Assembly: GCA_026770025.1 (NCBI GenBank)
Contig: JAMXDE010000016.1
Coordinates: 372,001-436,000, forward strand
Length of the DNA: 64,000 nt
Source: Craspedostauros australis
Taxonomy: Eukaryota; Bacillariophyta; Bacillariophyceae; Mastogloiales; Achnanthaceae
Direction: 5' to 3'
Every line of letters begins with the position of its first letter. The stretch's first letter is position 1. The position numbers and the translations under genes were made by a program. The notes under the pieces were generated by a model. The model ran no database searches. It saw only the letters and a list, made by a program, of their open reading frames with translations, and was not told where the DNA came from. Shown piece by piece: positions 1 through 64,000 of this stretch.

Positions 1-1
1 A

Positions 2-58
2 GGCGAAGACAGCGAGGCGGAAGGCGTTCGCAACACAGAGATGAGAGAGATATCATGA
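2..58 (+). CDS. Possible 3' end of a gene entering from the left
   Basis: An acidic 18-codon tail is open from the window edge to a TGA at 56-58. Another forward frame is also open to a TAG near 99, so the frame is not certain. No family can be assigned from so few residues. It is recorded only as a possible terminus of a gene that starts outside the window. Confidence 0.2.
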   Translation, partial: GEDSEAEGVRNTEMREIS

Positions 59-414
59 GTACTTTCGTCACGATGGAGCGCGAGCGCCGCAGCGAATAGC
101 TACTGCCTGCTAATTACACATAGTATGGCCGTCCATTACATGTACATACTCAACATAACGCTGAACAGTTCAGCAATGGCACATTGCCGATCTCAAATCA
201 CATGATTTCAATGACTCCTTGACAGAACTGCAATCTAATCGCATGAGAAGAAGACCGCGTGAATGCCATACCATGCCGTTGTGTTTGAAAGATGACGGTG
301 CAGAACAATGTAAAGTAGCGGGTTGTGTCTATCACAGTGGATCGCATCAGGACTCTCCTGGTATGCATGGCGTCTATTATACAAGTACAACTACGAGTAC
401 AATGGCGCATCACG
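59..414. other. Gene-poor stretch, 3' side of the LYRM2-like gene
   Basis: Short overlapping reading frames occur here, but none has protein-like composition or a recognisable motif. It probably holds the 3' UTR of the minus-strand LYRM2-like gene. I see no RNA gene. Confidence 0.4.
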
Positions 415-1210
415 TTACGAACTCCACGGCCATCCTTCTCCAACGCGTCCTCGCGGATCGTCCGGATCATGCGTGTTGATCCAGGAATTCGGATCTTCGT
501 CCGCCCCTTGGGCACCGGCCTTGCTGGCCCTGCCTGGCACAAGACCCTCCAACTCCGTCAGCTGCCGTTTGCCTTCTCCGATGGCACGCTGCACGATGTA
601 GGGATCGGTCTCCTGCTTGTGCGCTTGGAATTCACGTTGCACCTGCTGCTTCAGATCCTGTTGGCTGGTTGTATTGGGCATGGCCTGGATGGTCTTCAAG
701 AAGTTCTGTTCGTGTCAATGTCGATGTGGTTGGTAGGGTGGAGGCGGTGTTGGTGACGGTGGTGACGGAAACGAAGAAGAGTAAGATGAAATGGTTGTGC
801 ATGACATATGCGTGAACAGTTGTGTGAGGATGGAGTTGGGCAGGGCGATGCCATCAAACCGTACATGAGTGCCAATATTCATGGCGACGCAAGCAAGGAA
901 TCAAAGAACAACATCACATAATAGAGCAGAGCTGGAGCGTGGCAGAACGTACACGATACATGTGGATGACTGTCATCTTGTGAACGAATTCCTTGTAGGA
1001 TGGGATGGGACTATCATCGCTCAAGTCGATGCGACGGCGTCGTCGTGTCTTGCTGCCGGATGCTGGCGTTTTTGTGACCGTGACGGAGCCGCCAAAGGCA
1101 CACAGCTGGTCGGCATGGAGTCGGCCGACCGTGTCGATTCGCTGCCAGCTTCTTTGCAGGAAGCCATGGCAACTTGCCGCACGGCTCAGGGCTTGTCGTT
1201 GCATGATCAA
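415..1210 (-). CDS. LYRM2: LYR-motif protein, LYRM2-like (mitochondrial), two exons
   Basis: Exon 1 is 1210-953 and exon 2 is 705-415, with a GT-AG intron at 952-706 (247 bases; donor GTACGT, acceptor CAG). The split is supported by alignment from memory with LYRM2: exon 1 ends in SYKEFVHKMTVIHMYR and exon 2 opens with NFLKTIQAMPN. Exon 2 also carries the family's C-terminal pattern VQREFQAHK then IGEGKRQLTELE. The N-terminus is rich in Arg, Ser and Ala (MIMQRQALSRAASCHGFLQR), as expected for a mitochondrial presequence. LYR proteins bind acyl-ACP and assist assembly of respiratory complexes or Fe-S transfer; LYRM2 is linked to complex I. The Tyr-Arg of the LYR tripeptide is present, with Met in place of Leu (MYR). 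The exact start is uncertain, since the presequence could be shorter or longer. Confidence 0.75.
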
Positions 1211-1734
1211 TTGGTGAATCGCAGAGCGGAGATGGATGGTTGAGATGGATCACTGAATGATCATTGAGGTTTGAGTGGAGTAATGATGGGTGGGAGAATG
1301 CTGGGATCAATGTGCGTACTCTTTTGTGCTCCAACTCTCTGCAAACTGTCATGGCATCACAGTGTTGCTTTGTGTTGGTTCGTCCTTGGTTTCTTGTGGA
1401 TGGTTGAGTCAGTGTTGTCGAATGCGGAAACTCGCGCCAAAACATCAATAAAACGCAAAAGCCTCTCTCCGCGTTGTTCGTCGTAGCAATCAACCAAGAG
1501 AACACAATCAACGCAATCGACGTGGTGAACATCTGCGGTGTTCAAGTGATGAATACTCCTGACGCTAGGTCGTTCAATATATATTAATAGAATACATTCC
1601 AAGAACAACATGTAAGCGAGGACCCATCACTCCTGTACTCCTCCACTCATCCCCACTGATCCATACAATTCATCTCCAAATAGAGCAACAGCAACGACAC
1701 CGCTTCAAACGAGCAGTCGTACGATAAGAACAGC
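1211..1734. promoter_or_regulatory. Divergent intergenic region between LYRM2-like gene and membrane protein gene
   Basis: This is a divergent 5'-5' interval of about 520 bases that should contain both promoters. An AT-rich stretch (atatatatta) near 1577-1586 lies about 150 bases before the plus-strand start and could be a TATA-like element. Nothing else is recognisable. Confidence 0.35.
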
Positions 1735-2397
1735 ATGATCCCATCCCTTCCGGCGGTGGCAGGCGCCGCACAAGCATCGGCGCTTGCCGGATCCCTCCTT
1801 CATCCATTCCAGGAACCCGTCCTGCTGGCTTCCTTCGGATACGCGCTGACCTGCAACGTCGCCTACTTGGCACGTCGTTCCCAGCTGCGACAGATGACCA
1901 TGACGAGGCTCTTCGAAATCCGCACGCAACGCGAGGACGGCGTGACGTTCCCCATGTACTGCACCTTCCTCGTGGCGTGGCAGACCTTCGTGCTCTTCCT
2001 CTTTCCCATCACGGAGCCCGTCGGCAAGATGTTCGGCTACTGTTCCTTCTATTATTCCTACCCCAAGGCCAACGGGGGCGGCTACATTCTGGAGCCATTG
2101 TCGGTGCAGCGGTTGTCGACCAACCAACGCACCAAGGCGCAAGTGCGGTTCGACTGGCATCGGTTCACGTACAACGTGGGCGATATCGGCAGGGACGGGT
2201 ACCGGCATCCGCCCAAGCTGCAGCGCAATCTGCCGCACATCGATCTGCCATCGCGCGGTGTCAAGCACTGGCCGTGGCGGCGGCGGCATGTCACAGATTT
2301 CAATCGGCAGCAAAAGGAAGGCGATGCCAGTTGCGAAACTGAGCAAGAGACCCAGGCAAGCACGAAGAATCATACACGCAGACGAGAGGATAGATGA
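1735..2397 (+). CDS. Unknown small membrane protein
   Basis: This frame of 220 residues has two hydrophobic segments, around residues 26-45 (EPVLLASFGYALTCNVAYLA) and 72-92 (MYCTFLVAWQTFVLFLFPI). An aromatic, Gly-rich middle follows (FGYCSFYYSYPKANGGGY), and then a basic hydrophilic C-terminus with WPWRRRH near residue 182. Codons favour G or C at the third position, as in neighbouring genes. That supports this strand over the opposite frame, which is also open. I do not recognise the family. A small organelle inner-membrane or ER protein is possible, but nothing in the sequence decides it. The start is the first ATG after an AT-rich promoter-like stretch. The last 40 or so residues are low-complexity. 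Confidence 0.6.
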   Translation: MIPSLPAVAGAAQASALAGSLLHPFQEPVLLASFGYALTCNVAYLARRSQLRQMTMTRLFEIRTQREDGVTFPMYCTFLVAWQTFVLFLFPITEPVGKMFGYCSFYYSYPKANGGGYILEPLSVQRLSTNQRTKAQVRFDWHRFTYNVGDIGRDGYRHPPKLQRNLPHIDLPSRGVKHWPWRRRHVTDFNRQQKEGDASCETEQETQASTKNHTRRREDR

Positions 2398-2737
2398 TGG
2401 GTGGCTCCAACGCCAGCTAGGGTAGGGTACCATACGTACATACGTACATACGAGCTACCAAACTCCAAACATCGATCCACTCTGCCAGAGGAGAAGTTCA
2501 TCTTGCGCGAACCTGCTCGTTTTTTGCGCTTCTTCTCTCTCGTATTGTAAGCGTATTTTACTATGTATGGTCATGATTTTGATCACTGGGAGAGTGTGGA
2601 AGAGTATTATTGTTCGTCTTCGTGATTTCGTTCGTGCACGAGGGCTCCATGCTCACTCTCGCTTGTCTCCGCGTCACAAGCCGTCACCAACCGAAGGCAA
2701 GCCGACGTGTGAGCGGTGCCATGTTTGCACCGCGTAT
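2398..2737. other. Convergent 3' interval
   Basis: These 340 bases lie between the 3' ends of two convergent genes. A short tandem of cgtacatacgtacatacg lies near 2430-2450. No terminator or RNA gene can be called. Confidence 0.4.
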
Positions 2738-4470
2738 TTAGGCCTGTGGCTTGGATGCACCTGGTCCGGTTGGGATGATCTCTCCACCAGCCATCTTAAG
2801 CACGCCAGCGAAGTACTCGATCGTGTTCCTGAGCCCCTCATCGACAGTTCGCACTGGCTTCCAGCCGATCTCCCTCGCGGCGGTGCTGATGTCTGGTTGG
2901 CGTCTGGTTGGGTCGTCACGGGTGGCTTGCAGCAACATGATCTCGCTCTCAGACTTGGTGATCTCCTTGATGTGTTCTGCGAAATTCTTGACGGTGTACT
3001 CGTCTGGGTTGCCAAGGTTCACTGGTCCGTCGTAATTGTGGTTCATCAATGCATGGAGACCGTCAACGAGATCGCTGACGTACTGGAACGAGCGGGTTTG
3101 GGACCCGTCTCCGTAGATGGTCATTGGCTTGCCCTGCAGGGCCTGGATGATGAAGTTGGAGACCACGCGTCCGTCGTTCGGGTGCATGCGTGGGCCGAAG
3201 GTGTTGAAAATACGTGCGATGCGGATGTTGACATTGTTCTGCTGCTGGTAGGAGTACATCATGGTCTCGGCAACTCGCTTGCCTTCGTCGTAGCAACTGC
3301 GTGGTCCGATGGTGTTGACGTTACCCCAGTAGGTCTCCTTCTGCGGATGCTCCTTTGGATCTCCGTAGATCTCGCTGGTGGATGTCAGCAGGATCTTGGC
3401 TCCAAGGCGCTTGGCCAGACCGAGCATGTTCAAGGTTCCCTCCGTGGATGTCTTGATCGTCTTCACCGGGTTGTACTGGTAATGAGGTGGCGATGCTGGG
3501 CAAGCAAGGTGATAGATCTCCGCCACCTCAATCGTCAATGGCTCGGTGACATCGTGGATCTTGAAGCTGCGCCAGTAGAGCAATTAAATTGGAAATCGGA
3601 CCCACCCCCGACGTCACGACAGATGGGTGAAGAGGAGGAGACAGGGGAAGAAGAAGGCAAGTATTGATGAAACGAAGCAATCGTGAGCATTGTACTTCGA
3701 ACAAACAAAATACGACTGGTGCCGATGAGGTGGTGCATGCAGCACACGAACCAACTGTGCGAGAACCATTTTGATGGAAGGATCAGGATACTCCTCACCG
3801 ACGTGACGGATGAAATGCAACGCAAGGAAATCAAACGACATGAAACATCATGCAATGCAACAACCCAACAGAACGAAAGGACTCACGTGAAGTTGGGATG
3901 CTGCAACCAGTGCGCGATGTTCTTCTTTTGGCCTGTGAAGAGGTTGTCGATGACGGTGACCTCGTGACCCTCCATCATGAGCTTGTCGACCAGGTGGGAT
4001 CCGACGAATCCAGCTCCTCCGGTGACGAGAATCTTCTTGCGCTTGTGGTCAGGGAGGACCTTGGTCTCCATGACGTTGGGGGTTGCCCAAGTGGGCAGGG
4101 ACTGTCTGGAGAGCAGCATCTGCTGCTTCTTCACCTGTTCCAACACGTCGACCTCGTCCACGCCCGCGAAAGACTCCAACGAGCGGACTCTTGGCGTCAT
4201 GGTTTCGACAGCGTCTGTCTTGAGGTAGTCCGAGATGTTGACCTCGACCAGCGCCATTGGCAAGATGACATATCCGGTGAGCATTCCGATCGTGAGGATC
4301 ATGAGGCTCTGCTTCGAAAACCACTTCTGGCCGCCGGTGTTGCCCTTGGTGCCGTTCTCTGCCAATTCGGCGGGAACGGCCGCGCTGCCGAGGGACGAAG
4401 ATGGGGAGGCATCGCCACCGTCCACCACGGGAAGCTGGGCTGTTGCCCCGACTCGCTTTCTTGCAACCAT
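2738..4470 (-). CDS. UXS1: UDP-glucuronate decarboxylase (UDP-xylose synthase), Golgi type II, two exons
   Basis: Exon 1 is 4470-3887 and exon 2 is 3566-2738. The GT-AG intron at 3886-3567 (320 bases, donor GTGAGT) joins NFT to FKIHDV, giving 470 residues. The enzyme decarboxylates UDP-glucuronate to UDP-xylose in an NAD-dependent reaction. The sequence shows a short cytosolic N-terminus, one membrane anchor at about residues 55-75, the Rossmann glycine motif GGAGFVG at 151-157 and the catalytic Tyr287/Lys291 in YDEGK. The family signatures [19 protein letters not shown] and [20 protein letters not shown] are also clear. The signal-anchor layout is that of Golgi UXS enzymes, so it probably supplies UDP-xylose for cell-wall or secreted glycans. 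The start is the first in-frame ATG and gives a normal length for the family. Confidence 0.95.
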
Positions 4471-6233
4471 TGTGTTGTTTCGTCTCGTTTGGCTGTGTCT
4501 TTGTTGCTGTTGCTGTTGCTGTTGCTCTACGGAACAGAAGCGGCAGTGATCGGATAGATGGGATTGCGCAAGGAAGGCGATGAAAGTGCCCGATGCTGCT
4601 GATTTGTGGGATCAAAGAGCGCAACTGCGCGGATGTGTTTCTGGACCGTTGTGTGGACGGATGCGTTGCGTTGCGTTGTTTTCATTTGCTGGTGGTGGTC
4701 GTGTTGTGCCTGTCGTGGCTGTTGTTGTGCAGCGGTTGGTGCCGTTGATGGGGCTTGGCAGAATCCACGCGCGTGACCGCTGAACCATTTCCTTTGAAGG
4801 AAAACACTTGTGACCCGCAGAGTCATTGTTGTGGAGTGGGAATGTCAGTCGGATGGGTCCAACGGGGAATCACTTTGTAGCGAACGTCATAACACGGATT
4901 GTAGATATTGCCTTCCAATCACAAGTACCCCAGAATACGGGACTCATTTCTGTCGTGGAAGCACTCAAAACCGCCAACGAATCGAAGTCTCACGAGGTCC
5001 GACGAACTCCCATCAATCGCCAACATTATCGACTCATCCGATCATCCACACAACAACAACAACGAAACGAGTTAGTCGTGAAACTCGCACGGTGGACAAC
5101 TTCCAGTTTGTTGCAGAAACACAAGTTCTCGGCGACTGACGCCCAAAAGGCCTGTCACGTTCCCAACAAACCAAGCTGGAATCCGTATGTTACGGCGGTA
5201 TTCATATAATTCGCATATGTGTCATTGTTGACTCGTTCTGGTTGAGAATCCAAATGTGTCCTTAGGATGTAACGTACAAGATGCATCTCTGATTCGTGGA
5301 TAGGAGCCAATGCTAGAATTGTAACCTGTAAATACACTATATGCCGCAATGCACCAAACGGATTGCGCGGAGCGCCAACGAACGAAGACCCGAGATCACC
5401 AACAACAACGCTTCGACCAAGACGCAAGACTGCATTCCATGGCCTGGCCTGGCCTTTTGCAAAGCCTATCTCCCCACAAAATGTAAGTTTGCCTTTCTCG
5501 TGATGAGGACATCGCGGTGCCAAGCCCTCGGGCTGTATCATCGCTATCCATTGCCTGCTTCATCTCATTCCCCTCTTGGTTATTGTGAATCGGCGTCTCG
5601 GTGCGTTCTTATGCACATATCAGACGACGATCCTCAAAGAAAGAACATCGACTTGATACTCGCACGATCGCAACAGGAATCTTGGACGCTTCACGTGACG
5701 ACGATGTCGGCGACATCAGTAATGGTTGGTGCCGCGCATTGTTGATGAGTCGGTCGCTGTTCGTGCGGTGCTGCGCGTTCGAGGAGAATGCCAAGGAAGA
5801 AGATGGTGATCGTCGTGATGATCAGACGGATTCTGCGTGCGCCGACTTCGCATGCTTCTGCGGTGATGTGCTCGGTTTGCAGAATGCGCCCCTGCCTCTG
5901 TGCCTTCCTCGTTGGTCAGGACACGACCCATCAGCCGACCAACGCCATCATCGTCACCCGACTACGCACTCGCAGGGTGATCGGTGTTGTGCTGTTTCGC
6001 TTTGTCAGTTGTCACACTCACGCTCGCACTCACACACTCAAACCAATCTGCTCGACGCTACTCTACTGCATGGTATTCCACTGAATTCTATACTGCTTGA
6101 ATTGCCAAACCACGCCGTTGATTGGCACTATTCATCTCTCATGTCGCTCTTCTATTTGCGACGCCAGTGCCAACCTTGCGGTACTGTACTGCGAAGACAA
6201 CCAGCTTTCACGCGTTCTCGCAGAACTCGCAAG
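4471..6233. other. Divergent intergenic region, no gene seen
   Basis: These 1.76 kb lie between the 5' ends of UXS1 and the large unknown gene. Near 4501-4530, just upstream of UXS1, is a run of tgctgt triplet-type repeats. Several short frames exist but are compositionally random. An ACGTCA half-site occurs at 4884. Promoters and 5' UTRs for both flanking genes must lie here. Confidence 0.4.
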
Positions 6234-8477
6234 ATGAGTGATGCTGACCACACCCCCGGTCAGAAGATCGGTCGCAAGGGCGATCCGCGGATGCACCGCG
6301 CGGTGGCGGCGCGTTTGAAAGACCCCTCCATCACACTCTTCAAGGCATTGAAGATTGGCGGCTTCCACTACGAAAGCGACATCAACCCATCGGCCGTCGA
6401 TGTGGAGAATGTCGCCCTGTCGCAACGCAAGAACCAGCTCAGTCGGCGCATCCGCTACGCCAAGAAGCAGCACCAGAATGCGACGAAGGTCAGAAGGCGC
6501 GAGCAGTTGGAACAAACGAAGGTGGTGGCAAACGCTGCTGCCGCAGCGGCTGCCGAAGCGACGAAGAAGGCGATCATAGCAGAAGCCGCGGATCAGCACT
6601 ATCTGGAGCATACAGGGATTGTGGCGCAATATCTGCAAAAGCTCCACAACACAGCCGAGGAGGATGGCGGTGATGACAGCGAAGAGGGCGAATCCAACAA
6701 CGCCGCAGGCTTCCTTCAGGATGGCGATGACGATGACGATGATGCTCATCTCAATGGAGCCACGGGCGGGGGGCACACCAACGGCAAACGAAAGTCAGCG
6801 GCAGCAGCAGCATCGAAGCGAGGGTTTACGAGCACTGGGCTGACAGACGACGATGCCGATCCTGAGCGTTCCGAGCAAGTGGATATGGCAGAGGACAACG
6901 CCACCACGAAACGCGCACGTGTTGCTAAGAATCATCCCAACTTTGCGCCCCTCATCGTGCCTCCAGCATCACGCGGCAACCTCTCGAAGCTGGCATCCTC
7001 CATCGTTTCCACCGCGGCAGGCGAAGGATCTAACTCACGCAAGGCATCGCGGCATCCTGCATCAGGTGCGCCGGGTGCCGCCGCAGCAGTAGGGCAGTCA
7101 GCTACGCATACCAACGGCCTAGCGGGTGCAAGCATGTCATCGGCCATCAATGCCAACGCACCAGGTGCCGCATCGCCCTACTGGAACTCTCCCGGCGCGG
7201 CGGCTTCGACTGCAGCTGGAGCTGCGGGTCAGTCAGTAGCCGACCTGCACTCTCGCTCATTGGCGGGGATGGTGGGCGCTCCCGGCCTGGCGCACTGTTC
7301 CACGGTGGCGCCACCGTTTGCACCACCCGGGTATCCGGCGCAGCCATACTTCCCACCGATGACAAACACGCTCTTTCCACCTCCGGAGTCCAACGCTGCT
7401 GCACGTCCTTCGGCTGTGGCGATCTCATCGTTGTCGGGCACCGCCCATAAGGCAGGGATGACGCTAGAGCAGCTGGCGATGGCGCTGGGCTCCGTCACAA
7501 GTCTGTCCAACGTCCTTGCTGCTTGTGAAACCGACAAGGATGCGGCGCTGAAGATCAAGACACGGATCGCGCACCACCAGTACAAGATCGAAGCGCAGGC
7601 ACTGTACTCCAAGTGCATGCGCATGGCTGGGATCGACGAGACGCTGTGCCAGGAACAATCCTCCTTCCATTTGCAGTTCGCTCTCGATGCCTGGCAAGAA
7701 GAAGGCCGCAGGCTGAAAGGCAAGATGCCCAAGCTGAGGGATGGACTCGCCGAGATGGCAGGCCAAGACGAAGGCGCCAATGTCACCAACCCGGAGGGAA
7801 GTGCGCGAGCTTCCACTCGACGACAAAGCAACAAGTCCAGCGCGGCCTCGCAAAGAACCCCAAACGGCGGATCCGATGGAACAGACAGCGACGGCGGTCA
7901 CGGCGGCAAGAACAGCAGCAACCAAGGTGGAAGTAACAGCCAAAGCAGTGCACACAAGCACGGCCACAGCAACTCGTACCCCCAAGAACCTTCGGCAGGG
8001 GCAGACACAACGAATGCACACGGTCACACGCACAGCCACGCGTACGAACCGTGCGGCGCTGAGTGCAGCGGCGTCAGTGGGCGCCATGTCCACAGATTGA
8101 ATGGAAAGTGCGGCCACAAGCCCATCATTCATCAGCCGAAGGATGGAGAGGCGCACATTGACTTTGTGGTGGGGGACAAGGTGGAATGCTACCACGGCAT
8201 CGGGCACGTCGTCGGGGCATCCAAGTCGATGTGGCCCAGCAAATACCGGTGCGATGAGCTGGACGGGCCATGCTCTCACAAACGCGTACCTGGAAGTGAA
8301 GGTGCTGGCCCCTCGCCGGAGATAATGGGGGAGATCAACGCGGAACCGAAGATCATCCCGATGGCACAGGTCAACCTCGACGATGGAGAATGGAACGTGG
8401 ATGTTTCGGGGACCATCGATGAGAGCATTGCCGCGCTCCTTGGCTTTAGCGAACCTGGCGAATTTTCTGATGCGTGA
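6234..8477 (+). CDS. Large low-complexity, probably nuclear protein of unknown function
   Basis: The predicted protein is 747 residues. I chose ATG 6234, although the frame stays open upstream to 5601, because the upstream stretch is His/Ser/Thr-rich UTR-like sequence and protein-like composition begins at MSDADHTPGQKIG. The N-terminal 110 residues form the most ordered part. They include RKGDPRMHRAVAARLKDPS and a basic segment SQRKNQLSRRIRYAKKQ followed by an Arg/Lys/Gln-rich helix. The middle is Ala/Ser/Pro-rich with acidic runs. Near residues 545-600 lies a helical segment (ALYSKCMRMAGIDETLCQEQ). The C-terminal part is His-rich (KHGHSNSYPQ and similar), then CGHKP and a compact DFVVGDKVECYHGIGHVVG module that could be a small beta-barrel. 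The basic segments suggest nuclear localisation. No family is recognised. Confidence 0.7.
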   Translation: MSDADHTPGQKIGRKGDPRMHRAVAARLKDPSITLFKALKIGGFHYESDINPSAVDVENVALSQRKNQLSRRIRYAKKQHQNATKVRRREQLEQTKVVANAAAAAAAEATKKAIIAEAADQHYLEHTGIVAQYLQKLHNTAEEDGGDDSEEGESNNAAGFLQDGDDDDDDAHLNGATGGGHTNGKRKSAAAAASKRGFTSTGLTDDDADPERSEQVDMAEDNATTKRARVAKNHPNFAPLIVPPASRGNLSKLASSIVSTAAGEGSNSRKASRHPASGAPGAAAAVGQSATHTNGLAGASMSSAINANAPGAASPYWNSPGAAASTAAGAAGQSVADLHSRSLAGMVGAPGLAHCSTVAPPFAPPGYPAQPYFPPMTNTLFPPPESNAAARPSAVAISSLSGTAHKAGMTLEQLAMALGSVTSLSNVLAACETDKDAALKIKTRIAHHQYKIEAQALYSKCMRMAGIDETLCQEQSSFHLQFALDAWQEEGRRLKGKMPKLRDGLAEMAGQDEGANVTNPEGSARASTRRQSNKSSAASQRTPNGGSDGTDSDGGHGGKNSSNQGGSNSQSSAHKHGHSNSYPQEPSAGADTTNAHGHTHSHAYEPCGAECSGVSGRHVHRLNGKCGHKPIIHQPKDGEAHIDFVVGDKVECYHGIGHVVGASKSMWPSKYRCDELDGPCSHKRVPGSEGAGPSPEIMGEINAEPKIIPMAQVNLDDGEWNVDVSGTIDESIAALLGFSEPGEFSDA

Positions 8478-8857
8478 CACACGTGAGGTGAGCGACGCCA
8501 ACGGATTCAGAGCGGGAGGACGCAACGAGTCTGTAAACGTAGCGCTATGCCAGCCTTGAGTAGAATGCGTACATTATGAATACTTGTGCGGTTTTTAAAT
8601 GGGCTCAGCGTCGCATCGACGAACATTCATGGAATGCTCTGGGAATAGCAGATACAGAGAAGCACCATGCCATTCTTTAACCATATGCTTAGTCATGAAC
8701 ATACTGACTGTCATGTACCATGCGAGTGCACATTAGCAAGCGTGGATCACAGGATTCGTAGCGTGTTTCTCCAACCCATTGGACTCTGCTCTTACGGGTA
8801 CTCATGCGTATAGCATGATACGCAGAGCAACATCACCTCACTTCTCACTGGCGACAT
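8478..8857. other. Convergent 3' interval
   Basis: These 380 bases lie between the 3' ends of two convergent genes. No feature is recognisable beyond AT-rich patches suited to 3' UTRs. Confidence 0.4.
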
Positions 8858-9459
8858 TCAGAAAGCTTCGCCATCCTTCAGATCCGACACGTCCGTCGAT
8901 TCGATGGCGCCATCCTCGAGTTGCATGCTCTGCGCATCGAGCAGTTCTTTGGCCTGACCGTACCACTCGCTCTCGTGCTGCTTGTCGAACTGACCACAGT
9001 ATTGCAGCAGATCTTCCAGTGCATCCTTCATCCGTTTCTGGCTGTTGGGTATCATCATGTGACTTTCACCCAGCACTTCTTGGAACTTCTTGATGTCGTA
9101 GGGGTCCTTGCCATCTTGTTTCATCTGCGCCAGCTTGGCCTCATTTTCCTGGACTTCCTTCTCGTAGTACTTGACTTCCTTGATGAGTCTGCGCCGAGCG
9201 AGTTTGTATTATATAATATGTTTGAACAGGTTTATGGGTGCGGAGTGAAACGAGACATGGTTGGACAAGTTGGTGAGTGGATGAGTGAAAGACCACAACG
9301 CATGAACAACAATGATGGAGTCGAGCAGGAGACTCTTTGGCGGCAGTGCTACTCGTAGTATCACTATGATCGTTGCGCTGATCCTTACCTTTGACACGCC
9401 TTCGTCTTGATCATGAGCTGTCGCTCTGGATCGACTTCTTTCTGTTTCCGAATTGGCAT
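8858..9459 (-). CDS. TBCA: Tubulin-specific chaperone A (tubulin cofactor A), two exons
   Basis: Exon 1 is 9459-9389, starting MPIRKQKEVDPERQL and ending in KACQ. Exon 2 is 9188-8858. The 200-base GT-AG intron at 9388-9189 splits an Arg codon (AG then A) and joins QLMIKTKACQR to LIKEVKYYEKEV, giving 133 residues. The family pattern is clear: IKT near the N-terminus, the KEVKYYEKE helix, DPYDIKKFQEVLGESHMMIP, and a third helix ending in an acidic tail. TBCA is a three-helix bundle that captures beta-tubulin released from the chaperonin in the cytosol. The length is slightly above the usual 105-115 residues because of the C-terminal acidic extension. No other reading fits as well. Confidence 0.9.
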
Positions 9460-10301
9460 CGTTTGGCGTGTTGGTATAGTTGTGCTAATGTAGGCAATAT
9501 GTTATCTTATTGGTAGAAGCACTTTGGCACGAGTATGTTGTGATGCCTTGGTTATGCTTGTGAGGGTTGCTTTGGGTTTGGCTTTGTCCTTGGTCTTTGT
9601 CTTGCCGAGCATCGCGATGCGTTGCGTTGTGTTGGTGGAAGCAAGAGAGGCTCTTCTTTGCGCACGTCTCGAAACCCAAAGGAAACCAAAGCAACACTCG
9701 CGAAGAGGCAAACGGAAACAATGAACCACGACACAACCGCTGAAGTCAAGCTTGGGTCGTGCATATTAAATTCTCTACTCTCTATCGTTACGCTATTGTT
9801 CATTGCACTCGTATTCTACATCGTAGTACCCCAAGGCACGTGCGCTGTTCAAGGATGTTTGCGATGGTTTGCACTGCTCGTTACGAGAATGTCCACGACA
9901 GAGCATACGTCTTGATTCCGCAATTTGTTGTTGGATGGGGTGATGCATCGACTCACTGCCACGCGTTGCTGGAAACAGATAAATGAATCAGTCCAGCTGC
10001 CTCCCCCTCGGTGCTATGAGGAATACCAACCAGGCATTGCCATTGCAGTGTGCAAAGGCCTCCATTGTCGCGAGATGATCTGGCATCACCCACTCTGATG
10101 TTCCACGGCAACGCTTTCATTTGCCCATCATTTCGATCAGTCAAGCCAAGTCCTGTACGAATATGAATCGCCCTGTGCGCACTTTTCATGGAGTGCAAGT
10201 ATGCCACTCAAATTGACACAACGCCAACACGTTGCTGACATGAATGGTGTGATGCGGTGGCATATCGTACCGATGCTCCCACATGGTATCCCTGCACTCC
10301 A
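9460..10301. other. Intergenic region without a recognisable gene
   Basis: These 840 bases lie between MED22 (3' side) and TBCA (5' side), both on the minus strand. Frames at 9485-9915 overlap each other on both strands and show no conserved motif. They probably reflect the TBCA promoter and the MED22 3' UTR. Confidence 0.4.
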
Positions 10302-10766
10302 CTATATCGCAGAGCCAGCATCGCCATCACCATCCCGCAGTTCCATGAACCGCTGCTCCAACCGATTGGCCTCCTCCATGGCCGTCTGCGTGATCTTCTG
10401 CGCCTTCTGGATTTGCAACTGCTCCTCCGCGCTGATCGTCTCTTCGTCCATCAGCATGATCGACATGCGCAGCGTGCGGATCAGGCTGAGCAGGTTGGAG
10501 GATGCGACGCACAGATTCTCCGTGGCCAAGTGACACTGCAACGAACTAAGAGCGACGTCGGCTGCGAGCGGTGGCGGCGGTGGATCCTGCGACGACTTCA
10601 TGTGCCCGCCACCGCTGCGAGGATCCATGCGTCCCTTTTCGAGCGCAGCGATCGAGGAGGCTGCCCTCAGGAGGTTCAGGTACTGCGTTGACAGGCGGTT
10701 GCACGTGGCATTCAGCGAATTCTCCCATTCTTGGGGCGGGGTCAGGTCGGCCTCTTCTCTCTGCAT
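10302..10766 (-). CDS. MED22: Mediator subunit 22-like (Surfeit-5 family)
   Basis: This single-exon frame of 154 residues is almost entirely helical. A first helix (NSLNATCNRLSTQYLNLLRAA) precedes a Pro/Gly linker around residues 50-70. A second helix follows (ENLCVASSNLLSLIRTLRMS) and a long coiled-coil tail (EEQLQIQKAQKITQTAMEEA). This order of helices, with the conserved ASNLLSLIRTLRMSIMLMDE stretch, matches MED22, a head-module subunit of the RNA polymerase II Mediator. A GA-rich run lies immediately upstream of the start in the mRNA sense. Small coiled-coil proteins of other families can look similar, so the call rests on order and length more than on a diagnostic residue. Confidence 0.6.
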   Translation of the reverse strand: MQREEADLTPPQEWENSLNATCNRLSTQYLNLLRAASSIAALEKGRMDPRSGGGHMKSSQDPPPPPLAADVALSSLQCHLATENLCVASSNLLSLIRTLRMSIMLMDEETISAEEQLQIQKAQKITQTAMEEANRLEQRFMELRDGDGDAGSAI

Positions 10767-11568
10767 CTTGATTCGCTGTTGTCGAATGCCTCTCTCTCTC
10801 TCTCTCTCTCTCTGTATGGCTATGCTCGTATCCTTCTCTTGTCTCTCTACGATCTACTAATGGAAGCAGTCTTATCGGTGGATCCTCATGCATGGAGACT
10901 CGCGGAGTGTGTCTCGCGAGTGCGATGGTGAACGGCAGCGCAGGATGACGGAAGAGATCGTCATGTCGCGAACAATCGCGGATCTGCCGCCATCATGGTT
11001 GATCTCTGTTGTGTTGTTTGTTGTTTCGGATACAGGAGTCGATTGAGTCACGAACTCATAATAAAGTACTTACATAGACCCATAATGAAGATGTCAACCA
11101 AATCTCCAAATTAGCCAATCAAAACGCAGAAAGACGAAGGGATCTTTTCGTTGCACAAATCAAGCTGTTGTTGACACCAACCGTGACGCCAAATCGCACA
11201 AAACACAACACATCTCATCTGTTTTCCCATCCGACAATCGGAAGATTGCCGACTGTTCACAACACAGAGAGAGGCACACCTACCAACTGGAAGGAAGGAT
11301 CCACCAGGGAGGTGATGGAGAGCAGTAGAGACCACCTGCGCAGTTGTCATTGGATCGGCTTCAGCCAAGTTTGACTTTATTGATCACAACAGTGCCCTGT
11401 GGTGGTTGTGCTCATCGACATCAACCAGGTGCAAACGAAGACACCTACTCTCTGCCACACAACACTCTGTTCTGCTATTCCAACACAGAGCAACGCCATC
11501 GCAGTGATTGATCCACTGATTGTCCAATCAATCCATCCATCCATCCATCAATACCCCGTACATCAACA
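10767..11568. promoter_or_regulatory. Divergent promoter region, MED22 / Omp85
   Basis: These 800 bases lie between two divergently transcribed genes. There is a TC microsatellite at 10791-10813 beside MED22. A short tccatccatccatcaat repeat lies around 11530-11550, just before the Omp85 start. No gene is seen. Confidence 0.4.
10791..10813. repeat. (TC)n microsatellite
   Basis: This is an uninterrupted TC dinucleotide run of 23 bases. In the mRNA sense of MED22 it is a GA run about 25 bases before the start codon. The Deg1-like gene has the same arrangement. Confidence 0.95.
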
Positions 11569-13947
11569 ATGGCGGTTCACAGAGTTCGGAGCAGCGTTGG
11601 TACGGCGCTGCTGCTGGCGTTGTTGGCATTTGATCATGGCGCCCTCTTCGGTGCACTCGGCTTCACCAATATGAACGGAGCTGCGCGACGTCGTGGCTTG
11701 CCTTTGGGCATGGGACGTCGCGGTCATGGTAATGCAAGGCAGCCTCCGTCTCAACCGCCGCGTAACAACGGCGATCGCGGTCAAGGCGGATCATCGCCGA
11801 CACCTAATTCGAAGGATCTGATTCTCTTGGCATCACGCAACATCACATCAACGGAAGCGGACGAGAACGAAGATAACAACAATAATATTGAGGAGGAGGC
11901 AGCAGACTCGCGCGAATTGAAGGTGCGTGGAGGCAGCAGCCGAGGCGCTCGCGGCAAGGTCAAGAGCAGGAATGATGATTCCGGACCAATGGGTGCCTTG
12001 CGAGACATCGGCAGGTTTTGGAAGGCCAGGCTTGATGGACTTGGCAAGGCGCTTCCTTTCGGAAATGCCAAGAACGGCAGCGGCAAAGGTCAAGCCAAAA
12101 CCCCAAGTGAGAAGGAGATGCAGAAGAAGGAGGAAGAGCTCATGGAACAACTGCGCACCATGCCCGTCCAGGGGATCTCCGTTCCAAAGTCATCTGTGCT
12201 GCCGGCGAATGTCGTCCGCTCCGCTGTCAAACGATCCGGTCAGCTGGGTACTCCGCTGCGCACTGATCGCGTGCAAGATATTGCAAGAACTTTGAAGCGC
12301 TGGTACGATCGCAACGGATATCCCTTGCACAGCGTCACTGGGGCATCGCTGGATCCAACCACAGGAGTGGCAGAGCTCACGCTACAGGAGCCCAGGGTCT
12401 CCGAAAGGCCGGTTGAAATCGTGGCGTGCAAGCAGATGGTCATCGATACCAACAGCGACGGTGACGAGGAGATCGTCACCTTCAAGGAGTACCGCAGGAA
12501 GCAGACGCAACGCAAAACATTGGGACACGACCGTATCGAGATCCGGGATCTCAACACCACCTTCATCGAAACCAAGGGTCGGACGAATCCCAACAAGGTT
12601 GCAAGCGCGTTGAAGCTGGAACGAGGCGGGCACTTCAAGTGGGAAGGCACGCGATGGCAGCGCATCGCGCAAAGCGGCGTATTCTCGCAGGTCTTGAGCT
12701 CTTCGCCGGCGCGCATGCCCGACGGGACCGTCCAGCTGCAGGTCATTGTCCAGGAGCCGCCACCGCGGCATTTGGAGTACGGTATCGGAAAGTCGCTGTA
12801 CACCGGCAGCTGGGAAGGCGAGGTGGATTTTGAGCACATGAATCTGTTCGGTGGCGGCGAGATTGCAGGCTTGTCCATCAAACGCGGCACAAAGGATGCC
12901 GAACCCAGCATGCGAGTGCGATACTCTGATGACAACCTCGGTCTGGAGGGTGGGTACACCGTGGAGCTCTTCTCAGACTTCATCGGTGAGGACAGGTCTT
13001 TGGAGGTGGGCAAGAGTTCCAGCAAAAAGGGGAAGAAGGGCAAGGGTACCACCAATTCGGCTAAACAAGCCACCGCGACCTCCACCTCCACCTCCACCTC
13101 GACAACATCTGATTCAGATGCGGGTGTGACGGTGACGACGAAGACCGGGTACGACGACGATATACTGCTGGGTCGCAAGGGTGCAACTTTCACGCTGAAG
13201 AATCCCATTGCCACATCTTTCATTCGCAATAGCGTGGGAACAACATCCGTGGAACGCACTTCCACACGCACCGGCCTGCACGAGAGTGTCGGAAGCACGA
13301 GCTTGACCCTCGGACCATTCACGAAGGAGCTTCCATTCCAGGCCCGATCCAACATCATCACGAAAGGCACAACTGGCGCGAGACTTGTCGAAAAGGATGG
13401 CGATGCGACTACTGCAGATGGCAGCAGCAGCAGCAGCAGCAGTAGCAGCGACAGCAGGGCACTCTCCCGACTTGACGTGGATGTGTTGCCGTACTCGTCG
13501 ATTTCAGCAACCACACGCCAGATCTTGCCTCTACTGTCGTTGCAGAGCCCGTCCTCCAAGACTGGACCTGTATCCATCGCGCTATCCCACACAGTCATGA
13601 CATCAACACGCAATCTCCCACGGCACGAGGCGAACGCGCTCAGCATCGCCACACGCATCCGAGGTTGCAGTCCCGACGGCAGAGTGTCCACCTCCGTGAA
13701 GGGCACGACGGAACTCCGAGTTCCCGTCATCGCGCCCGTCTTCGGAGATGGCTCCGTCGTCCTCTTCAGCGATTGGTTCTGTTGTCAGCAAACGCATAGC
13801 AGCCCGTTTTACACCGGATCCAGCGTCGGGGTTGGACTACGCAAGAACCTGCAAGGTCTACCATTGAAGTACGATCTGTCGTACTCGCCGAAGAATGGTG
13901 GCAAGATCAAAGCCATGTTCAGTCTTGGGCAAGACTTTGACGTGTGA
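11569..13947 (+). CDS. Plastid Omp85/Toc75-family outer-membrane pore
   Basis: The protein is 792 residues. It begins with a hydrophobic signal sequence (TALLLALLAFDHGALFGA) followed by LGF at 31-33, then an Arg/Gly-rich transit region. This is the bipartite signal of a complex plastid. An acidic/Ser-rich linker runs to about residue 130. Residues 215-410 look like POTRA domains: DIARTLKRWYDRNGYPLHSV, TGVAELTLQEPRVSERPVEI, and a second unit with NPNKVASALKLERGGHFKW. From about 400 a typical Omp85 barrel starts (RHLEYGIGKSLYTGSWEGEV, FGGGEIAGLSIKRGT). The C-terminus is VGLRKNLQGLPLKYDLSYSP, suited to closing strands. Ser/Thr-rich insertions occur near 500-520 and 620-630. In diatoms a plastid Omp85 is the import pore of the third envelope membrane, and this is probably its orthologue. 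Confidence 0.85.
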   Translation: MAVHRVRSSVGTALLLALLAFDHGALFGALGFTNMNGAARRRGLPLGMGRRGHGNARQPPSQPPRNNGDRGQGGSSPTPNSKDLILLASRNITSTEADENEDNNNNIEEEAADSRELKVRGGSSRGARGKVKSRNDDSGPMGALRDIGRFWKARLDGLGKALPFGNAKNGSGKGQAKTPSEKEMQKKEEELMEQLRTMPVQGISVPKSSVLPANVVRSAVKRSGQLGTPLRTDRVQDIARTLKRWYDRNGYPLHSVTGASLDPTTGVAELTLQEPRVSERPVEIVACKQMVIDTNSDGDEEIVTFKEYRRKQTQRKTLGHDRIEIRDLNTTFIETKGRTNPNKVASALKLERGGHFKWEGTRWQRIAQSGVFSQVLSSSPARMPDGTVQLQVIVQEPPPRHLEYGIGKSLYTGSWEGEVDFEHMNLFGGGEIAGLSIKRGTKDAEPSMRVRYSDDNLGLEGGYTVELFSDFIGEDRSLEVGKSSSKKGKKGKGTTNSAKQATATSTSTSTSTTSDSDAGVTVTTKTGYDDDILLGRKGATFTLKNPIATSFIRNSVGTTSVERTSTRTGLHESVGSTSLTLGPFTKELPFQARSNIITKGTTGARLVEKDGDATTADGSSSSSSSSSDSRALSRLDVDVLPYSSISATTRQILPLLSLQSPSSKTGPVSIALSHTVMTSTRNLPRHEANALSIATRIRGCSPDGRVSTSVKGTTELRVPVIAPVFGDGSVVLFSDWFCCQQTHSSPFYTGSSVGVGLRKNLQGLPLKYDLSYSPKNGGKIKAMFSLGQDFDV

Positions 13948-14500
13948 GGAAGCCTCAGATCGTGGAATACCATGGACTGCAAGCAAATGTCAGAGAGAGC
14001 AGTAATATTTGTAGCACAAATCCTAGTGGAATGTCAGCACTGGAGCCGTGCTCTGCAATAGTATGGCATGATAGCCATAGTAAGATCACAGTATTGATAT
14101 GCCAGTCCTCGTACTCTCTCTCTCTCTCTCTCTCTCTCTGGAGAGTACTCATTGTATGGAATGGGTGTGCGTATTGTTGTGATGGCAGTGAATGGCCCAT
14201 CATCAAATGTTGCAACGAAACATGTTCAAGAACATAATCATCACACGCTGCGCAGTGCAATGAAATGCAATGCAAACAGTATTTGCCATCCTGGGCTACT
14301 GGTTTGCCCACGCGTTTGTCCATCACTCTCAACTCACTACCACTGCATTCAACTCCACTCAATTTAACTCTTTGCAAGTCTGATGCCCCATTCTTCCTAG
14401 CCGATTGCAATCAGGATTAGCGTACTACGAGTTGTAGGTACACACATAATGGACACTGCATACGCAGCACAAGTCGTAAAAGTAATTGCAGAGGCTACCA
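13948..14500. other. Convergent 3' interval with CT microsatellite
   Basis: These 550 bases lie between convergent Omp85 and GST-like genes. A CT run at 14114-14139 sits inside an inverted repeat: GTACTCTC at 14111-14118 and GAGAGTAC at 14141-14148. This could fold as a hairpin on either transcript. Nothing else is seen. Confidence 0.5.
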
Positions 14501-16201
14501 TTACTTCTGACAATCCAAAAGAATTGCGAGGGGCCAGTTGATGTAAGCTCGCAGCTCACGCGCTGCTGGTAGGGTCATATCACGCGGTACGCCGATTCTA
14601 TCTCGGAAGTAGACCAGGCTGTCCACGACGGCCTGCACGAAGTCATCACCGCCCGTCGTGGCGATGGTCGTGGCAAGCTGCCGCATGGCAACCTTTTGCG
14701 AATCCGGATCGTTCTGCAACAACGCCGAACACACGATGCGCAGAACGGCATCGACCGCCGGCACGACGGCGTCGTTGGATGTGGCCCTGGGATCGCTGAG
14801 GGGCGCCATGGCCGGCGGCATGCCCTTCTTGCCCGCGCCGCGCGCTGCAAATTTGACGATGGCGTTGGCGTTGGCCGACAGTCGCTCCACGGCCTCACGC
14901 TGCGCGCCTTCCATGGCCCATGCCCAATCGGGTTCGATGCCGCCGTTGTGCGGTTCCAGCGGCAGCTCCCAGCTACCGCGCGTGGCATCGGCGATGCTAC
15001 GTTCTCCGTTGATGGCAGCCTCGTACTTCTGACCGCCGGGTTCGTAGGTGCAGCCTCCGAGCTGTGGTGGCAAATCCCAGCTGTGCGTGTAATAGTCGCT
15101 CTTTGTGAGTCGGTACGATGGCAATGTCTCCATGGCGTCGAACCACGCGTTGATGGCGGGGTACTTGCGGTTTGGGTCGTCCGCGGTGTACCTCAGTTGG
15201 AATCCCTTGAAGAATAGCAGAGAAGCGCACATGCGTTCCATGAAGGGCACGAACTGAACATCGACCTGCGTGATGTCGTTGCCGACGAAGAAATCGCCTT
15301 GCGTGTTGGATTGCAGGACGGATTCCACCACATCCAAGGTCTCCATGAACTCCCTCTTGGACGAGGCCGAGTCCGATTTCAACCAGTACAGCCACGCTCC
15401 AAAGATCTGACGCTCCAATTGAAGGAGCTGCCTGTTGGAGGTGGACGTGCTGCCATCCTTGGGAACCAATGACTTGTGATCGCCGAAGCCGTCTTCCAGA
15501 GCCTGGAGGATGTCGTTGGATTGGCCGTAGACTCTGCCATCGATGATGGCGACCGGGATCTGACCACCTGGCTGGATGCGCAGGAACGAAGGTGGCTTGT
15601 CGCCGTAGCAGCTCATGTTGATGCGCTCCACCTTGTAGGGGATCTTCTTCTCTTCGAGCGTGAGCCACACCTTCTGGCAGTACGGACACCACGAGGCCGA
15701 ATCGCGATAGAAGGTGACGCGCACATCCTCCTCCTTGTTGTCCTCCGTGAACAAGCGCAGGTTGTGCAGCGGCGAACCGACGCCGTAGCCGAAGGGAAGA
15801 TCGTGGCGAAATCGGCGTTCCTGCGGCGTCTGCAGGGATGCAAGCTTGGCCCTCACGTCTTCCCACGAGCTGCTGTCCAGCGACTGCAGAGCCTGCTCCA
15901 TGCCAGCGCTGGAGCTGACCGAGGTGGACTTGCCAAAGATGGAGCCCGCCATGTCGCCGATCATGGAAGTGAAGGGATTGCCGCCTCTGCCGTTGTTGCC
16001 GCTGCTTTGATTGTTGCTGCTGCGTAGTGAGATCAACGATGACGATCGTCCAACCTGATGTCTGCCGCCGACGAATCCAAGAACCAAAGGCACTCGCAGC
16101 AGACCGATCATCACCACACCGGCCAATGCAGCTGTTGCTCTCCGTGCGCCGTTGTTCCTGGTGCCACTGGTTGCGATTGGAGTTGCTCCGTTTGCCATCA
16201 T
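14501..16201 (-). CDS. Plastid-targeted glutathione S-transferase-like protein
   Basis: The predicted protein is 566 residues from the chosen ATG at 16201. The frame is open to an ATG at 16300, but the 16201 start places the hydrophobic signal (ATAALAGVVMIGLLRVPLVLGF) at a normal distance from the N-terminus. The LGFVGG junction and the Ser/Arg-rich stretch after it fit complex-plastid targeting. The core is a thioredoxin-fold GST N-domain: VTFYRDSASWCPYCQKVWLT, with the CxxC pair at residues 172 and 175, then GGQIPVAIIDGRVYGQSNDI with the cis-Pro. A helical GST C-domain follows. Beyond this, roughly 150 C-terminal residues form a separate helical extension (NDAVVPAVDAVLRIVCSALL). A CxxC active site suggests a glutaredoxin/omega-like redox role over classic conjugation, which is my inference. 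The gene is divergent from the Rubisco methyltransferase-like gene. Confidence 0.8.
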   Translation of the reverse strand: MMANGATPIATSGTRNNGARRATAALAGVVMIGLLRVPLVLGFVGGRHQVGRSSSLISLRSSNNQSSGNNGRGGNPFTSMIGDMAGSIFGKSTSVSSSAGMEQALQSLDSSSWEDVRAKLASLQTPQERRFRHDLPFGYGVGSPLHNLRLFTEDNKEEDVRVTFYRDSASWCPYCQKVWLTLEEKKIPYKVERINMSCYGDKPPSFLRIQPGGQIPVAIIDGRVYGQSNDILQALEDGFGDHKSLVPKDGSTSTSNRQLLQLERQIFGAWLYWLKSDSASSKREFMETLDVVESVLQSNTQGDFFVGNDITQVDVQFVPFMERMCASLLFFKGFQLRYTADDPNRKYPAINAWFDAMETLPSYRLTKSDYYTHSWDLPPQLGGCTYEPGGQKYEAAINGERSIADATRGSWELPLEPHNGGIEPDWAWAMEGAQREAVERLSANANAIVKFAARGAGKKGMPPAMAPLSDPRATSNDAVVPAVDAVLRIVCSALLQNDPDSQKVAMRQLATTIATTGGDDFVQAVVDSLVYFRDRIGVPRDMTLPAARELRAYINWPLAILLDCQK

Positions 16202-16745
16202 CGACAGCGTGGAAGAGTTGTTGGCGAGCATCCGTGTTGTGATTGCCGCCTCTCTGTGTGTCGTCGCTGTGGCAAGAAGAAAGATGCTGGTTGTGCTCAT
16301 CCCAAGGAGGAAAGATCATCTCGTCTCGTTCCGTGTCGCTGACTTCTCTCTCCTGGTTGCCGATGCAGAAGAGGAAGAAGACGATGCCACAAAGATCCAG
16401 TCAACACCTTCTTCTCCAAGTGACGTCACACGCGACCAATTCGACTCAATTGAAGATGACGAAAATGCGTGCTTTCAAGTTCAACAACGACCGACCAAAA
16501 ACCATTCCGTGGGTGAGCGCCACGATGAACATGGAAGCTGTTGTTGTTGTCGATGTTGTCATCGCACAATACGAGTACAATCTGTTGAAGGATCAACTAT
16601 CCATAGACAACAATTTGCATCTCTGCTCGTGATCGTGCTCGTACATTGATTAAGCAGGACAACAAAGCGTCAACCTGATTGCACATCGGACACGCACACT
16701 TCGAATACAATAGTGGAAGATCGAACGAACCAAACAGACGCAACA
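16202..16745. promoter_or_regulatory. Divergent promoter shared by GST-like and LSMT-like genes
   Basis: These 540 bases separate two divergent plastid-protein genes. They contain a perfect palindromic CRE-type octamer, TGACGTCA, at 16421-16428, roughly 220 bases from one start and 320 from the other. Diatom CO2/light-responsive promoters are known to use TGACGT-type elements bound by bZIP factors. Whether this site is used is inference. Confidence 0.5.
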
Positions 16746-18793
16746 ATGAAATTCTCTGCCTGCGCCCTGGCCGTGGCAGCCACCATGCATTCCGCGACGG
16801 CCTTCGCACCGCTCTCGCAGCACACGCCGGCGGCTTCCGACCTGCGCATGGCCGGAGGCGAAGGCGGAGAGGCCGAATGGGCCAAAGCTCTGAGGGAAAG
16901 CACGGCTGCCGTGCCTGGTGAATTCGAAAAGGAAATGAAGATGAAGGGCCTGCTCAGCAACAAGGCAGGCAAGGGCGACACCAAGCTGACCGCCAACGCC
17001 AACCTCGTGCGCTGGTTGGAGAAAGAGGGTGATGTCTACCTCTCCGAAGTATCCAACTGGGGAGAAGCACCACATCCCATGGCCATTAGTACGGACACGA
17101 AGGACGAGATCACCAACGAATCCTCGGGACGTGGTCTGCTGGCGCGCAAGGACGTCAACGAAGGCGATCTCCTGCTCAAGGTGCCGCTCAAGCTGTGCAT
17201 CACCAAGAAATCGGCGTTGCAGGCCTTCCCCGTCGGCGAAGCCAGCGCTCTGGCCGAGCACACCAACGAGTTCATGGCCGTCGCGTGTCAGCTCATTCGA
17301 GAAAAGTTCACGCTGGGTGACAAATCCTACTACAAGCCGTACATCGACATCCTGCCGGAGGTGGGAGAAGTCAACCCCACCTTCGCGTGGTCCGAGGAGG
17401 ATATCAGCTTTCTGCAAGGCTCGCCCGTCGTCGCGGCGACCAAGAGTTTGCAGATGAAGCTCAAGCGGGAGTACGATGATCTGTTGGGAGGAGAGGATGG
17501 ATTGATCGCGAAGTATCCGCAAATGTTCCCAGAGGAGGTCAGTGACGACATGCGATGGTCTGCTTTGCTCTACGTGACTATCATGCGTTGCATCACTGCT
17601 ACGTACGGTTTGATGATATTCGTGTGATACCTTGCAAACTGGTGTCTGTCGTTGTGCAGCGCTAAATATTACGAATATGGTCGTGCCTGTGGCCATTGCA
17701 CGGTGTTCACCTTGTATCTCATTCACATGAGAACATACATGTCAATCACTCGCTCACTTCATCACGCACTTGCCTGCTGCTCTACACTATCCCGTTGTCA
17801 CCTCCAACCAACTCCCACGCTATGCATCCATGCACACAGGACTTCACCTACGAAAACTGGGTGTGGGCATTCACCATGCTCTTTTCACGTGCCATCCGTC
17901 TGCGAAGTCTCAAATCGGGAGAGGCCCTCGCCATGGTCCCGTACGCCGACCTCATCAACCACTCCCCATTCTCGCAGGCCTACATCGACGCGCGCGAGGC
18001 TGGCGACTGGCTCTTCTCCAGCGGCTTCGACGAGGTCATCCTGTACGCCGACCGTGGATACCGCCGCATGGAGCAGGTCTACATTTCCTACGGACCCAAG
18101 TCCAACGCCGAGCTGCTTCTCTTGTACGGATTCGCCGTGGAGCGCAATCCTTTCAACTCCGTCGATGTCACCGTCGGAATCGCGCCGCGCACGGAATCCT
18201 TCGTCAAGGCGCTGGCGGATGAGTCCATCCCGGTCGACCCGCTCGCGGAAGAGAAGATCGAGTTCCTGCGATCCGTCGGGCGCGATACCATGGTCGACTT
18301 TCCTTGCTACGCCGATCGTTACGCCCTGGAAATGCTGCAGTACCTGCGGTTGATGCAGATGACGCCGGAAGATACGCGCGGCAAGCCACTGAAGGCCTTC
18401 GATTATTCCAGAACCATCTCGGCCGCCAACGAAGCCTCGGCCCTGTTCGCTGTCATCGAGGCCGTGAAGCGCCAGCTGTCCAACTATCCCAACGACGAGG
18501 AGATGGATGCCGCGTTGATCAAGGATCGTGGCATGTTCAAGCTCCTGTCCTACAACCAACGCATGGCCATCCGTCATCGACGAAATGAGAAGCGTCTTCT
18601 GAAACGCACCATCGCGGCACTGCAGAAGCAGCTGAGACAGCAAGGATTGGACGATGAGGAGTTGCTGGCGCGTGCGGAGGGATCCACGTTGGGACAGCTG
18701 CTGCCAGGCGACGAGCGCAAGTACGGAATGAAGCAGCGCACGGCGTTGGAAGATCGGTTGGAGAAGATGGGTCTGCCAGTCGATCTCAGATAG
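16746..18793 (+). CDS. Plastid SET-domain methyltransferase, Rubisco LSMT-like, two exons
   Basis: Exon 1 is 16746-17537 and exon 2 is 17840-18793. The GT-AG intron at 17538-17839 (302 bases) joins PQMFPEE to DFTYENW, giving 581 residues. The N-terminus MKFSACALAVAATMHSATAF ends at the ATAF junction (Phe20, followed by AP), a textbook secondary-plastid signal. The split SET domain starts near residue 118 (SSGRGLLARKDVNEGDLLLK). It contains the cofactor/substrate motif VPYADLINHS (Asn304, His305) and the YISYGPKSNAELLLLYGF block. A helical substrate-binding domain with a basic coiled-coil tail follows, as in Rubisco large-subunit lysine methyltransferase and related LSMT/aldolase methylating enzymes. 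Which substrate it modifies cannot be told from sequence. If the intron is retained, the frame ends about 90 bases into it. Confidence 0.85.
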
Positions 18794-19352
18794 AGCAGAA
18801 CAGACAGACAGTCCGTGGCGAGAGGTCGTCTTCCATATCATGCCATATGTTACTCTGCTTTACTTGGCCTGCGTACGAGTATCATGCAATAATTCAGCGG
18901 CAGCCGGTAGTTCTACACTCCGGGAACGCTGTAAATTGTTGGATGTGAGCAGAGTTGTACGTATGTATTTGACGCGGTGCTCTTTTTGCTAATTCCAAAC
19001 AGTAGTAGGTAGTCTGATAGAGGACATTCGTGGGTTGTAAGTCAAGAGAGCTATGCTTGCACATCAGAGTACGAACACCTACAGTTGGAGCCAATCGTGA
19101 TGAGCAACTTGATGGGTCTCTACAGAGAGAGTGCTCTGTTCCACATGTGGTGATGCCAATGATGTCAGCGATGACAAAAGTATCCTTGTGTGACGTTTTG
19201 TGCGTCAGTTTTCGCGAATGTGTTTGGTCGTGTTCGGCCACCACAACAACGCTGACAGGGAACTGACTGCAACAAACACAATAGTCTCCACCAACACTCA
19301 TAAATCCAACTCTCTTCAATCCACACAACTGCACAAACGGAAGAGACAGACC
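18794..19352. promoter_or_regulatory. Intergenic region upstream of the carrier gene
   Basis: These 560 bases contain the LSMT 3' UTR and the promoter of the carrier gene. A TGACGT half-site lies at 19191-19196, about 160 bases before the start. No gene is visible. Confidence 0.4.
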
Positions 19353-20804
19353 ATGGCGAAGATGCCATCCTCCAATCGACGCAACGCCCTTATTCTGCTC
19401 TTGGTTGCAGTCGCAGTTGGACGTCAAGGTTACACACAGGCATTCCTCCAGAGACAGCCGCCGAGATCAGGATCAAAGCTATCGATCTCGCTCTCCGCAC
19501 TGCCTGCGTCAAAGACAAACGCCGATGACATCACACAACTTTACAAAGATGCCAGTGATGCCAATGATGCCAAATTTACGACGGATGCCAGTCTTCAGGA
19601 TCAGTCCACGACAGACACGCTGTCCGCGTTGCCGGCACAGTCGATGGAACCAACGCCGTGGATGCAATTGACACCCAGTTGCGCCACGATCGCTGCCTTC
19701 GTGGCTGTCACGACGTTGATCACGTGCCACCCGTTGGATGCCATGGCAATCGTTACGGATAGCGCCCATATATCTGCCATCGCTAGCAGCAGCAGTAGCA
19801 ATGGTATCGGTAGCGCCGTCACGAACGCACATGTGATTGCATCGCATGCAACCACCGCTGGTGCAACGTCCATCATCCATTCAAACACGATCACAACCGC
19901 AAACGCGGTAGCAGCGTCCCCGCCCGTGGATTGGAATGCCATCTTCCGAAGGGCCTCCAAACGTGCTCTGGGAGGAGGCAAGGCCGGTGCCTCTGCCGCC
20001 GTCGTTCAGGTCCTCTCCCTCATGTGGCTGCGTACCTCCATGAATTACCAATACCGCTACGGCGGCAACCTCAAAACTTCCATGGATACGCTATGGCAGG
20101 AAGGCGGCGCCGCACGGCTGTACCAAGGCCTGCCGTTCGCCATCGTGCAAGGTCCCTTGACGCGATTCGGTGACACGGCCGCGAACGTGGGAATCCTGGC
20201 CTTGTTGGAGAGCTTCCCGGAGACGCAATCGCTGCCGCTGCCTCTCAAGACGGCGTTCGGCAGCGTCGGCGCCGGACTGTGGCGCATCGTCCTCATGCCC
20301 ATCGACGCTTCCAAGACGGTCATGCAGGTGGAAGGTTCCGATGCGTTGGGTCGTCTCTGGTCCTTGGTGCGCACGGAAGGTCCTGGAACGCTGTACCAGG
20401 GCGCGTTGGCGCAGGCGGCGGCCACGGCGGTCGGGCACTTTCCGTGGTTCCTTACCTACAACTTCCTCGATGCGCAGCTGCCAGCAGTGTCGTCGTCAGA
20501 AGATCTGTTCCTTTCGTTGGGCCGATCAGCATTTTTGGGATTCGGGGCCTCGTGTGTTTCGGACGTGTGCTCCAACAGCCTCAGGGTCATCAAGACGACA
20601 AAGCAGACCGCGCGTCTCGGCGAAGACGGCAGCAGCGATGTCAGCAAAGAAGTGTCGTATCAGGAAGTCGTCAAGCTCATCTTGGAGAAGGATGGATTTG
20701 CCGGTCTTTTCGGCCGGGGTCTTCAAACGCGCTTGCTCACCAACAGCATTCAAGGTGCCGTCTTCAGTATCCTGTGGAAGTACTTCCAGCAAACGCAATC
20801 GTAG
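19353..20804 (+). CDS. Mitochondrial-carrier-family protein with plastid-type targeting
   Basis: The protein is 483 residues from ATG 19353. The frame is open further upstream, but the hydrophobic signal NALILLLVAVAVG starts only 10 residues after this ATG. The QAF junction at 29-31 and a basic/Ser-rich region after it indicate a bipartite plastid signal. A Thr/Ala-rich spacer runs to about residue 190. The C-terminal 280 residues carry three carrier-type repeats: GASAAVVQVLSLMWLRTSMN, then LWRIVLMPIDASKTVMQVEG with TLYQGAL, then VSDVCSNSLRVIKTTKQTAR with GLFGRGLQTRLLTNSIQGAV. The PxD motif is partly degenerate (MPIDASKT). This suggests an envelope solute carrier; the substrate is not predictable from what I can see. 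It resembles the SLC25-like proteins of unknown substrate found across ochrophytes. Confidence 0.75.
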   Translation: MAKMPSSNRRNALILLLVAVAVGRQGYTQAFLQRQPPRSGSKLSISLSALPASKTNADDITQLYKDASDANDAKFTTDASLQDQSTTDTLSALPAQSMEPTPWMQLTPSCATIAAFVAVTTLITCHPLDAMAIVTDSAHISAIASSSSSNGIGSAVTNAHVIASHATTAGATSIIHSNTITTANAVAASPPVDWNAIFRRASKRALGGGKAGASAAVVQVLSLMWLRTSMNYQYRYGGNLKTSMDTLWQEGGAARLYQGLPFAIVQGPLTRFGDTAANVGILALLESFPETQSLPLPLKTAFGSVGAGLWRIVLMPIDASKTVMQVEGSDALGRLWSLVRTEGPGTLYQGALAQAAATAVGHFPWFLTYNFLDAQLPAVSSSEDLFLSLGRSAFLGFGASCVSDVCSNSLRVIKTTKQTARLGEDGSSDVSKEVSYQEVVKLILEKDGFAGLFGRGLQTRLLTNSIQGAVFSILWKYFQQTQS

Positions 20805-21103
20805 GTAATATTCATTTTCTAGAAAGAGAAAAAGAGTAGACTACAAGCATATCCGAGTGCGTACGTATGGCAAGAGGGTGTTACAACTGGTATCGCGTGA
20901 TACAGGTACGACTACTTGGTGGATCAGTAGTCTCTACCTTCTCTGTGCTGATCACAATCGGACAACTTCTTCGAATGGCTCAAATGTAGGTCTACATACT
21001 TGGGTGTTAATGTAGCGTGGAGTAAAAATGCACCTTGAGTATCGGCAGATGGATGAACTCTGTTGCTCTGCTCTGCTCTATCGCCTTCGATCGTCGACTC
21101 TCT

Positions 21104-24088
21104 TCATTTGGTGTAGATCGAGTGCAGCCCGACCAATCCCAACTTCTCATGCGCCCATCGATCCAGCAGCTGTGTCGGAGGCGTGATGCCCACCATCCGA
21201 TGTGCCCACAGAGTATTCGCGATGGATTGCGCGTTGGCCTTGTCAATCTGATCGATCATCAGCGCTGACAGCTGCGCGAAGATGTATTTGTTGCGCACTG
21301 ACAGGACGCCCATGGCGTACATCGTGGTCGCGGCATCCTTCGGCGTCGTGTACGTGCTCAGCATGCCGCGGGCCAGCATCGTGATGACCTCCTTGTCGTT
21401 GAACTCCACCTTGCACAAACCCCACAAGCAGTTGGTGATCTCGACCGTGTTGAGGCGCGCGGCCATGTCCTTGGCGCGGTATGCGAGGGAGCAAACGATG
21501 CCGGCCTGCTTGATGCGCAGCTTCCCGATCGCCCACGTGGCCTGGGCGATGTCACGCGGTGTCATCTCGTTGGCCCGCAATGACAAATCGTAGGCCAGCG
21601 AGGTCGCGTCATTTCGATGATCCCGGTTTGGCTGGCTGTGCCTCTCCCACTCCGACATCTTGCCGCAGGCCCAGAGGCTCTGCGCGAGCTGGCGCGTTGT
21701 GCATTGGTCGGACATGGACACGAGCAGCGACGTGAGATGGTGGTACACCTCCTTGTCATCCAGGTACGACGATCTGGCGAATGCGTAGAGAGCCGACGAT
21801 GCCTCCGCCGGTGACAGGTCTGGGGACAGCAGGTGGTGGCTGAGCTTGTCGAACAACCCGCAGGAAAGTTCGTACAACTTGATCTTATCCGCCTCTGGCG
21901 ATCCAATCCATTGCTTTTCGCGAGCATCTATGATGGAAGTGAAGGTCCCCAGGATGCGGCATGCCATCTTAGGGCTGCATGTGGACGTGATGTCGTGCAG
22001 CATGATGCGGTTGGCCAGATGCGCCAGGACCTCGTCGTCGTAGGTTCGGACCATGGAGATGAACCAGAGGAAGTTGGCGAGTTCGTCTGGTCCACAGCGC
22101 GACAAGAAATCCTCATCTGTGAACAGCCGTTGCGTGGCCTTGACGAATGGTGCGGCAACGCTTGGTTTGCGTCGATACAACAACGCCACAGTGCGAAGGA
22201 TGAAGCTCACTTGTCGTGGATTCATGGAGTGCGGCGGTGCCTGTGGCTCACGTGCCTGCAGCTGATGATGGTCATGCGCTGCGCTTGTTGATGCATCAAT
22301 TTCGCGCTGCGTTAGCTTGTGCAAGTGATGGCCGATCAAACCGATCATCTCTGGCTGACCCGCGATCTGTAGCTTCTCCACGGCCGTCGCGATTTGACTA
22401 AGATGCGTCAAGCTTGGCGTTGCATTCGATGCCAAGCCTCCCTGTTTGCATGCACGGGCAAGGTCATCAATGAGCTTCGTATCCGCTCGTATCACTTCGT
22501 ACGGTTCCAACGCAGCTAGCGTACGCCAGATATCTGACGCCATTCCCGATGTCAGCTTGTTTGATTCGTGCTGACGCAGTTGGTGTTGATGTTGTTGTGG
22601 TTGCTGTTGCTGCTCACCACAACCTTCTTCTTCTTCTTCCGAATCATCGAGACAACGCCGCAGGATGGTGCTGATCGTGGTGTAGGCAAAGATTCCAATC
22701 TCTTCTCCCAGTCGTGACGTAAGCCCCGGCTGAGATGTGACGAGGTCGCGTATCGCCACCAGCGATCGCCGCAGATCCGAGAGGCTTGCATCTGCATGAA
22801 CTTTCCTCTTTCGCAATCGTCGCATGAATGTGCGGGACAACGTGAAGCAATGATCCGAAGAATTGTCCGCGGCCGTGAGACGATCGCCTGCAGTTGCCAC
22901 GACGGTGAGGCCTTGAGACAATGTGTACGGCGAGAGCTTGGACATCGCGTCTGCTTTCGAGAGGCGGGCGAAGATGCGATCCGCGAGATACTGCATGCGA
23001 GGGTCGCCGTCGACGAGGCCGAGTTGATTGCATGCGTAAAGGCATTTGATGAGAACTTTGGGCGAAGCTCTGAAGATGGCCGCTTCTCCAGACGTCGATA
23101 GCAGAGCAACGACGAGACGACCCAGCGGTTGCAGGTGGCTGCGGCTGGAAGGGCTCTGCTGACACATCACCGCCAGTGCCTGCAGTACATCGATCAAAGA
23201 TGACACGGCCAGTTGAGTGGATGTCTCAAATTGAGCAATGGCTCGATGGGCCGACACGAGTTGTCGCCCGATGGATTTCAGCAGCTGAGACAGGAGCTCG
23301 CGTCTGATATAGTGGCCATCTTTGAATTGGCTGTTGGTCCGTGAGTGTTGCACGGTGATAGTGGCGATCCTCCGAAAGGCGGCGGCCGCGATGGAAAAGT
23401 CGAGGTTGTCGATCACATCCATCGAGACAGCATGAGACTCCTGATGTTGACGTTGTTGATGATGGTGTTGATGATGTTGTTGATGCTGGGCTGGAGTGGT
23501 GCTCACATGGCGTGGGGCGCCCAGTGCAGCAGCAGCCAGTCGAGGTCTGCCCTGGTAGTGACGTTGCGCTTGCGGTATTCGCCGTATACCGTGTGTTCTA
23601 TACATTGGTTGTGTGTTGTGCTGATGCCGTTGCTGCTGCTCATGTTCCTCTGATGGTTGCCTTATTCTGTGCAGCTGCACATGCTCAGAGTGGTGGTGCT
23701 GCTGATGATGAGTGCAATCGTGTAGCAGCTGGGCCATCAGCTCGGATGTCGGGCACCGAGCCACCGCAGCGACGGCGTCCCACTTGGTTTTGAAGTGATG
23801 CCTCCGCCGTCCGGGAAGCCCAACTGGAGGGCTCAAGGAGTCTCCCACGAATTGTTGTTGATGCTGATACTGCTGCTGTTCATGTTGCTGTTCATGTTGC
23901 TGCTCCTGTTCTTCCTGTTGTCTGATGTGTGTGTGGACGGATATTCGTGTGGTGCTTGGTTGGTGTGATCCAGATGTCGGCGTCGGTATTCGTGTGCCTG
24001 CATGAGACGATGTGAACCCTGACGCTGAGTGCGTCAGAAGGAGGATGCCAGACAGCATCGGCAGCAGCCTCTTCAGTGTCCCTTCCAT
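21104..24088 (-). CDS. Plastid-targeted helical-repeat (OPR/FAST-like) protein
   Basis: The protein is 994 residues. A signal peptide (LLPMLSGILLLTHSASG) ends at Phe25 (GFTSS), followed by a Thr/Ser/His/Gln-rich region of about 200 residues with His-Gln runs. The rest is built of roughly 37-residue two-helix repeats. Each has a W or Y with small residues: ELANFLWFISMVR, EASSALYAFARSSY, QLAQSLWACGKM, DIAQATWAIGKLRI, EITNCLWGLCKVEF, DAATTMYAMGVLSV and SIANTLWAHRMVGI. This pattern is that of octotricopeptide/FAST-kinase-like RNA-binding repeats, which act in organelle mRNA stability, processing or translation. No RAP endonuclease-like domain is seen at the C-terminus, which ends soon after the last repeat. 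The RNA target is unknown. Confidence 0.75.
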   Translation of the reverse strand: MEGTLKRLLPMLSGILLLTHSASGFTSSHAGTRIPTPTSGSHQPSTTRISVHTHIRQQEEQEQQHEQQHEQQQYQHQQQFVGDSLSPPVGLPGRRRHHFKTKWDAVAAVARCPTSELMAQLLHDCTHHQQHHHSEHVQLHRIRQPSEEHEQQQRHQHNTQPMYRTHGIRRIPQAQRHYQGRPRLAAAALGAPRHVSTTPAQHQQHHQHHHQQRQHQESHAVSMDVIDNLDFSIAAAAFRRIATITVQHSRTNSQFKDGHYIRRELLSQLLKSIGRQLVSAHRAIAQFETSTQLAVSSLIDVLQALAVMCQQSPSSRSHLQPLGRLVVALLSTSGEAAIFRASPKVLIKCLYACNQLGLVDGDPRMQYLADRIFARLSKADAMSKLSPYTLSQGLTVVATAGDRLTAADNSSDHCFTLSRTFMRRLRKRKVHADASLSDLRRSLVAIRDLVTSQPGLTSRLGEEIGIFAYTTISTILRRCLDDSEEEEEGCGEQQQQPQQHQHQLRQHESNKLTSGMASDIWRTLAALEPYEVIRADTKLIDDLARACKQGGLASNATPSLTHLSQIATAVEKLQIAGQPEMIGLIGHHLHKLTQREIDASTSAAHDHHQLQAREPQAPPHSMNPRQVSFILRTVALLYRRKPSVAAPFVKATQRLFTDEDFLSRCGPDELANFLWFISMVRTYDDEVLAHLANRIMLHDITSTCSPKMACRILGTFTSIIDAREKQWIGSPEADKIKLYELSCGLFDKLSHHLLSPDLSPAEASSALYAFARSSYLDDKEVYHHLTSLLVSMSDQCTTRQLAQSLWACGKMSEWERHSQPNRDHRNDATSLAYDLSLRANEMTPRDIAQATWAIGKLRIKQAGIVCSLAYRAKDMAARLNTVEITNCLWGLCKVEFNDKEVITMLARGMLSTYTTPKDAATTMYAMGVLSVRNKYIFAQLSALMIDQIDKANAQSIANTLWAHRMVGITPPTQLLDRWAHEKLGLVGLHSIYTK

Positions 24089-25303
24089 TGTGCTTGCGTA
24101 CAGATGTGTACAGATGCGGATGATGCTGGTGGTTGTTGTAGAGTTGAGTAGAGCGGAGGAGAGTATGCAGAGAAGAGTCGAGTTGGGTTGGGTACTCTGT
24201 GCCTTTCCGCTGTGCCAATCTCGAAGTCAGAGGAGGGCAGTCAGATGAAGGAAGTCTGCAGCGTGATGTGTGATGTGGAAGGATCAAAACGAACAGAGCA
24301 AAGGCGAAGAATGCCAAAAGTTACGTTCTTTTGTGCTTGGTTCCAAGAAGTCCTTTTGTGGGTGTTTGCTCTCCCTGTTGCTACTACCAGCGCCGCAAGA
24401 TGTGGTCCTTGTGCCGATGGTGTGAACCTCCTTGTTGTCTATCTCTTCCTCTTCCTCCTTTGCTGTCCTCTGTTTTTGCTTTCCGCCCTGATGTCGCCAA
24501 GCTGTCCCCATCACGCCAGTGCTGATACTTCCGCGATTTCGACACCTGCCTTCTTTTTCGTGCCATCAATCAACGCGATTGCACGTCGCGCAACAACGCT
24601 GCCACCCTGTTCTGTTTGGCCTCTCCGTTTGATGGCTGCCAACGAAGAAACGACAGAGAGACACAACGCGGCGCCTTCTGTTTTTGATGGCTCACTGTCC
24701 TTTGTGCGTCATCAGCTGTGCCATCACCACCACACAAAACACACAAACCACGTCAAAACTGTTTGGTTGGTGGTCGTGCTCCGAGAGTCCCCATCAATCG
24801 ACTGGGTCAAGTAGAGTTCCGAATGAATTCTGGACATGTGCCACGTCAGCTGAAATACTCCGAATTGTTGTGATGTGTCGTGCGTGATTAAAACAGCATA
24901 CTATCGGACTGTACGACGTACGGATGTCGAATCGTCCACAACACCCAGTCCCAAAGAAGAACAAAGCAGATGTTCGGAGAATCATGTGTGGTGATTGAGA
25001 ACAGATGCACATTTTGTGGGGTGCTTCTTGATGTTGGGCCTTTCGCATCGCCAAGGGGACATGCTCTTTGGCGCCGCCACTCGGCATCGATCACCCTCGA
25101 GAGACAAGCTGCTGCGCAGGGCATGGACGTGTGCGAAGTTCTTGACGAATGCTGTACTTTATTTACTATTGGTGCTGCTGAAAATGCAAGCAGAGTGTTG
25201 CACGATGGGTGCTCTCGCCACTCTGTACGATGACATGTACGAAGCCATGCATATAATGCATGCATATACCTATGTATGCGCTCTGCGCGCGTTGGCGTCA
25301 GTG
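24089..25303. other. Intergenic region without a recognisable gene
   Basis: These 1.2 kb lie between the OPR-like gene (5' side) and the ShKT-like gene (3' side), both on the minus strand. The longest frame (24188-24814, plus) has no conserved motif and looks random. Near 25257-25275 is an atgcat-rich palindromic patch. Confidence 0.4.
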
Positions 25304-26806
25304 CTACGGCATGGTGGCGACGAGGAGCAGTTGGCCAAGCGCCATGGCCATTACCGAGATGATGCCTGCGATGGAAGCGGCACCGCTTCCGTCGTCGCTG
25401 TCGCCTGGTCCATCTGTGTCTTCGTTTGTGTCGTCGCTGGTGACGTTTGCTGTGGCCGGATCGTTGCGGAACAGCCTCAGGCGATCCTCGACGTCATCGC
25501 TCATGAACGCGATGTTGGCATGCGCATCGGTCTCCATCTCGACCTTGCCCGCCGCCTGGGCCTCTGGTGACAAGTAGAGACGTTCCTTGCCGGATGGCCA
25601 GGTCTCGTAGGAGGTTGGCCCATGGTACATGAAGCCGCCCTCGAACCATTCGTACTTGCGGAACGTGGTGGCAACGGCCCACCGGACGGTCAGAACCGAG
25701 CCGCCGATCTCGAATGGGTATGCGCGGGATCTTGACCACGTGCCGGTGTACACCCCGGTCGATTCGTCGTAGGCGACCGCGACGTCATACATGTCGGAAT
25801 CTTCTATTGGCAAGACATCGACGATCAGCACCGTTCCCCTGCCAGAAGACGACGAGATGATGATCGAGGACTTTTCGGGATGTTCGGCATTGTACTGGCA
25901 ATACGAGACGCCGTTGTCCGCAATGAAGGTAGCGCGCTTCTGGGTGCAGGACGTGACGGATCGCTTGACGAAGAGGTCGTCCAGATCGTTCTCTGTTCCT
26001 GGGAGGTCATCCCACTTGAGGAAGAAATGGCGGACGCGGAAGGCGTCGCAAGCGGCCACCCCGTCGGCGATGTAGCACTGGTAGCCAGACGTAGCGTTGG
26101 ACAGCGTGCCGTCGTAGATGGCCTTCGTGTTCGTGCCGCTCCAATACTGGAAGGCCGACCAGATGGTGGAGTTGTGGAAGGTCATTCGAAAATCGACCTT
26201 GTCTTCCTTGACGTGGTAGTACAGATCGCGCTTGTGCCCACCGGCAATGCCGAAGGGCAAGTGACCCTGGACCTCGCCGGGGAAGACGGCGGCCGGCGGG
26301 TCGGCGGGGTCGGCGTCACATGCGTTGCACGTTTTGCGGCAGATGCTGTTGACCATGGTGTTGCCCATGCCGCTTACGATCTCACTGCCGCATGCGTAGT
26401 TTGCGAGGATGTCATCCGTGCAGGAGCATTGCTTGGCGAACAGGCAAATTCCGTGCGTGGCGATCTCATCTTCGCACGGTGGCGGCGGCGTTTCGGCATC
26501 GCAGGCGTTGCAGGTTTTGGCGCAGACTTCGTTGACCGGGACGCTGTTGCCCATGCTGCTCGTGATGTCCCCGCCGCAGTCGTAGGTCTCCAGCACTTTC
26601 GTGCAGTTGCAGAGGTTAGCGAACGTGCACACGACATGATCGCTCACCAAGTCCTTGCAGTCATCGTCTGTGTTGTTGCTCATAGCCGCGGCTGAGTTGG
26701 CATCGGAGTCGAGGACGACGACAAGGATGACGGCAGCGACCAGGTAAAGTGAGCGCAGCAATCCTCCATGGCTCCTGATTGCGTTTCTTGGCTTGGGATT
26801 GGACAT
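25304..26806 (-). CDS. Secreted or surface protein with two ShKT-like Cys-rich repeats
   Basis: The protein is 500 residues. A hydrophobic N-terminal signal (LYLVAAVILVVVL) is followed by two tandem eight-cysteine repeats at about residues 49-102 and 110-163. Both share spacing and wording (CTFANLCNCTKV...ETYDCG and CLFAKQCSCTDD...NYACG) and both end in KTCNACD. They resemble ShKT-like domains of extracellular proteins. The central 250 residues are rich in beta-strand-like segments (DKVDFRMTFHNSTIWSAFQY, VLTVRWAVATTFRKYEW). A DOMON-type beta-sandwich is possible, but I cannot confirm it. An Asp/Gly/Thr-rich linker and a C-terminal hydrophobic tail (SIAGIISVMAMALGQLLLVA) suggest a GPI or membrane anchor. 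It is probably a surface protein; no enzymatic motif is visible. Confidence 0.75.
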   Translation of the reverse strand: MSNPKPRNAIRSHGGLLRSLYLVAAVILVVVLDSDANSAAAMSNNTDDDCKDLVSDHVVCTFANLCNCTKVLETYDCGGDITSSMGNSVPVNEVCAKTCNACDAETPPPPCEDEIATHGICLFAKQCSCTDDILANYACGSEIVSGMGNTMVNSICRKTCNACDADPADPPAAVFPGEVQGHLPFGIAGGHKRDLYYHVKEDKVDFRMTFHNSTIWSAFQYWSGTNTKAIYDGTLSNATSGYQCYIADGVAACDAFRVRHFFLKWDDLPGTENDLDDLFVKRSVTSCTQKRATFIADNGVSYCQYNAEHPEKSSIIISSSSGRGTVLIVDVLPIEDSDMYDVAVAYDESTGVYTGTWSRSRAYPFEIGGSVLTVRWAVATTFRKYEWFEGGFMYHGPTSYETWPSGKERLYLSPEAQAAGKVEMETDAHANIAFMSDDVEDRLRLFRNDPATANVTSDDTNEDTDGPGDSDDGSGAASIAGIISVMAMALGQLLLVATMP

Positions 26807-28188
26807 TGTGATAGTGATTGTGGTTGTCTTGTGTTTGAATTTGGATTTGCGCTTGGCTTTGGCTTGATGGAGCCGATGGGGTGTTCGAATGAACGATTGG
26901 GGAATTTATGAGAAATGGAAGTGGTGTTGGTGGTTGTGTTGGTGGTTGGGTCGGCGACCGTCTTCGCTCACATTTGGATGGTGTGTTGTTGCAGTCATTT
27001 TGGTGTTGCTGCTGTCGCTGCGGTTACTGTTGCTGCCGATCTCACACCTGTCGTCCACCACAACGCAACACCTTGCAGCTCTCATGCTGTGCCCTGCAAG
27101 CAACCGTGGTACTTGTTTGCGTTTGGGTTCACGTGCTCCTGTTGCAGCTGCAGTCGCTGTTGGTGTTGAAGGGTGTGGTGTCCGAGGATCGGGCCTGTGC
27201 CAACTTCGCCTCGACGTCGCCTGTACTGTGAAAGAACATCTTGCACAGGCAATTCAAGGTGACCACAGACCGGTGATGGAGCAGGCTAAATTTGTGAGGG
27301 CGAAACAAAGAGACAAGTGACGCTTCCGCATCTTTTTCAGCCGTGGTCGATCGTGACAAGTTCGCTCCTCCGGATTTTCCTTTTCCGCTTTGCTGTATTC
27401 CGCAGATCGTCCTCAGTGTGTTCCTTCTTCTTGTTTCGGTGGACATCAGAATTACCATGGGCCGTACTAGTAAGAAATGGAGAAGACCATTTCGTGAAAC
27501 CTCTTGTCAAATTGGAGTGAATGAGTTGTTGCGCCATCAGGACACTGGAACAGTACCGATCAAACACGAACTGGTCACACTGACAAAGAAGACCAGAATG
27601 ACCCATCACATCCGATTTGTTCGCGGTCTTTTGCAGACGGTCTTTTCCGCTCCATGAGAAAAAAGCGTTGCGACGGAAAGATCACAACACAACATTTATG
27701 CTGTCATGTCACCGCAAATTCATGATTGATGAGTGAAGGTCGAATAAATGCGAACAGTCGTTGCCAATTCCGAACGCGCGAGTGACAAGCGTGCGCCATG
27801 GTCCAATGTCGCCATGATCCTTCTTCAGCCGCCACGCTTCACGGAAACACCAACTGCGGACGAAAGTAAACTATTTGAGCGAAAGAGACCCAGATGGCGA
27901 AAAAAGAGAGGAGGACCCCGTGTTGTCATGACTAACCCGGGAACAGAACACGCAACCACACAGACAAGATGACAATGACGCGACTGACGAGTCACTCGCC
28001 AGCACGGATACCGGCTTACTCAAAACACAGGAGCGCACACCTGAAACACACAGGACACGGAAAAATTGAGACAGAACCAGTGGATCGCTCACAAACGGAT
28101 TTCTCGTGCGGCAACAACAAGCGCAAGTTGGTGCGGGAGAAAATCTACGCTGCTCCTTTTTCCTTTCCTTCCTTTTTCTCTCGGTGCG
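26807..28188. other. Left edge of the gene-poor island, nothing recognised
   Basis: This stretch contains the promoter of the ShKT-like gene and about 1 kb of sequence with only short, overlapping, unconvincing frames. I see no repeat unit, RNA gene or transposon terminus. Confidence 0.4.
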
Positions 28189-28564
28189 ATGGTGTCGCCT
28201 CCGGATGTCAAGGCTGCTGCTCACGTGCTGCAGTATGGTTCGCCGTCTTTGTCTCCGCTGGTTGCATCCTCTCACATCGGTGCATCTTTGGGTTCCGGGG
28301 GGGAGTGTGTTGCTTGATCCAATGGAGGCGTCTGGCTATGGTCTTGTGGATGCGGAGTCGCTGGCTCTTGTGTCTTTGTCTGAGGCTCCGGGGACATCAG
28401 GGAAGCTGTTTTGTGGAGGTCTCATCGGGAAGTCTGGTGTGACATTCTGCACCAATGCATTGTCAATTGGCATGAATCACTGTGGTGTTGCAGTGCATGG
28501 CAAACGCAAGGTCGTCACAGCTGCTGGTGATCTCTTCATCTGCTGCCCTGTCTCCAAGCAATGA
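28189..28564 (+). pseudogene. Broken small gene, frameshift at a G7 run
   Basis: Two good-looking coding pieces abut in different frames. The first starts at ATG 28189 (SPPDVKAAAHVLQYGSPSLS) and runs into an early stop near 28316. The second covers about 28305-28564 (LLDPMEASGYGLVDAESLAL, then GKLFCGGLIGKSGVTFC) and ends in TGA at 28562. The switch falls at a run of seven G (28297-28303), so a one-base indel there explains the break. About 125 codons would be spanned. I do not recognise the family. The position at the edge of a repeat island suggests decay, but a sequencing error in the homopolymer is an alternative. Confidence 0.5.
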
Positions 28565-28880
28565 GGGTCAGGCGGCGCCTTCTGCACACCAAGCATCAAC
28601 AAGTTTGCACTCTCAGAGGAAGTCTTGTCTACTCTTTGTTAGGAATCGAGGGTACAACTTCGTTGAGATACCCATGATTGCTGCACCTCCCAAACATTAT
28701 TCATCACACCTTTGAATATTATTCATTACACCCATGAACCAAATCACATGTGACCAATCTCAGTCTTAACAAGGAAAAACAGTCTGTCCTCTCTGAATCA
28801 GAAAAGCCACAGCATCAAGGAACAGGATGTCCCAACATCAAGCATGGAATCATGACAAACAGTTGAGATTCAATAGGGGA
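28565..28880. other. Noncoding spacer
   Basis: AT-richer sequence without a gene. Near 28684-28735 a cacctc/catt-type motif recurs loosely (attattcatcacacc and attattcattacacc), a short imperfect tandem repeat. Confidence 0.4.
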
Positions 28881-28899
28881 CAGACTATTACCGGACACG

Positions 28900-29560
28900 G
28901 TATCAAACCGATGGGAGAAATTCTTGTTTTGGCGCAAAATCTTCCGACTTGATCGACCACCAAATCTTTTCTCCTCCCTTCTCTCCTCCATTCACGAATC
29001 CATCATGACTCAAACATGACCTACCTGACTCACACCTCACCTTGGGAACTATATGCTCCTCAGATCCTCTTTACTACAACATACCTTGATTCCCTCCATG
29101 CTGACGACTACTGACCACTGCCGTAGTCTTGACGCGTGTATCTAACCAGCTTCAACTCAAGCAATGGAATCCAAGGGTCAGCTCCAGCCACAGCCACTGC
29201 TTCATGACCGTCACTGTCAAGTGTCATGACCTACACTGCAGTGTATCTACATGTATGAAGAGCAAAGCACTGAATTGATCATCTACCCTGAGCACTGAAC
29301 CAAGTACATCAGTGCAGGGTCTCGCCAAGTTGTGTGGCATCGTTTCTTCACCCTACTAACACTACAAGCTAACTCATAATAAACAGTCAAGGATTAGCTA
29401 CAAAGCACTCTTCTACTCATCGTTACAGTAACAACTATTCAAACAGTACACTCTCTTGAACTACATCACACGGCTATCCCGAAGTCAGCAGATTCAAGAG
29501 GCATCCTCCACCAATTCGCGCCGTCTACACCCGAATCCTAACTGGTAGCTGCGAGTGGTT
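28900..29560 (+). repeat. Dispersed repeat copy 1 (LTR-like), direct orientation
   Basis: This stretch shares at least five ordered blocks with 39340-39870 read on the other strand. They are TTTTGGCGC at 28927, TGACTCAAACA at 29006-29016, GGGAACTATATGCTC at 29044-29058, AGCACTGAACC at 29292-29302 and CGTTTCTTCACCCTAC at 29341-29356. Spacing is nearly conserved, so the two are diverged copies of one element. It carries no long frame. Size and composition would suit a solo LTR or a nonautonomous element. The ends are not defined. Confidence 0.6.
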
Positions 29561-29799
29561 GCCAAATACTCTCTTATCAACTCCACCAAGCATCTTCCTC
29601 TGCCAACCAATCGCAAGTGTCTCTCTGAGACCAAGCCAAAAGGCACAGCTTGCAAACCGAGCCTCCACCAAAGGACCACGTCCTCTCCGCATGCATCTGA
29701 TCTGAAATCAGATCCCCAACGCTCGAAAACCGAGCTATCAACATCTAGATTGAAATTAGGTACCCATCTCCCATGACTGAAACGTGATTCACTATTTTT

Positions 29800-30930
29800 G
29801 ATTCGACTCGATTTGAGAGTATCCCTTCATGACCCAGGGCCTATAGTGAATCCAAATAGCAAAAAAATTTCACGGAATCTTCATTTTAACGTCAACGTTT
29901 ACACGTAACATATCACTTTCTTGATACCTGAAGAAAGCTTGAGAGATGGGCGATCCAGCCATGTGTCGCTTTCGGTGGGATTGTTAGGATGATTGTGTCG
30001 CAACCAGAGCCTGAACCACCCGTGAATAGTTTTTTGGCTAGCGGGACTGGCGCGAACCTGTTCAGCAACACGCAGATTGTGGGCGAAATCGCATTGGTTT
30101 TTCTGCATATCAAACTCGCAAAACTTGTCGTTGTCTTCTGCTTTCTGGGATACATTGCCGTCCTCTTCCGGAGGTTATCATCTCCAAGAACGAACAGAAA
30201 GATGAGCAGCACTCGACCAGTGTTGGGCGAGGAAACGTCCATGGGCGTGTACGAAGATCACACACAGGGGCTTCCGGTAAACTGCCGGACATTGAGAGTC
30301 GGACATACTGTTCGCGAAGGGAAGAACACTAATGGTCGTGAGTGCGACGTTATTAGTCATGGTTGTCATGTCCTTTTGACATTCTCGTCGCGACTCGTAT
30401 CTGAATGGTGTCCATACATGCCTTGAAATAGGGCACCTTTTCAACACGTGCTCTAAATAGGGCACGCTTTGTTTCACTACATCTGAGAGACACTTCAATC
30501 ATGCATTGACAATTTGAAACCGTCGGAGACGACGTCCTCACCACGACTAGATAATTCGCATTCACTACTATTGTCCGTAAATGTACCTTCAATGTTGTCC
30601 GTTAGTACGATAGTCCGTTTTGCTGGAAGCCCCATGATGGGAAGCGACAGCATTGCCGATAGTGCTGCTACTTGAAGGCCACAAATAAAATTACTGGCCT
30701 AGAAAGAAACACTCCAAAGACGGTCAAAAAGATCTTCAGCTTATGCGGATTCCATATCTGCAAAGAAAATTGGGGTATCTACCATGGAAGGTGTTGAAGT
30801 AAGATAAAACATAATTTCAGTGGTTCCCAACGATAGCACTGTAATGAAGGTACCGATTTAGTTGTTTACGTAGGCTGCGGTAGGACAAACGCGTTCAAAA
30901 TTTAACACGGGCCAAAAAAAAAGGATATAA
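29800..30930. other. Noncoding stretch inside the island
   Basis: This region is AT-richer. Two copies of AAATAGGGCAC lie 27 bases apart near 30427 and 30454. Minus-strand frames between 29899 and 30498 are short and broken by stops. One fragment (RVAEQVRASPASQKTIHGWF) looks faintly like a helix-turn-helix but is too short to call. Confidence 0.35.
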
Positions 30931-31560
30931 TGAACGCATTGGGCCTGGGTCATGAAGGGATAGTCGAGTGAGTCTTGATACACGATTGATATTCAGTCAC
31001 TACAGTCATCGAACCTGACGTAGGCACTGACATCATCGTATGACGTCAGAGGATTGGTCATTGTGATCCTCGGAATCGAGATTATATTTTAGTCATGGTA
31101 TGCTGACTTGTCTAGCAAAGCCGAGTGCACCATTGAGCATGTGGCAACAACATTTAGGATCCAGAACAACATCGTCAGAGGTGATGCATGCACCTCATCG
31201 ACGTAGACGGATCAACCCATATATGATCAAACAGAGATCAAGATTAGGCAAGACCAGGAGAGATGGAGAAAGACCCAAAGGTGAGAATAACACGAGGTAT
31301 CGTGTAAGTCAACATGCCATCTTGGGCAATGTTTTAGGAAAGACTGCGAGATAAACCACGAGGTAATCGAGCAGCATGTTAGCAACCGTGCAATAGGCAC
31401 CATCATTAGAAATAGGAGATCATCATCTCATAATCCAAACTCAATCATCAATTGAATACAACCATAACTTAGCAACAACTATCACCAAACACACCGACTT
31501 CACCTGACGGATTGATCACCCTGGCGGAGGAGTAAGTGCAGTGTTTGGTGCCTGTCCTGT
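30930..31560 (+). promoter_or_regulatory. Putative 5' LTR/leader of the gag element
   Basis: This noncoding stretch directly precedes the gag frame. It contains a perfect CRE octamer TGACGTCA at 31041-31048 and an AT-rich TATA-like patch (catatatgatc) near 31218-31227. A TGGCGGAGG sequence near 31520 could be a primer-binding site. I did not find a matching 3' copy, so the LTR label is tentative. Confidence 0.35.
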
Positions 31561-31820
31561 GTGTAATTGCTGATTATCACGAGCCACTCAAGAGGACAAA
31601 AGTCCCAGCTGAAGGTAAGCGACCCAAGGTTGAACTTCAGTAGCCTCTGCCAAAGCAAGCTATAACCGCACTCGCCGACCGAGTACGAGCCTCTCCAAGC
31701 CTGCATCAAACTTCAGTGCACACCTTCCCAACGAAGTGAAGCCGAGCAAGAGCAAGAGAAGGCAAACAGATTGATCCCCTCGAAGTCCGAAGACTACTCG
31801 AGAAGTCCCCGCTATCCATC

Positions 31821-33989
31821 ATGGCGGAAGAGACAACCTCTGCCACGCTGGAAGAGCTGCAAGCGCAGCTCGAAGCGATCACGGTCGAGAACGCTCGCCT
31901 CACACAGGTGACGTTGACGGCCGAAGCCGCCGCACAAGCGGCGAACGCGGCTGTAGCCACTGCCCAAGCAGCAGCAACAGCCACCACGACCCCAAGCCGT
32001 TCCGGTCTCGGACGCAGCCGATCGGTTGACGCCACACGAACCCGGACGGACCAGTCCTTCCTCAATGACAGCCTCTTCGACATGGGAACACCCATGCCCA
32101 AGAAGAGCAGAAAGTCAGGCGAGGACAGTGACGACGACGACGATGATCTCTCTGGGAAACCAACTGTTCCCATCATGAGAGGTATCCTCAAGCAAGGACG
32201 CAACTGGGTACCCTGGACCGCAGGCGCACCAAACGCGCAGTGGACCGGCCTCCAAGACGAGTCACACACCAGGTGGACCAACTCTCAACAACAGAGAATC
32301 TTCCATAATGGTGCTGACTCCAACAACCAGACCAAGCAAGAGCAAGGACTCATCGACAAGTTCAAGAAAGGAGGGAACATCCAGCAGTTCATCCGCCTGG
32401 TGCGAAACCACATGGCAAGAACTGGACTCCTCACCATGGCGTACATTGCTGACGACAACGCAGAGTCAGAGATGACTTGCGTTCTGGACTCACCAGCCGC
32501 CTTCACTCTTGAAGATGCCACTGAGCACTTCAACGAGTACCACCTGAAGTGGGATCACTACGACGTCCAGAACAACGAAACAGCCGCAGCGTTCTTCCAT
32601 GATAGTCTTGATCCAGTCCTCGAAGACCAGCTCATGAACCGAATCGAGCCGAAGGTCCATGACAACTTCATCACTCTCTTCGTGGCATTTATGAACAGCA
32701 ACTCGGCCAACTCCTTGGATGAGCAGGACGCCCTTGCCTCCAAGATCCGCGAAGTCAACTGCAGACGTTTTCCAAACGAGAACGTCGGTCTCATGGCAGT
32801 CCACCTTCGTGCTCTTTGCAAGCGCCTCGACGACGCCGGTCGCTTCGACCTCCGTCTCCTCTGAACCATCCTCGATGCCTTCCTCCAGGCTGGAGGACAG
32901 ATCCGATCTGGTGAACAGTACCGACGTCCTCTCTATGTGATGAAGGATGACCTTGAGGAAATCCTCATGCGTCTTCCCATCTTCACGTACGAGCACGCTC
33001 TCCCCGAGCTTGCCGCAAAGGAGCTCACATGGATGGCAATCTGCAACAAGGCCCAGTCGTCGTACGACAACGAGGTGCGCAGAAATCACTGGCATGCCAT
33101 CAGGCGTACCAAAGATAGCAACGTGCCCAGGTACTCGTATGCCAACAACGCCATCCAGAATCCAAGCGCCAACGTTCTCGAGCAACACAAGGGTTTCTCT
33201 AAGAATGACGGAAAGAGGAACAGCACCAGGAAGCCCAAGGAACGCGACGCCAAACGCAACACAGGCCAGAGCTGGACGTCCAAAGCCCCCAAGCCCGGTG
33301 AACCACAGCGCAAGCTTGTCAATGACAAGACGTTCATGTGGTGCACCAAGTGCCGCCGCTGGCGTCTCTCACACAACACCGAGAGCCACCAGGATAACTT
33401 CAAGTTCAAGGCGAAGGCTAAAGGCAAGCATGTTCCCAAGCAGGACAACCTCTCCATCGATATGGCTGCGTGGACGTGCTTCACAGCCACCTCCAGTCAA
33501 GACAAAGACACCTGGTGGTCCCTCATCTGGAACCTCTTCACCTCCTTCAACTACTTTGGTAGCATCATTGGAATGGTTCTTCTCTTCGCTTCACTCCAAG
33601 TCATCACTATCGGAGTAGAGTATGGGTGGTACATCGCGGCAGCTAATGCCTGGATGCTCATCGCCATAACTCTACTACTCCACCATACGAACGTTCCACA
33701 AAGACCCAACTCAATCAACTCCTCTGACTTAGCCTATAACAAGGCACAAGTCAAAGAACGGTTCAAGCAAGCGCATAAACGTCCAACACACTTCAATGGG
33801 GCTGTGAAACGCAGTCTCTACGACCTTGTGATGGAAAGTCTCGACCCAGATGGACCCAAACCCGTAAACGTGTCGAAAGGAAACTCTTCACGAACAAAAC
33901 GTGTGTGGCATCCCCAGGCTCGGACCAAATCTCGCAATCACAGATCAAAACGTCGTCACTGGAATCAATCGAAAAATTCCACTTACTAG
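31821..33989 (+). mobile_element. Copia/CoDi-like gag without pol, interrupted by an in-frame TGA
   Basis: One frame runs from ATG 31821 to a stop at 33987-33989, broken only by a TGA at 32862-32864. The first part (347 residues) has a coiled-coil start (ATLEELQAQLEAITVENARL), an acidic linker and a Gag-like helical domain (NIQQFIRLVRNHMARTGLLT, EYHLKWDHYDVQNNETAAAF). The second part continues the helical domain, then a basic region and a zinc-knuckle-like CX2C-X6-H-X4-H at about 33336-33390 (WCTKCRRWRLSHNTESH), typical of diatom Copia Gag proteins. After it come two hydrophobic segments (about 33540-33690) and a basic tail. No protease, integrase or reverse transcriptase follows. The element is therefore truncated or nonautonomous. 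The TGA may be a disabling mutation or a readthrough site. Confidence 0.75.
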
Positions 33990-34459
33990 CTGCAGAGAAT
34001 GTAAAATGGGGTCACGATAGCACTAGTTGTAGAGTTTTGGCCCCTTGTTGCCACTGGTTTGCTTGCTTTTGGGAGAAACAGCGATAGTACATTTAGAGTT
34101 ATTTCGTGTTGTTCCTCCATGATCCGTCTTCTACGTCACAGGACGGATTCGACGTCATGCGAAACCACTCACAACACAAGATGTGAGTGCGTCTCGCAGC
34201 ACGTGGCCCTTGCTCCGCGACACAACGTGATGGCTGCGCGGCGCACACCAATCGCGCCGCAACACACATGGACCACGACACAAAAATAACGGTCCTCGTG
34301 GCAAAAATCACACCACTCATCACAAAACACAAAAAAACTCAAACCCAAACACAACACATCACATCACAATCCTCCATGCCATCAAGCAGACGATGCGCAC
34401 ACAACCATTCGAATCACAGGTGTGCCTATAACATATACTACTACTACTACGATTTGCAG
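33990..34459. other. Spacer between gag remnant and transposase
   Basis: These 470 bases have no gene. A hairpin of 8 base pairs with an 8-base loop lies at 34166-34189 (CACTCACA and TGTGAGTG). No convincing terminal inverted repeat matching the other side of the transposase was found. Confidence 0.4.
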
Positions 34460-37069
34460 CTACACCTCTGCTGTGTTGGCATCCTGCTCTGCTTTGCTGT
34501 GATGCTCGGTCTTGCCAACGAACATGGCCACTTTGAATGTGTTCATGGTGGGTGCTGCCTCGGCCTTGCTGTTGTTGTTGTTGTTGTTGTTGTGAGGCTC
34601 AATGATCTCGGCTTTGCTCTTGCTGGGCGTCTTCTTCTTCTTGCCTTTCTTCTGTTGCTCAGCCTCCTCGTTGGCTTTGGTGGTGACAACGATTTGCTTC
34701 TCCAGCAATGGAATGAGGCTGCTGGTTGTTCGCAGGTTCGTTTTCAGGCACTGCAGTCCACTGACAGCCATCACCTTGAGGGCATCATCGTACATACCTT
34801 TGATGTCGGGCTTGGCGTACTTGAAGCCAGCTGATTTGCCTTTCTTGCCTGTTGCGGTTGGCTTCTTGGTGGTCGTGTTGGTTGCCTCCTCCTCCTCCTC
34901 CAACGCGAAGTCCGTGTGAGACACGGTAACGCCGATCTCGTTGCCATGCTTGTCAGTTTCAGTGAACGTTTGTTTCCGCACATTCATGCTCAGGCCCTTG
35001 CGCTCCGTCACAAATTTGTCACCTCCTTTCGCAGCACAAATTGCGTAGGCGATCTGATGGTGGCGAACATACGCGCGCGCGACCTTGTCCAGCCCAAATT
35101 GCTCCCAACAGGTTTTGCAAGCACCCCACAACGCATCAGTGGTGAACATGCGACTCCTGTGGTGCTTACCTTGATGTGCTGACATGTGTTTCGATATTGC
35201 TGGGAATATCGCATCGTCTTTCACATTCGTGATGGGAGAATTTGATGGTTGGAATTGTAGATGCCATCCGCGACTGTCGAACTCCTCGTTGATGAACCTG
35301 AGTAGTTCCGTGTCTCTGTGTGGCCCCAAGCCATCCATCTGGTACCGAATCACCACGTTCTTTCCCGTTTCGGCCTTGATTTTGGTGGCGAGCGAATCCA
35401 GTGCGGGGATTTCTTTTTTGCAGAAGAATTTCTTGAGGCTGTATTTCGGCTTGGGCTTATCAGGTGCACCATCTATTTCCTTGTTGCCTGTGATCTCCAG
35501 TGGTTGAAAGTACAGTTCACCCTTCTTGCGAGAGATTTTGTTGGGATCAGGAAGGTGCTTGTACTTGGTTGGCGAGACCCAAGTTTGCTTGTACGTGGTC
35601 TTCTGCGCTCGGACCATGCGTCCAACATGTTCGAAGCTGACCCGATACGCCTTTCCTCCTTGCCCAAAGCAGTTGTCTGTTGGAGCGAACGCTGTTGATG
35701 CAATTGCCATGGTCTTTTCGATGTGGCACTTGTGGTGCACAGCATGCTTCACAGGCTTAACTCCCATTTGGGGCACATGTTTGAGATTCTTCCGAGCGAC
35801 AATAGAGTAGAACCACTTCTCATCCATGTGAACAACAACAACTTGTGTATTCTCGAACTGCTCAGCTGATTCCCAGAACACACAGAAGCCCTTGGCCCAC
35901 CTGTTGCGCTTCACCTTGATGTCACCCTTGATCTTGGGGAGCATTGTTGTAGAACGGTAGTTGCTGCCCTCCAATCCCATCACGTATGTTCGAATGGTGT
36001 TCGCGCAAACGCATTGGACGTTGCCGTTTCCTGCTAGTTTGCGTGCAATATCGTCCCACGAGATTGCGCCATTGCATCGTCGCAACACATCCTGGAGCTC
36101 AAATTGCAGGAAGGGACCACACTCCAACCACGAATCAGACAGGGATTTTGCGGATGCCAGCTCTTCAGGCAAAGCATGGTCAAAGGCATAGCAGATGTCC
36201 TCAGTCGTCAACCGTTGTTGTGGATGCTTAACCCGCAGTTGTTTCGCAAAGATGGCATGCGGCGTGAAGTATTGCTTTTGCTTCTTGGAGCAGGTGAAGA
36301 TGGTGCTGCCTGCATCACTGCGCTTCTTCCGTTCCAGCTTGTTCTGTTGGAATTTCTTGATGTTGCGATCGACGGTGCTAGTGCCAATATCCCATGCGTG
36401 GGCGATCAATTTCATGTTGGCTGGGATCCCACCCAAATTGAAATAGAGAATGATGTAGTTTTGCTGTTCATCTCTGCCAAGTTGTTTCTTTCTATTGGTG
36501 GGCTTAGTGTTGGTACGCCCTCCATCCTTTCGCAGCCATCCTTTTGTTGTTGCGCCTCTCTTCATCTGCTTCGTGAGACAGGCGATTGCTGTTGCCTTCT
36601 GCTGCCGCGAGACCTTGAGAAAAGCTGCGATTTTGGCTTCTTTCGATTCCGTGGTAGTGGGGGATGGTGTGGGGGGCTTAGCCTTGTTGTTGACACGCGT
36701 AACAGCGACGGAGTGATGCTGGGGAGAAAGGAGGGAAGGCTTAGCAAGGCCACCAGCAGTGCGAGTCCGCGCGAAGGTAGCAAGGCTGCGTGGTGTGCAG
36801 AGATCCTCACGAACAACGTACATTCGGCTCTGCCCCATCACTGGAGGTACCATGACCATTGCCACCTCTCCTGGTGCGAGAGGCCCATCGCGTTGGATGG
36901 TAGCGCCATCTGTGGTCTGCTTCATTGGAAACTGGACATGGCATATGCCCAGATCTTGGATCTTGTCATTTGAGTCCGTGTGGAGTGCCACCTTCACACA
37001 ATCCCCAGCGCGCAACATGCTTGTGAGGTGCAGAGTACAGTGATTGCGGGATGATACAACTACGTCCAA
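34460..37069 (-). mobile_element. Mariner-like (Tc1/mariner, DD39D-type) transposase gene
   Basis: The protein is 869 residues. Residues from about 220 include a helix-turn-helix region (LIAHAWDIGTSTVDRNIKKF) and then the catalytic core. The three acidic residues sit in VVHMDEKWFYS (about 35820), RYQMDGLGPH (about 35333) and SPITNVKDDAIF (about 35216), with 38 or 39 residues between the second and third. This is the spacing of plant/protist mariner-like elements. The frame is intact, with no stop or shift, so it may still be active or recent. The first 105 residues (MLRAGDCVKVALHTDSNDKI, GEVAMVMVPPVMGQSRMYVV) form an extra beta-rich domain not usual in mariner transposases. The C-terminus is a basic, Asn/Lys-rich tail with NNNNNNN. 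Flanking terminal repeats could not be identified. Confidence 0.85.
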
Positions 37070-37605
37070 TGTGGGTGAAGGTTGATAGAACTGTGTTATT
37101 GTGTGTTTTTGTTTGAAGTGATGATTTACAAAGATAAGTTTGTTGAGATTATGAGCTCATCAATAAGAGCTCATCATCTCCCTGTTTTCTACTTCTTGGC
37201 TCCACTAATGGTGCTATTCACCATTGTCCATTGTGTTGTAACCATGCCAAACTGCTGGTTACTCCTGCTAATTAGTGTATCTGCGTCCAAACATGTGCTA
37301 TGACACATGTTTGGAGGTCTAATAGAGTCTCTTTGATCCTCTTGGATCATCTTCCTAATTTTGTCTTGGGTCTGAAACCCGCATCACATTTTCCGAATTC
37401 TATCGAGTAGTTTTCTTGGATCTTTCAAATCGAAGTGTGATTGACACAAAGGACTCAAAACTCGAACAACATTTGGATTGATTCAGCACACATGGCCTAA
37501 CAACAAGGGAACTCATGGTGAATACTAGCTGTGTGCCAATAGAGGTTGCAAGCTGATTGTACGAGATTGGCTGGTCATGACGCACACCAGGCACACAAGG
37601 AGAAC
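37070..37605. other. Spacer upstream of the transposase
   Basis: AT-rich, no gene. A near-perfect hairpin with 11-bp arms occupies 37287-37314 (CCAAACATGTG, six-base loop, CACATGTTTGG), about 220 bases from the transposase start. It could belong to the transposon's subterminal region. A direct pair of gagctcatca units lies near 37152-37175. Confidence 0.5.
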
Positions 37606-37780
37606 AGCACAGCACAGCACAGCACAGCACAGCACAGCACAGCACAGCACAGCACAGCACAGCACAGCACAGCACAGCACAGCACAGCACAGCACAGCAC
37701 AGCACAGCACAGCACAGCACAGCACAGCACAGCACAGCACAGCACAGCACAGCACAGCACAGCACAGCACAGCACAGCAC
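37606..37780. repeat. Perfect pentanucleotide array (AGCAC)35
   Basis: This is an uninterrupted run of 35 AGCAC units, 175 bases, without a single visible mismatch. A degraded continuation (cgcagcacggcgcagcgcacc) follows at about 37790-37812. Because five is not a multiple of three, every frame is open on both strands and reads a five-residue repeat, so apparent proteins here are artefacts. Confidence 0.98.
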
Positions 37781-39160
37781 CAGTCATTGACGCGCAGCAC
37801 GGCGCAGCGCACCACAGAACGGCATGGACAACACAGGAGGATGGTCACAAGGTGCCTTGTACCATCCACTCTTTCCTTTGTGGGAAGGTCACAGTCATTC
37901 TACATTCTGTGCAAGCTATGACTACAAGCAGCAGAGAAACAGGAGGAACTCGTTCGAGATGCGCTGTCTTTTCTGTGTTCACTTTGTGAGGAGAATTTTG
38001 TTGCCTCTGTTGTGTCGTTGTGGAATGGATTCGCAATTCGGGACTCGCACAGTGTTCCCATTGTTGGGCACATGCGGTCGAATTCTGGGTATTCTCCGTG
38101 GCCCCCAACAGCAAAAACTGATTGAGAACACCAAAATCAACACAACAACACGACAATGGAGAAACACAACAAAACTCCACAAGCGCTGTCGAACAGCATC
38201 AACAGCACTGCGACAACCAGCGGTCCAGTGCAAGATCTGAGGGCATAGGCGGAACCGCCATGGAAAGTTTGGTGGATGAGCGAGAGGGGGATGCCATCGT
38301 GGTTGATTTGGGACCGTGGCAGGCCCACGCGCAAACAAGACGATTTGGAGGAACATTGACTCGTTGGATATGGTCTCTGCCTGGAATGCACAGGCCATTC
38401 CAACGACCATGGATGGGCAAGATGCATCCAAGAGGATACTATGAATATGCACACGAAGTTTGAGGGTCGGGGGTGGCCTGGAAGGTGCCCTCCGCAAGAA
38501 ACAAGTGGCAGGCAAGAGTTTTTTGGTGGGTGGCGGCGGACACATCACATGACTTCGCTGGTGATGGGTGCCATTCACAAGTCACCCAGATCGCCAAGCC
38601 ACCCATTCAAGATGTGTTCAAAATTAACTCAGGGATTGGTTCATGAAGCGCCAGAAAAAACAAAGGTCTGGAAGAGGCTTCAGCCTGGGATGCACACGAA
38701 AGGGATTTTTTTGGGTGTCGGAAAAACAGCATGATGACATCATCACATGGAGGTGTACCTTTGGAGGTATGAACTCCCAACCCATTCTGAACACATCAGT
38801 GTGTCGCCAGAGAATGTTGGAACGCATGGGGAGCATGTGGAGGAGCTTCAAGGATCGTATCGACGAGATACGGATCCAAATACGAACGGCATCCGTGTCG
38901 AAATCGGGTGTTCGAAATTTCTGCGTTTCAGTGCAGGGACCCTTTGGGATATCCAATGCGCCCAGATTATTCTGTCCTTCATGGGGTGGATAGATGGGGG
39001 GGGGGGGGGGGTATCCGGAGCTAATGCAGTGCGCATATTGTGAAAATGCCAGGGATGACAATGATGATAATGGGTGCTGAAGGTAGGGCAGCATGGTGCC
39101 ATCGGGAATTTTTTGCACCCACCACCTGACTGACAGCAAGCCAAAACGACATTAAAAATA
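37781..39160. other. Noncoding part of the island with a G16 tract
   Basis: Only short, overlapping frames without known motifs are present. A run of 16 G lies at 38996-39011. The sequence is Gly/Trp/Arg-codon-rich in several frames but lacks a convincing start and end. I see no gene. Confidence 0.4.
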
Positions 39161-39339
39161 AAGTTCAAGTTGGATTTTCATGTGCTGTTGTGACATGATC
39201 CGGAAGGGATGGCCTAGCTGACTGCCAGATTCTAGGAATCTGATGGTGAAGTCAACGTGGGGCGACCGTCTGGAGATTAGTAGTGTGTGACAATGAAGTA
39301 GATTAGAGTTGTTGTTGCTGATCTTGAGTTGTGCTATTT

Positions 39340-39870
39340 GTTATTTGAATAGTCTGCATTGTGAGTTGATCAGTTTGAGATGTAGGATGAAGAAACGATA
39401 GTCAGTCTGAATGGTGCGGCTCTGCACTGACCTTCAGAGGTTCAGTGCTGAGGGCGGACAGGTCCTCTCTTTCTCTCTTTCTCCAGTATCTCATCGTAGT
39501 CATTCTATGTTCGAGTACTAAGCTTTGCCACCTTGATTGAGGTTGAGATCGAGAACACAGGTTGTCGAGCCGAGGGAATTTGATGTAAGATTCCCTGCAT
39601 GTGTTGAAGCGGGGAAGATCTCTTGACTGTTGTCGTGCAGGGTTATCAGGTTGGTTAGCTGACAACGGAATTCAGGTTGGCTGCATTACAATAGTTCAGG
39701 AGAGCACATAGTTCCCAGGGTGTCTTGATCCCATTGACTTCGGATAGTGTTTGAGTCAGTGGTGATTCATGATTGAGTGTGGGAGAAGGAGGGAAAAGAG
39801 CAATTGTTCCGTATTTGTTGGTGGAGGTTTCGCGCCAAAAATTCGCGCCAAAATAATTTCATTGGTGCGA
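39340..39870 (-). repeat. Dispersed repeat copy 2 (LTR-like), inverted orientation
   Basis: Read on the minus strand, this stretch repeats the blocks of 28900-29560 in the same order. They are GCGCCAAAA at 39845-39853, TGTTTGAGTCA at 39748-39758, GAGCACATAGTTCCC at 39702-39716, GGTTCAGTGCT at 39439-39449 and GTAGGATGAAGAAACG at 39382-39397. The gaps are 95, 42, 266 and 53 bases, against 79, 38, 247 and 50 in copy 1. An additional TTTTGGCGCG is duplicated at its outer end. The copies are strongly diverged, so the family is old. Confidence 0.6.
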
Positions 39871-39899
39871 CAAGGAACACACTGAGTGAGAAGTAGTCC

Positions 39900-41671
39900 G
39901 TTCTTTAGATGAACTTCAACTGTTCATAAAATGTTAACTTCGATATTCAGAATAAACGATAGCCAAGATTCTGTATGAACTGTCTAGTTTTAATTTTAAA
40001 TGGTGTGTTGTTGAGATATAACATCATAAGCAGTGATTTGATGGTTTTGGGTGTGCTCTATTTTAGTCTACTTTAACATGAGTCATCACGAGTAAAACTC
40101 AACAAAGCTCCACAACTAGTGTTATCGCGAGTGCATCAACTACGATCTGAAGGTCGTAGGCCATGTACCGGAGGGAAATCACCATAGATATCGCTTCGGA
40201 AGGATCCCTCCTCGACACAAGTGGTGTTCTGTTGTCATCATGTCGATGTTGATGTCAATGTTGGCTGTGTCCGCGCATGATACATGAGACCAATGCAAAG
40301 ATCGCATGGAATAGAATAGAAGGAGGATTGCTGATGGCGTCTCCATTCTCTTCGCAGATACCTGCCTCATTTCCTAATTGTTCGCGCTGCCTCCATGCCG
40401 GTGAGTGCCGCCAGGGAAGAAAGCCGCCAAAGTGGTCACCAACGGTCACAGAACATCTCAAGGGTCATCGAATGCCTCTCTGTCTTCGCCCAACGGAGAG
40501 TCTTCGCGGTTCCGACGAACAGTTGTTCACGAGATGTCACACAACTTGTGCGAAGTTGTGTTGTGTTCGTCACAGGAATGCTTGTGAGCGTGAAGCGGGA
40601 GAGCCACAAACTCCGACACTAACGCAAATCGCCTCCTGATCTGAAGAGTAGGAATTCTTCACTTGTGGCCCCAAACCAGGGCCCACGTTCGTAATTATTG
40701 AGTGGCGTAGCTGCACAGTAAAATGCATCAGCGTTGGAGTGTTCATGCCAGGGCTACGCAACATCGGCACAGGCCTAATTCACCCATCATTGTAAGTCGC
40801 AAGAAGCGAGACTCTTCTGCTCTCAGAACTAAACCGCCCCTCCATCCTCGCATGCCCAACCAAAATGCGAACAAGTGTTTCATCCCTGCGAAGCGCATCA
40901 GCTTCGACAACCTGGTTGTGCTTGCGCGGTATCACAGAGGCGACGATCACGATAGACCCTTCCGCCCGAACAGTTGGCGAGTCTTTTTCTCTCTCCTTTT
41001 CACCAGGGGAGGCGCAAACCCAGACACCGATTCATCGCTTGCGTTCTTGCGTTGAAGTGATCACGATCTTGATGTATGTTCCGCTGCTCTACTCCAAGAG
41101 TGTTGTTTACCGAATGAGTTGTGGTGGTTGCGTGTTGCGTGCGAAAACACATAGTGTGTGCTTGTGGAAATCAGACCGCGACAAAGTCCTCTTCTGGCAC
41201 AGACGAGAATTGCGGATCAAGAAGAATGACAGATGATGATGTGTGGAGATGAGTAAGAGCAGCATGTTCCATGTGTGCTTGTCCTACCATACTCGCATGC
41301 ACTGTGCTGGTACGTATTATTGTTCAGGCCCAATGTATGATGTTCGTGAGGGAGGGTCATGCTGGACAATAAATGTTGGGCATCTGCATTTATCCATACA
41401 GTCTTTCTATCCAACGGTGATGTCACCAGGTTGTGAAGGTTCTGGTTGCAGAGGAGCTTTGGCCTCCCTGGAAATAATGCCATTCTCGCACCATGTTGTC
41501 TTGTGCACAACATCAAACATGCAAACAAGATGACGCAAACAAGCTGATCCAAACAACCAACAAATCAAACTCTTCATCTCATAAATCCATCCAAGTTGTC
41601 AACCAACAACACCAAACAAACAACTATCAACCCTGAACGATCAATCACCAACTACCAATTACCGAGCAACC
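39900..41671. other. Right edge of the island and promoter of the Cys-rich protein gene
   Basis: These 1.77 kb have no recognisable gene. The first part is AT-rich (for example around 39950-40080). From about 41500 the sequence becomes CA-rich (caacaacaccaaacaaacaac), as expected for the 5' UTR of the gene starting at 41672. Confidence 0.4.
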
Positions 41672-44425
41672 ATGATCCACACCAAGGCAGCCTTCGTCAC
41701 CTTTCTCGCTCTCGCCAACACGGCAACGGTCCACGCCGTGCTCCGCGGCAACAGGACTCCTGTGGATCCAACCGAGGAACTCCACACGATGATGATGAAG
41801 ACCCGCATCCTCAAGGCCGGCGACACAACGACCAACAAGGGCAACAAGAACAACCAAGTGCCACCCACTGAAAACCCGGCTGGCGCAGAAACAACCGCGC
41901 CAACCGCGTTGCCTACTGGGCCGCCGACAGGCTTGATTTCGGAGATGCCCTCTATGACGCCTGTCGCTCAGCCAACTGCTTTGCCGACCTCTCAACCGAC
42001 TCTCCTGCCAACATCCGAGCCAACAGCGCCTCCATCCGGCTTTGATTCCACCATCGAGGTCATTTGCAAGCCGGATGGCAAAACTGCCATCACAACAGAA
42101 GAGAGAAGCGCCAAGACCATCATCTGCGATGCTAACAAGCCATCCTGCCGCGAAGCCATCACCGCCGTCAAAGAATCCGAGCAGCTGCAGAACTTCTTCG
42201 CATGCGCAGGAGACCTTGGTGAAGGAGCTGCACGCAAGCTCTTCAACCAGTACGCGTCGCATGACGTGCTCGCTGGGCAACTCGCGATGATCACTGCCAC
42301 CAACGCGATCCTCGTCACAGAACGTCCGGACGCAATGGGGGAGACGTGCATGGCCATCGGAATGGCGCAGTCGCCGCCTGTCACCGACCCATGCTGCCAA
42401 GGATCCTCGGGATGCACCTCAGTCACCGGTTCTGCCTCCAACTCTCCTCCATTCATGACCGTCGCGATCACTGCCTGCACCGGTGATAGCGCCTGCAAGG
42501 ACATGGGACCCAATTCCCTCGTCCTCGATTCCTCATGCACTGGTGAGAGTGCATGCGAATTGATGAACGAAAATAAAATCAACCCATCCATCACAGGGGT
42601 CACCTTCGTTGGCGAGATGGCATGCACCACCCCTCAATCTTGCGAGGGAGTGGGACGTCGTTCTCATGGTGATGTCACCATTCAGACCGGAGCATGTGTT
42701 GGATCAGAGGCATGCAATGCAGCTGGACGCCGCGTCGTGCAGAAGGCCCCCATGCGCATCCGCAGCCACATCGACATCGGGGCGAATGCGTGCGTCGGCA
42801 GCAATGCCTGCAAGGATGCCCATTCCACTGTCAACTATGGTACTGGTGGCAAGTCTGCAGGCAGCTTGACCATTGGTGCTGGTGGTTGCGCTGCTGATGG
42901 GTCGTGCGAGAAGATGGGCTTCAATGACCTAATGAAGACGGACATCATCGTTCCTCCTGGTGGATGCGGCAGCGTCGAAGGCTGCAGGGGATGCATGACG
43001 AAGACGGAGTGCAGCCCTGATGAATTCTACTTCATCAGCGATGTCGATGGGGCCTGTCCAAAGGGAGACAGCAGCTCCGGGGGCAATCCTACTGGTGACA
43101 AAGTGGATGAGTACTGCATTGGCAAGGACACTTTGCCCACAGACTGTCCGACGTTCTTTCCCACCCCATTTCCCACTGTGTCGGCTGAACCCACGCCCGT
43201 TCCAACCAGCATGCCTTCCGATGAGCCGTCTCAATTTCCCTCTGGCCTGCCGTCCAATCAGCCATCTACTCTACCGTCCGCACTCCCATCCGCACTCCCA
43301 TCCACCCTGCCATCTGACATGCCATCATCAAAATCGCAGCCTTCGCAAGAGCCTACAAGAACAAGCAGCCCAACTCTCACCCCAGCATCCTTCACAGTAG
43401 GATGTCTCTCAACACCGGGTGATGGCACGTCAATGTTCAATAGGGTCACTGGTGACGTATTGTGCGATGGTGCAACAGGCACATGCGCAACCTTTGTCAA
43501 TGCGGTTGATGCTCTGACTGATGAGGGGAAGCGCCAGATGGTCAAGAGCATCTTTGGATGCAATGATGCAGACACTCCGCAGCCCGTGACGTTGCAGGTG
43601 GCGCAGAAACGCTTTGATAAGATCAAGAACGACGAAAGTGTGACCAACGCATTGTTGGCAATCGCGAAGGAAGACACGAAGCTCTTCACTGGTAGCGCAT
43701 CTGCGGTGACGAATGCGTGCAGTGATGACTGTTGCAGTGGTAATAATGCTTGCACCATTGAACCTGTTGATGGCAGTGTCATGACGGTGAGCTCAGGATC
43801 ATGTACTGGAAATATTGCATGCATATTCGCACGCCCCAATGCAATCATACTTGACAGTTGCAAGGGCCTTGGTGCCTGCTTCCGGTTGGGCAATTTCGAC
43901 CCAGATCAGCCAGCTGCCGGTGTCGAAGTCGGGTCCAGGGTGATCGGACCAAAAGCTTGTGTCGAGCGACAGAGTTGCAACCATCTTGGAGCGAATATCT
44001 TTGGCAATATACGACTGGAAGAAGGAGCATGCAATGAACCCGAGGCATGCAATCGCATTGCAAACCGCGCAAGCCAAGGATCTACACCCACGACACTAAT
44101 CGTGACAAGCGTCTTCGTCGGAGAGAAGGCCTGCACAGGGGAGTTTGCTTGTAGGGACTTGCATGCAGAAAATCCGTCGGCCAAATTTACAGGAAACGTG
44201 ATCATCGAAGACGGTGCCTGCTCGGGTGCGAGCACGTGCAATGGTCTTGGCACCAGTGGCAGTGCAACCAATGACATCATCATCAGAGCAGGAGTGTGTA
44301 CGACAGAAATCACCTGCAACGGTTGCGCCCGAGAACCATTGTGTGCGTCACCTACCGAGACGTATGTAATCGACGACGCCACAGACTGCCCTGGACCATC
44401 CCCATCTGCCTGTGAAGAACTCTAA
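41672..44425 (+). CDS. Secreted Cys-rich repeat protein with Pro/Thr/Ser linkers
   Basis: The protein is 917 residues. A signal peptide (KAAFVTFLALANTATVHA) is followed by a Pro/Thr-rich linker with PTxxPTS-type repeats (ALPTSQPTLLPTSEPTAPPS, about residues 70-125). Two homologous modules follow, about 125-465 and 575-915, separated by a second Pro/Ser linker (MPSDEPSQFPSGLPSNQPST). Each module has a helical start and then many short units of the form C-x-G-x-x-A-C (SCTGESACELM, ACVGSEACNAAG, ACVGSNACKDA, ACSGASTCNGLG). Each ends alike (VEGCRGCMTKTECSPDEFYF and ITCNGCAREPLCASPTETYV). The periodic Cys/Gly units suggest a disulfide-stabilised repeat fold, possibly a solenoid. It is probably a cell-wall or extracellular protein; no enzyme motif is visible. 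The two modules arose by internal duplication. Confidence 0.8.
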   Translation: MIHTKAAFVTFLALANTATVHAVLRGNRTPVDPTEELHTMMMKTRILKAGDTTTNKGNKNNQVPPTENPAGAETTAPTALPTGPPTGLISEMPSMTPVAQPTALPTSQPTLLPTSEPTAPPSGFDSTIEVICKPDGKTAITTEERSAKTIICDANKPSCREAITAVKESEQLQNFFACAGDLGEGAARKLFNQYASHDVLAGQLAMITATNAILVTERPDAMGETCMAIGMAQSPPVTDPCCQGSSGCTSVTGSASNSPPFMTVAITACTGDSACKDMGPNSLVLDSSCTGESACELMNENKINPSITGVTFVGEMACTTPQSCEGVGRRSHGDVTIQTGACVGSEACNAAGRRVVQKAPMRIRSHIDIGANACVGSNACKDAHSTVNYGTGGKSAGSLTIGAGGCAADGSCEKMGFNDLMKTDIIVPPGGCGSVEGCRGCMTKTECSPDEFYFISDVDGACPKGDSSSGGNPTGDKVDEYCIGKDTLPTDCPTFFPTPFPTVSAEPTPVPTSMPSDEPSQFPSGLPSNQPSTLPSALPSALPSTLPSDMPSSKSQPSQEPTRTSSPTLTPASFTVGCLSTPGDGTSMFNRVTGDVLCDGATGTCATFVNAVDALTDEGKRQMVKSIFGCNDADTPQPVTLQVAQKRFDKIKNDESVTNALLAIAKEDTKLFTGSASAVTNACSDDCCSGNNACTIEPVDGSVMTVSSGSCTGNIACIFARPNAIILDSCKGLGACFRLGNFDPDQPAAGVEVGSRVIGPKACVERQSCNHLGANIFGNIRLEEGACNEPEACNRIANRASQGSTPTTLIVTSVFVGEKACTGEFACRDLHAENPSAKFTGNVIIEDGACSGASTCNGLGTSGSATNDIIIRAGVCTTEITCNGCAREPLCASPTETYVIDDATDCPGPSPSACEEL

Positions 44426-45633
44426 GAGCCCCTCGAACGAGTCGATCGACACTTTGAAATGAACAGTCTAATACCCGTATGAGTGACCGATGGTGCAGTC
44501 GCGCCTAGTCGTGAATCAGATTATCGTAAAATTTAAAATGGCATATAAAAACAAATCTAGACCACCGTACGATCTTATCCATATAAAAATGGTCTTCATC
44601 CGACCTTTGCTTCAAAAGTTATACGCCCTTATCTACCACGCACATCGCCGTGTTATTTCCCCTAGTGAATGTTCCGTGCTTTTGGGGCACGTTCCCAGCG
44701 AAGGCCTGTTCTCAACCGGTTGATGAACCGTTTGTTGTTGAGACTTAAGCAGGAAACTGAAGAGAGAGGATCGATGTGAACTGGTATTAATTTGAATAGG
44801 TTGTAAATTACTATCGAAGGGATTATGGTGGGAACTTGTTCAGCTGGAGAAGTCATAGAAAAGTAAACGTGCAAAGCCATGGGATAAGGCGCCTTTTGGT
44901 AAGACCAAACAAAGCAGCTCCTTCTCTTGTAGATGCACTTGATGCATATCTTCTCTATGGAAGTCTGGTCGGAATCTTCTGATTCAGAACAAGGAAGAGC
45001 CTCTCTGTTCTTGTGTGGCCTGCAATCTGATTGGTTGTATTGGCAGGTAACAGAAGGAAGTAATGCACTTGCAGATGGAGGATTGATTGTGTCAGAGCAG
45101 ATGATGATGGGCAAGACGCAAGATCGAATTGTCATGAATGCTCAATTGGTGTCTGATCTTGCACCTTGTCTGGATTCACTATCCATTGTGTCCTTGTTGT
45201 GCGTTTCATGCAAATCAGTGAGTCCTGGTGTCGTATGAGCAATTCAATTTGTTCTCATGAGGACCCACGTGATCTGACTTGGAGCTCCAATACGATTTTG
45301 GAACTAGCGTGTCCCAACTCGTCTCATCTTTTCTTCATCGTGTTTGGAGCAATTCCGACGATGACGCAGGTCGCTGATGGCGGATGTTCGGTGTTGGCGC
45401 GCATGTTTGCAACAGTGCGGAAGATGTGGCGGCTGCACTGTACGAGTACGAGTGGATGACGTTCGATCAAGTTCCAAAGAATCATCGGCAGAATCGCAAC
45501 AACAAGAAGAGGAAGGCCATTATCACTGCCAACGTCATTCTCTCATTCACTCATTCTCTATCTGTTATCTATCCATCCATCTCTCCCCCAGGGACCACAC
45601 ATTCTCGTCGCAACGAAAGAAAGACCATCAATC
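44426..45633. promoter_or_regulatory. Intergenic region upstream of the overlapping plastid gene pair
   Basis: These 1.2 kb have no recognisable gene. TGACGT at 45457-45462 and ACGTCA at 45532-45537 lie 100-180 bases before the first start codon. A frame open from 45384 through both genes is in the register of the second protein and carries no homologous-looking sequence before it. Confidence 0.4.
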
Positions 45634-46005
45634 ATGCAATGTCGACTGAATTTGATGCTTGTCGTGGCTGCCTCGATCTTGGTGATCGCTGCGCAGCGCA
45701 CGACAGCGTTCACCCCCATCGCAGGTGCGGCACGGTCGATCACGGCGCTGCATGCCGAGGAGACGACCGTCGAGGTGTGCAGCTTCAAAGATTGCAAGCG
45801 CGCGGGTGGAGGCCCGCGCCTTCTCAAGCTGATCAACGAGGTCATCGACGAGAAGGATCTCGCGGCGCAATTCAAGGTCACGGACTGCGAATGCCAAGGC
45901 GAATGCGGCTACGGACCCAACGCCGTGATCAACGGAAAGATCGTCAACAGGATCAAGGGACGCGAGGCCGTGGAATCGGCGCTCGGCATCGTCGACGAAT
46001 CGTAA
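45634..46005 (+). CDS. Plastid-targeted thioredoxin-like 2Fe-2S ferredoxin-type protein
   Basis: The protein is 123 residues. A signal peptide (LMLVVAASILVIAAQRTTA) ends at Phe26 (TAFTPIAG), followed by a short Arg/Ser transit region, so it should enter the plastid. The mature domain of about 80 residues is a thioredoxin-like 2Fe-2S ferredoxin: VEVCSFKDCKRAGGGPRLL, then TDCECQGECGYGPNAVINGK. Cys49, Cys54, Cys85, Cys87 and Cys91 are candidate cluster ligands. The Cys spacing (CX4C and CXCX3C) differs from the classical C-x(10-12)-C plus C-x3-C pattern, though such variants are common in algal members. The partner is unknown. Its TAA shares its last base with the ATG of the next frame. Confidence 0.8.
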   Translation: MQCRLNLMLVVAASILVIAAQRTTAFTPIAGAARSITALHAEETTVEVCSFKDCKRAGGGPRLLKLINEVIDEKDLAAQFKVTDCECQGECGYGPNAVINGKIVNRIKGREAVESALGIVDES

Positions 46006-46619
46006 TGCGCAAGTCGTCGCGGCCCGCCGCAATGGTGTTGGTGATTGTTGCCTTCGTCATGGTGGTACTGTCGGCTCCTTTTGATCTGCTGCAGATGCAG
46101 GCGTCGGTGGTTGACGCATTTGTGGCGAAGCCGATGTCGCCGACACGCTTCGCGTTGCGCAACGGGATCAGTAGAAGGATACAGTCAGCGACGTCATCAT
46201 CATCATCACCACACATCATTAGAGGAAGCCGTACGCGCGGCATCAAACGGACATTTCCGATTCGTGGCAAAGCGTTGCTGGCTGCCAATTCTGATTTCTC
46301 GGAGGAAGACTTCCCGCCCGCTGGCGAGCACATCAACGATCTATCATGGCGCGTCAACAAGCTACGTTTGGAGGAAGAGAATAAGAAGCGCTTTCTGAAG
46401 GCCAAGCCTCGATTCTTGCCGTATGACGAGTGTCGCAAATGGGTGCAAGCAATTGGGAGGTGGAAGACCGAGGAGGATTGGACGGATTGGATCGCGATGG
46501 GCGAGAAGCGCAATGCTTACATTCCATCGTGTCCGGATCAATACTATGGAGGACGAGGCGAGTGGATATCGTGGGAGCACTTTCTTGGGACGCAGCCATC
46601 GAACGATAGCAATACCTGA
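46005..46619 (+). CDS. Plastid-targeted protein with one integrase-repeat-like unit
   Basis: The protein is 204 residues, starting at the ATG inside TAATG; a second ATG lies nine codons on. The hydrophobic signal (VLVIVAFVMVVLSA) and the junction DAFVAKP (Phe39), then a Ser/Arg-rich region to about residue 90, indicate complex-plastid targeting. The C-terminal 60 residues (LPYDECRKWVQAIGRWKTEE, then IPSCPDQYYGG and EWISWEHFLGT) match a short repeat often seen in algae, oomycetes and large DNA viruses. That repeat is called the phage-integrase repeat unit and reads roughly LPFxEAR...W...IP..PD..Y...W.SW..WLG. Its function is unknown. No integrase catalytic domain is present. Confidence 0.7.
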   Translation: MRKSSRPAAMVLVIVAFVMVVLSAPFDLLQMQASVVDAFVAKPMSPTRFALRNGISRRIQSATSSSSSPHIIRGSRTRGIKRTFPIRGKALLAANSDFSEEDFPPAGEHINDLSWRVNKLRLEEENKKRFLKAKPRFLPYDECRKWVQAIGRWKTEEDWTDWIAMGEKRNAYIPSCPDQYYGGRGEWISWEHFLGTQPSNDSNT

Positions 46620-47345
46620 GGACCAGCAAGCATGATGATGATGTCAATAGTCACAGCAAGGTTTTGCCAAAGGAGGCAACTATTCTTGGATCTAATGGGT
46701 GCCGAATGAATCTCTCTTTGCTTCAAGCTTTGTTTCGCCAAAGTGATTCCTGCATTCATTGATTTGTCAATTTGCTTGTTTGTTCGCCACTGTTGGTCTC
46801 CTTCATTTGCACAGTTGCACACTCGCATTTATCCACGGTGACTGGGGTTTGGAAGGGATCTCGCATCTGAGCATCGTATAATAGTTGGTAGTGTTGAAGG
46901 TGCGTTACTGTACGACGTTCATGCTCTCGAGGAAGCACTCTCCGTGTCGCCCTGCGGTTCAGCAATTTGCTGCTGTCTGGCAAGACGAGTAGTATGAACA
47001 CCATTGTCACATGCTGGTATCATTCTCGTCAACATCCACACCAACGTCTTCGCGCATTTTTATTACGCCAGACGAAGTGACAGTCCGTGCGTGTATGTGT
47101 TTGTGTGTGTCATCTTCGTGTTCGTTTCCAATCCATGGTGGCACTCGAACATCAAAGACATACGGCTGTGCGAAGTAGATTCGTACGCGTACGGTACTCC
47201 GTGCCAACACATCACCACCGAGGGATGCAAAGAAATACTCAAGATCAAATGCTATCACATGCGATTGTATGCCTGTGTGATGTTTGCCCATCACCACTCT
47301 CTTTCATTTTCTCTCTCTCCCTGTGTTCTCTCTTCTGTCTATTTT
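46620..47345. other. Convergent 3' interval
   Basis: These 725 bases lie between the 3' ends of the overlapping plastid gene pair and SF3B6. Only short frames are present. No gene or RNA is recognised. Confidence 0.4.
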
Positions 47346-47738
47346 CTAGTTGGAAGCCTTCATCTTGGCCTTCTTCGCCTTGACTTGGCGACGCAATTCT
47401 TCCAGCTCCTCTTGCTTCTCCGCTGCCTGCACTCGTTTCTGGAACTTGGCCGGCTGGTAGTACAGAACGATGAGGTATCGTCCACCGACGTTGAAGCCGC
47501 TGAGATGATCTACGGCAGCCTTGGCGTCGTAAATGTCCTCGTAGACAACAAATGCCGTTCCCTTCGTGTCCTTGTCCTTGTCGCCCAATCGTATCTGAAA
47601 GACAGCGCCGTACTTGCCGAATATCGTGTACAGCTCTTCTGTTGTGATCTTGAACGGGAGGTTGCGCACGAAGAGAATGCGGTTCACCTCCGGTGGCAAC
47701 CGCGAGGTTGAGTTCTTTTTCGAGTCATTGTTTGACAT
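47346..47738 (-). CDS. SF3B6: Splicing factor 3B subunit 6 (SF3b14a/p14)
   Basis: The protein is 130 residues from the chosen ATG at 47738 (MSNNDSKKNSTSRLPPEVNR). The frame is open 19 codons further, but the family begins just before RLPPEVNRILFVRNLPFKIT. It is one RRM with RNP2 (ILFVRNLPF) and RNP1 (KGTAFVVYED). The family-specific stretches IYDAKAAVDHLSGFNVGGRY and LIVLYYQPAKFQKR follow, and then a basic coiled-coil tail. In the U2 snRNP, p14 sits at the branch-site adenosine and binds SF3B1. The gene is intronless and its identity is clear. Confidence 0.95.
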   Translation of the reverse strand: MSNNDSKKNSTSRLPPEVNRILFVRNLPFKITTEELYTIFGKYGAVFQIRLGDKDKDTKGTAFVVYEDIYDAKAAVDHLSGFNVGGRYLIVLYYQPAKFQKRVQAAEKQEELEELRRQVKAKKAKMKASN

Positions 47739-48166
47739 GGTGATTGCAATACTCTTCGAAGCTCGTTGTGGCGAAAGGTGATACTGCAGCAGCAAAGAAG
47801 GAAGGTGGCAAGAAGGTGGTGTTGATCCTGATTGGTGGGTGTTGTGGTCGTTCCGGTTGTCACGACTGTTGCTTGCGTTGATGCTGCTCTCTCACGTTTG
47901 TGTGTGTGTTGGTTGGTTTCGGCAATCACCATCGTCACCTGTTTCGGTTTTGGTCTTGTTTTGCAGTTTTTGTTGGTTGTCTTTCGTACCGTCCGTCTGT
48001 CGTCAGAATTGCAATAGAATGTCGAGGGTAGAGAATCGAATTCGGTCCATCTACGATCTAGCTACACAGTCCTGGAATGATCGCAAGTACTCAATGATGC
48101 CCTTGCATTGCAATGCTTGCATACAACTGAATATAATACGAGTAGAACACACGAGTGATCTACCAT
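47739..48166. promoter_or_regulatory. SF3B6 promoter region
   Basis: These 430 bases lie between the SF3B6 start and the 3' end of the BTB gene, both on the minus strand. They are T/G-rich on the plus strand. Nothing specific is recognised. Confidence 0.4.
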
Positions 48167-50287
48167 CTATTTCCTCCAGCTGCTGCTGGCATGCGAGTAA
48201 TCCATGATGACGGAGGTGGGTGACTTCGAGTCACCTTTCTCCACTGTGACGGAACGAGAGAATACGGATCCTTCAAAATAGCGCGAGGCATAGGATGTCG
48301 CCAAGCTCGAGACACTGAGCGGGTTGAGCTCCACGTCATCTTCGTTGCCGCTGATGCGATGTTGCCGATGATAGCCTGGAGGCGGCTGCCGTTCCGATGT
48401 GGATTGTGCATCCCTCACTTGCTCTGCTTGTTGCCGTTGTTGTTGATGTTGCTGTGAATGGCTGTTGCTTTGGCTATGGCTGTGACCATGGCTGTGACTT
48501 TGACTATGATCATGGCGATACTGAGTCTGCTGTTGCTTCGGCTGCTGTTGCATGTGCAGCTTCCGGATTTCTTGCTGCACGAGCACGAAGTCCCTCTCCC
48601 ACTTGGTTCGCACCGTCTCCCATTCGCGACGTTCCGTCTCCCAATTCCATTTGTCCTCCTCCCAAACGCGTCGTTGATCAGCCCACCCCTTCTTCTCCGT
48701 TTGGAACGCCTCCTGCATGCGCTCGTTCACCATACGTTGCTCCGCAATCTCCGCCTTCAGCGTGTTGCGTGACGTCTCCAACGTCTCCCGCAGTTGAACT
48801 TCCTGCACGCGTGATGCTTCCAGGAGTTCCTTCACGCGACGATACTTCACCTGATTCGAATCGAGCTTCTCCACCAGCATCCGCTCGCGGTCCTCGGACT
48901 CTCGCAGCGCTCCTTCCATGTGACGTTCGCGACGTTTGCCTTTGTCCAGGGAGTCCTTCAGACGTTTCTCACGCATGACGGCTGAGTCCAGCTTTTCGTA
49001 AGCCGCATCGCGATCCTGCATGATCTGAGCCTCGCTACGCTTGGTCTGGTCGATGGTCTGTTGCATTTCGGACAGCGCACCTGAAGATCTCGTCAAGAAT
49101 TCTTGAAAGATCCTGCTCGTGACGAAAGATGGCAACTTGTTGAGAACCTTGCCGATCGTTTGACCTTCCACCGTGATGGCAGTGAGGTTCCTCCAGTTGC
49201 GAACGATGACACGCACGCATCGTGTTTGGAGGCAGGTCAATTGGTTTGCAGGTGCGCAATCTTTGCCGGCGCTGCTGTTCTTGGTCCCACCAACGGTGCC
49301 CTTGCAAACGACGCCATTGCTCGTATTTCCGTTGCAATCGATCGTCGATGGGGATAGAGAAGGTGTCGTGGTGAACTGATGCTTGCTCTTGCGACGGATA
49401 TCGGCCTCAATTTCCAACAGCTTGATGGCAGCGTTGAATTCGATAATGGGGAGCCGATCGCGGCTGGTGAGCATCTCGAACATGACACCGTCCAGTCTGT
49501 CGCGATTGGTGATGCAGAACGATGCCACCAGTTGACTCAAGTGCGCCTGGCTTGCTTCAGGATCGGCGGTGGTGGAGACGTGCGGTGCTGCCGACGACAC
49601 GATGATGAGGAAGAAATGCGGCGTGAATTTCCAAAGAATCGGCGAGGACGGGTCGATGTGCAGTATCTCCTTTGCGCACAGGCGCGCCACCAGCGTCGAC
49701 GTTTCCTGCTGATCGAAGTAGATGGAGTCCTCGTAGTACTTCGTGAGGTTGAGCAGTGATAGATCGTTGCGGATGAATGCCTTGACTTCCTGTTGCAAAC
49801 TGGTCTGCACGAAGAGCTGAGCAAGGTAGGACATGCCAACGGCCGTGCCGGTCGTCAGTTGGAATTCGTTGGAATTATACACGTATCCCAAGAACTGCGG
49901 GATGAGATGACAAGCGTATTCATTCATCGTCAGGGTGCAGCTGTTGACTTCTTTGGGACCACCCTTCGGTTCTCGCGTTGCTCTCGAGCTGCGAGATCCG
50001 CGCGAACCATTCGACGCGCTGGAGGCATCGTTCTTGCGGCCACGGATGAGATCGCGGAGGTATCCACATTTGCGCGGGCCCACAGCCAGAACGACTCGAT
50101 GGACATGATACAGCGACGAATCGCCAGTGCGGTCGTTGACGATCTCCAGGGTGAAGTCGCTCAGACTCTTGGACGGGTGCATGCGCCAATCTAGATTGGC
50201 CTCCTCGTCATCCTCGCTGATGGATGAACCGTTGCTCATGCTGTCCATGCTGCTGCTTCGACTGCTGATCCCCCGTGCTTGTTCCAA
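48167..50287 (-). CDS. BTB/POZ-domain protein with BACK-like region and long coiled coil
   Basis: The protein is 706 residues. A Ser/Asp-rich N-terminus leads into a BTB domain at about residues 35-165 (SLSDFTLEIVNDRTGDSSLY, HVHRVVLAVGPRKCGYLRDL, IPQFLGYVYNSNEFQLTTGT, SYLAQLFVQTSLQQEVKAFI). A Ser/Gly-rich insertion sits in the middle of it. A BACK-like helical region follows (LTKYYEDSIYFDQQETSTLV, ILWKFTPHFFLIIV). Residues 410-590 are a continuous coiled coil rich in Glu/Arg (WADQRRVWEEDKWNWETERR). Next is a His/Ser/Gln-rich stretch (HDHSQSHSHGHSHSQSNSHS) and a C-terminal tail. BTB proteins often act as cullin-3 adaptors or oligomeric scaffolds; which applies here is not evident. The His-rich tract could bind metal or be mere low complexity. 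Confidence 0.8.
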   Translation of the reverse strand: MEQARGISSRSSSMDSMSNGSSISEDDEEANLDWRMHPSKSLSDFTLEIVNDRTGDSSLYHVHRVVLAVGPRKCGYLRDLIRGRKNDASSASNGSRGSRSSRATREPKGGPKEVNSCTLTMNEYACHLIPQFLGYVYNSNEFQLTTGTAVGMSYLAQLFVQTSLQQEVKAFIRNDLSLLNLTKYYEDSIYFDQQETSTLVARLCAKEILHIDPSSPILWKFTPHFFLIIVSSAAPHVSTTADPEASQAHLSQLVASFCITNRDRLDGVMFEMLTSRDRLPIIEFNAAIKLLEIEADIRRKSKHQFTTTPSLSPSTIDCNGNTSNGVVCKGTVGGTKNSSAGKDCAPANQLTCLQTRCVRVIVRNWRNLTAITVEGQTIGKVLNKLPSFVTSRIFQEFLTRSSGALSEMQQTIDQTKRSEAQIMQDRDAAYEKLDSAVMREKRLKDSLDKGKRRERHMEGALRESEDRERMLVEKLDSNQVKYRRVKELLEASRVQEVQLRETLETSRNTLKAEIAEQRMVNERMQEAFQTEKKGWADQRRVWEEDKWNWETERREWETVRTKWERDFVLVQQEIRKLHMQQQPKQQQTQYRHDHSQSHSHGHSHSQSNSHSQQHQQQRQQAEQVRDAQSTSERQPPPGYHRQHRISGNEDDVELNPLSVSSLATSYASRYFEGSVFSRSVTVEKGDSKSPTSVIMDYSHASSSWRK

Positions 50288-51134
50288 TGACCACCGGGTA
50301 TCAATGCACTCAGTGTCTCGCTCGTTCCGTTGATTCGCAGATGTCGCACACTCCAGAGAGTTGCTCAGTTGTTGAGACGAGATGTCAGAGTAGAGACGCG
50401 GATGTCGCTATTGTTGATGGTGTGTACGTATGACTCGCGGTACGAATATGATCCTACTGCCACACCACACACGATACTGACACGAGGAAGTGGTGCCGCA
50501 GTTGTTGCGCTTTCGATGCTGTCTCGTCCGCATCTGCCTGCGTTGATTTTTCTGTTGTTTTGTGACATGTGGAGTGAATTCGTGGAAGAAATTGGCGAGT
50601 AATAACGTCTATTTAACCATCAATGTCCCTCCACTGTGGACTCGTTCGAATTGATGTTACATCAATCTGGTTCGGGTCGTGGATGCCAACTGCGACACTT
50701 CTCTTTGCGAATTCGCGTTTTGTGTCGTTTCCCAAACACGAACACAAACACACCCACAAACATGCCAAAGCCTCCACATCAAGAGTCACAGGCGCGAAGC
50801 TGAGCCGATGGGAGGTGGAAGGTGGAACGAGCTCAATGTTCTCCACAAGGAGGGAGAGGGAGGAAGAGGGGCGTAGCCATTGACGACTCATGCACAGTGT
50901 GGGATCAAGCTGATGCTGCGCACGGATGAACAAGTGATTGCAAACACGCAGCCCACTTGATGCAGTTGACGCATCTGATACATGTTCAGAGGGCAAATAC
51001 GAGTACGGACACATTCGTCCATAAATCCATCATCGATTGTCTTACTCTCCGGCGAGAGAGACATCAAGGCAACGAGGGAAGAATCGCAACTCTCGAACCG
51101 ACGCAGCGAAAACCAGGAAGTGAACGCACCCAAC
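50288..51134. promoter_or_regulatory. Divergent promoter region, BTB / DUF2867-like
   Basis: These 850 bases lie between two divergent genes. A cacaaacacacccac-type run lies around 50740-50760. No gene is recognised. Confidence 0.4.
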
Positions 51135-51734
51135 ATGTCATCCAATACCCGCCGGATCTTTCAGAAAATCAGGCAGTGCGCAGCGCCCAAGGGCTCGCTG
51201 CTGGAGAAGCATGGCGCGAAATGGGATTACATCGATTGCTTCACTGTGAGGCGTGGTGAAGCCCCATCATCATCACCACCATCGTCGACAGCGTCAGCAG
51301 TGCCAGCGGCGAAGCCAGCCTTTGCACCGAACGGCATTCGGTCTTTCGCCGATTCCTTTTACTCATGCGCTGCGTTTTATCCGGAATCCTGGGTGCTGTG
51401 GGCAGTGAGTCATGTGTACACGTTGCCGCCGCTGCCCAACAGCAACAATCCGGACGACAGGTACGGTTACGGATTGTTTCGCGTGCTGGAGGAGAACGAG
51501 AGTGAGATCATTTTGGATTCCGAGGGAACGCAGACCTGGATGAAGGTCGTGCTGTCGGAAGATGGGCACAGCGTCGACTACAGCTTTGGTTCTGTCGTGA
51601 AGCACACGAATGCAGACATCAACATCCTCATCCCGCCACACGTGCTCTACTCTAAGATACTACTCGCGAGTGCGGTAGCAAAGAGCGAGACAGATACTGC
51701 GGAGAGATCGCAGGACGCAAACAAGAGCGAGTGA
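51135..51734 (+). CDS. DUF2867-like protein
   Basis: The protein is 199 residues from ATG 51135, the first Met of the protein-like part; the frame is open upstream. The sequence fits the bacterial DUF2867 layout: WDYIDCFTVRRGEAP at the start, FADSFYSCAAFYPESWVLWA, a core strand segment YGLFRVLEENESEIILDSEG, then VDYSFGSVVKHTNADINILI and a basic terminal helix. This is the family's pattern of strand pairs ending in V...T.N..G..Y......H. The function of the family is unknown, and it may have a START-like fold. A Ser/Ala/Pro-rich insertion (about residues 40-57) is lineage-specific. Bacterial-type origin by gene transfer is possible. The gene is convergent with the next, 218 bases away. Confidence 0.55.
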   Translation: MSSNTRRIFQKIRQCAAPKGSLLEKHGAKWDYIDCFTVRRGEAPSSSPPSSTASAVPAAKPAFAPNGIRSFADSFYSCAAFYPESWVLWAVSHVYTLPPLPNSNNPDDRYGYGLFRVLEENESEIILDSEGTQTWMKVVLSEDGHSVDYSFGSVVKHTNADINILIPPHVLYSKILLASAVAKSETDTAERSQDANKSE

Positions 51735-51952
51735 TGGCAGAGAATGGTGCGATGTGGCAATAACGCCACAGAGCATTTCAGGACTCTGCTCGAAACCACT
51801 TTGTGCCATGCAGCGCAAGGAGAAAGCGCAGAGCGACATGGAGGACGAAGTCTTGCTCGATGTCGGTCCCAACACGAATTCGACTGAGCGCCAAAATCAA
51901 GGGGACAAAGTAAAGTGTCTAAATTTCAAGTCTGCTTGTTTGGGCAGCCCGC

Positions 51953-54900
51953 CTAGCTAGTTGGGTGATGCTCACTTTTGCATTCCTTTGCTGGGAATCG
52001 ATTCAATGACAGGCTCAGAGCACGTTCGTAAACCTCCAATGTAGTGTCCTGTTGTGACCACATCCTGAGCAAGCGTTCCTTGCGTTCCAGCATCAATCGA
52101 CGTTGCTCCGTCACTTGCGCCAACGCGCTTGCCACGCTCTCCTTTTCATCTTGACGCATGGCAAATGCGACATTTTCCTTCCATGCTGGACATGCCGCAT
52201 TCACCAGTTCCAACTTGGTCGAATCCTGTTCGACGGAATCCTGGACTTGTTGCGCAAGGGCTTGACCTTGCTGCGTCAACTCGGACATCTCCACTGGTCG
52301 TTTCATGTTAGAGCCCAGAGACATTGTGTCATCAAGCGTGGTCTTCTCGGATCTCGAGTTGTCATCGTCTCTGATGACGATGCTCCTGCTGTTCTCATCG
52401 CAGTCAGTTTCATCCCCGTCAAAGATATCAATCAGCTGCGTCAATCCACCTCCATCCAGTGCATCATCTGATGCATCCTGCTGCTGCTGCTGTTGTCGGT
52501 GCGATTGCTGCTGCCGCCGATGCTGTTCCAACTTTTGCTCGATGATGCTTGGTTTTGGATTTGCGACTGGACTGTAGCTGAATTCTCTGGCAAACAGCGC
52601 GTCCCAATCGCACAGGAATGATTGCTGAGGCACTACGAGATCCTCGTGGTTGCTCTCCTGCTGCTGCTGTTGCGATTGTTGCTGCTGTGGCGGCGTCATA
52701 TACCTGCTGTCGTGGTTGGTGGCATCGTTGATCGTCTTGCTTCCGACGTCATTCTCGACGGCGGCAGCATGATTTGCATTGGCGCAAATCTCTTTCGTCG
52801 ATTGTTGAGTCTCCATTCCGGACCCAGTCACCGCACTCCACAAGTTGCTCCGCTTTGGCGTCTTGGTATCATTTGCATTGTTGCCATGGCTCTCGTTGCT
52901 GCTTGGATGGATCGTCACAGCTTGCGACTGGTTGAACATGATCCTTCTCACCGTCGTGTCCAAGTCAGGATCGTATATTTCGACCTCGTCATCATGGACA
53001 TCCTCCATAACCCCATCACTAGCTGTTGGCGGGATGGAATTGTCGATAACGCCGCAGGTCTGCTCTTGGTCCATTCGGCTTGGCACCACTGCTTGATCCC
53101 CATCGATCGTGATTGTATTTGGAGGTTCGTTGCCGAGGCATGGATTTCCTGTCGCTGCATCCGTGACCGCCGCACACTCAGCTTCCAAGTCTGGCATTTG
53201 AAGCATCTCCGAATCTTCGCCATTTCCGTTTCCAAGTGTTGTTGGACCGTTATCGCCACTGCCGCCATTGCCACCCCCACCATCAACACTTCCCACAGTG
53301 TTGTGTGGGTTGTTCTCGTCTTCATCGGTTTGAAACATCTGTGTCAAGGTCGGTTGGTCGGCATCTGCACGAATAGATTGGCATACCGTCGAGAGCGTGC
53401 AGAAATGAGGTCATGATACGTGGACGGGGAGGAATAGAGTTGAGGAGAGTAGATCGAAATGCGCATGTGTGCATGTAGACGGACAGTGGAATAGTGAGAT
53501 TGAGAATGACCGTCAGCCAGTGCCCTCACAGTTGCGACTATTCAGCACTTTCAAAACACATCAACGCCATCCCGTTCTGACACACAAACAGCACATGCAC
53601 ATACAAGCATCAGCACATACACGCCAGCATGCACAAAGAAACAAGGTCACGAACGACTTCACTTACGCAATCCACGTCCTGTGTTGGTGGCCGCAAAGAG
53701 CTTCATTTGCGCTTGCCACACAGCCTTCTTCGACAATATTTCAACCCCAACGGGCACCTTGTCGAATGCTTGCGCGTCAGGAAGGAAATCGTACGCGCAT
53801 TCAGCAGCAGCAGCAGCATCACCACCGCCTCCTCCAAACCCAGCAGCACTCAAACCTGCGATCTTGCCCTTCGCAGCCTTCTTCTTTCGCAGCTGCATTT
53901 GTCGCATGGCATCCTGTTCCGCGGTCTTTTCTTTGTTGTACTTGATCCACATCTCTCGCCGATGATTCTTCAGCTTGCGACGCACCACTGCGATGTGATC
54001 ATCCATATGCTCGGATGATTTCTCCAACTTCAGTATACGACGAATCAGCGCACGTTCGATGGCTGTATCTGATCGCGACATGCTCTTGAGGTCAACCAAC
54101 GTGGTCTCCGGGTCGTGCTTATTGTGACACGGACATGTCGTGCACAACGCGCATTTGCCCTTGCGATATCGGCGGCTGTACGATTTTGGCCGAGTCGCCG
54201 TCTTTGTCGCGGCTTTTCTCTTGCCTTGCTTGTTCGCGACGGTCTTGCTCGGGACCGCGGTTTCAGCAGCGGTTATGGGGCCCCCGTTGCTTTGGTTCCT
54301 GCTGCTTGTCTTCCTTGCTACCGGTAGACACATCGCATCAGTACCATTGGCAGCGTCGACAACGGCGGCGGCAGTTGATTGCTTGGTGAGCTTAGATTGG
54401 CTTCGTTTGGTCGAGTCGGATTTTCTCCCGCGCTTGGTCGTCGTGGATACTGTTCCTGTTCCTGCTGCTGCCGATACTGCTGCCGATACTGCTGCCGATA
54501 CTGCTGCGGCTTTGGTCCGCCTGCGCCTTTGCCTTGTTGGTGCTGATCCTTCTGGTGGAGCTTCAAATTGCTTCAGCTTTTCTGTGTCGATTTTGGGAAG
54601 AAAGGGATCCAAATTGCCTGCGTTTACAAGTCCGCTCATCTCCACCGCAAGCGAATCGCGGATGTCATCACTACCATCAATATTGCCGGTGGCATTGGTG
54701 GCGTCTTTATCATGGGCATCACCACCGGATTGTCCGCTGCTGTTTTTGGCCCCGTCATTTTTATCTTCTTTCCGCTCCTGCTCATTGTCTGCGTCGGTGC
54801 AGTCACTGCGAGATTTGCGGTCATTGCGAGCGTTGTCACTGTCACCATCCGCTGTTGCGGGTTTGCCTGGCGTGCTGACCTTGCTGCTATGAGCGCCATT

Positions 54901-56691
54901 CTTGTCCATGAGAGTGGCATCATTCTTTCGCAGGTAGACCGAAGGGATGCGGTCGTTGAGGAAGTCATGTATCCTCAACTTGACCAGCTTGTGTTCCTTG
55001 TTGGTGAGGCTGCGCTGTATGTTGGCTTCGACCTGTTTGCAGAAAGATCTGATGTTCATCGTGTTCTTGTCGGAGATCGCGAAGAGCATGTCCACGGCAT
55101 GCGTCAAGTTCGCTGGCTTGCCGGGGTTATTGTCGTTATTGATACTGTTGTTGGTGGCCGTAGTAGCAGCGGAAACGGTGGTGGAATCATTGTCAATGAC
55201 GATGGTAGCATTTGCTCTGTCTGCCTTTGCTGGTTCCAATATCTGGATGGATGGATCGTCGTCGATTGCTGATTTGGCCTTGTTCCCAATTCTGGGTGTG
55301 GGTAGTTCGATAGCACCGCTTTTTTCCTTGTTGGTATCGGTGCGAACCGATGGTATCGGGATGGTCTTTATTCTTGCCGTGTTCGCAGCCCTGGGAGTCT
55401 TGGAGACTTGAGTATGGTCGCAATTGGCATCTTGGTGGTTGGGAGGAGTGAGATGGTCTTCGTCCGCAACATCCTGTGCGTTACCTCCTTGGTTCTGCGG
55501 TAGCCGGTCCTGTTTCGGATGGTCGATAGGTTTGGGATTGGTTGGTGGCTGAATGGGCTCGCCATCATCGGTCAGGCTGTCATTGTCCGAGCTGAAGCCA
55601 GCCTGTTCAGACAAAGGCAACGGTTTGACCGTGATGGATTCTGGTATCCTTGTTTTGGAGCGTTGCCGTTGCTTGGTATTCCGAGCAACAACATTGACAT
55701 CGTGATTTTCCTTCGTTGACCTGTGCGCGCCGCTGTTGGTATTGTTGGTATCGGTCGAGCTGTCGGACATGAGGAAGTTCTGCTCCAACTGTGCCAGCTT
55801 TTCATCGCCTCTCGACGCAGTTGACGGGACGGGCAATTTCCAAGAGTCTACATCAATATCCTCATGCAGTGGCCGTTTCCGATTTGATCGTGTGCGGTGG
55901 TGGAATGAAATCGCATGTTTGGTCTTGTCCTTGCCCTTGCACTTGGTCTTGCCTTTGGTTTTGCCCTTGATCTTTGGCGATGGTTTATTAGAAGTGATAT
56001 TCGAGTTGGGATGCAGTTGGTAATTCGCTGAGGTTTGCTTCGTTGTCGTCGTTGCTGTGTTTGTGGCAACTGACCCGGACTGCGACAGCGAAAATGATAA
56101 CCTTTGGCTTGATTTATCAGCTGGTCGATTTGTGTTCCGTTGTCTGATGCCGAGGGAAGATGAGCCTTGGAGAGCGCCCGTCTGAATGGAGATTCCTGAA
56201 GCTGGGAGCGATGTTGCTGCTGCTGCTGGTGTTGGTGGTATTGCTATTGATTTTCGCTTCGACGGCCAGCTGAAGCGAGTCAACCGCAGCTTCGGGCGCT
56301 TCGTAGGCTTCGGAATGATCTCAATGAGACTTGCCTCGGTGCTGTCATCGTCAGCTTGTGCTATAGCGGCATCTTCACAAGCAGCGGCATGTGGATCAGC
56401 ATTTCCATTCATGCATGCGGTAGTACGGGCACGTGCGCGTGCACGAGCTTGGTCCTTCATTATCCTCCTCTTTGCTCTGTGCTTGGCCACCAACTCTCTT
56501 GGTATCAGGCTGGCTTTGGCTCCGTCTTCGCTATCCGCGTCATCTTCATCAGAGCTGCTGGCGGCGTCGCCACCTTTATCATTCTGGCCCTTCTCATCTT
56601 CCTCATCCTGCTTGCCATCGTCATTTTCTCCGTTCTTGCCAAGTCCATTGCTATCGCTTTGCTTCGAAGTCATGGCGGTTCCTGCGAGCAA
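51953..56691 (-). CDS. Very large, mostly disordered nuclear-type protein, two exons
   Basis: Exon 1 is 56691-53667 and exon 2 is 53364-51953. The GT-AG intron at 53666-53365 (302 bases, donor GTAAGT) joins NTGRGL to HADQPTLTQMF in frame, giving 1478 residues. Without splicing the frame stops two codons after the donor, which supports the junction. The sequence is dominated by Lys/Ser/Asp/Asn-rich disorder with many basic clusters (KPSPKIKGKTKGKTKCKGKD) that suit nuclear localisation. Two ordered islands stand out. One is helical, near residues 535-600 (HAVDMLFAISDKNTMNIRSF, LTNKEHKLVKLRIHDFLNDR). The other is a Cys-rich knuckle near 860-875 (KCALCTTCPCHNKHDPETTL) followed by a coiled coil. 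The exon 2 end has Gln-rich runs and a helical C-terminus. No family is recognised. An alternative start six codons in is possible. Confidence 0.75.
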
Positions 56692-57729
56692 GGCCCCCTC
56701 TATTTGTCGTTGATGATGCTGCAGCCCTTTTCTTGTCCCAGAGACCGCCCCAGTTCACTGCCCCAATTGGCTCCGTCCCGAGTTTCCGTCCTTTCCTGTC
56801 CTCTCCGCTTTCCTTCGTTGGCCTTGCAAATCCATCAATTCGACACCCAGATCGTCTCTCAACGAGCGCGAATCCGTTGAGCCTTCGTGTCCTGCTGCTC
56901 GCAAGTCTCCAATGCGGGTGAATGAAACGTTCGGAGTACGAGCACGAGCACGAGCAGTGTTGATGTCCAAAGCAACCTACGTACTCTTGTCGTGTGCAAG
57001 GTGCAGCGAAGTGTGAAACAGCACCAAGCATGCAAAAGGCCAATTGAGCCGAAATCTGTCAACAGCGAACAAAATCTCAAACCCACACCCACGGTGATCG
57101 GTGGAGTATGTGCATTCAAGTGAGAGAATGACAGATCAGCTCCAACGGAAAGCACTCGTTCAACTTTGGATGGAGGTGAGCAACCAATCGTCCCAAACTG
57201 CGTTCCGACATGTGCCACACCAACAACCTCCAAAACTGAAACGGCGGCAACGGCAACATCCACACCACACGTGTTTCGTTGCGCGTTGTTGCGTGTTGTT
57301 CCACATCGTGCTGCGTGAGTGTGTGTTTTGCCTTCGTGATTTTCCGATGCCAACAACTTGATGCCAAACAGAATCAACATCCGGGTTCCAATTCGATCCA
57401 TTCGATCAAAAGAGCAGGACATGAATCGTATTTGACTTGATTGACCAACCGTGTCCCAACCACCCATCTCGCAAAGAACAAACGCAAAACCAACGCACAA
57501 CAACGCGGAAACCGACAAACGCTGTATCCCACCAAAACAAATCAAACCAAACCAGCCCAACACAACCTTGTTGCCAATCCTCACGAAGAATCACAAACTC
57601 CGCAAGCTCCATCGTGGCCGACAAGCCTACCATATTCAACTCAACTCAACTCGACTCCACGACCTGCGTGCGACTAATCCAACACTCAATCATATTGTAC
57701 AAGTACAGCGCATACCAAGAATAGCAACG
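56692..57729. promoter_or_regulatory. Divergent promoter region, large nuclear-type gene / SLU7
   Basis: One kb between divergent genes. The plus-strand part becomes CA/AAC-rich from about 57440 (aaccaaaccagcccaacacaac), typical of the 5' UTRs seen elsewhere in this window. The frame that reaches back from SLU7 to 57451 is in this low-complexity region and is not thought to be coding. Confidence 0.4.
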
Positions 57730-59769
57730 ATGGCGACCTCTTCCGCACCGTCGCACGTGACGGAGTCCATGTCAGACCGCAAGCAGGCGAGGGGCCTGCA
57801 GGAGGCCCGTCAGGCAGGCACGGTGGCCCCGGCCGTGGACGTCAAGTCCGGCCAGATCATCAACCCTCACAACCCCGAGTTCATCACCAAACGACCATGG
57901 TATCTCGGAGGCGGCGATGCCGGCGGTGCGGATGCCGGTCCGTCGCTGGACCATCAGGCCGACCAGCGACTCGACAAGGACCGCGTGGAGCTGTCCATGT
58001 CCACGGTGGACGCCGAAGTCAAGAAGCAGCGCAAGCAGTTCAAGGAGATGCAGCGCAAGCAGAAATTCGCCGTCGGAATGTGGGTGGAGGCCATGAAGAA
58101 CAACAAGGGCCCCTACCGCATGTGCAAGATCGTCAAGATCGCCAAGAAGGGCACGCAGTTCGACCTCGAGTACGAGGACGGCAGCCTCGAGAAGAAGGTC
58201 AAATTCGACAAGAAGAAGAGCAAGTCCAAGGGGAAGCTCTTCGCCGACAAGAAGCCGCGCATCAAGATGGTCAAGAGCGGCAACCGCGCCATGTCGCTGG
58301 ATGCCAGCGTGCACGGCAAGGAGACCTTCGACAGCAAGCGCGACAAGTACCACGGCTACGACCACGAATCGCACACCAAGATGGTCGAGAAGATCTTCCA
58401 GGAACGCGAGGCCATCCGTCGGCAGATGCGCGCCAAGGAAAAGGCAGAGCAGAAGCAGCAGGACGCGCAGAAGCGAAAGAAGAAGGGGGAAGAGGGTGAT
58501 GCCGAAGGTGGCAAGAAGAAGGAGAAGTTCGACAGCGACTCCGATTCCGATTTGGATTCCGACGTGGAGAGCGACAGCGATGAGGAGTTCGTGCAGCAGG
58601 ATGAGGATGACAAGGTCATTACGTCCCGCCTTGCTCGCCAGGGAGGTGTCGGTGGTGCGCAGATGAAAGTCACGGCGCGTAACCTGCGTATCCGCGAAGA
58701 CACCGCCAAGTACCTCCGCAACCTCGATGTCAACTCCGCTCACTACGATCCCAAATCGCGCAGTATGCGTGACAATCCAAATCCGGAAATCGCGCCAGAG
58801 GATGCGCAGTTTGCCGGCGACAACTTTGCCAGAATATCCGGAGACGCCGTCAAGCTCGCCGACACGCAGATGTTTGCATGGGATGCCGAATCCAAGGGTA
58901 TCGACGAGGTCCACGCGCAGGCCAACCCATCGCAGGCGGAACTTCTCAACAAGAAGTTCAAGAACAAGGCCGCTGACCTTAAGATGAAGAAGAAGCAGGC
59001 GGTCCTCAGCAAGTACGGTGGTGCAGAATACCTCGACGGAACGGACGGTCTTGCCGATGCCAGCAGCGGCGGCAGCACTAGCAACAAGAAAAAGCTCGCC
59101 AACATGGCCGCCGAACGCAAGACGCGGTACGGTGTCAGCATGACGCCCGAGGAGTACAGCCGCGACGGACGTCTCATCAAGGGCGGCGTCAACGGCGGCA
59201 AGAGCAAGAATATCGCGCAAAAGTCCAAGTACCAGGAGGACATCTTCATCAACGGCCACACCACCGTTTGGGGTAGTTTCTTCCACATTGGTGCATTCGC
59301 GTGGGGCTACGGCGACGATCACTCGCTGATCCGCAGTTCGTACTGCACAGGTGAAAATGGACGCCGCGCCAACGACGAGTCCAACAAGCTGCGGTACGGA
59401 ACTGGCTCTGCCGGCACAGCCGCGCTGGCGCAGGCACGGGCTCTCCTCAAGGCGATGCCAAAGCCAACCAGCAAGAACAGCACGTTATCGGCAGGCGCAC
59501 CGCCCAGCGCGACCATGTCCAAACTGTACGGCGATGCTGACCAGGGCCAGATCGAGAATTTGGACAAGGACAAGCTCAAGGCGGCCTTGGAGAAGCAGGA
59601 GAAGAAGAACAAGGAAGCCGGCGACGACAAACGAAAACGCAAATACAATTCGCTGGATTCCGAGGCGGATGTGACTGCGGAAGAAATGGAAGCGTACCGA
59701 ATGCGGAAGGGACGTGGCGATGATCCGATGGCCAAGATCAGCAGCGACAAATTGCTCGACTACAAATAG
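57730..59769 (+). CDS. SLU7: Pre-mRNA splicing factor SLU7, zinc knuckle replaced by a Tudor-like module
   Basis: The protein is 679 residues from ATG 57730. Family signatures are strong: GLQEARQAGTVAPAVD then INPHNPEFITKRPWYLG at 43-60, DSKRDKYHGYDHE at 201-213, VTARNLRIREDTAKYLRNLD, NSAHYDPKSRSMRDNPNPEI, FARISGDAVKLADTQMFAWD, VLSKYGGAEYLDG, GHTTVWGSFF, and the tail TAEEMEAYRMRKGRGDDPMA. SLU7 works in the second catalytic step of splicing and in 3' splice-site choice. The usual CCHC zinc knuckle, expected between the N-terminal block and the KRDKYHGY block, is absent. In its place residues 114-160 read as a Tudor-like barrel (AVGMWVEAMKNNKGPYRMCK, FDLEYEDGSLEKKVKF). The gene is intronless here and convergent with Deg1. 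Confidence 0.9.
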   Translation: MATSSAPSHVTESMSDRKQARGLQEARQAGTVAPAVDVKSGQIINPHNPEFITKRPWYLGGGDAGGADAGPSLDHQADQRLDKDRVELSMSTVDAEVKKQRKQFKEMQRKQKFAVGMWVEAMKNNKGPYRMCKIVKIAKKGTQFDLEYEDGSLEKKVKFDKKKSKSKGKLFADKKPRIKMVKSGNRAMSLDASVHGKETFDSKRDKYHGYDHESHTKMVEKIFQEREAIRRQMRAKEKAEQKQQDAQKRKKKGEEGDAEGGKKKEKFDSDSDSDLDSDVESDSDEEFVQQDEDDKVITSRLARQGGVGGAQMKVTARNLRIREDTAKYLRNLDVNSAHYDPKSRSMRDNPNPEIAPEDAQFAGDNFARISGDAVKLADTQMFAWDAESKGIDEVHAQANPSQAELLNKKFKNKAADLKMKKKQAVLSKYGGAEYLDGTDGLADASSGGSTSNKKKLANMAAERKTRYGVSMTPEEYSRDGRLIKGGVNGGKSKNIAQKSKYQEDIFINGHTTVWGSFFHIGAFAWGYGDDHSLIRSSYCTGENGRRANDESNKLRYGTGSAGTAALAQARALLKAMPKPTSKNSTLSAGAPPSATMSKLYGDADQGQIENLDKDKLKAALEKQEKKNKEAGDDKRKRKYNSLDSEADVTAEEMEAYRMRKGRGDDPMAKISSDKLLDYK

Positions 59770-60046
59770 AATGCAATGCTGCATGGGAAGGCGCGCTGTG
59801 ATGCAGTGTTCGCGAGGATCGCAGACTTTGGGACTGCATCACGAGTACACGCTACGTTGCTTAACGTTACGTCACATCGCATAAAGTTACACATGTGAAG
59901 AGAAAATCGAGGTCTACCTTGATGTTTGTAACAGAATAGCAATGAAGACAATGGTAAATGGATGCCTCTCTCCAGCTTCACCGCAGTGGTAGTCGCATCA
60001 TGCTACGAGTACGCGTGGTATTATACTATACATGGAACAGCAAGCA

Positions 60047-62022
60047 TCACTGTTGATACATGTTGCTGTTGGTGTTCATGGACTGGCTCAACTTCGCAAT
60101 GCTCTCGCTGGACTGCAGCTCCATGGATAGCTTCAGATCCTTCGTCACCAGCTTGTCCTCCACCGCCTCGAAGCGGCTCACGCGCACCGACACCATGTCA
60201 CCCGGCTTGTATCCTTCCAGCGCCTGGAACAGATCCGCCTCCGCGTTGATCACCTTGTCACCCACCATCGTGATGATGTCGCCGATCTCAATTAATCCTG
60301 TTTCGGTACGCCGGGTTCCCTTCATGCCAGCGCGCGACGCCGCGCTATTGGGGGGAACGTCCAGTACCAGCACGCCGCGGTTGATGCCCAGCGCGCGAGC
60401 CTGCTTCGATTCCAAGTAGCTGATACCGAGGATGGGGCGCACGATCTTGCCGTCACGAATGAGCAAGGTGGCGATGTACTTGACCGTGTCGGATGGTATG
60501 GCGAAACCGATCCCCGAGCTGCCACCGGAAGGTGAAAAGATGGCAGTGTTCATGCCGATGAAGTTGCCGGATGAATCGAGCAGAGGGCCGCCGGAGTTGC
60601 CTGGGTTGATCGCGGCATCGGTCTGAATGACGTTGTTGATGGGCCGCCCGATGGGGCTGCGGACCTCGCGCCCAATTCCGCTGATGATGCCGGAGGTGAG
60701 GGTGTGATCCAGTCCGAAGGGGTTGCCGATCGCCATGACGTTCTGCCCGACACGCAGCCCATTCGATGAGCCGATGGGGATGGGGACGATTTCTGCCTCG
60801 TTGGGCACGTCGATCTTGAGCACCGCGATGTCCTTGCCGGGGTCTACACCTACCACTCTGGCCTTGTATACCGTGCGGCGGTAGTTTGCATTGATGTTGT
60901 CGTTCGGTTTGGCGGATGTATACGGGATGATGCCATCGTTGGGTTTCGTGGTTGGCTCGAACACATCGATGGGCGTGTTGGTGACATCTGGATCTGAAGT
61001 CGCGTCGGTTGGTTCGACGTTTGATGATGGCGATGGCTGTGCTCGAGGGGGGACAGTGACTGCGTATTTCCCCGTCGTCGGCGTGATCAATGCAACCTGT
61101 GCAAAGTTGGCATTGCGCACAACGTGATAGTTGGTGACTACCAGAACAGGAGATATGTGATACATTGGAACGAACAACCATGGTTGTTCGATAGATCGAT
61201 GGATTAGGCAAGAGACATGAGGTGTAGGTGCCAACGTTAGTACGAGTACAGGTGTCAATAGGTAGGCATGGCAGAAAATGTGAGCAAAAACAGACAGACA
61301 AAAATGAAAACGAAAACATTGGTGAGAGGAAGGATTCATGGGCACGTGTACTTTGTTTTTTCTCATTCATTGACCCTTCCGACACCTTCAGTTGACTCAC
61401 CAATGTGACCATCATCATCCCACACGAAACCAGAACCAGACCCCAATGGGATTTCCATCAGGTTGGTTGAGAATGCATCTTGCTTTTGAGTGAAGGTATC
61501 AATGAACACGACGGAACGTGCCGTGCGTTCAAATATGTCGATGCGACGTGCCTCCGAATCTTCCAGCACGACCGTGTTTTCATTGCGTTCACCGAAGGCT
61601 GACGACTGGCGAACGCCCAGCAACGCAGATGAGACCATGCCAAGTGATGACGCGATAATTCCACGTCGTCTGTTGTCGATGATGGAATCGATGTCCGATG
61701 GATCCTCATTTTGGATGTGCCTGCGAGCGTCACGCGAGAATGCCGACGATTTGGCGCCAATTCCCAAACTGTAGATGGGTTTCTGAACGTGGTTGCCTCC
61801 CACGATTCTGGGACCATTCTCTGCCCTGCTGGTATTGGCACCATCGCCTTTCTGCGCTTTCAGGGGATCCACGCGTTTGCTCGGCGCGAGGAATGGCACT
61901 CTGGGATACTCAAAGGCAGTGACGCCATTGTTGCTGCCGCTGCTGCTGGAACAAGCTTGAAGCACGGCAATTGCCGCGGCGCAGCCAAGTGCCGTCGCGA
62001 TCTTCACGCCGATGGTCTTCAT
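60047..62022 (-). CDS. DEG1: Deg1-like serine protease of the thylakoid lumen, two exons
   Basis: Exon 1 is 62022-61401 and exon 2 is 61137-60047. The GT-AG intron at 61400-61138 (263 bases) splits a Val codon in DDDGHI-VTNYHVV, giving 570 residues. The HtrA/Deg triad is His212 (NYHVV), Asp310 (GKDIAVLKID) and Ser389 (NPGNSGGPLL). One PDZ domain follows (GVLVLDVPPNSAASRAGMKG). The best match I know is plant Deg1, which degrades damaged photosystem II proteins in the lumen. Targeting looks tripartite: ER signal (IATALGCAAAIAVLQA), plastid junction VTAFEYP at Phe37, then a twin-arginine lumen signal (RRRGIIASSLGMVSSALLGV, 118-137). A Pro/Thr-rich insertion of about 60 residues (237-296) lies between the catalytic His and Asp. 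The start follows a GA run; longer starts would read it as an Arg-Glu repeat. Confidence 0.92.
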
Positions 62023-63000
62023 CGTGATCCTGCTTTGATTCTTGTTTCGTTGCCTCTCTCTCTCTCTCTCTCTGTCTCTCTTGTATGTAGAGTGGAATAG
62101 CCCGTAATGCGCGGTGTCTCCTTTCTTTCCTCCCCTGCATGAACCTCCTCTTGTGACATCAGCAAGAGAGACAGACACGGTTCAATTTGTGGACGTGTCA
62201 AAAACAGGTTGACGCTCGTACGAGAGCCATCTCTTCGTTCTTCTTTTGTTTGACGCAGCGATCTTTGGCGAGATCTTTTTTGACATCGCAAATCCGTTGA
62301 GTCGAATCCGTAGCCTCCACCCATGATTCGATGACACGAGACACGTCACAACATGCTCTGCCAAGCACTGATCTCACCTACTATACTCCGTACGACTATG
62401 AACAGTGAATATATAATGCAATAGAGGAGGAGGCGCCGGGGAATTCTGAAGAGATGCACAGAAGAGTAAACTTGGGAGCATCTTCCATTGGGCGCAGATG
62501 TACTATATCTCCAACCAAGCCATGAGTTGCATTTCAAAAACCACGCATCGTGGCGAGCGGAGATTGAATTTGAATTGTCGTGCTGCTGATGCGTTCAGTT
62601 GGTTGATGGATGGCATGGCATTGCGCAGCACGGAGGAGATCCCAATCTGTGATACAGTAGAAAGAACGGGCATCCGAATCGAGTACGCCACACTCTGGAG
62701 ATGCCAGGTCGCTTGCGAGTAGATAGCAGACATGAAGGCATGGTATGGGCGTGTATGGTAGACCAAACAGGAACTCTGACACGGTTCGTTCCAAGTGTAC
62801 GCGATGATATCAATGCGGATGAGTATGAGATTGCAGTTTACTTGCTGCTACCAAATCAGAAGAGAGTGTCTGCTCTCCAGAATCGGCACATTGGCGATAG
62901 AGTACCAACCGGTGCTTCTCTCCTTACTCATGCCCTATTTGAGTGTGCGTACAAAGTGGCTTGTGTCGGTATGGTACGTGTGCGTAAAGTAGATGAATGA
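62023..63000. promoter_or_regulatory. Deg1 promoter region
   Basis: These 980 bases lie between the Deg1 start and the Rpn9 3' end. A TC microsatellite lies at 62054-62073, in Deg1's 5' UTR. An ACGTCA half-site is at 62343-62348. No further gene is recognised. Confidence 0.4.
62054..62073. repeat. (CT)n microsatellite
   Basis: This is a 20-base pure CT run, with a related gtctctctt stretch beyond it. It lies about 32 bases upstream of the Deg1 start in mRNA sense, as a GA run. Confidence 0.95.
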
Positions 63001-63999
63001 TTAGGCCGTGAGTGCAGGGCATTCCTCGCGCATGTAGTCCTTGGTGGAGTTGACCTTGAGCGCCCATGCACCAAATCTGCCTCCCAGCTCCTTCATTTGA
63101 TCCGGCGACAAGATGCGCGGCATGACCCACGTGACGTGGACGCTCTCATCGACCTGATCCATGCTGCCTTCGACGAGCTTGACAGAGAATGCTCTCATGA
63201 GGATCCACTCCACCTGCTCGGCGGGCACATCCAAGCGCTGCGCGATGTCGCTGAACTTGAGCGTTCGCTCGCTGGCGGGTCGCTCGAACACCATCTGCAC
63301 CAGCGCAAGGAGGGTCATCTTCTCTTGCAGGGCCTGACCGCGGTTCACCAAGGCTGGTTGTGCGGCGATCTGCGACGCGTACGTGGTCTGCACGAGCTGC
63401 CGAAATTCCGCCACGTTTCCCTTGGAGCAGGATTCCAGCAAGCTGAGCAGCCATTCATCCTGTGTTCCTCTGAGGGACAGCAGCACAGGATTCGTGACCA
63501 CCTGGCCAAGGTTGTAAACGCCCTCGCCGATGAGGGCAGCCAAGCACAGATCGACCGCCAACTGGTGCTGATAGCTGGATGCCTCCTCCGGCGCGTAATT
63601 GAGGTAGGACACTCCTTGCTCGTAGAACGCCTCTGGGAGTCCGGCGAGCTTGTAATACGTCATGCTTGTCTCGTAGTGGGTCGCGTGCACGATGGCAGCC
63701 TCTGGCGTGTCGGATGACCATTGATCCAGCATGGCGGCGGTCTCTTTCATGGTGGCGTACACGGCCGCCAGATCCTCCTTGCTCGGTGCGATGGACGGCG
63801 ACGGGTCCAGCGGTCGACCCTGCGTCAAGGTGATCAAGGAAAGCCGCGATTGCAGGAAGAGCTTGGCTGGGAAGTAGGCCGCCTGGTTGGGATTTGCGCG
63901 GTCGTCGGCGATCTCTTTCAGCAACGATTCCAGGATGGCCTTGGAGGCAGTCAATTCCGCGGCCCCGACGGTGCCGGACGGCTGGACGCTCTTGTCCAA
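63001..63999 (-). CDS. PSMD13: 26S proteasome regulatory subunit Rpn9/PSMD13 (N-terminal end outside window)
   Basis: The visible 332 residues run to the window edge, so the N-terminus is missing or begins at the very end. The helical repeat part (AAYFPAKLFLQSRLSLITLT, EQGVSYLNYAPEEASSYQHQ, VDLCLAALIGEGVYNLGQVV) leads into a PCI domain. Its typical Rpn9 wording is LRGTQDEWLLSLLESCSKGN, LQEKMTLLALVQMVFERPAS, LKFSDIAQRLDVPAEQVEWI, LMRAFSVKLVEGSMDQVDES and VTWVMPRILSPDQMKELGGR. Rpn9 is a lid subunit of the 26S proteasome and helps place Rpn10. The C-terminus is intact. Confidence 0.92.
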   Translation of the reverse strand: MDKSVQPSGTVGAAELTASKAILESLLKEIADDRANPNQAAYFPAKLFLQSRLSLITLTQGRPLDPSPSIAPSKEDLAAVYATMKETAAMLDQWSSDTPEAAIVHATHYETSMTYYKLAGLPEAFYEQGVSYLNYAPEEASSYQHQLAVDLCLAALIGEGVYNLGQVVTNPVLLSLRGTQDEWLLSLLESCSKGNVAEFRQLVQTTYASQIAAQPALVNRGQALQEKMTLLALVQMVFERPASERTLKFSDIAQRLDVPAEQVEWILMRAFSVKLVEGSMDQVDESVHVTWVMPRILSPDQMKELGGRFGAWALKVNSTKDYMREECPALTA

Positions 64000-64000
64000 C

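What the first reader, a model, noticed from the sequence alone, without database searches (positions are those of the whole stretch)
45634..46619. Two plastid-targeted proteins encoded by frames overlapping in TAATG
The TAA of the 2Fe-2S thioredoxin-like protein and the ATG of the next protein share one base (46005). Both frames carry a complete signal and Phe junction and both end in a recognisable domain. The second gene has no room for its own promoter outside the first coding region. This looks like a dicistronic mRNA with termination-reinitiation, which is rare in eukaryotes. Alternatively a nested promoter makes two transcripts. It could be a co-translated pair with linked plastid function.
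Basis: partly seen in the sequence, partly recalled or inferred. Interest (0 to 1): 0.75.

Follow-up and report, generated by a model that had tools for sequence, protein, structure and literature searches.

The report
Overlapping diatom plastid-protein gene pair
Two diatom genes for chloroplast proteins overlap by one base, related records keep the same two genes side by side in a shifted reading frame, and one of these records is a single messenger RNA, which points to a nuclear two-protein message of a kind that is unusual in eukaryotes.

Summary
ORF1 (45634-46005, thioredoxin-like [2Fe-2S] ferredoxin) ends in TAA, whose last A starts ORF2 (46005-46619, a conserved diatom family without a Pfam domain). 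Both have a signal peptide and an A|F junction. Stop/start overlap alone is cheap (26 among 526 long ORFs in 264 kb); conservation carries the weight. In 28 of 159 ORF2 homologues examined (18 by score, 10 by motif and eye) the protein record runs upstream into ORF1 read in the -1 frame. None showed the +1 frame, which is rarely open and so hardly visible. P0142 is an MMETSP transcript, so there both ORFs lie on one RNA. A conserved nuclear dicistron is well supported; the proposed mechanism only partly. Eighteen of the 28 lack an AUG between ORF1's end and ORF2's signal-peptide core, though the plastid junction is kept, so UAAUG is not the conserved signal; those ORF2s seem to start inside ORF1 or at a non-AUG codon. 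In the window ORF2's frame is open across all of ORF1 (4% of synonymous shuffles) with three AUGs there, one 5 nt after ORF1's start. Reinitiation, leaky scanning and starts inside ORF1 remain open. No relative's DNA and no RNA of this organism was read.

The parts
45634..46005 (+). ORF1, 123 aa: signal peptide, TTA|F junction, thioredoxin-like [2Fe-2S] ferredoxin with four invariant Cys (C49, C54, C87, C91)
   Evidence: one match in the genome
46003..46007 (+). TAATG: ORF1 stop overlapping ORF2 start by one base
   Evidence: in P0142 the -1 residues allow TAATG or ATGA at the corresponding Met, or a TAG nine codons earlier
46005..46619 (+). ORF2, 204 aa: signal peptide, VDA|F junction, C-terminal helical domain conserved in diatoms
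45384..46619 (+). ORF2 reading frame, open without a stop across the leader and the whole of ORF1
   Evidence: 4.3% of synonymous shuffles of ORF1 keep it open
45639..45641 (+). ATG in ORF2's frame 5 nt after ORF1's ATG, made by the N-terminal Cys codon of ORF1 (CA|A TG|T); G at -3; would give a 326-aa extended ORF2
45891..45893 (+). ATG in ORF2's frame inside the Fe-S Cys codons of ORF1; C at -3
45903..45905 (+). ATG in ORF2's frame at the GEC motif of ORF1; C at -3

Best explanation
A conserved nuclear dicistronic gene of diatoms. One promoter and one mRNA carry ORF1 (plastid [2Fe-2S] Trx-like ferredoxin) and ORF2 (plastid protein of unknown biochemistry) in the -1 frame. In this organism the 204-aa ORF2 protein starts at AUG 46005, because of the available AUGs that one puts the signal peptide at the N-terminus. 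My first choice for how ribosomes get there is coupled termination-reinitiation: some ribosomes that end at the ORF1 UAA restart at the overlapping AUG. In relatives without that AUG they would restart at a near-cognate codon or a nearby upstream -1 AUG. Shown: the overlap, the -1 adjacency in other records, both ORFs on one transcript in one relative. Inferred: that this organism makes that mRNA, that ORF2 is translated from it, and the restart mechanism. I give the dicistron itself about 0.85 and reinitiation as the main route about 0.45.
For: Exact decoding of ORF1 from the -1 translation upstream of ORF2: 18 relatives score 51.6-92.7 bits against a maximum of 32.4 in 805 shuffles and 23.4 for the +1 frame. 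Ten more carry the Fe-S signature plus an ORF1-like tail read by eye. P0142 is an MMETSP transcript with ORF1(-1)+ORF2; its Met at the junction overlaps an allowed ORF1 stop as TAATG or ATGA. Linked loci lie on both sides of the midpoint root of a 58-row ORF2 tree (rows chosen by me, many forks unresolved). Two same-source contig-length coincidences above 1.5 kb (P0007/P0051, P0026/P0115) against 0.07 expected (36 of 40 and 108 of 120 listed records). In 28 of 29 linked rows, the window included, the hydrophobic core is followed by a small residue plus F/W/Y/L (by eye; P0142 unclear), the diatom plastid junction (PMC4329603, passages). In P0166, P0078, P0055, P0065, P0194 and P0156 the core begins at most eight codons after the first allowed ORF1 stop, which fits a restart near termination. 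UAAUG is the influenza B reinitiation site (PMC3035654, passages).
Against: 18 of 28 linked relatives have no Met between ORF1's end and the h-region. One or two junction AUGs among 28 is about what chance would give (my estimate), so UAAUG is not shown to be selected. No UGGGA in the 151 nt upstream. A 123-codon ORF1 is long for reinitiation, and green-algal bicistrons appear to use leaky scanning. Linkage is inferred from protein records only and only open frames are visible: 4.3% of synonymous shuffles of the window's ORF1 keep the -1 frame open but 0.025% the +1 frame, so the exclusive -1 relation may be partly a matter of visibility. No transcript of this organism was seen.
Confidence: 0.5

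Rival explanations
1. Same dicistronic mRNA, but ORF2 is reached by leaky scanning. Ribosomes that miss ORF1's AUG start either at -1 AUGs inside ORF1, giving N-extended ORF2, or at 46005.
For: The mechanism supported by in vivo tests in green algae, where some loci even have overlapping stop and start codons (PMC11291117 passages; PMC11892635 sections 8 and 13). Of the five AUGs between the two starts, three (45639, 45891, 45903) are in ORF2's open frame, one is in ORF1's frame and only one is in the third frame (26 codons; 1 seen against 2.4 expected). The four after 45639 have T or C at -3, and 46005 has G.
Against: ORF1's AUG has A at -3, not an obviously weak context, and 45639 has G at -3. 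Out-of-frame AUGs in ORF1 as a whole are not depleted: 4 observed, 3.95 expected from synonymous shuffles. Products started upstream would bury the signal peptide.
Confidence: 0.3
2. A nested promoter inside ORF1 makes a separate capped ORF2 mRNA; the pair is merely compact.
For: Not excluded by any search. Two paralogues of ORF2 elsewhere in this genome, away from the single ORF1 match, have Met before the hydrophobic stretch, so the family can be expressed from a gene of its own.
Against: P0142 shows both ORFs on one transcript. In loci without a Met between ORF1's end and the signal-peptide core, a nested transcript would still need a start codon inside ORF1 or a non-AUG start.
Confidence: 0.12
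3. Chance overlap of two neighbouring genes, or an annotation or assembly artefact.
For: Stop/start overlaps between long ORFs are common by chance (26 among 526 ORFs).
Against: Pairing in the -1 frame in 28 of 159 homologues, 18 of them decoded far above shuffles. Both frames have homologue-supported proteins.
Confidence: 0.03
4. A single polyprotein: -1 frameshifting near ORF1's end fuses the two, and signal peptidase cuts at the internal signal peptide.
For: Would explain the -1 relation and the missing AUGs.
Against: No XXXYYYZ slippery heptamer in ORF1 of the window; relatives could not be tested. The window and P0142 have a well placed AUG.
Confidence: 0.05

Closest known systems
Green-algal nuclear bicistronic loci (Chlamydomonas, Auxenochlorella; Duenas et al. 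2025, PMC11892635)
   Same: Two ORFs on one nuclear mRNA; short or, in some loci, overlapping inter-ORF region
   Different: Here a diatom pair, seen only in the -1 frame, without overall AUG depletion in ORF1 and without a junction AUG in many relatives; leaky scanning not shown
Influenza B M1/BM2 UAAUG termination-reinitiation and calicivirus TURBS (PMC3035654)
   Same: The same UAAUG pentanucleotide at the junction
   Different: Cellular gene; no UGGGA motif upstream; AUG not conserved among relatives
Human mRNAs with overlapping ORFs and coupled reinitiation (PMC3923131, abstract)
   Same: Cellular mRNAs with a second overlapping ORF; one case there depends on an aspartate-rich C-terminus of ORF1, and many ORF1s here also end in acidic residues (untested lead)
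   Different: Here the second ORF is a conserved protein with its own plastid-targeting signal

Membership tests
PF01257 thioredoxin-like [2Fe-2S] ferredoxin (ORF1) | Pfam score above the gathering cut-off | tested here: met
   25.5 against 24.8 bits
PF01257 thioredoxin-like [2Fe-2S] ferredoxin (ORF1) | four cluster cysteines (C-x4-C ... C-x3-C; pattern recalled) | tested here: met
   C49, C54, C87, C91 invariant in the 20 aligned sequences
Phage-integrase repeat unit PF14882 (recalled resemblance of ORF2) | Pfam match | tested here: not met
   not among the 14 families matched by any of 22 members at E<=10 (HMMER's filters drop most matches above 0.1)
Nuclear bicistronic gene (green-algal type) | both ORFs on one transcript | tested here: inconclusive
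   met in relative P0142 (MMETSP transcript); no RNA of this organism available
Nuclear bicistronic gene (green-algal type) | conserved colinearity of the two ORFs | tested here: met
   28 of 159 examined homologues, from protein records
Nuclear bicistronic gene (green-algal type) | AUG depletion before ORF2 | tested here: not met
   4 out-of-frame AUGs in ORF1 against 3.95 expected (1 against 2.4 in the third frame, 3 against 1.5 in ORF2's frame)
Nuclear bicistronic gene (green-algal type) | weak start context of ORF1 | tested here: inconclusive
   A at -3, C at +4; no diatom consensus was computed
UAAUG coupled termination-reinitiation | stop and start overlap or near contact | tested here: met
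UAAUG coupled termination-reinitiation | 18S-complementary motif with core UGGGA upstream | tested here: not met
   none in 151 nt; pairing to the diatom's own 18S could not be tested
UAAUG coupled termination-reinitiation | ORF2 output depends on ORF1 termination | not testable with these tools
   needs a reporter assay
Diatom plastid-targeted protein | signal peptide with F/W/Y/L at +1 | tested here: met
   both ORFs by hydropathy and motif; SignalP/ASAFind not run

The most novel reading that the evidence does not exclude
An ancient, diatom-wide overlapping gene pair in which ORF2 needs no AUG of its own. It is started in the -1 frame inside ORF1, from AUGs created by ORF1's own cysteine codons (the N-terminal Cys, or the Fe-S cysteines), or at non-AUG codons by reinitiation. 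The ferredoxin's coding sequence would then double as the start region of its partner.
Probability: 0.3. Interest if true: 0.82.

Novelty: new variant of a known kind. Interest (0 to 1): 0.62.

Why it matters
Nuclear dicistrons are documented in green algae. A pair whose second start codon is missing in many relatives while its signal peptide and plastid junction persist would be a natural test of how eukaryotic ribosomes reach a second ORF. It would also tie the supply of a plastid [2Fe-2S] protein to an uncharacterised, conserved partner.

Tried and rejected
The genome has no held relatives.

Frameshifting: no slippery heptamer in ORF1 of the window. An intron between ORF1's stop and the signal-peptide core is unlikely in P0166, P0078, P0055, P0065, P0194 and P0156, where at most eight codons separate the core from the first allowed stop. 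The stop itself is only inferred, and later stops are allowed. 'VS' at the stop of P0161 and P0168 could be a GTRAGY donor, so introns are not excluded there.

Dual coding of all of ORF1 as a general rule: rejected. By eye from the records, 4 of 28 linked relatives (P0055, P0142, P0161, P0162) are open back to ORF1's N-terminal region or beyond; the others begin inside ORF1, or, in P0156, run through what looks like an intron.

Rows left out: 3 homologues too short to examine (P0072, P0088, P0089); six rows without a recognised core were cut at a fixed distance. P0175 (MMETSP, 40.1 bits) beat the shuffles but its decoding lacks GYGPN, so it is not counted. The ten signature-only relatives score 20.0-37.6, seven of them below the shuffle maximum of 32.4, and rest on signature and tail by eye. 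Of four contig-length coincidences, the two below 1.5 kb (expected 0.61) were discounted (a few very long contigs were not entered).

Full report
Observation. ORF1 runs from 45634 to the TAA at 46003-46005 and ORF2 from the ATG at 46005 to the TGA at 46617-46619. ORF1 is a PF01257 thioredoxin-like [2Fe-2S] ferredoxin with one match in this 74.8 Mb, 90-contig genome. ORF2 has two distant paralogues elsewhere in the genome whose frames have a Met before a hydrophobic stretch. The names or name stems shown for ORF2 homologues are diatoms as far as I recognise them: Seminavis, Epithemia, Nitzschia, Chaetoceros, Cylindrotheca, Pseudo-nitzschia, Asterionellopsis, Minutocellus, Amphora (120 of 159 and 120 of 205 rows listed).

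Chance. Among 526 ORFs of 100 aa or more in 264 kb of this genome (window plus 20 sampled stretches of 10 kb), 26 stop/start overlaps with another such ORF occur. The overlap itself is therefore weak evidence; the homologues decide.

Conserved adjacency. Some ORF2 homologues have long N-terminal extensions that contain ORF1 read in the -1 frame: CQGECGYGPN appears as, for example, LSRRMWLWTQ. A pattern search over the first 120 listed proteins found nine with the -1 signature and none with the +1 signature. I then decoded each upstream region exactly: for every position, the best ORF1 residues (profile of ORF1 homologues) whose codons would give the observed -1 residues. Of 162 relatives retrieved could be examined. 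Eighteen score 51.6-92.7 bits; 805 shuffled upstream regions reach at most 32.4 and the +1 frame at most 23.4. Ten more (P0157, P0164, P0176, P0178, P0184, P0188, P0189, P0198, P0200, P0202) have the signature and an ORF1-like tail with an insert between them; seven of these score below the shuffle maximum and all rest on reading by eye. P0175 scored 40.1 but is not counted because its decoding lacks the motif. Linked loci lie in both halves of a 58-row ORF2 tree (few columns, midpoint root, rows chosen by me). Two further pairs, P0007/P0051 and P0026/P0115, share source and contig length above 1.5 kb against 0.07 expected.

Visibility. A linkage shows only if ORF2's frame stays open into ORF1. 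On the window's ORF1, 4.3% of synonymous shuffles keep the whole -1 frame open and 0.025% the +1 frame. The absence of +1 loci is therefore weaker than it looks, and the share of linked loci is unknown.

One RNA. P0142 comes from MMETSP, a transcriptome collection ('Transcript_3460', four member sequences). Its 330 residues run through ORF1(-1) into ORF2. If ORF1 keeps the residue after ALG, the first stops its -1 residues allow are TAATG or ATGA at the Met that opens ORF2's signal peptide; otherwise a TAG nine codons earlier is possible. So at least one relative carries both ORFs on one transcript, most simply with an overlap like the window's. P0143 (L-M) allows TAATG or TGATG, among other stops.

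Start codon. Eighteen of the 28 linked relatives have no Met between ORF1's end and the hydrophobic core of ORF2's signal peptide; ten have one. P0161 has Met only at residues 1 and 50 of 339. Yet in 28 of 29 linked rows (window included; P0142 unclear) the core is followed by a small residue and F, W, Y or L (by eye), the junction rule used for diatom plastid proteins (PMC4329603, passages read). In P0166, P0078, P0055, P0065, P0194 and P0156 at most eight codons separate the core from the first allowed ORF1 stop, which leaves little room for an intron with a start exon. These ORF2s seem to begin inside ORF1 or at a non-AUG codon, unless the records mislead. The count is biased towards the missing AUG: such loci can be seen only as extended records, while loci with an AUG are seen here only if the frame is open upstream.

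The window's own AUGs. No AUG lies at 45457-45633. Between the two starts there are five: 45639 (ORF2 frame, G at -3), 45655 (ORF1 frame), 45752 (third frame, 26 codons), 45891 and 45903 (ORF2 frame). ORF1's AUG has A and ORF2's AUG G at -3. The AUG at 45639 is made by the Cys codon at ORF1 position 3. A Cys (Trp in P0038) two to four residues after a Met near the start is found in 24 of 40 ORF1 homologues (P0012's match is internal and not counted). Several of the other 16 look short at the N-terminus, but P0009 and P0034 lack it. The -1 frames of P0055, P0161 and P0162 fit best to a start at that codon, over 6, 4 and 3 residues. This is suggestive only, and P0142 does not fit it.

Mechanism. 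Green-algal bicistrons appear to use leaky scanning, with weak ORF1 contexts and few AUGs before ORF2 (PMC11892635, abstract and sections 8 and 13 read; preprint PMC11291117, passages, also notes overlapping stop and start codons in some loci). Here AUGs are not depleted overall (4 observed out of frame, 3.95 expected), though the third frame has 1 against 2.4, and ORF1's context is not obviously weak. Influenza B uses UAAUG with an upstream 18S-complementary motif (PMC3035654, passages); the UGGGA core described there is absent here, but the close apposition of ORF2's signal peptide to ORF1's stop fits reinitiation. A yeast strain selected for bicistronic expression reinitiates without a cis-element even when the ORFs abut (PMC11952965, passages), and five of the human transcripts tested in PMC3923131 appeared to depend on termination-reinitiation (abstract). 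I rank coupled reinitiation first (about 0.45), leaky scanning or starts inside ORF1 second (about 0.3), a nested promoter third (0.12). The dicistron itself I put at about 0.85.

Function. ORF1's two profile matches among solved structures are hydrogenase subunits. ORF2's core is predicted as a small helical domain with block-mean pLDDT of 90 or more over residues 121-200. A shared plastid role is inference from the pairing alone.

Limits. No DNA of a relative and no RNA of this organism could be read. The 28 relatives are mostly unnamed records, not counted species.

Noticed in passing
window 61366-62022 (- strand): Another same-strand overlap (ATGA): a 219-aa ORF with hydrophobic N-terminus (2.6) runs into a 439-aa ORF (2.1); may be an intron or chance.
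   Followed up: no
window 45456 and 45384: Upstream ATGs before ORF1 are also in ORF2's frame, which is open for 411 codons; P0142's first Met likewise does not fit ORF1's N-terminal Cys and may lie before ORF1's start.
   Followed up: partly
window 47346-47738 (- strand): Convergent neighbour: small RRM protein (PF00076); looks like SF3b p14 by recall.
   Followed up: no
window 41672-44425: Upstream neighbour: 917-aa Cys-rich protein with weak PT-repeat and DUF7640 matches below their cut-offs.
   Followed up: no
P0156, P0173, P0039, P0040: Records that look, by eye, like an intron in the middle of ORF1; the window's ORF1 has none.
   Followed up: no
P0157, P0164, P0176, P0178, P0184, P0188, P0189, P0198, P0200, P0202: A group whose ORF1 appears to carry an insert after GYGPN; their ORF2 records break off or change after AYIPV, as at an intron (by eye).
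   Followed up: partly
ORF1 homologues P0001-P0040: Cys (Trp in P0038) near the N-terminus in 24 of 40 ORF1 homologues; TG is kept even where Cys is not, which may preserve an ATG in the -1 frame.
   Followed up: partly
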